In this document: positions 1 to 24,637 of the stretch, one piece after another
Position numbering within the stretch: position 1 is the first letter of the stretch
How the letters are laid out: each line of letters starts with the position of its first letter
Virus record (IMG/VR): IMGVR_UViG_3300025697_000139
Location: 1 to 24,637 of that record
Reading direction: 5' to 3' (one strand)
Source: a virus
Length of the DNA: 24,637 nt
The notes under the pieces: model-generated
Database searches by the model: none
The model's input: only the letters and a program-made list of their open reading frames with translations
What the model was told of the DNA's origin: nothing
Translations under genes and position numbers: made by a program

Positions 1-1956
1 TACTGTAACAGTAGTTACTACAGCCCAATACCTGTAAGACACTTCGGGACGATGTACAATAGTTTGCCGCCCTAATGCGTTGGTTAGTTCAACTTTATAA
101 GCCGCTGTTGATAACCAGTCTACAGAGTACCACCCAGACGGGTCCACATTTGTAGCGCAAAGATAAAAGACCGCGCCCGTCAAAAGAGCCGAGTTTAAAT
201 TATGGTTTACGAGGTAGAAAATATCTATGGTTTTCACGCCAACTAGATCAAACCAAACGTGGTAGTTTGCAGATAGCCCGCCGCTTACATCGTCTATTGA
301 TTCGCCAAGCCAAACGACACCCGGCCTTTGGTCTCTCACGTTATTTGTTACAAAGCCTGAAAGATTGGAGCTTGAAAGCGGAGTTGCGCCTTGGTCCGAA
401 ATGGCATTATATCCAAACATGATCTTGCCGAGATTAGCGGCTGTTTCTGTTGGAGTTGTCAAAGCCATTATAACCGTATCGGTTACGAGCGTCCCTGCTT
501 GCCCCGCCTTATCGTAGCCGTAGCAATTTATCGTCTTTCGCCCCTCGGCTGTGTTGATATAAAAAGAAACCGTTACGGGCAAGTCTGAGGCTCTGACAAG
601 GTATTCTATTCCATTAGCCGCTGGTTCATCCGCTGCATAAAGCAGGAATTTGTAAACCTTGCCTTGTTCGTTTCCCGAGTCATCCCCTGAGTTGCCGTCA
701 ATAGCAACTTGGATAGCTCTTATCGTAGTTGTCCCGGTTCCTTGTATTGCGATTGCCATTTTTGGTTCGTCAACGAATTCTTCTGTCTGCAATCCTACAG
801 ACTCAATGCCACCGGACGTTACCTGTTTACAGCGATATTCGTATTTTGAATCTGAAACGTCCACATCGGTCCATGATAATTCACCTGTCGAAGTTGCCGC
901 GTCGAATTCCCATTTTGATCCTGTCACTGCCCATGTTCCATCGTCTTTGAGGAAATGCCAAGCCCCGCCGTTTACCCTTCGATCTAAGGTACAATATCCC
1001 CATGTACCGCCGGGGTTGCGGGTAAAGCCGATTCCTACATTAAGCTTAGTTAGGTCATCAATCCAGGGGTCGGTTGAAACAGACGTGTCACTAATCGCCA
1101 AAGCCGCCGCTTCAATAAACTGATAATAAATTAGCGGTATCGTGCTGGTCGTGTTATTGATTATCGAAATCTCACCCGCCGCACTGGTATAAATCCGAAG
1201 AAATCCCGAAGTTGCCCCTTCGATTATATTCGCATCGCTGGAAATCCAGGTTATGTCACCCGCTGCATTATAAAATCCCTCTGCGTAGCCGTGGCCAACG
1301 GCCATATTGCCAACGATCCCGACCTTAAACCAGCCCGGCCCTGTAACCGTATGAGCCGCTGGAGTGCCGATAGACGTTGTAAACGACTCATTAGGGAAAT
1401 ATTCAAGGACTTGAACAGATCCAAGGCGATTTTTCAAAACAGGGTCAAGGCTGGGACCGCCGACGGTTTTAATATTAAAATGGTCATCAGGGTCATTTGT
1501 TCCCAACGTTCCAGGGTCGCCAATATTTGCCGTTGCAGTTACAATGGTTGGTCTGTTATTTGCTCGTTTGTACCCATGCAAGAAATGATCGTCGTCCCCT
1601 ACCATAGCGGTAATGCCGATAAATGGTCCCGTTGGCAATTTCTCGGTTCCGTCGTCGGCTAAGGTATCCGCCCCGTCGCCTAGATAGAATTCCATTAACA
1701 AATCATTGTCGATGCCGAGTCTATTTTTAATCGTACCTGACACACCGCTGTCATAAATGCAAGACCACCCGTCAAGATCACTAGTCGCAAAATTGATGGA
1801 ATTAATAATGGTAATCTTGCCATTCGTATCTTGACGGAAAAAGACAAAGGCTTCACCATCGCCAATTAAAGCACGGCCCCATCCTCTGCCGGTGGGCAAA
1901 ACATAGGTGCCGTCATCAAGCAGATTTTCGCCAACAGTGTATTGAGTCAGTGCCAT
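1..1956 (-). CDS. Tail tip / receptor-binding fibre protein, 3' end beyond window
   Basis: An open frame of 652 codons starts at ATG 1956 and runs off the left edge without a stop, so the C-terminus is missing. The N-terminal third repeats a module of the form DDGTxxLPTG followed by beta-rich sequence (starting near residues 14 and 104). The middle resembles fibronectin-like repeats (for example WTDVDVSDSKYEYRCKQV). The visible end (about residues 540-652) looks like a galactose-binding, discoidin-type domain: DLVGVKTIDIFYLVNHNLNS, then RYWAVV. Such domains are common in phage tail-tip and fibre proteins that touch the host surface. Position after the tape measure supports a tail role. The start overlaps the previous gene's stop as TAATG, which implies translational coupling. 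The domain calls are by eye; the tail location is more certain than the binding function. Confidence 0.7.
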   Translation of the reverse strand, partial: MALTQYTVGENLLDDGTYVLPTGRGWGRALIGDGEAFVFFRQDTNGKITIINSINFATSDLDGWSCIYDSGVSGTIKNRLGIDNDLLMEFYLGDGADTLADDGTEKLPTGPFIGITAMVGDDDHFLHGYKRANNRPTIVTATANIGDPGTLGTNDPDDHFNIKTVGGPSLDPVLKNRLGSVQVLEYFPNESFTTSIGTPAAHTVTGPGWFKVGIVGNMAVGHGYAEGFYNAAGDITWISSDANIIEGATSGFLRIYTSAAGEISIINNTTSTIPLIYYQFIEAAALAISDTSVSTDPWIDDLTKLNVGIGFTRNPGGTWGYCTLDRRVNGGAWHFLKDDGTWAVTGSKWEFDAATSTGELSWTDVDVSDSKYEYRCKQVTSGGIESVGLQTEEFVDEPKMAIAIQGTGTTTIRAIQVAIDGNSGDDSGNEQGKVYKFLLYAADEPAANGIEYLVRASDLPVTVSFYINTAEGRKTINCYGYDKAGQAGTLVTDTVIMALTTPTETAANLGKIMFGYNAISDQGATPLSSSNLSGFVTNNVRDQRPGVVWLGESIDDVSGGLSANYHVWFDLVGVKTIDIFYLVNHNLNSALLTGAVFYLCATNVDPSGWYSVDWLSTAAYKVELTNALGRQTIVHRPEVSYRYWAVVTTVTV

Positions 1957-2213
1957 TATTTAGCATCTTTCAATTTGATTTTCTTATCTTTGTCGACTTT
2001 GTATTTGTCTTTTTCTGTTTCGACGTTTTTAGGTAAATCAGCTTCGTCAATGTCAATTCCGTCAAGCTCGTTTCCAAATGACATTGCCAAAGTTAGCCGC
2101 TCGTTTCCTTCGTCATCAAGATCGTAAGCCTTGCGGCCTGATTTAATAAAACAGCCTTCACTTTTGCAAATGGCTTTGATATTTCCATCTTTATCATAAA
2201 TGACTTTTTTCAT
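1956..2213 (-). CDS. Small acidic/lysine-rich protein of unknown function in the tail operon
   Basis: This 85-residue protein is not recognised. It begins with a short beta-hairpin-like stretch (KKVIYDKDGNIKAIC), has two cysteines (C16 and C21) and ends in a charged, lysine/aspartate-rich tail (DKYKVDKDKKIKLKDAK). Its ATG overlaps the TGA of the upstream fibre-like gene (ATGA) and its TAA overlaps the next ATG (TAATG), so it is locked into the tail-fibre operon and probably coupled to both neighbours. It could be an assembly factor for the adjacent fibre proteins, but that rests on position alone. No signal peptide or membrane segment is visible. Confidence 0.6.
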   Translation of the reverse strand: MKKVIYDKDGNIKAICKSEGCFIKSGRKAYDLDDEGNERLTLAMSFGNELDGIDIDEADLPKNVETEKDKYKVDKDKKIKLKDAK

Positions 2214-3256
2214 GTTATTACCAGCCCCGTTGTATTGTTATTTGTGCCAGCGTCGGTTAATTCAATTCCAGAATCAGTGCTATAAATTACGCCGTGTACT
2301 TCGTTTCTGTTGGCGCCCGCTATAAACTCTGCCCCCTCGCCAAGGTTGCCAGTGGTTGTATTGATGCATTGAAAGCAAATGTCAAACCTGTTTTTGTCAA
2401 CCCCTGCCTCAGTCATTAGCCCTAGAAGTATTGATGGCGCGGCCCCTGTTATGTTTCGCATAAGCGCATTAACTTTACAATTTTGCAAAGTGGTGCAGTG
2501 AATAGCGGCGGCTGTGTTTCCACCAAGCGTTACGTCGATATCGATATCGGTTCCATATAAATCATAAGAACTAAAGTACCCGGCAAGCCAAAACATTTTT
2601 ACGTCATTTGCGCCAACAAGTGAATAATCAGGATTTGCGATTATTTGACATTGGCCTAAGTTGCAGTTTGAATAACCATACAGCAGCGCAATTGCATAAT
2701 CATAAGCGATGATTCCATCCGAATTAATCTGCAAACGCCCCTTCATTTGCACGTCGGTTTTTTCGTCCATGATAAGCCCTTTGCCAGTAGCAAAATCAAG
2801 AACGGTATCGTTATGGGTAAACTTTTGGCCGCTTAAAGGTTCAAAGTCTAATGTTTCAGTCAATGTTCCATAAGTAAGGAAGCTAGAGCAAAGATTTATT
2901 ACTCCGGTTCCGATTGTTACATTGGCTTCGGGAACCACGGCGGCGTTCGTAACTTCAAAATAATCATCCCCTGATCCGGTCACATAAAACATACTGTTAT
3001 TTGCAGCGTTGAAGTTTTGAGCATCGATGTTAATCCGCTTATAAAGCTGTACAGTCAAAGCCGTTATTCCGGGGTCGGTCCCGGTTCCATCATAGGTGTA
3101 TCTGGCAGTACTTCCAGCCGGGTTTGTGATATCAAATTGAGTAGTCGAAGTACCTAAAATATCGCTTGCGGCGGCGGTTGCCAAAGAGGTGTAATCACCA
3201 AGGCCCGCGACGGTTACAACCTTATCAAACAAATGTTTGTATGGATACATCGTCAT
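2210..3256 (-). CDS. Beta-helix-like tail fibre or tail-tip protein
   Basis: The protein has 348 residues. It is rich in Asn, Thr, Gly and beta-branched residues with no long helices, as in phage parallel beta-helix fibres or tailspikes. The opening, with a KVVTVAGLGDYTSLATAAASD stretch near residue 12, resembles the entry region of pectate-lyase-fold phage proteins. The body contains short repeating strands such as CQIIANPDYSLVGANDV and VNALMRNITGAAPSILLG. No catalytic motif of a depolymerase is evident. The start codon directly follows the TAA of the preceding membrane-protein gene; a second in-frame ATG lies two codons downstream. The gene lies between the tape measure and a receptor-binding candidate, consistent with the distal tail. 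The fold is an inference from composition. Confidence 0.6.
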   Translation of the reverse strand: MTMYPYKHLFDKVVTVAGLGDYTSLATAAASDILGTSTTQFDITNPAGSTARYTYDGTGTDPGITALTVQLYKRINIDAQNFNAANNSMFYVTGSGDDYFEVTNAAVVPEANVTIGTGVINLCSSFLTYGTLTETLDFEPLSGQKFTHNDTVLDFATGKGLIMDEKTDVQMKGRLQINSDGIIAYDYAIALLYGYSNCNLGQCQIIANPDYSLVGANDVKMFWLAGYFSSYDLYGTDIDIDVTLGGNTAAAIHCTTLQNCKVNALMRNITGAAPSILLGLMTEAGVDKNRFDICFQCINTTTGNLGEGAEFIAGANRNEVHGVIYSTDSGIELTDAGTNNNTTGLVIT

Positions 3257-3502
3257 TTAATTTCTCTCCAAAAGTTTGTCAATTTTACGTTCCACTCTGT
3301 CAAAGCGATCATCAACTTTTTCCATCCAGTATTTAGTGCTTTTCTCTCTCACTTTGGACAACTCGCATTGTGCCCTTAAAGCAGCTTCCACCGGATTAAT
3401 TCTTACCCCCATTACCGTCCACATTCCACCCGCAACAATAGAAAACGCTGTCAATATGAGTACTGCTTTTTGCCAGAATTTAAGGGAGTTGAATTTTGCC
3501 AC
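3257..3502 (-). CDS. Small membrane-anchored coiled-coil protein, GTG start
   Basis: The protein has 81 residues. An N-terminal hydrophobic segment (about residues 13-32, AVLILTAFSIVAGGMWTVMG) is followed by a charged heptad-like helix (KVDDRFDRVERKIDKLLERN), so it probably sits in the inner membrane with a coiled-coil domain on one side. The start is GTG at 3502, with a good ribosome site (TAGGAG) seven bases upstream. It lies nine bases after the tape measure stop and abuts the next gene. Distal-tail genes normally occupy this place, so a membrane protein is unexpected. A holin or spanin-like role is possible because no other holin is obvious, but nothing in the sequence proves it. Confidence 0.65.
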   Translation of the reverse strand: MAKFNSLKFWQKAVLILTAFSIVAGGMWTVMGVRINPVEAALRAQCELSKVREKSTKYWMEKVDDRFDRVERKIDKLLERN

Positions 3503-3511
3503 TGTTGTCTC

Positions 3512-5983
3512 CTACGTGTTTACTGCAATTCGGGTAGCGTGACGATCTCCGAGGTTTTCAATTATCGGAACTATTCTTTCTATGACAGCCGATTCAAGGT
3601 CGGTTGCGTCAAAGGCGCTTAGGGAAATGCTTATATTCGTTACATCGCCCGCCCTTGCATCGTCGCCTGGATCACCTAAAGAGATACCCCTTCCAACGGT
3701 TCCTCCGGCGCGAATAGCTTGCAACGCGCCAAAGTTTCGCCTTGTATCTTGGGCATCAATTACCATTTCGTTACCGTGTAAAATCGCTGGAAAAGCCTGA
3801 TTATCAGAAACGCCACCGGTATAACCACCCGCCGCGAAGCTTGGAAGGTCTTGCGCCATTCCACCTTTTTTTCCGAGTCCTAAAAGCTTGGCTATTCCAG
3901 TTGACCCGGCTCCAGCCGCTTCACTTGTACCGAATGATATTGCTGCCATCGCAGACCGAATTGCGAGGATGATAGGAAGCATGATTAATAGCTGTACAGT
4001 CATTGAAATAAATGTTTTCAAGACTGCTTTGCCCATTGCTTCCCAATCGGCAGTTCCGTCAACAATGGTATTCGCCAAAGTGTTACCGACACCTGAAACA
4101 GCGGCCCCTAGAGTCGATCTGGTTACGTCTGCCATCGTTACCATTGAGCCTACCCATTTGTCGGAGAATGCGACTATTTGCTCGTTTGCCATTCGGTCAA
4201 GCTCTGCTGCTACGCCACTGACTGATTCGTCAACCAGGGCTAACTGTTCTGCTGTTCCAGCGGCGCTGCCTGCAAGTGCTAGGCTCTGGTCAATCGCACC
4301 AATCGATGTGTCACCCCATATTGGCATTCCAGTTGCCGCGCCACCACCACGCCCAGCCCTACTTGCGCCACCCCCACCTGAAGGTCTGTTTCTACGCGCC
4401 ATTTCTTTAATCCAGGCATCCTTTGCTTCTTTTGAAATAAAAGCTAGTCCCTCGGCGGCTGATGTTGCGTCTCTGGTTGCCTTTGCTTCGTCATTGGCAG
4501 ACTGTGCAATGTTTCTTCTGTCCAGGCTTAATTGCGCCAACATGCGATGCTGTATTGCTAAAGTTAAATTTAGCTTTGCCGCGTCCCCTTCAAAGTCAAT
4601 AGCAATGTTTCGCATTAAGATAAACTTGGTAGCTTCTTTATTGTTTCGCCTAATTGCTTCCGTTGTCTCTATTATCTTTTCTTTCATGTCAGTTATAGCG
4701 GCGGCGTTTCTTTGCAGTTCTTTGTTTTCGCCTTTCGGAGCAAGATTTAGCCCTGCTACCCTTAACCCTTTTTCTATGACTTCATCAAGCTTTGACAACA
4801 GCGCATTAACCGACAAGGTTACATTTTCGATTGCGGTTACAACGGCTCTGGACCATGACAGAACAGTACTTTTGTTTTCTGATAAAAATGCTGCAAAGGT
4901 TTGAGCAAGGTCAACCAGTGTTGGAACTAATTCGTCTCCAATTTCGGCAGACGTATTAATAATTTCCTGTTTCAGCATTCCGAGCTTTTCAAGTCCCGAA
5001 CTTAGTTTAGTGTCTAGCGCATCTTCTAGTGCGCCACCCGCGCCACCCATTGCTGATTCCAGTTCCCGTAATCTCCCGGTGCTGGTTTGAAGGATTGCGC
5101 TTAATGCCACAACCCCCTCTTCGCCCGCGATTATCTTTAAGTTTGCCACCCTTTGCTTGTCTGTCATTTTGCCAAGCGCCACTCTCAGGTCCGCAACCAC
5201 GTCAATCATTGAGCGCATTTTGCCGACATCGTCAAAGGCGCTTACGCCCATTTTTTCAAGCAGTTTTCCTGCTTCGTCAACCGGGGCGGCTAAGCGAGAA
5301 ACAACCTGTCTAAATGCCCTACCACCCTCTGAACCCTTTAAGCTCTTATCGGCAAATGCAGCAAGGAAGGCAAGCCCTTCGTCAACTTGCACATTGAATG
5401 CACGCATAACCGGACCGGCTTTTTTAGCTGCTTCTGTGAATTGCTGGAGATTGGTTTTGACTAGCTTGGTAGTAACAAAGAAACGGTCTGCTACTTTGTC
5501 TGCTTCGGAAAGTGAAAATCCTAGCGCGTCGGTAACGTCGGCAAGATTTTCTACTGTGTCAGTTGGTAAGGTATCCCCAACCTTTGCAAGTTTAAATGCC
5601 GTATCGGCAAACTTATCAAATTCTTTTGACCCTGCTTTTGCTCCAGTTGACAAAACCTGATAGTAGCCGGTCAAGATAGAGCTTGCTGAAAGGTTTAGCT
5701 TGCCTGACATCTCCCTTGCCGTTTTGAGCATATCGTTACCGAGCTTTTGTATCTCCGCGTCGGTAGCCGTTACCATTGTCAAGGTGCTTTTTAAGGCCGC
5801 TCCCTGCTTTAAGCTTGCGGCGGTAAAAAGAACTATTACGCCGGTAACATAAACGATAGCCTTGCCAAGAGACCTAAACCCGCTTTTTAAAGACGCAATG
5901 GACTTCTTTGACCCGTCAATACCTTTTCTTAGCCCTTTTGAAACCAAGTCAAGGACGATGGTAATTTTGCCCTTTTGTGCCAT
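3512..5983 (-). CDS. Tail tape measure protein, TP901 type
   Basis: This 823-residue protein sets tail length and is ejected ahead of the DNA. The N-terminal half has the TP901-type tape measure core: regular helices with many Ala, Lys and Asp, including TKLVKTNLQQFTEAAKKAG and the GSEGGRAFRQVVSRLAAP stretch (roughly residues 180-240). A short hydrophobic segment lies at about residues 42-57 and a strong one at about 655-677 (SMTVQLLIMLPIILAI). Between them is a Gly/Arg linker near 528-552. By the usual rule of about 0.15 nm per residue the tail would be near 120 nm. It follows the two tail-chaperone frames directly, as in most siphophages. The ATG at 5983 has an AGAGG site upstream. Confidence 0.95.
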   Translation of the reverse strand: MAQKGKITIVLDLVSKGLRKGIDGSKKSIASLKSGFRSLGKAIVYVTGVIVLFTAASLKQGAALKSTLTMVTATDAEIQKLGNDMLKTAREMSGKLNLSASSILTGYYQVLSTGAKAGSKEFDKFADTAFKLAKVGDTLPTDTVENLADVTDALGFSLSEADKVADRFFVTTKLVKTNLQQFTEAAKKAGPVMRAFNVQVDEGLAFLAAFADKSLKGSEGGRAFRQVVSRLAAPVDEAGKLLEKMGVSAFDDVGKMRSMIDVVADLRVALGKMTDKQRVANLKIIAGEEGVVALSAILQTSTGRLRELESAMGGAGGALEDALDTKLSSGLEKLGMLKQEIINTSAEIGDELVPTLVDLAQTFAAFLSENKSTVLSWSRAVVTAIENVTLSVNALLSKLDEVIEKGLRVAGLNLAPKGENKELQRNAAAITDMKEKIIETTEAIRRNNKEATKFILMRNIAIDFEGDAAKLNLTLAIQHRMLAQLSLDRRNIAQSANDEAKATRDATSAAEGLAFISKEAKDAWIKEMARRNRPSGGGGASRAGRGGGAATGMPIWGDTSIGAIDQSLALAGSAAGTAEQLALVDESVSGVAAELDRMANEQIVAFSDKWVGSMVTMADVTRSTLGAAVSGVGNTLANTIVDGTADWEAMGKAVLKTFISMTVQLLIMLPIILAIRSAMAAISFGTSEAAGAGSTGIAKLLGLGKKGGMAQDLPSFAAGGYTGGVSDNQAFPAILHGNEMVIDAQDTRRNFGALQAIRAGGTVGRGISLGDPGDDARAGDVTNISISLSAFDATDLESAVIERIVPIIENLGDRHATRIAVNT

Positions 5984-5996
5984 TGAAAAACCTCTA

Positions 5997-6380
5997 TTAT
6001 TTTACTGAGTCGTTAGCAACTCTCACAGACTCGGATGATATAATTTTAAATGCTGATAGCGTTCGGTCTGGTTGGTCTAGTATTGACCCTGAATAAGGTA
6101 GGTGGATAAAAGGAACTGTAGCATATACGGCCCTGTCAAGCCCTGCTATTAGTTGGCTATAAACGCCACCGGTACAAGACAGCCACAAGTCAAACAGTTC
6201 TTTTTCACCTTGATGTAACGCTAGCCATTGAATAGGGCAACGATCAAAGGCCCAACCGGCTATTATTATTTCTTCTCCTTTGCCGTCGCAATTCCTAACC
6301 TCTTTCATTTCATCGCTTTTATTACACGGCAACCCTGAAAAGGAATCTATTTCAAAGCAAGACCACCCGCAACTTACCAT
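5997..6380 (-). CDS. Downstream frame of the tail assembly chaperone, read by -1 frameshift (gpT-like)
   Basis: This frame has an ATG at 6380 and 127 codons, but that ATG has only a weak ribosome site. The frame is open back to the slippery sequence A AAA AAC at 6407-6401 at the end of the upstream gene. A -1 slip there reads through as LKKATAI and then joins this frame, giving a fusion of about 245 residues (111 + 7 + 127). This matches the G/GT pair of lambda-like tails, where the longer form binds the tape measure during tail assembly. Sequence content is unfamiliar: several cysteines early (MVSCGWSCFE) and aromatic stretches. It lies immediately upstream of the tape measure, as expected. 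Separate expression from the internal ATG cannot be excluded. Confidence 0.8.
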   Translation of the reverse strand: MVSCGWSCFEIDSFSGLPCNKSDEMKEVRNCDGKGEEIIIAGWAFDRCPIQWLALHQGEKELFDLWLSCTGGVYSQLIAGLDRAVYATVPFIHLPYSGSILDQPDRTLSAFKIISSESVRVANDSVK

Positions 6381-6407
6381 TATTGCGGTGGCCTTTTTCA
6401 GTTTTTT
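6361..6407 (-). promoter_or_regulatory. Programmed -1 ribosomal frameshift signal in tail chaperone genes
   Basis: On the minus strand the last sense codons of the first chaperone gene read GCA AAA AAC and then TGA. The bases at 6407-6401 form the canonical slippery heptamer A AAA AAC in the correct phase. Seven bases later a stem-loop begins: 6393-6385 pairs with 6370-6361 in nine base pairs (one is G-U) with a single bulged G at 6368, around a 14-base loop. After a -1 slip the ribosome reads CTG AAA AAG and enters the downstream frame. Heptamer, phase, spacer and stem all agree with a classical stimulated frameshift site. The loop contains the internal ATG at 6380. Confidence 0.85.
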
Positions 6408-6733
6408 GCTTCGTCTTCGTCACGGCGCAAAACGCTAAACAGCACGTCATCAGCAACGGCAAAAGAAACTAGATCAAAAAATTCCCCTGGCTCTATTTGG
6501 CGCTGTTTGCCTTCGTCTTCAATGCCGGAAACTGATATAACATTTTCACAAAATAGTTTTCTGTTTTCCACGGTGGCTTTTTTTGGGTCGGTAATTTTAC
6601 TTATCTTTTTTAATTTAACCGAAAGCTCTTCTAGTCCAAGCTTCGTAAGCAGTTTCATTTTAAAGATAGTAGGATTATCACTATCCCGATCATCTTTTAA
6701 GATATAATTAAATGTTCTTTTTACGACAAACAT
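6398..6733 (-). CDS. Tail assembly chaperone, upstream frame (gpG-like)
   Basis: This 111-residue protein has the size, position and mixed helical/charged content of the G-type tail assembly chaperones found between the tail tube gene and the tape measure gene. Residues such as MKLLTKLGLEELSVKLKKIS and the Gln/Asp-rich region near the C-terminus fit that class, although the family varies strongly in sequence. It starts at ATG 6733 behind a strong AAGGAG site. Its C-terminus (DEDEAKN) overlies the slippery sequence that yields the longer GT form. The normal product would be made in excess over the frameshift product. Confidence 0.8.
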   Translation of the reverse strand: MFVVKRTFNYILKDDRDSDNPTIFKMKLLTKLGLEELSVKLKKISKITDPKKATVENRKLFCENVISVSGIEDEGKQRQIEPGEFFDLVSFAVADDVLFSVLRRDEDEAKN

Positions 6734-6755
6734 TCTTGCTCCTTTTGGTTTAAAG

Positions 6756-6926
6756 CTATTTCTCTTCTTTTTCCACTTTCGGTTTTACTTTTCGTTTAGG
6801 TTTTTCAGGCAAGGTGAATCCGTCGGCAAGATACGCTTTCAGTTCTGCGTCTGGAATCTCGATGGGTTGCCCTGCCTTGACCGGGCCTTTGCGGTTAATG
6901 TCTCTGTTGGCGATTACGATTGCCAT
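6756..6926 (-). CDS. Small protein with basic tail between tail tube and chaperone genes
   Basis: A 56-codon frame runs from ATG 6926 to TAG at 6756, with a clear AAGGAG site five to six bases upstream. It fills the gap between the tail tube gene and the first chaperone gene almost exactly. The N-terminal part (AIVIANRDINRKGPVKAGQP, then a predicted short helix DAELKAYLADG) resembles small phage proteins often seen at this spot. The C-terminal 17 residues are a Lys/Pro/Glu tail (EKPKRKVKPKVEKEEK). The function is unknown; a tail assembly accessory role is a guess from position. Confidence 0.75.
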   Translation of the reverse strand: MAIVIANRDINRKGPVKAGQPIEIPDAELKAYLADGFTLPEKPKRKVKPKVEKEEK

Positions 6927-6935
6927 TGTGTCTCC

Positions 6936-8312
6936 TTAAAATGCAAATACAAATGCGTCTTCGCCACTGGTTCCTAAAACGGCTGCGCTTGTCAATGTCA
7001 CTTTGATTTTATCGGCTTTATTGTCCGGTACGGTGAACGGTTCGAACTTGACAGCTGGCATACTGAATGCCGCCCCGCGTCCGTCGGTTGTGCCTACTTG
7101 AACGAAGACCTTGACCGCAGTGCCCGCTGAGGCCTTTGCTTTCAAGTCGGCTATTTCGTTTGTGGTCTTGACATAAATTACGGTTTCAAATGAAAGCTCT
7201 CTGTTCTCTGGGAAATCGATCCCGGCTGCTAATTGACAGTTTCCCGTACCGCCGTCGCCAAATTCAAAACGCGCAACTGCTTTTTCGTCGTCTGAAATTG
7301 CTACTGATTCGGTTTTATATTGAACGTCATTTATCCAAACGCCACCGCACAAGCTCATGATTCGACTTCCCGCCGTGGTCTCGTCCGGCTCGTAAGGTCC
7401 GATTGCTACGCTGATTAAGTGAGCCGCTGCAACGGTTCCATCATAATCTCGTTCAACGGTCAGGCTTAGGCCTGTTGCATCAACAACAGTAACCAGCATT
7501 TGCTCCGTTCCACACAGCAATATTGCGCCCACTTCGTTACCCGAAGCATTAACGGGGACGGTTGTGGTAGAATCATCAATCCCGGCGGATAGGGTTGTGT
7601 GGACTGAGTTAACAACGTCCCTGCAAAGCCCCTCCATTGTAACCATTCCAGCTTCGCCCTGGGTGACGCTAATATCAAGCTTGGAAAGCTTAGAGCCTAA
7701 TCCCATTTCGCCCAATACATTATCACTTGAATGCAGCGAGATATAACTCGTATCTTGCAACGCTGTATTGTATTGGGTTGTGGCCGAAACAGTGTCGTTT
7801 TCTTTAGGAGCATTTGCAAAAGGTGGATCAATTACCAATGCCCCTCCAGTATTGCTTGCAACTCTGAAGTATCGGTTTTCGCTAACTACCCCGCTGTCAG
7901 ACGCGCTTTCAATGGCGATTTTGCCAATAGCTCCAGTTGGGAGATTATCAGCATCCATTTTAAGGGTAGTCGTTGTCGTCGCATCGGCTGTCACCTCGGA
8001 AGCTGCATTTGTCGATGCACTAAAAGCCGTGGTCAAAATGCTTGCGATGTCTGGAGCCGTGCCTTGGGTGCCACTCGAAAGCAGATAAGATTCGGCAGTC
8101 CAACTACACTCTTTATTGCCTTGATCCGCTTCTAAATTATCCCTTGTGTCTGGGTGATAATCGTCGCGGGGTGTGATGTTTGCCGCTTCTGCAAATACAA
8201 TCTTGCTGGTTAGCTTAATCGCATCAGTTCCGGCGTGTGCTTTTGGAGTCGAAATGTCGTCTTGGTCCGCCGACGCATAGTTGTGGGTGTAAAGCCCTAA
8301 TCCTTGTGTCAT
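6936..8312 (-). CDS. Major tail tube protein
   Basis: This 458-residue protein is placed exactly where the major tail protein belongs: after the tail completion genes and before the chaperones and tape measure. It is beta-rich with many Thr/Ser/Ala, and has the opening pattern of tube proteins that load as rings (residues 25-60, including TDAIKLTSKIVFAEAANI). It is longer than the usual 150-300 residues. The middle (about residues 100-330) looks like inserted Ig- or hub-like beta domains, for example TTTVPVNASGNEVGAILLCG followed by LTVERDYDGTVAAAH, a pattern typical of phage surface domains. The start has an AAGGA site eight bases upstream. The role is assigned mainly by gene order; the length could also suit a fused tube-plus-decoration protein. 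Confidence 0.75.
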   Translation of the reverse strand: MTQGLGLYTHNYASADQDDISTPKAHAGTDAIKLTSKIVFAEAANITPRDDYHPDTRDNLEADQGNKECSWTAESYLLSSGTQGTAPDIASILTTAFSASTNAASEVTADATTTTTLKMDADNLPTGAIGKIAIESASDSGVVSENRYFRVASNTGGALVIDPPFANAPKENDTVSATTQYNTALQDTSYISLHSSDNVLGEMGLGSKLSKLDISVTQGEAGMVTMEGLCRDVVNSVHTTLSAGIDDSTTTVPVNASGNEVGAILLCGTEQMLVTVVDATGLSLTVERDYDGTVAAAHLISVAIGPYEPDETTAGSRIMSLCGGVWINDVQYKTESVAISDDEKAVARFEFGDGGTGNCQLAAGIDFPENRELSFETVIYVKTTNEIADLKAKASAGTAVKVFVQVGTTDGRGAAFSMPAVKFEPFTVPDNKADKIKVTLTSAAVLGTSGEDAFVFAF

Positions 8313-8336
8313 AATTTTTTCCTTAGGTAATTATTT

Positions 8337-8837
8337 TTAAAAGGCGGTTTCCAAGTCCCCGCATTTAAGGTCATAGTGGATTGTATATCTCAACAGGGTC
8401 CATCCGTCTGGACCGTTAAAGCTGTCACTTGTTTCTTTCCATGATTCGCCCGGTTCTGCCATTTCACCAACGGTTGTCCACCAAGCCGCCGCCTTGTCCA
8501 TGATTACATTGTTCGCGTCAAGCTCGGCATCATCCAAAGCTGTTTCTAAATCATTGGTCGAATAAGTGTCATTGGTTCCGGCAACCTTTGTTTCAATCAT
8601 AATTGAAACCTCTAATGTTCTGCTTCGATAACCAGGTCCACCGGATTGCACACTCTTTGCATCAAAGAAACCGACAGTCAAATAAGCATCGCCAAGATTA
8701 GAAGGTATGGCGCGTCTGTTAACTTCACTATCACGACCCGTAAAAGATACGGCTGCAAAGGTGGTATCTGTCACCTTCAAAGCAAATGCAGCCTTTAGCG
8801 CATCTTTGATTTGGCGTTCAACTAGATTAGCTGCCAT
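8337..8837 (-). CDS. Tail terminator / tail completion protein
   Basis: This 166-residue protein starts with an amphipathic helix (NLVERQIKDALKAAFALK) and continues with alternating strands, as in gpU-like tail terminators that cap the tail tube and set its joining end. Nothing catalytic is visible. It lies between an HK97 gp10-like connector and the tail tube gene, which is the canonical place. Its ATG overlaps the TAA of the gp10-like gene (TAATG), indicating coupled translation. Family assignment is by position, size and secondary-structure pattern, not a motif. Confidence 0.6.
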   Translation of the reverse strand: MAANLVERQIKDALKAAFALKVTDTTFAAVSFTGRDSEVNRRAIPSNLGDAYLTVGFFDAKSVQSGGPGYRSRTLEVSIMIETKVAGTNDTYSTNDLETALDDAELDANNVIMDKAAAWWTTVGEMAEPGESWKETSDSFNGPDGWTLLRYTIHYDLKCGDLETAF

Positions 8838-9262
8838 TAGTCAACCTTCCATCCATCGGTCTTAATTGCTGAAAATATCGTTGTGCCTACCATCTTATTT
8901 ATTTTATCCTGATTGTCTTCTAGTGCTGGAGTCATAAACAGATATCCACCTTCCTCTAAGAACTTGCTGTACTTGGCCCTAGCAGGTATCACGACGCGCC
9001 CTAGCCCAACTTTTTTGGGCGGTCCTATCATGCGTCTTGCGTTACCTGTTCTTTGTGTAGGCTTTGGCTTTTCGGGAGTTGGTATAGGTGGACCCTTCTT
9101 GCTTTTAACAGCCTGAATAGTCCAATATTTGCTACTCTTTCCAGCCTCCATAATCAGAACGCCGGCTTTAAAAAGGCCCCTGTTTGCCTTTTTGCTCATA
9201 AGCCTAGCCAGCGATGCTAGATCACGCCCAAGCTTTTCAAGGCCTTTTATTTTACTCGCCAT
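8837..9262 (-). CDS. HK97 gp10-like head-tail connector protein
   Basis: This 141-residue, strongly basic protein matches the gp10 family of neck proteins. An N-terminal helix (IKGLEKLGRDLASLARLM, residues 4-21) and a Gly/Arg/Pro loop (residues about 56-86) are followed by the family's typical end: KYSKFLEEGGYLFMTPALED (residues about 98-117), where a YxxFLEEG-type strand precedes a PALE helix. It joins the head to the tail. It overlaps the previous gene's TAA with its own ATG (TAATG) and its stop overlaps the next start in the same way. Confidence 0.8.
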   Translation of the reverse strand: MASKIKGLEKLGRDLASLARLMSKKANRGLFKAGVLIMEAGKSSKYWTIQAVKSKKGPPIPTPEKPKPTQRTGNARRMIGPPKKVGLGRVVIPARAKYSKFLEEGGYLFMTPALEDNQDKINKMVGTTIFSAIKTDGWKVD

Positions 9263-9471
9263 TAGACATCAATTCCAACAACCTTGACGGCCTTGGTAGA
9301 TAGTCCATTTATCTGTCGAGTAAATACATCAATCGCCTTTGTAAGCCGTGCCGCTTTTTGCTCATTTTCAGAGCGGATATCGGAGCCATCGGTATCTGGA
9401 GCTGTGGAAATAGCTGCTAATTCAGCAATAGCCGCGTCTCTAGCGGCCTCCAGCACTGCAAGTGTAGCCAT
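9262..9471 (-). CDS. Small helical head-completion (gpW-like) protein
   Basis: The protein has 69 residues, close to the 68 of lambda gpW, and a similar layout. A helix (residues 2-20, VLEAARDAAIAELAAIS) leads to a short polar loop, then a second helix (about 34-55, ENEQKAARLTKAIDVFTRQI) and an extended tail. gpW fits between portal and tail tip of the connector. It sits at the head/tail gene boundary, upstream of the gp10-like gene and coupled to it. The start has an AGAGG site. The similarity is in size, order and helix pattern only. Confidence 0.45.
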   Translation of the reverse strand: MATLAVLEAARDAAIAELAAISTAPDTDGSDIRSENEQKAARLTKAIDVFTRQINGLSTKAVKVVGIDV

Positions 9472-9483
9472 TTAGTCACCTCT

Positions 9484-11391
9484 TTATTCAGCAAAGCAGG
9501 CCGTGGAATCATCAGACATTTTCACATCATTCGATCCGTTGCAGTAGCAAAAATAGTTGCTCGTCCCGTTGTAGAACATTGATCCTGTTGGGTATCCGAT
9601 AGTGTCTCCACAAGGGTCGGCTGTAACTACACCCGGCTGTACGCCCTTGGCAACCGTCACGACCTTGTCAAACTCACAGGCGTTTTCAAAGATCAAGCCA
9701 GCCGTGCCGCCAAAGCGCCCCTGGTCGGTTCCGTTTTCGTCATATTTCAGCGTAATGTCGTCATTGTCGCCTAATACCAGTCCCATGTCATCTTCAATAT
9801 AGATATCTGCTTCGGTACTTAAAAAGCCAACAAACGCCCACCCTACGCCGTCAATTGTAACTTCGCCCTCTGCGCTATCGAATTGGACACAAGAATCGTC
9901 TCCGTCTCCATAGCAAGTAGTTTGGTCGTCTGGATTAGCTATTCCAGTTGTTGGGGTGATTATGCCTGATGCTGTAAAGCCGCCCGTAACAGAAACCGTG
10001 CCATCTGTGAAGTTATCAATGCTCTCTCCGTTACTCATTAAAAAGTCAAACCCGGTAATTGTTTGATCTGAAAAGTCAATTCCGTTTGTGCTTGACCCGC
10101 CGGTAAGATGGAATCCCGAAATGATGTCGCCATAAAGTACCATGCCATAATCCAGGGCTTGAAAATCGCCACCCGTCCCATAATTGTGACCGGAGTAAAT
10201 CATTGACTTGCCACCGTCGGTCATTGCAGACAACAGCTTCACGTTGGCATAAACGCCTGCATGTTCGCCGCCTGAATGCACAACGGAATTGTCTTCGTCG
10301 TACAGCTTGACTCTTAATCCGGCGGTTGTGCCTCCTGTGTAAGTTTGACCCGATTGAGCTGTGAATTTAATCATTGGCCCAATCGATGCACCACCCGCCG
10401 TGGTTGCTTCCACATCAAAGTTGCCGTCAATGTCCACGTCTGCATTAATGTCCAGTGCGCTGTCAAACTCACAGGCGTTTTCAAAGATCAAGCCAGCCGT
10501 GCCGCCAAAGCGCCCCTGGTCGGTTCCGTTTTCGTCATATTTCAGCGTAATGTCGTCATTGTCGCCAAGAGTCAAAGCGTTATCGTCTTCGATATAGATA
10601 TCGCCACCCGTGCTCAGGCTCCCATTAAATGCCCAATCCGCGCCGTTAATTACAATTTCATCATCCCCGGCTTCGTCGTAATAAATGCATGAGTCTGGAC
10701 CATCTCCAAAGCATAAGTTTATATCGTCTGGAATTAATGCGCCGCCGTCGGCATAAAGAACGCCGTCAATTTCAACAAGACCAGATATAAAAGCATCGTT
10801 TCCGTCTATTGTTTGTCCGGGCGTTGACGCGCCTAGAAATAGATTCCCGGTTTCCAGCATCAGCCCGCCGGTTGCACTTGCGATGGTCAATTTAAGCAGA
10901 TCATCGGTTGTTTCATCATACCAAAAATAAGCATCGTTTGTGGCTCCGAATGCCAACAAGGCGTCGTCAACAAGGTACACATTAGCCTTTGTATATACAT
11001 GCCCTGTAAACTCGCTAGTGTCACCTACATAAAGGTCCAGCCCGTCAAGCGCAGCTACTGGCACACCCGGACCTATAAAAATATTTCCGTTTAAAAGGTT
11101 CAGTCCACCGGCGGCTACTGTAGTCAAAATTAGCCTGTCAGTTCCAGCCTCATCGTAAGCCAGCGTTACATCGGAAGCATCGCCAAGCGAAATATCGGTG
11201 TCATCGGGTACTAAAATTCCACCATTTGCAGTAAACAAGCCGGTCAAAACATAAGTACCCGTGACAACAACGTCTTCAAAGGTGTTAGTGCCGCCCCCGG
11301 TAAACCCGTGCGGGTACCTAGTCTGACTTACGGCAAAGGACGCAATAAGCAAAAAGCAAATTGCCAAGATAATAATGTTGCGAGTTTTCAT
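9484..11391 (-). CDS. Exported, repetitive beta-rich virion fibre or decoration protein
   Basis: This 635-residue protein begins with a Sec signal peptide (MKTRNIIILAICFLLIASFA, cleavage likely after AVS at residue 22). The rest is beta-rich and built from at least six degenerate copies of an LGDxxDxTLxYDE-type unit, for example SLGDASDVTLAYDEAGTD, CFGDGPDSCIYYDEAGDD and TLGDNDDITLKYDENGTD. An 85-90 residue block near 222-310 is repeated near 490-575, and its last 35 codons are identical in DNA. Cysteines occur as pairs (CFGDGPDSC, CYGDGDDSC) and a C-terminal cluster (about residues 595-632), which suits disulfide bonding outside the cytoplasm. Similar Asp-rich repeats occur in environmental phage structural proteins. 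It lies between capsid and connector genes; whether it is a head fibre, an exported coat protein or something else is unsettled. Confidence 0.65.
   Translation of the reverse strand: MKTRNIIILAICFLLIASFAVSQTRYPHGFTGGGTNTFEDVVVTGTYVLTGLFTANGGILVPDDTDISLGDASDVTLAYDEAGTDRLILTTVAAGGLNLLNGNIFIGPGVPVAALDGLDLYVGDTSEFTGHVYTKANVYLVDDALLAFGATNDAYFWYDETTDDLLKLTIASATGGLMLETGNLFLGASTPGQTIDGNDAFISGLVEIDGVLYADGGALIPDDINLCFGDGPDSCIYYDEAGDDEIVINGADWAFNGSLSTGGDIYIEDDNALTLGDNDDITLKYDENGTDQGRFGGTAGLIFENACEFDSALDINADVDIDGNFDVEATTAGGASIGPMIKFTAQSGQTYTGGTTAGLRVKLYDEDNSVVHSGGEHAGVYANVKLLSAMTDGGKSMIYSGHNYGTGGDFQALDYGMVLYGDIISGFHLTGGSSTNGIDFSDQTITGFDFLMSNGESIDNFTDGTVSVTGGFTASGIITPTTGIANPDDQTTCYGDGDDSCVQFDSAEGEVTIDGVGWAFVGFLSTEADIYIEDDMGLVLGDNDDITLKYDENGTDQGRFGGTAGLIFENACEFDKVVTVAKGVQPGVVTADPCGDTIGYPTGSMFYNGTSNYFCYCNGSNDVKMSDDSTACFAE
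9666..9771. repeat. 106-bp perfect direct repeat, copy B
   Basis: These 106 bases are identical, base for base, to 10461-10566. The two copies lie 795 bases apart, exactly 265 codons, and in the same frame of the fibre gene. This copy encodes residues 541-575, GDNDDITLKYDENGTDQGRF and onward. Confidence 0.95.
10461..10566. repeat. 106-bp perfect direct repeat, copy A
   Basis: Identical to 9666-9771. It encodes residues 276-310 of the fibre protein, the 3' end of a longer duplicated block. The flanking sequence is similar only at protein level, so the two halves differ in their divergence. Confidence 0.95.
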
Positions 11392-11419
11392 TCCGGTAAT
11401 CCTTTATTTTAAAATTATC

Positions 11420-11473
11420 TTATCTTCTTATGTAATGGCTGGCATAATGAGCCGCGTTATTTAAATAAGCCAT
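11420..11473 (-). CDS. Possible 17-residue peptide in front of the fibre gene
   Basis: An ATG at 11473 with an AAGGA site seven bases upstream opens a 17-codon frame (MAYLNNAAHYASHYIRR) that ends with TAA at 11420. It fills most of the 91-base gap between the 235-residue protein and the signal-peptide fibre gene. Unusual His/Tyr content. Expression is plausible because of the ribosome site, but a peptide this small can arise by chance. Confidence 0.35.
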   Translation of the reverse strand: MAYLNNAAHYASHYIRR

Positions 11474-11482
11474 GTCAAATCC

Positions 11483-12190
11483 TTAAAAAATAAACCAATT
11501 AGAGCCATCGCAATAAAGGCCGATTGCGTCAAAGTCGCCTGACATAACCGCCGTATCTTGCCCGTCAATCGCTTGGGCGCCTTCGGTTGAAATCGTGATA
11601 TTAAAATTTGAGGCGTTACCGGCGGCATCTTTCACTGTTATGATTCGTCCCGAAATCGTCTGCGCTGTTTTAAGATCAATCGCACAAGTTCCGGCAGATG
11701 TTCTTGTAACATGAAGAATGTCGTCATCAACGGCAAGATCATACGTATCGGCTGTTACGTCTGTAACCTTCTTTACGACTTCATCGTCGCCGCCCGTCTC
11801 ATGAGTCGCGTGGTGCTCACTAGGGAGGGGCATCCATCCGCCGCTAAAGAATACATAGTAAATAAGTTCCAGAAGGTTCCATATGGTCCAGCCTTCTTCG
11901 GGAACGTCTTCAACCCATGAGTCACCATCCCATTCGTAAACATAATCTTCGGTCCAGCCATTTGCAGTCGCTTCTGATATGTATCTATCCCCCACCGCTG
12001 GACCCGCCGGAAGTCCACCGGTTGGATCATAAAAATCTGCTATCGGAGGTCTTAACCAGTCTGCATCAGTAGCGGCGGCTGTGGCTTCGGCGCTGGTATA
12101 CCTATCGTGGTTAAGCGGATTGTCGTTGGCTTTTGCTGCCATTGCCGCAACGGCCTTGGCATCGGTATAGGTCGGATTTTCTACAGCCAT
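11483..12190 (-). CDS. Fibre-like head or tail appendage protein
   Basis: The 235-residue protein has an Ala-rich helical start, then a segment with GDRYISEATANGWTEDYVYE followed by WDGDSWVEDVPEEGW (residues about 72-103), which is the pattern of a phage carbohydrate-binding-like domain found in fibre and endosialidase-associated proteins (inferred by eye). The C-terminal part (about residues 150-235) is a beta-domain with the DAAGNASNFNITISTEGAQA core and the ending DAIGLYCDGSNWFIF, a typical fold-terminating tip of phage fibres. No signal peptide. It sits between the small exported protein and the large exported fibre gene, within an unusual block inserted between capsid and connector. Confidence 0.6.
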   Translation of the reverse strand: MAVENPTYTDAKAVAAMAAKANDNPLNHDRYTSAEATAAATDADWLRPPIADFYDPTGGLPAGPAVGDRYISEATANGWTEDYVYEWDGDSWVEDVPEEGWTIWNLLELIYYVFFSGGWMPLPSEHHATHETGGDDEVVKKVTDVTADTYDLAVDDDILHVTRTSAGTCAIDLKTAQTISGRIITVKDAAGNASNFNITISTEGAQAIDGQDTAVMSGDFDAIGLYCDGSNWFIF

Positions 12191-12196
12191 TTTTAC

Positions 12197-12568
12197 CTAC
12201 TTCCAAAACTCACCCTCAAAAACGAGGGAGCCGCCGCTTGCCTGTAAAACATAGATGGTCAATCCGTCTTCGGGATCAAGATTTAAGCTTGTCTCAGACC
12301 ATGACCCGCCAGCCGGAACGGTTACATATATGGTTGCCGTATTGGTGGATATAAATGCATATTTCCAGCTTACGGTTGCATCACGGCATTTAATAAACGC
12401 TCGCTTAGTGCCAGCCGGAATCACCACGGCTTTTTCCGTCGCAGTCACAGCGGTTGTATTGGTAATAGTTACCGCTCTACTTATCAGTTGATCTATGTTT
12501 GCATACGCAACCGAACAAATCACGATAACCAGAACGATAGCCGTTAAGAGCTTGTTACGAAGTCTCAT
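12197..12568 (-). CDS. Small exported beta-rich protein
   Basis: The protein has 123 residues. It starts with a strong Sec signal peptide: basic start MRLRNK, hydrophobic LLTAIVLVIVICSV, and an AYA cleavage site after residue 23. The mature part of about 100 residues is beta-rich (TTAVTATEKAVVIPAGTKRA and TATIYVTVPAGGSW), compatible with a jelly-roll or Ig-like decoration unit. It is the first of two signal-peptide proteins in this block and ends seven bases before the next gene. The role is unknown. An exported virion surface protein or a phage-encoded periplasmic protein are both possible. Confidence 0.6.
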   Translation of the reverse strand: MRLRNKLLTAIVLVIVICSVAYANIDQLISRAVTITNTTAVTATEKAVVIPAGTKRAFIKCRDATVSWKYAFISTNTATIYVTVPAGGSWSETSLNLDPEDGLTIYVLQASGGSLVFEGEFWK

Positions 12569-12570
12569 TG

Positions 12571-12705
12571 CTACTCCTTAGCTTCTGCTTTTTTCACAAC
12601 TTTTTTCTTAGGCTTTTCAACCGGCTTTTTCTTCTTAGCAAACTCAATGCTCATCATGCTCGGCTTTTTCTTCGATGATTTTTCAATCCTTGTGAAGATT
12701 GTCAT
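12571..12705 (-). CDS. Small lysine-rich basic protein behind the capsid gene
   Basis: A 44-codon frame starts at ATG 12705 with a strong TGGAGG site and stops with TAG at 12571. The product is 44 residues with more than a third lysine (for example KKKPVEKPKKKVVKKAEAKE at the C-terminus). It fits the 178-base gap between the capsid and exported-protein genes. The ribosome site begins directly after a very stable hairpin that follows the capsid gene. A nucleic-acid- or capsid-associated role would fit its charge, but this is a guess. A Lys/Pro tail of similar style occurs in the small protein at 6756-6926. Confidence 0.6.
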   Translation of the reverse strand: MTIFTRIEKSSKKKPSMMSIEFAKKKKPVEKPKKKVVKKAEAKE

Positions 12706-12715
12706 AAGTCCTCCA

Positions 12716-12733
12716 GGGGGGCCGAAGCCCCCC
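12716..12733 (-). other. UUCG-capped hairpin after the capsid gene
   Basis: On the minus strand this reads GGGGGGC UUCG GCCCCCC: a seven-base-pair all-GC stem closed by the extra-stable C(UUCG)G tetraloop. It lies 14 bases after the capsid stop and just before the ribosome site of the next gene. No U-run follows, so it is not a standard intrinsic terminator. It may protect the 3' end of the capsid message or lower downstream readthrough. Confidence 0.7.
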
Positions 12734-12747
12734 GAATGTTTTCTAAA

Positions 12748-13650
12748 CTAAGTAACTATAGAGCCGTCAATTCCTCTGTAGTCAGAAGCGCCAACGCTGA
12801 AACGCATACGCCCCATGTATTCAGCCGAAGACGTTCCATTGATTTGGTCGATTTCAAAAGCCACCGGAACACGATCATAAAACTTTAGTCTGGCAAGCTT
12901 GGAATCAATCAAGAACCAGTTATTCGCGTCTGTCAGATACGGCCAAATAATAAGCTTCATGCCGTAGCCGTTAAAGACGTTGTAGCTATTCTCCGCTGTT
13001 TCTGGAGCGCCCGAAGTCGTCTTAAGCAGGTCCATTGCAGTCCATCCTAGCGCAGACGGAACTACCAAGGTATCAGGCTGTGCATTTATCATAATTCCAC
13101 CGTCGTCAAGCTGTCCGTTCATAACTGTAATGCGCGCCTGTAAGGAATCATACGAAAGGGCGGCTGTTCCCCGGTTGTCATTAGTATCGGTTGAGTTTAC
13201 CAAGGCTCTAGCGTCTGCACACAGTTGGCCACCGTCTGGCATTGCGCCACCACCGGCAAAGGCGTTGTTAAATACGTCAGCCGCTTCGGTTTCGATCCTT
13301 GCGCGAGCACCACGCCCCAGCAAAGTAATACCCTCGTTAATCGACCCATAAAGCTCGTCTTCAATCATATCTTTGGTCACTGCGAAAGATTTCTTGTACG
13401 TTACGTGGGTATACGCAACTCTGGCGATTTCTTCCATTTCGTCTTTAGTAATCGGTGTACCATCAGGTACCGCGCCCCAAATACCCAACCCGGACAAAGC
13501 CAAGTCTCTCTCAACTGCTTGCCCTGATGTCAACACTTTAAAAATCTCGCTATACACCATCGGCTTTTCGCGCATACCGGTGTAGAAAACTTCGCGCAAT
13601 CCAGGCTCTAAAGAATAAGGCCAGTTTGCTGGAATCATTGCTTTCGCCAT
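12748..13650 (-). CDS. Major capsid protein, HK97-like
   Basis: The protein has 300 residues and is the expected size for an HK97-fold capsid protein without a long delta domain. Its place after scaffold and decoration genes is typical. The visible pattern fits: an N-terminal arm, a charged helix (DMIEDELYGSINEGITLLG, residues about 98-116), an A-domain-like region with VVPSALGWTAMDLLKTT (residues about 196-212), and a beta-rich end (RLKFYDRVPVAFEIDQING, about 249-267). The separate scaffold gene upstream agrees with this. A Mu gpT-like relationship is possible; I judge it from layout rather than motif. ATG 13650 has an AAAGGA site. Confidence 0.8.
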   Translation of the reverse strand: MAKAMIPANWPYSLEPGLREVFYTGMREKPMVYSEIFKVLTSGQAVERDLALSGLGIWGAVPDGTPITKDEMEEIARVAYTHVTYKKSFAVTKDMIEDELYGSINEGITLLGRGARARIETEAADVFNNAFAGGGAMPDGGQLCADARALVNSTDTNDNRGTAALSYDSLQARITVMNGQLDDGGIMINAQPDTLVVPSALGWTAMDLLKTTSGAPETAENSYNVFNGYGMKLIIWPYLTDANNWFLIDSKLARLKFYDRVPVAFEIDQINGTSSAEYMGRMRFSVGASDYRGIDGSIVT

Positions 13651-13699
13651 TATATTTTTCCTTTAATTATAATTTTTGGTTTCGTTAAACTGGCATATT

Positions 13700-14122
13700 T
13701 TAGGTTGCGTTTGCGCTTAACAAACTACCCGGAAGTACCATTACAAATGTTCTTTGTGAGGTGCTACTCGGCTTAACTACCATGACATCGGAATTGGAAT
13801 TGGTTGTCACTCCGTCGTATGTTCCATTGATGTCAAGGGCTTCACCTGTGACCCTGGCACTTGAATCCTCAACAGAGAAAACGGCGTTCTTCGCGATGAT
13901 TAGCCTCATGGTTTCACCATCGGCGGCGTTGTCAACTGTTTCAGCGCATACGCCATAAAGCGTAGTCGAGTTAGTTGCGCCGTAATCAACTTCACCGGTT
14001 GTTATTTCTGCCATATCCCCGGCGTCCATAGACAACGCGTCCACCATTGGGATATCCATTGACAACTGAGGGGTTGTGGTTCCCCCGATGTAATATTCAA
14101 ATCTGAAACCTAAATTAGGCAT
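13700..14122 (-). CDS. Capsid decoration protein
   Basis: This 140-residue, beta-rich protein sits between scaffold and capsid genes, the standard place for small head-decoration proteins that bind the outside of the mature shell. It has many Asp/Ser/Thr and strands such as ETMRLIIAKNAVFSVEDSSA. No cysteine pattern or membrane segment. Its ATG at 14122 has an AGGAAAG site eight bases upstream. Identity comes from position, size and composition. Confidence 0.6.
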   Translation of the reverse strand: MPNLGFRFEYYIGGTTTPQLSMDIPMVDALSMDAGDMAEITTGEVDYGATNSTTLYGVCAETVDNAADGETMRLIIAKNAVFSVEDSSARVTGEALDINGTYDGVTTNSNSDVMVVKPSSTSQRTFVMVLPGSLLSANAT

Positions 14123-14138
14123 AATTTACTTTCCTTAT

Positions 14139-14744
14139 TTATTGTTTTGGTTTTCGGTCTGGCACTTCGGCCAAAGGGGGCGTTTCATTTTTGCGTTTCT
14201 GCCACGTTTCGGCATTAACGCCTAGCCCCTCTGATGCCTGTTGTTCAAAGTCGCTCAAAGGTCTGGGCTTATCGTCTCCGACTTTTGGCGGTTGGCTGTC
14301 AAACCCTTTGTTCTTCGCTGCGATAACCTTATCAATGTTTTCACCAACAGCCTTTGCCAAATCTACAGTAGTCATTCCAGCCTTGTACATTTCGCCAAGC
14401 CCTATCTTTTCGAATTCGCCTTTAACGGTGTTTTCTTCTTGGCTTGCCTGTTCTTTGGCTGCAGTAGCGTCTGCTACGATTTGAGCAACGTCATCCGCTG
14501 TCAAGGGCTTTGCCTTGTCGCCTGGTTTTGGTTCCTTAATAGGTTCCGGTTTCTTGTTTTCCAAATCCCACTTTTCTTTAGCTTGGTTCACCCGCCTGTC
14601 AGCTTCGCTCTGCTTGTCTGTTTCATGTAAGCTTTTGAGGTCTGGAAAATCTGCGTAATACTCTTCCAGGCTTGTGTAAACTTTAGGTTCGGGGGTCTTT
14701 GGTTCTTGTCCCGGCTCCAATGGATCAATAATAGGGCCTGTCAT
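14139..14744 (-). CDS. Capsid scaffold protein
   Basis: This 201-residue, highly charged protein has a Glu/Lys/Pro-rich N-terminal third (DPLEPGQEPKTPEPKVY, and KPEPIKEPKPGDKAKPLTA), a helical middle with Ala-rich stretches (ADATAAKEQASQEENTVKGE, residues about 89-108) and a basic end (PDRKPKQ). This is the usual make-up of phage scaffold proteins that fill the procapsid and then leave. Position after the minor head gene and before the decoration and capsid genes fits. An AAAGGAAAG site precedes ATG 14744. Confidence 0.8.
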   Translation of the reverse strand: MTGPIIDPLEPGQEPKTPEPKVYTSLEEYYADFPDLKSLHETDKQSEADRRVNQAKEKWDLENKKPEPIKEPKPGDKAKPLTADDVAQIVADATAAKEQASQEENTVKGEFEKIGLGEMYKAGMTTVDLAKAVGENIDKVIAAKNKGFDSQPPKVGDDKPRPLSDFEQQASEGLGVNAETWQKRKNETPPLAEVPDRKPKQ

Positions 14745-14822
14745 TGTTTCTTTCCTTTCAGTTACCTCTTGTGAGTTTCCCGAATGGGTTAATGTTTAGC
14801 CGTTGCATATGACCGGCTGTTT

Positions 14823-15803
14823 TCAAATCAGTTCTCCCATATCCGGTACTTTGCCGGTATGTGATTTATTTAGCTTTAAAAGCCTTGCTGAGTTTTCAGC
14901 CATGTAGTCACGTCCTACCACCCTAGACTCTTTGTATTTAGCGTAAGCGCCTTTATATCCCGGCTGTGGTTTCCATTTTCCAGCCTTGGCTATTCCTTCG
15001 GGATCATCATCAAAGATATATCCGATAACCGCCGCAAAGCTATTGTAATGAAGTAGCAACTGAGGCGGGTCGTTCTTGCCGTAAATGAAGTAAGCACTTC
15101 CGTTTGGAGGTACGCCTAAAACGCCACAAATATTTTGGTCACACGGCCCCGGTCCTCTTTGTATCTTTTCTCCGATTATGCCATCGGTACGTCGTCCGAA
15201 ATCAGACATGATGTCATAATTGAGATTACCCATTGCGGTCCGTACTTCGGTCCTGATTGAGTTTACGGCCCCGCCTGTCCTTTGATACGGCTTTAACCCG
15301 ATTACGTTTTGCTTTATGTCTCTGACTACTTCTTCAATTCCAGAGCCTTCTATTTCGCCAAGACGGATTAGCCTGTCCGCGTCTTTGAGCTTTAATTTTA
15401 ATTTTGCATCGGTAAGGTCAAGGCCCTTTAATATGCCGTTGCCTATATCCGTTTCGGTATTTGCAATTATGTTGGCTGAGATAGAATCAATGGTTCCAGC
15501 AAATTCAGTTGCTATCCGTGGCTGGTTAATCGCCACGCTATCAAGCTGTGCATCAATCAATGACTCTATTGCGTCGCCTGTCGGAGCATTTAAGGCTGTT
15601 TGAATAACCGCCCTTTGCTCTTTAATGAATCCGTCAAGTCTATTGAGAAATTGCTTCCTTGTTGTCGATTGCGAATCTCGTAAAAACGTTATCAGCTTGG
15701 GGTTAATGCTTCGGTCATAGCTCTTTTCGAGTAAGTCCCGATAACGGCCCCATGCTCGTTTAGATTTCGAGAATTCGCGTATTTGTTTAGGGGTTAGTGC
15801 CAT
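14823..15803 (-). CDS. Minor head protein (head morphogenesis)
   Basis: The protein has 326 residues. A helical first two-thirds (about residues 1-210) contains an Arg/Asp-rich region, then a shorter region with RTEVRTAMGNLNYDIMSDFG (about 186-205) as in Mu gpF-like and SPP1 gp7-like minor head proteins. A loop around PGPCDQNICGVLG (about 219-231) holds two cysteines. The C-terminus is Lys/Tyr/Arg-rich. It is thought to sit inside the procapsid near the portal. It follows the portal with a small overlapping gene between them; its ATG at 15803 overlaps the end of that gene by 17 bases. Confidence 0.7.
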   Translation of the reverse strand: MALTPKQIREFSKSKRAWGRYRDLLEKSYDRSINPKLITFLRDSQSTTRKQFLNRLDGFIKEQRAVIQTALNAPTGDAIESLIDAQLDSVAINQPRIATEFAGTIDSISANIIANTETDIGNGILKGLDLTDAKLKLKLKDADRLIRLGEIEGSGIEEVVRDIKQNVIGLKPYQRTGGAVNSIRTEVRTAMGNLNYDIMSDFGRRTDGIIGEKIQRGPGPCDQNICGVLGVPPNGSAYFIYGKNDPPQLLLHYNSFAAVIGYIFDDDPEGIAKAGKWKPQPGYKGAYAKYKESRVVGRDYMAENSARLLKLNKSHTGKVPDMGELI

Positions 15804-15999
15804 TGGCCCTGTTTCTTCTTGCCGCCCTGTTGTGTCTTCTTATTGCCTTGTTTGCTGCTTTAACAGCCCGCTTTTCAGCCTTGTATTGTCTCCAGGTATT
15901 CCTAAATATTGACATCGCCCTTGCGATAGCTATTACAAAAGCCGTTTCAGATAGCCATATTTCAAAGTTGGTTGGTTTTCTGTTCTTCGTTGCTTTCAT
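15787..15999 (-). CDS. Small very basic protein nested between portal and minor head genes
   Basis: This 70-residue protein is not recognised. It begins with a hydrophobic patch (IWLSETAFVIAIARAMSIF, residues about 14-32) and ends with a strongly basic helix (YKAEKRAVKAANKAIRRHNR, about 39-58, plus NRAARRNRANG). The ATG at 15999 lies inside the last 38 bases of the portal gene and the stop lies 17 bases inside the minor head gene, so it links both. A GGAAGG site precedes the ATG. It could bind nucleic acid or the portal; this is a guess. A membrane role is less likely because arginine interrupts the hydrophobic stretch. Confidence 0.55.
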   Translation of the reverse strand: MKATKNRKPTNFEIWLSETAFVIAIARAMSIFRNTWRQYKAEKRAVKAANKAIRRHNRAARRNRANGTNP

Positions 16000-17338
16000 T
16001 TTTACCTTCCCCTTCTTCTGTTTTCTTTATCGGCTGTCCGTTATCGTCCAAAGGCCCTATCGGGTCTGGATTAGAAACCTGTTCATCTCTTTGGAGCCTG
16101 ATTATTGTCTTTGCTTCGTCTTCGGTTTTGCCAAGTGCCTTAAATCCCTCTACCTCAAACCCCATGGTGAGCATTAAGGTTGCTTCCGATATGACAACGG
16201 CCCGGTCCTCTTGGTCTAAGCTTGGAAACGTGGCAACGATAACGATATTGTCGCCTGAAGGCCATTTGTTAGCCATTTTCATGGCGTACTCGCATATCAA
16301 CTTAATCATCTTCTTGTAACGAGGTAACTGCTTTTTGACGTATCGTTTTCCATTTGAGTTTAAAACTATTTGAGCTTTACCGGACCCATTCGAAGCCGAT
16401 GCTATATCGTTTGCAGAATCTCGGCTTAACCCAGCCGCTTCGTATAAATGGTCAACCTCTTCATTGCGTTCTTGAAAAAGCTCATTACTTGCGCCGTCGC
16501 CTGAAACCTTTTCGATAGGTGCAGCTACCAGCGAACCAGGGGCGAGGGTTATGGGTCCATCTGGTAAAGCCGCATTTGGGTCTTTTAGTGCATACAGTCC
16601 CCACGGCCCGTATTTATTCGCCCTTGCTATATTCGTTGCCTCTCGATTGACGTTATCCTGTGGTTCCATCAAATCGGCTATGCCTGAAACGCCGTATGGA
16701 GAATCTTTTTGCGATTTCCTTTTGATTAAGACAACTGGGATAAATCCAAATGAGTGCGAATCGGTTACGACGTTATCGCCCGTTTTCATTATGTACCCGG
16801 CGCCATCAATGGTCTCTGTTACGTCAACATCAGAAGTGTTACCTTCAAGGTCAACCTGTTCTTGTACCCATGTTGTGGAATATCCAGTTGTCTCGTATAC
16901 GTTTTCGGGATTGGTGGCTATCTTGAGATTGATATCGTCCATTCTGCGAACTTTCGGAATGGCGTCAACCAATATCATCTTGTTGGCTACTTCACCGTCT
17001 TTTTCGTTATTCTCGACTACTTCAAGCATATATCCGAAAAAGTCAATGTCATCTTCGAAGTTTGGACCTTCCAGCCAGTCACGGAGCCACTTATCAAGGT
17101 CTTCTAAAGGCTTACCCTCTTTATCCTCAACTGAAATAGTAACACCGTCAACAGGGATAAACGAGCATCGCTTATCAAGGGCGGGTTGGATATGGTTCTG
17201 GCTTACAAATTGTTGTAGCGGTAATGCCGTGACTACATCCGTATCTTTGAATCTTGACAAAAAGCCTTGGTGAATAGCGGGAATATCATTGTCATAATAG
17301 TCCCTATATTTCTTTAGCAACTCAGCTCTGTCTGCCAT
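15962..17338 (-). CDS. Portal protein
   Basis: The 458-residue protein is the dodecameric DNA gate at the head vertex. It has the expected size, and follows terminase. It starts with a helical domain (residues about 1-80), then a clip/stem pattern of mixed strands, with ATNIARANKYGPWGLYALKD (residues about 239-258) and a strand PDGPITLAPGSLVAAPIEKV (about 264-283), then a long helical part with QLPRYKKMIKLICEYAMKM (about 338-356). It is of the SPP1 gp6-like type by layout. An acidic Glu/Asn/Gln-rich tail (EEGEGKNESNEEQKTNQL) is overlapped by the next small gene. The ATG at 17338 has a weak AGG site. Confidence 0.85.
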   Translation of the reverse strand: MADRAELLKKYRDYYDNDIPAIHQGFLSRFKDTDVVTALPLQQFVSQNHIQPALDKRCSFIPVDGVTISVEDKEGKPLEDLDKWLRDWLEGPNFEDDIDFFGYMLEVVENNEKDGEVANKMILVDAIPKVRRMDDINLKIATNPENVYETTGYSTTWVQEQVDLEGNTSDVDVTETIDGAGYIMKTGDNVVTDSHSFGFIPVVLIKRKSQKDSPYGVSGIADLMEPQDNVNREATNIARANKYGPWGLYALKDPNAALPDGPITLAPGSLVAAPIEKVSGDGASNELFQERNEEVDHLYEAAGLSRDSANDIASASNGSGKAQIVLNSNGKRYVKKQLPRYKKMIKLICEYAMKMANKWPSGDNIVIVATFPSLDQEDRAVVISEATLMLTMGFEVEGFKALGKTEDEAKTIIRLQRDEQVSNPDPIGPLDDNGQPIKKTEEGEGKNESNEEQKTNQL

Positions 17339-17378
17339 TTTAAACCTAATATTTTTGGGTAATTTTGTATATTTTGAA

Positions 17379-17448
17379 TTGCAGAGACTAGGGAGATATT
17401 TTTTTTATCCGCCAAAAGGAGCTATATTTTTAAGCCCTAGCCCTGCAA
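17379..17448 (-). repeat. Inverted repeat in the terminase-portal gap
   Basis: The 116-base gap between 17455 and 17338 has no open frame with a start. It contains the arms TTGCAG-CTAGGG (17379-17393) and CCCTAG-CTGCAA (17435-17448), which pair in two six-base blocks around an asymmetric internal loop of 3 and 2 bases. The large inner loop is A/T-rich. There is no terminator U-run after it. It may shape message processing between the two genes. Confidence 0.5.
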
Positions 17449-17454
17449 ACTGAA

Positions 17455-17685
17455 TTAGTATCCTTGCGTTGGAATGACCTTAATAGTCTTTGGCTTGTCA
17501 AACTGCATTGCTAATATATTCACCGTGTTGAAATAATGAAACGAGCCGCCCTTGCACTTAATGAAAAAGCCGTCGCCTTTATAGATAACCTGTTTGATAT
17601 TGCCAATTCTTTCAACTTTTCCGTCAACATGGCGAACGACTAAGACCTTTTCTTTTTTTGGCCCCCATGTACTTAAAAGTCGCAC
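17455..17685 (-). CDS. Small basic protein after the terminase, GTG start
   Basis: The protein has 76 residues and is not recognised. It is rich in basic and beta-prone residues (EKVLVVRHVDGKVERIGNI, then FFIKCKGGSFHYFNTVNIL) and might be a small SH3-like or Kow-like barrel, a guess from the strand pattern. Start GTG at 17685 follows directly after the terminase stop TAG (17688-17686), so it is likely translated by coupling; the ribosome site (GGCGGGG) is weak. It ends before the noncoding inverted repeat, ahead of the portal gene. Confidence 0.55.
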   Translation of the reverse strand: MRLLSTWGPKKEKVLVVRHVDGKVERIGNIKQVIYKGDGFFIKCKGGSFHYFNTVNILAMQFDKPKTIKVIPTQGY

Positions 17686-19083
17686 CTAATACCCCGCCGT
17701 ATTTACCGACTTAAACTTGCCACGGTCAACCGGCCAAAGCCTATGAATGCAATAACCGCCGGCATCGGTGAAGTGTGTTCTTGCCGGATCTGACTTGTCA
17801 AGCTGTCGTGTTCCTTTTTTGAAAGCAACTCTTTCACTGTCAACCGTGTATCCAGTACAGCATTTATTTATCAAGGTGCCTATTTTGCCATTTGCATTTT
17901 TCAGCTTAGCATTAACCGCAGCAACTCTGTTTACCTGTAATGGGTTTGCGCTTGGAATAACCTGATTATCCAGTCCTCTTGATTTCATTATTTCGTAATC
18001 AGACCTGGTAGCGGCGCTGCCTGTTGTGCTTCTAGCCTTGCCAGCCGCGTCCCCGTACACTATAGTGCTATCGGCTAATTCCTTTTCGTTTCGAAATCCA
18101 TACTCTTCATATCGGGAAAGGTATTCGGTTACGCATTCCTGAGTGGTTGTATTGTCAACTTCGATCTCGTCAATGAAGCAGATTACCTCGTCTTGAAATA
18201 CAGAATCACCCGAATAGCGTTTAATTTGTGCAACCATCCACGCCATAGGGCTTACGTTAAAGTCGCAACACAGCATGACAGGACGCGCCCTATCGATCTT
18301 CATTTCCTCTTCGGTTACATGTATCTTTCGGTCAAAGGCATAATAAGCCTTGCCGCTGAATACATCTATCCAGAGGCCTTCTAGTTGCTGCTTGGCAAGG
18401 CGCTCGTCAATAGTATCGGTAATGTTGTCAATATAGCCCTGTCCGATGTTGATTACATTGTCGGCTGTAGTGGCAACTTGATACTGTCTTTTCTCTTTTA
18501 GGTGTTCTTTTCCGGGCTTGTTTGGTTCTGCTTCGAAATAATCATATAGCCAGTCGAATCCGTTTGGCGTGGTGGTGATAAACACTTGGTGCTTGTGTGA
18601 ATTGCCACACCTGAGACGGTCTACAATTCCCATCCTGAAAGCTATATCCGCCGTGTCTCTGGCCTCATCTAGCCATGCCCACCCTATCGTAAGGCCTAAC
18701 AGTGGAATCCAGTTGTAGAGCGCTCTTGTCACTATTTGAGCGCCGTTTCGAAGTGTGATTATTCCATTATGGCTTCTCTTAAATCGGCTTTCAATCCCCC
18801 ACTCTGGAGGCGGCTGCTTATTGACCACATAATCAATGCCCTCAACGAAATTTATCTCTGAAAGGGCCTTCCAAAACTCAACAAGGGTAGACTGTACTAA
18901 TTGAGAGTTGGTATTTGCTGCGATTAATCCGAGGGTCTTAGGATTGTCAATCGCCTTTCGAAGGGCTTTTCTTGCCCCGATATATGTTTTGCCAGAACCA
19001 ACGCCACCGATAAACAAAGATGCATATGCCTCCGAAAAGTAAAACCATTCCTGCGATTTTCCGAGACTGTATTTAAGCTTCAT
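17686..19083 (-). CDS. terL: Terminase large subunit
   Basis: This 465-residue protein is the ATPase/nuclease motor that packages DNA. Walker A is GGVGSGKT at residues 26-33, Walker B is GWAWLDEA at 134-141 (D139, E140 as the acidic pair), and the coupling motif TTTPNG is at 170-175. The C-terminal RNase H-like nuclease has its acidic ligands in CCDFNVSP (D274), VYGDAAG (D345) and HFTDAGGY (D440). The length fits the family. It follows the small subunit with an 11-base overlap. It is complete and shows no sign of intron or damage. Confidence 0.97.
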   Translation of the reverse strand: MKLKYSLGKSQEWFYFSEAYASLFIGGVGSGKTYIGARKALRKAIDNPKTLGLIAANTNSQLVQSTLVEFWKALSEINFVEGIDYVVNKQPPPEWGIESRFKRSHNGIITLRNGAQIVTRALYNWIPLLGLTIGWAWLDEARDTADIAFRMGIVDRLRCGNSHKHQVFITTTPNGFDWLYDYFEAEPNKPGKEHLKEKRQYQVATTADNVINIGQGYIDNITDTIDERLAKQQLEGLWIDVFSGKAYYAFDRKIHVTEEEMKIDRARPVMLCCDFNVSPMAWMVAQIKRYSGDSVFQDEVICFIDEIEVDNTTTQECVTEYLSRYEEYGFRNEKELADSTIVYGDAAGKARSTTGSAATRSDYEIMKSRGLDNQVIPSANPLQVNRVAAVNAKLKNANGKIGTLINKCCTGYTVDSERVAFKKGTRQLDKSDPARTHFTDAGGYCIHRLWPVDRGKFKSVNTAGY

Positions 19084-19468
19084 AATTGCGGTTTATCTCT
19101 AGCTCTATTTTAGTATCTGGCTTTTTATCATCGTCAATGTCTTTAAAGTGCCCTGCTTTTTCGTGATACTGCATAAGCATTTCGAGGGCCTTCAATATTG
19201 ATTCGTTTCCTTCTGGAGCTTTATAGGCAATCGCCTTGATCTTTTTTACGGTTTTATCAATGCTGATTTCGTTGCGTTTTTCGGCTTTTCCGGCTAGCTC
19301 CTCAATTCGGGCCTGCACCTTAATTATTGTTAATAGCTGAGACCCCTTAACTCCAGCCGTTTTTGGTGAGTATTTTGCCTTGATAGCGGCTTGTGTTTGA
19401 TTAACGCCCTTGGCAATTTCCTGACAAAAGGCTTCGTATTGCTTATTCGCAAGCTTGCCCTTGGTCAT
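19073..19468 (-). CDS. terS: Terminase small subunit
   Basis: The 131-residue protein has an N-terminal helix-turn-helix of the terminase_2 type: KQYEAFCQEIAKGVNQTQAA, then IKAKYSPKTAGVKGSQLL (residues about 9-46), which recognises the phage packaging site. The rest is helical for oligomerisation, with a C-terminal charged tail (DDDKKPDTKIELEI). It overlaps the large subunit start by 11 bases, as common in these pairs. ATG 19468 has an AAGGA site. Confidence 0.9.
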   Translation of the reverse strand: MTKGKLANKQYEAFCQEIAKGVNQTQAAIKAKYSPKTAGVKGSQLLTIIKVQARIEELAGKAEKRNEISIDKTVKKIKAIAYKAPEGNESILKALEMLMQYHEKAGHFKDIDDDKKPDTKIELEINRNYEA

Positions 19469-19484
19469 TGTCCTTAATCCTTGA

Positions 19485-19694
19485 TTATACTTGGGAACAC
19501 ATGATGTTTAAAAACCCGGTAATCTTCGTTGGGCATTGTCGTCTGATTTCCTTGTCCCAATAGCAAAATGATTCAAACGGGTCTAGCGTTAATGGAGGCT
19601 CGCCCGGTTCGAATACATGGGTTTTTGCCACCTCCAATAGTCGCTTTTTTTCGCGTCCGTCATCTGTGACGATAGCATATTTCCTTTTATTCAC
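19485..19694 (-). CDS. Small uncharacterised protein downstream of endolysin, GTG start
   Basis: The 69-residue protein is unrecognised. It has a basic first half (NKRKYAIVTDDGREKKRLLE) and three cysteines in the second half. Its GTG start (19694) overlaps the endolysin stop TGA (GTGA). The GGAGG before it touches the GTG with no spacer, which is too close for normal initiation, so the start is uncertain and translation may rely on coupling. It lies in the 222-base space between the endolysin and small terminase genes. Confidence 0.45.
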   Translation of the reverse strand: MNKRKYAIVTDDGREKKRLLEVAKTHVFEPGEPPLTLDPFESFCYWDKEIRRQCPTKITGFLNIMCSQV

Positions 19695-20086
19695 CCTCCA
19701 ATTTCCGCCGGTTTAGCTTCACAGTGAGGACCGTCAAAGGTTTTCCGAAAATCGCCACCCCAAACTAAACCGGCTTTCGTTACACATTCGCCCCATTGCA
19801 TGAATAAATCTTTTCGGTTCCAATTAATCTTGCCGTCAACCAGGGGCACACAATCAGCGGCTATCCCATCAATATGCTTTGAACTTAACGTCCAAGTTCT
19901 CTTTGGTCCCGGCGCCGTTCTGCCTTTAGCATACAGCCAAGCTTGGCGCTCTTTAGTTCGGCACGTTTCAATAACGAGCATGTCAAGATCAGCTTCCCCG
20001 GCTAGTGCCAAAGCCCTCATCAAATTATCTTTAAAATCAGGACGCAAGCAATCAATATCTCTGTTTTGTATTGAATTTGAAGACAT
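19691..20086 (-). CDS. Endolysin, M15-type D-Ala peptidase (L-alanyl-D-glutamate-type)
   Basis: This 131-residue protein cuts peptidoglycan peptide cross-links to release progeny. It has the M15 signature in full: CRTKERQAWLYAKG (residues 42-55), the zinc site SKHIDGIAADCVP (H71, D78), the aromatic pair at W109-GGDF and DGPHCE (H121). This is the shape of short VanY/Ply500-type endolysins. There is no signal peptide or cell-wall-binding domain, so a holin is needed. No holin is next to it. It is placed directly before the terminase genes, which is less common than after the tail genes. Confidence 0.92.
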   Translation of the reverse strand: MSSNSIQNRDIDCLRPDFKDNLMRALALAGEADLDMLVIETCRTKERQAWLYAKGRTAPGPKRTWTLSSKHIDGIAADCVPLVDGKINWNRKDLFMQWGECVTKAGLVWGGDFRKTFDGPHCEAKPAEIGG

Positions 20087-20099
20087 TGTTGATGCGTCC

Positions 20100-20396
20100 T
20101 TAAACGGTTTCTTTTACTGGGTCATAGGTCATGTGGAAAATATCAGGCTTGCAAGCGTATATTTCACCCTTGACGCCCTTGATGATAAAATCACCCACGG
20201 AAGCAATGTGCTCACCCTCAAGAGTTTTTATTCTTATGAAGGGCGGTAATTTTTTGGGTATTTCGTGCTTTATCCCATTTTGTTTGGGCCAAATATCATC
20301 CGCTTCTGTTATCCATTCCGGCTCTTCTTCTTGCTTATCAGAAAAAAGCCATTGCCAAGCTTCAATTACAACTGGTTTTTTTCTCCACTTGCTCAT
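20100..20396 (-). CDS. Conserved phage protein, PGDYG-like
   Basis: The 98-residue protein matches a common phage family: KWRKKPVVIEAWQW at residues 3-16, then TLEGEHIASVGDFIIKGVKG (about 58-77) and a terminal CKPDIFHMTYDPVKETV. The GD-I/G-V-K-G-E pattern and the KPDIF motif are typical. The function is unknown. It is the first gene after the terminator and structured region, has a strong GGAGGG ribosome site nine bases before ATG 20396, and may be the first gene of the late operon. Confidence 0.8.
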   Translation of the reverse strand: MSKWRKKPVVIEAWQWLFSDKQEEEPEWITEADDIWPKQNGIKHEIPKKLPPFIRIKTLEGEHIASVGDFIIKGVKGEIYACKPDIFHMTYDPVKETV

Positions 20397-20422
20397 TTTG
20401 TCACCCTCCCTGAATCAGTTTT

Positions 20423-20450
20423 AAAAAAGTGGAGCCTCTTTTGAAGCTCC
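20423..20450 (-). terminator. Intrinsic terminator ahead of the late genes
   Basis: On the minus strand the sequence is GGAGCTTCAAAAGAGGCTCC, then AC, then TTTTTT. The GGAGC/GCTCC stem (with two further pairs past an A-C mismatch and an AAAA loop) is followed by six U residues in the transcript. It stands 27 bases upstream of the next gene's start, where it would stop messages entering the late region unless anti-terminated. Confidence 0.8.
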
Positions 20451-20477
20451 GAAAAGCGTATAGAAAAAGTAGCATGC

Positions 20478-20538
20478 GTCCGAGTCGTGAACAAATAGTA
20501 AGGATAATAATTGTTAAATTAAAAATTAATGCTCGGAC
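20478..20538 (-). repeat. Inverted repeat 3 of structured intergenic region
   Basis: GTCCGAG (20478-20484) pairs with CTCGGAC (20532-20538). An inner pair AACAA (20490-20494) and TTGTT (20511-20515) could lengthen the stem. The loop is strongly A/T-rich. Confidence 0.55.
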
Positions 20539-20554
20539 TCAATTTCACAGAACG

Positions 20555-20593
20555 ATTAGCTAAACGGCGTGCTGTCCACCGAAGGGCGCTAAT
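20555..20593 (-). repeat. Inverted repeat 2 of structured intergenic region
   Basis: ATTAGC (20555-20560) pairs with GCTAAT (20588-20593) across a 27-base GC-richer loop. It lies between two stronger inverted repeats. Confidence 0.45.
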
Positions 20594-20596
20594 TAA

Positions 20597-20655
20597 TTCC
20601 GTGAATACCCAGCTAGGGGAAAGGCTTTTTTTGGAGGGCGCTGGGCAACACGGAA
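20597..20655 (-). repeat. Inverted repeat 1 of structured intergenic region
   Basis: TTCCGTG (20597-20603) pairs with CACGGAA (20649-20655), and CCCAGC (20608-20613) with GCTGGG (20640-20645), separated by a four-by-three internal loop: 13 pairs in all. In the transcript it starts five bases after the stop of the upstream gene and has no following U-run. Confidence 0.75.
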
Positions 20656-20660
20656 AGCGA

Positions 20661-21011
20661 TTATAAAGAATCAAACCCTTTTGCTTTTTTTCCTTTTGGT
20701 TTTCCGTCTCGCGTTTCCATCAGATATTCAAGAAGTTCTGGCGAATCCGTCAATGTTTGTAATAACGTATCTGCAATAAGAGATATTTTATCATCGTCAT
20801 CCGCATCGTCATGGTAATTCGCGTGTGTAAAAATGGCTTGCATTGTAGCGTATAGCACACTAGCGGCTACAAGGTCGGCGTTTTCGTTTGGCCTAATGAT
20901 TATCTGTGGCACTTTATATTTAACAGTGGCCACGTGATCTTCGGAAGAAAAATTGTTTTCCGAAACAGTTAATGGATATTTGATAGGTCCAATCTTTGCA
21001 AAGTTAAACAT
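20661..21011 (-). CDS. ImmA/IrrE-like phage protein lacking its HExxH site
   Basis: The 116-residue protein follows the layout of short phage ImmA/IrrE-type metallopeptidase-like proteins: a beta start (FNFAKIGPIKYPLTV), a core strand (QIIIRPN, residues about 36-42), a helix that normally carries HExxH, then the ending ISLIADTLLQTLTDSPELLEYL (about 75-96, written in shortened form). Here the expected LHExxHAI helix reads LYATMQAI (about residues 53-60), so both histidines and the Glu are absent and it is probably not a protease. Basic Lys-rich tail. Its promoter is directly upstream. Family placement is from memory of the pattern, not a search. Confidence 0.45.
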   Translation of the reverse strand: MFNFAKIGPIKYPLTVSENNFSSEDHVATVKYKVPQIIIRPNENADLVAASVLYATMQAIFTHANYHDDADDDDKISLIADTLLQTLTDSPELLEYLMETRDGKPKGKKAKGFDSL

Positions 21012-21056
21012 AATACATCCCCTTAGTGTTAATTACATTTTTGTTATCATACACGA

Positions 21057-21084
21057 TTTATGCATATTCCTTTAGTCTTGTCAA
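21057..21084 (-). promoter_or_regulatory. Sigma70-like promoter
   Basis: In the 85-base gap upstream of gene 21011, the minus strand has a perfect -35 box TTGACA (21084-21079), a 16-base spacer and CATAAA (21062-21057) as a four-of-six -10 box. It sits 46 bases ahead of the ATG at 21011. It would drive the last early gene and perhaps the structured region beyond. Confidence 0.55.
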
Positions 21085-21096
21085 GATTTATTTTAT

Positions 21097-21507
21097 TTAA
21101 TACTCCGCCGTCAATATTCCATGCTCAAAAAACAGGCTGTGAATTATCGTCATTGCTAGTTTTCGATTCTCATAGTGGTGATAAAGCCACTGGTTAGCCC
21201 GTTTAGCCTCCTTGGTCGTTTTATTGTGCCCATCCCTTTGACTTGCCGATTTGATATTACTTTGCTTTGATCCGTTAAATTCGTCTATAGCGCAATGCCA
21301 TAGGTGGGTGGGTAGATTGCCAGCCTCAATAGCTTTTCGAAGCACTACGGAGATTCTAGCCACCTCTAAGGCCGTATCCATAGCCGCCCCGCTTTTTCCT
21401 TCCCTTGACGTGGCAATGTCTTTGCCGATAGGGATTGAATGACATCCTTGCGTCGTAGCCCGTTCAAGATACCAGCCTAGCATTCGATACGTTGGGTCAT
21501 TTTTCAT
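21097..21507 (-). CDS. Unknown protein
   Basis: The 136-residue protein is not recognised. It begins with a Tyr/Trp-containing segment (YRMLGWYLERATTQGCHSI), continues with a helix (TALEVARISVVLRKAIEAG, about residues 45-63) and ends with a His/Tyr-rich helical part (HHYENRKLAMTIIHSLFFEH). It is likely cytosolic, without signal or membrane segments. Its ATG overlaps the upstream TGA (ATGA). It is the last gene of a run of accessory genes before the promoter gap. Confidence 0.5.
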   Translation of the reverse strand: MKNDPTYRMLGWYLERATTQGCHSIPIGKDIATSREGKSGAAMDTALEVARISVVLRKAIEAGNLPTHLWHCAIDEFNGSKQSNIKSASQRDGHNKTTKEAKRANQWLYHHYENRKLAMTIIHSLFFEHGILTAEY

Positions 21508-21824
21508 TCGCCCTCCATCATGTCGATAGGGGTGCTATAGATTTCGATGCCTAATCTTTTAAGGTCTTTTTCGTATGTACACCAATCCCCTCTGTAAAAT
21601 ACATATACGCCTTTTTCCCTTGTTTCAAAAACCCTAGTGCAAAAACTAAGCAAAATCTCGCCGTCTTCTTTTCCCCTGCCAACATACCACCCCTCTTTTG
21701 TCGGCATTTCCTTTTGCCAGTGGCCTTTAACCTTGTTGCGCGGATCATCAATAAAAGATAAATTATGTGTTTCGATTCCGTCGCTGTCTTCTTCTGTTTC
21801 CAAGGCTATTATTATTCTTTTCAT
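21504..21824 (-). CDS. Unknown protein, start revised to 21824
   Basis: The longest frame begins at 21845, but the GGAGG ribosome site lies within it and points to the ATG at 21824, seven bases on. That ATG also overlaps the upstream stop as ATGA. The product is then 106 residues (MKRIIIALETEEDSDGIET). It resembles small phage proteins with a central GWYVGRGKEDGEI segment, then FYRGDWCTYEKDLKRLGIEI. The function is unknown. Confidence 0.6.
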   Translation of the reverse strand: MKRIIIALETEEDSDGIETHNLSFIDDPRNKVKGHWQKEMPTKEGWYVGRGKEDGEILLSFCTRVFETREKGVYVFYRGDWCTYEKDLKRLGIEIYSTPIDMMEGE

Positions 21825-22153
21825 CGTAACGCCTCCAGGTAACAACCGTGCTCGTCATCTTTCCAGACATTCACTTTATCGTAAATATAAACGCCTTCGT
21901 GATAAATCGTTTTGCAATATACGGGTCTGTAGATATACCCGCCTGTTTCAGTCTCTTTTATAATCGTCAATGAAAACGACTTCGCGTATTCAATAAACGA
22001 TATCCATTTGCCCGTTACTACCAAATTCGGGTAATCGGCTTTATCTGCCTGGAGTGATCTTGACGCACACGAAACCATGCTGTAAAGAAACATGATGACG
22101 ACGATGCCGACAAATACCGATACTGTTTTATCTAACCATGATAGATTTTTCAT
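21821..22153 (-). CDS. Probable membrane lipoprotein
   Basis: The 110-residue protein has a hydrophobic N-terminus (VSVFVGIVVIMFLYSMVS, residues 11-28) ending in a lipobox-like M-V-S-C with C29, so it is probably lipidated and anchored at the membrane. The domain after it has aromatic strands (GKWISFIEYAKSFSLTI and GGYIYRPVYCKTIY) and further cysteines. Phage lipoproteins of this size often block superinfection at the surface; that is an inference. The gene starts directly after the TAA of the upstream gene and its stop overlaps the next start. A plain membrane anchor is the alternative, since the -3 position is Met rather than Leu. Confidence 0.5.
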   Translation of the reverse strand: MKNLSWLDKTVSVFVGIVVIMFLYSMVSCASRSLQADKADYPNLVVTGKWISFIEYAKSFSLTIIKETETGGYIYRPVYCKTIYHEGVYIYDKVNVWKDDEHGCYLEALR

Positions 22154-22513
22154 TTAATCCCCTTCTTCTATATTGGATTTAATGTATTTTCCTATGTCTG
22201 CCTCGCTATAGGCGTAAAGCTTGCCGTTAATCCACTCATACACATAATCGTTTTTAATGCCCCTGTCGTGCTGATAGAGGATAACGTGTATCAGGTGGGG
22301 ATGAATAAACATTTCGAGGTTGTACCATCCGCTTTTTGCATCAAGTAAAAAAATGTACTTTGCTGAAGACAAATCAGCATATTTTAAAAGCTTTATGAGT
22401 GTTGGTATGGCCTTTGCCATTTGAGCCACAGATAGGGCCACGCTTGCCACTGGTTTTTGTCCGTGTGATACGGCTATTAATGCCCCTTTAATTTCACGGT
22501 CAATGCTGTTCAT
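22154..22513 (-). CDS. Unknown protein
   Basis: The 119-residue protein is not recognised. It starts with a helical region (VALSVAQMAKAIPTLIKLLK, about residues 25-44), followed by a strand-rich part with YNLEMFIHPHLIHVILYQHD (about 64-83), and ends in an acidic tail. It is likely cytosolic. It is placed in the accessory run between the 47-residue membrane peptide and the probable lipoprotein. Its stop abuts the lipoprotein's start. No function can be assigned. Confidence 0.45.
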   Translation of the reverse strand: MNSIDREIKGALIAVSHGQKPVASVALSVAQMAKAIPTLIKLLKYADLSSAKYIFLLDAKSGWYNLEMFIHPHLIHVILYQHDRGIKNDYVYEWINGKLYAYSEADIGKYIKSNIEEGD

Positions 22514-22526
22514 TTTACCTCCAAAA

Positions 22527-22670
22527 CTACATTGAGAATATTATCTCCCAAATCGGGTGCATTACAAAATGAATTAGTGCCGCAAAGGCTGTCCCTATAA
22601 AAATCAGAAAAACAGTTACCCCGATTACCGTCGCTATTGCTGTGGCTATTTTTCCAATTATCTTTTTCAT
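22527..22670 (-). CDS. 47-residue single-span membrane peptide
   Basis: An ATG at 22670 overlaps the stop of the resolvase gene as ATGA, and the frame ends with TAG at 22527. The peptide of 47 residues is nearly all hydrophobic: after MKKIIGK comes one membrane span (IATAIATVIGVTVFLIFIG, about residues 8-26), then AFAALIHFVMHPIWEIIFSM. The coupling and its place in a 157-base gap support it as real. A holin-like or regulatory membrane role is possible. It is too short for a known family assignment. Confidence 0.6.
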   Translation of the reverse strand: MKKIIGKIATAIATVIGVTVFLIFIGTAFAALIHFVMHPIWEIIFSM

Positions 22671-23188
22671 TTCCCTTTCCCTCCTTTAGCCGTTTTAATA
22701 ATCATCTTCGTAAAGTCCACCGCCCTTTTGAGCATCGAATAATTAGCGATTCCATAGTTCAAGATGTTAATTGCGTCCGCCTCATTATGGCTCCGGGGGC
22801 TGAACCCGTCTAGCCTTGCCCTTGCCATTGATCTTACCTTTGTATCGCCTATGAGCCCGCTTATCATGCCTGCTTGCCATACTTCAGGATCAATGCTGTA
22901 TATCTCATTCTTACGCGGCCAAAGCTCTCTGATGATTTTTTTGATCTGCTTAACGTGGCTTTGGTGCGCCCTGGCAAACGGCCAATATCCTTTCATGTGT
23001 TCGATAAAGACGATTATCTTTTCGCCGGGAAACGGATAATATCCATAATCGTCCATCTCTTTTTTTAGCTCGGCTTTTAAGTTATGCAATGGGCATTCCA
23101 CAACCGTGCGCCTTATATTGCCACCGTTTTGAATGCATGATGCAAATGCAGCCTTATTCGCGCCGGGGTCGATGCCTATGAAGATCAT
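22667..23188 (-). CDS. RuvC-like Holliday-junction resolvase
   Basis: The 173-residue protein has the RNase H-fold layout of phage RuvC-type resolvases: MIFIGIDPG (D7), VFIEHM (E63), and a C-terminal HNEADA (H134, E136, D138). Between them is the typical IDPEVWQAGMISGLIGDTKV (about 99-118). These residues bind magnesium for cleavage of branched DNA. It may resolve replication and packaging intermediates. The next gene, the membrane peptide, starts within its stop. The family is clear; the exact substrate is inferred. Confidence 0.8.
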   Translation of the reverse strand: MIFIGIDPGANKAAFASCIQNGGNIRRTVVECPLHNLKAELKKEMDDYGYYPFPGEKIIVFIEHMKGYWPFARAHQSHVKQIKKIIRELWPRKNEIYSIDPEVWQAGMISGLIGDTKVRSMARARLDGFSPRSHNEADAINILNYGIANYSMLKRAVDFTKMIIKTAKGGKGK

Positions 23189-23197
23189 GCAGCGCTC

Positions 23198-23512
23198 CTA
23201 AATTTCTTCGCCTGTATCATAATAAAGACCGCCTCTTTCCTCAGTTACTTTTGCAATATGCTCTGACGGTACTATCATTTTTAAACCGTAATACCCTTCC
23301 TTCCACTGTTTTAGTTTTACCCATTTGATTTTCATCTCAAATTCTTCTGCCATTTGAATAAGTTCGCCATAATCGCTGTGTGTTTCGGCAAGGATATAAG
23401 TAAATTTTAAATATCCTTTATTGCACCCAGGCCAAGAATCTGAGTTTCTATATACGCCGCCTCTAACTCTGTGCATTCCTTTAATAGCTTCCGTTTGACT
23501 ATAATACTTCAT
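23198..23512 (-). CDS. Unknown protein between helicase and resolvase genes
   Basis: The 104-residue protein is not recognised. It is rich in Lys, Glu and Tyr, with strands such as YLKFTYILAETHSDYGEL (about residues 34-51) and a helix EMKIKWVKLKQWKEGYYGLK (about 59-78). A strong AGGAGG site lies upstream of ATG 23512, so it is well translated. Position between DnaB and the resolvase gene suggests DNA metabolism but nothing specific is visible. Confidence 0.55.
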   Translation of the reverse strand: MKYYSQTEAIKGMHRVRGGVYRNSDSWPGCNKGYLKFTYILAETHSDYGELIQMAEEFEMKIKWVKLKQWKEGYYGLKMIVPSEHIAKVTEERGGLYYDTGEEI

Positions 23513-23523
23513 TTATTACCCTC

Positions 23524-24637
23524 CTAATGTTCGTTTTTTCTAAACTTATCCAAGTTACCAAATCTGGCAACCCCGATGTTAAAATGTAATTCCACTTTTC
23601 CCGTTGGTCCGTTTCGATTCTTTGCAAGGATTACCTCGGCTATTCCGGGTGAATCCGTATGGTCATTATAATATTCGTCGCGATAAATAAAAGCAATCAT
23701 GTCAGCATCTTGTTCAACGGCTCCCGATTCTCGTATATCAGACAGACGCGGTCTTTTATTGTCCCTGCTTTCCACCCCCCTGTTGAGCTGTGAAAGACAG
23801 ACTACTGGCACGTTAAGGTCCCTTGCTATCTGTTTTAAAGACCGGCTCATGTCTGATATCTGTTGTTCCCTGTTTTCGATTCCGCGTCTAGCCTTTAAGA
23901 GTTGCAAATAGTCGACTACCACAAGCCCGATATTGTGTTTTGACTTTAGGCGCCGACACCTTGCCAATATTTCACCCGTGCTGATTAATCCCGAATCGTC
24001 AATAAATATCCGGCACTCGCTTAATTTAGCCGCGGCTTTTGTCAATGCCATAAAATCACCCTCGGCTGCATCGCCATTTCGAAGCAACTGAATGTTGACA
24101 CCTGATTCTGAACATATCATTCGTGTACCAATAGCAACCTTACCCATTTCCATCGAGAATATGACAACTGGCAATCCATCATTTAAAGCCGCATTGGTCG
24201 CAATATCAAGAGCTAAAGCCGTTTTTCCCATTGATGGGCGGGCGGCTATTACGGTTAATTCGCCATTTTGTAATCCGTTGGTCAACAAGTCTAAATCCGT
24301 AAACCCTGTGGAAACGCCGGTAAATGATCCGACACCTTCTTCAAATTGGTCAAGGTGGCTCATGGATTCAACGATAATGTCGTCTATTGTTGATATTGAA
24401 TCCGATAGTTGGCCTTGGCCAGCCTCAAATAACTTAGCTTCTAAATCTTCTAGTATTTCGGCAAAGGGTAGGTTGCTGTGTATCGATTCCATTCCCTGCC
24501 AAAGTATCTCGTTAAGGTTTCGAAGGTTGGATTTCTCTTTGATTATCTTGGCATAGCTTCTAATGTTATGACTTGTTGGCACATTTTCACTAATCTCGGA
24601 CAGGAATTCAATTCCCCCCACTTGCTCCAATGCTTCG
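23524..24637 (-). CDS. dnaB: Replicative DNA helicase, DnaB type, N-terminus beyond window
   Basis: The visible frame runs to the right edge with no true start; the TTG near 24630 is not the start, because coding continues upstream as EALEQVGG. The missing part is about 80-90 residues, judged against the usual length. Counting from that TTG codon as residue 1: the DnaB linker IRSYAKIIKE at 23-32, Walker A AARPSMGKT (129-137), FSMEMGK (158-164), Walker B VVVDYLQLL (237-245), CLSQLNRGVESR (278-289), DIRESGAVEQDAD (298-310) and the Arg finger KNRNGPTG (337-344). It unwinds DNA at the phage fork and loads with primase. All key motifs are intact. Confidence 0.95.
   Translation of the reverse strand, partial: EALEQVGGIEFLSEISENVPTSHNIRSYAKIIKEKSNLRNLNEILWQGMESIHSNLPFAEILEDLEAKLFEAGQGQLSDSISTIDDIIVESMSHLDQFEEGVGSFTGVSTGFTDLDLLTNGLQNGELTVIAARPSMGKTALALDIATNAALNDGLPVVIFSMEMGKVAIGTRMICSESGVNIQLLRNGDAAEGDFMALTKAAAKLSECRIFIDDSGLISTGEILARCRRLKSKHNIGLVVVDYLQLLKARRGIENREQQISDMSRSLKQIARDLNVPVVCLSQLNRGVESRDNKRPRLSDIRESGAVEQDADMIAFIYRDEYYNDHTDSPGIAEVILAKNRNGPTGKVELHFNIGVARFGNLDKFRKNEH

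Follow-up and report, generated by a model that had tools for sequence, protein, structure and literature searches.

The stretch of DNA analysed here, hereafter called the window, is 24,637 nucleotides long and represents the whole of the metagenomic IMG/VR virus record IMGVR_UViG_3300025697_000139. The minus strand is the strand of the frameshift signal, and all coordinates of the frameshift region are read on that strand. Two small open reading frames (ORFs), termed G and T below, lie directly before the gene for a tail tape measure protein, which starts 13 nt after the T stop codon. Upstream of G are a 50-aa ORF, the gene for a probable tail tube protein and connector genes. This order fits the G/GT class, in which a pair of ORFs in −1 relation is located between the major tail protein and the tape measure protein; the major tail protein of the window was assigned by its position and a weak match. 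An earlier sequence-only reading of the locus had given correct coordinates, but had left the minus strand unstated. The features are as follows:

6936 to 8312, minus strand: probable major tail (tube) protein, assigned from its location together with a weak, sub-threshold match to Pfam Phage_tube_2 (E 0.08)
6398 to 6733, minus strand: G-like ORF of 111 aa in the zero frame, a predicted tail assembly chaperone, with a strong Shine-Dalgarno sequence AAAGGAG (−7.9 kcal/mol) and coding-like codon usage
6401 to 6407, minus strand: slippery heptamer A AAA AAC in −1 phase (GCA AAA AAC TGA)
6398 to 6400, minus strand: zero-frame TGA stop codon, directly after the heptamer
6359 to 6395, minus strand: hairpin, presumed stimulator, with 14 pairs and one bulged G; core of nine pairs at 6393-6385 / 6370-6361, loop at 6381-6374
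6378 to 6380, minus strand: T-frame ATG within the hairpin loop, at +20 from the heptamer, with a weak Shine-Dalgarno sequence
5997 to 6401, minus strand: T-like −1 frame, 134 codons from the slip and 127 aa from the ATG, with a codon usage that favours this frame over the other five
3512 to 5983, minus strand: tail tape measure protein of 823 aa, matching PHROG tape-measure families (E 5e-40) and Pfam PhageMin_Tail (E 1.5e-33)

The codon usage of T speaks for a gene, since the mean log-likelihood was +0.08 in its own frame and negative in the other five frames. Neither G nor T showed a significant match in Pfam or PHROGs, and no relatives of either were retrieved by tblastn from the phage, viral or genome collections. 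Likewise, searches of viral contigs, genomes and phage records with G, T, the major tail protein and the capsid protein revealed no relatives of the tail module. Single-sequence AlphaFold models of G and T, made without an alignment, had mean pLDDT values of 55 and 36, which is too poor to support a fold. Because neither ORF has a detectable homologue, their identity as chaperones rests on position, and we regard G and T as predicted tail assembly chaperones of the lambda G/GT type. The previous claim of a frameshift in a tail chaperone pair stands for the −1 shift, which is well supported by its anatomy and by the presence of the same signal in many loci with related tape measure proteins, whereas the chaperone part of the claim follows from gene position, neither protein matching a family.

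The major capsid protein (window 12748-13650) is closest, at about 30% identity, to the capsid proteins of phages without this tail module, several of which are annotated as podoviruses. The co-occurrence of such a capsid protein with a siphovirus-type tape measure protein is a sign of mosaicism. Because the matched phages, mostly annotated as podovirus-like, lack this tail module, the capsid protein could not be used for a comparison of the tails. At 9484-11391 of the window lies a 635-aa ORF with internal repeats (e.g. DNDDITLKYDENGTDQGRFGGTAGLIFENACEFD, which occurs twice) and no PHROG match.

The slip site and the predicted hairpin

The sequence-only reading had placed a canonical A AAA AAC heptamer in the right phase at the very end of the first chaperone gene. 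This is indeed what is found at positions 6407-6401, where the heptamer has the classical X XXY YYZ phase and the ORF 6733-6398 ends with GAA GCA AAA AAC TGA. A −1 slip at this site reads CTG AAA AAG GCC ACC GCA ATA ATG ..., which is translated as LKKATAIM... and is the frame of the ORF 6380-5997, as had been proposed. The two frames overlap by 22 nt only, and the heptamer lies inside this overlap. Since the open part of the −1 frame upstream of the end of the G stop codon comprises just these 22 nt, a productive slip is confined to that spot. The locus thus has an in-phase slippery heptamer within the overlap near the end of the first ORF, as is characteristic of frameshifts of the G/GT type. 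In-phase A AAA AAN occurs at 0.16% of the codon positions in the genes of the window, which translates into about 0.011 expected occurrences in the overlap; for any in-phase XXXYYYZ, the expectation is 0.03. The window shows no enrichment of the bare string AAAAAAC, of which 5 occurrences were found versus 13 expected. Another in-phase A AAA AAC is located near the end of the helicase gene (23539-23533), but the shifted frame stops there within about 8 codons and we consider this site incidental.

Downstream of the heptamer, a 7-nt spacer, a stem of nine base pairs with one bulged G and a 14-nt loop with an ATG are all present as previously described, and the hairpin that is predicted by folding is in fact better than this description. 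In this prediction the nine-pair stem is the G+C-rich core, to which five more pairs are added on its inner and outer sides, so that the hairpin has 14 pairs, a 5-nt spacer and an 8-nt apical loop, AAUGGUAA, in which the ATG sits. The predicted free energy of this hairpin is −19.9 kcal/mol (z −4.13), and none of 200 shuffled sequences was as stable. Moreover, the fold stability of the 50 nt after the heptamer was equalled in just 0.28% of the minus-strand 50-mers. The in-phase heptamer and the stable fold together are well beyond chance. No pseudoknot partner of at least 5 nt for the loop was found in the approximately 130 nt downstream of the hairpin, and the window contains no Rfam match.

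On the plus strand, a T-rich tract (TTTTTCAGTTTTTT) follows the stem, and the hairpin might therefore be an intrinsic terminator of antisense transcription. However, this tract is merely the complement of the heptamer and the spacer, and the fold is weaker on the plus strand (z −1.88). Furthermore, all surrounding genes are minus-strand genes, and the hairpin is absent from the output of the terminator scan. We regard a role as terminator as highly improbable.

The shift signal in loci with related tape measure proteins

As G and T have no detectable sequence relatives, conservation was assessed on syntenic loci with about 23-36% identity in the tape measure protein, and not on homologues of G and T. 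A profile of the N-terminal part of the tape measure protein fetched 80 viral and 80 genomic loci, most of which belong to one Clostridia-phage family, so that the counts given below are not independent. In 114 of the 141 usable sequences (window included), the scan detected an in-phase heptamer by which an ORF located upstream of the tape measure gene is connected to a −1 frame. In 27 usable loci it detected no −1 heptamer, for some of them perhaps due to a poorly placed start of the tape measure gene. A comparison of the phase in related phages had been suggested as a check on the slip site. Of the 140 loci, 84 have A AAA AAC in the −1 phase of the window together with a −1 partner frame, and none has it in either of the other two phases. 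The rearranged A6C heptamers were present in the same phase 0, 0, 5, 1, 0 and 1 times in the 140 loci.

For the 7 codons that separate the slip site from the T-frame ATG, 82 distinct relatives gave a synonymous to non-synonymous ratio of 1.2 in the T frame versus 0.19 in the G frame. This stretch is therefore translated in the shifted frame in the relatives. The finding represents direct comparative evidence for a translated fusion in those phages and, by analogy, suggests such a fusion for the window.

This constraint bears on the view that G and T are two separate genes and that the heptamer is incidental, with T being made from the loop ATG (6380) by reinitiation after the TGA 17 nt upstream. 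The ATG is in frame and resides in an unpaired loop shortly after the G stop, and in the largest related family the T-frame ATG even overlaps the G stop as ATGA. However, the Shine-Dalgarno-like AAGG before the loop ATG is weak (−3.2 kcal/mol) and lies within the stem, and an in-phase heptamer would be expected just 0.01 times in the overlap. In addition, the relatives show T-frame constraint on the codons that precede the ATG, which would be unneeded if T were made from the ATG alone. An arrangement of separate genes is, in our view, very unlikely.

Runs of A are prone to error and the record is of metagenomic origin, which could mean that an assembly or sequencing indel in the A-run has split a single gene. 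Indeed, in the relative L123 (2478-3003, Lachnospiraceae bacterium TWA4), one of the 27 loci without a −1 heptamer in the scan, the parts that correspond to G and T share a single reading frame, joined close to eight consecutive A's. Yet, dozens of independent genomes, among them isolates, show the same −1 break at a heptamer of this kind, and such an error has hardly any probability as the cause of the break in the window. The single frame of L123 may itself be a natural constitutive fusion, a case of slippage on the A-run or a sequence error. For the window, we consider transcriptional slippage unlikely, as its A-run consists of six A's and the heptamer, which ends in C, is kept in one phase in the relatives.

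The sequence-only reading had also presented the combination of all elements in so compact a form as unusual. This view is not borne out by the relatives. A stop codon directly after the heptamer recurs in the loci L011, L012, L015, L132 and L112. Of 92 distinct signals, 86 have a T-frame ATG at most 60 nt from the heptamer. It usually has the very +20 position that it has in the window, and start codons at +17 or +20 are the rule among the relatives. In L093 the ATG at +17 is positioned in or at the edge of the hairpin loop. Since the adjacent stop, the position of the ATG and its placement in a loop all recur, the combination is not unusual.

Predicted products and comparison with known systems

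The locus very probably encodes a programmed −1 ribosomal frameshift of the lambda G/GT type in a long-tailed phage. From the sequence, the phase, the predicted structure, the adjacency of the tape measure gene and the signal in the relatives, we infer the slipping itself, its rate and the chaperone function. Most ribosomes would read the 111-aa ORF to the TGA, which would result in the G-like chaperone. A minority would be paused by the hairpin 5-7 nt downstream of A AAA AAC, and both tRNAs would slip one base back (AAA/AAC to AAA/AAA), such that these ribosomes would bypass the TGA in the −1 frame and synthesize a fusion protein with a length of about 245 aa. As is the case in lambda, G may bind the tape measure protein while the T part of the fusion may recruit tail tube subunits.

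If both the slip and the loop ATG were to work, the locus would make three products, G, GT and T, as had been put forward previously. In favour of this, the ATG is situated in the loop and has precisely the +20 position that is seen in most relatives. However, its Shine-Dalgarno-like AAGG is among the weakest of the 33 starts in the window and is sequestered in the stem, and weak Shine-Dalgarno sequences are found throughout the relatives, where just one of the 92 distinct signals combines the ATG with a Shine-Dalgarno sequence of −5 kcal/mol or better. T of the main related family begins with L-R-P-T-D-R-E-M-T-T-P-L, and its conserved Met-Thr-Thr-Pro-Leu block can also be explained by protein constraint. 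The idea of three products is unsupported beyond the presence of the ATG, and we consider it unlikely. Likewise unlikely is a function of the hairpin as a three-way switch, in which it would promote −1 slipping but would also be melted by ribosomes terminating at the neighbouring TGA, so that the loop ATG would become accessible for the synthesis of free T; the +20 ATG that is common to many relatives would then serve as a conserved second entry to T.

The frameshift signal is real yet ordinary, and of a well-known type. The −1 shift between G and T has been described as a widely conserved feature of long-tailed phages, A_AAA_AAC is the reported G-T shift site of the haloarchaeal virus HCTV-2, and a low sequence similarity has been reported for the chaperone ORFs of different phages (PMC5009743). 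An annotation guide tells authors to look for the chaperone frameshift (PMC8785237), and a tool for the prediction of these shifts, which was trained with 2397 annotated cases of chaperones from a single phage collection, is available (PMC10885494). The present case makes the correct annotation of the fused GT product possible in a phage whose chaperones have no detectable relatives. It adds one example of A AAA AAC with a hairpin before a tape measure gene, and leaves the knowledge of tail assembly and frameshifting unchanged.

Lambda G/GT shares with the window two small ORFs in −1 relation that immediately precede the tape measure gene (Levin et al. 1993; Xu et al. 2004, reviewed in PMC5009743), a slip site at the end of the first ORF, and a second ORF without an independent strong start. 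The window differs from lambda by its A AAA AAC, strong hairpin and adjacent stop, and no sequence similarity between the two was found. Lambda's own slip site is G GGA AAG. In dnaX of Escherichia coli, A AAA AAG is combined with an upstream Shine-Dalgarno stimulator and the product of the shift is shorter, not longer. No such upstream stimulator is evident in the window; what it has in common with dnaX is an A-rich heptamer followed by a simple stem-loop (PMC5009743).

Among the relatives, L011, L012, L015 and L132 resemble the window in having A AAA AAC, an adjacent stop and a hairpin immediately downstream. Unlike the window with its loop ATG, L011 has no start codon near the hairpin and L132 has GTG; the G protein of L011 did not align with that of the window. 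Clostridia prophages and phages (L008, L009, L013, L095 and others) have the same heptamer, phase and T-frame ATG at +20 and a related tape measure neighbour. They differ in that the G stop follows 21 nt after the heptamer and overlaps the ATG, and in that the T part of about 60 codons (...MTTPLFLLRC...) is unrelated in sequence to T of the window. In L008, L009, L013 and about 80 other loci, at a position immediately before the tape measure gene, this ATGA overlap places the T-frame ATG 20 nt after the slip site. Synthesis of free T by coupled reinitiation is therefore conceivable in this main family, where it could coexist with the fusion.
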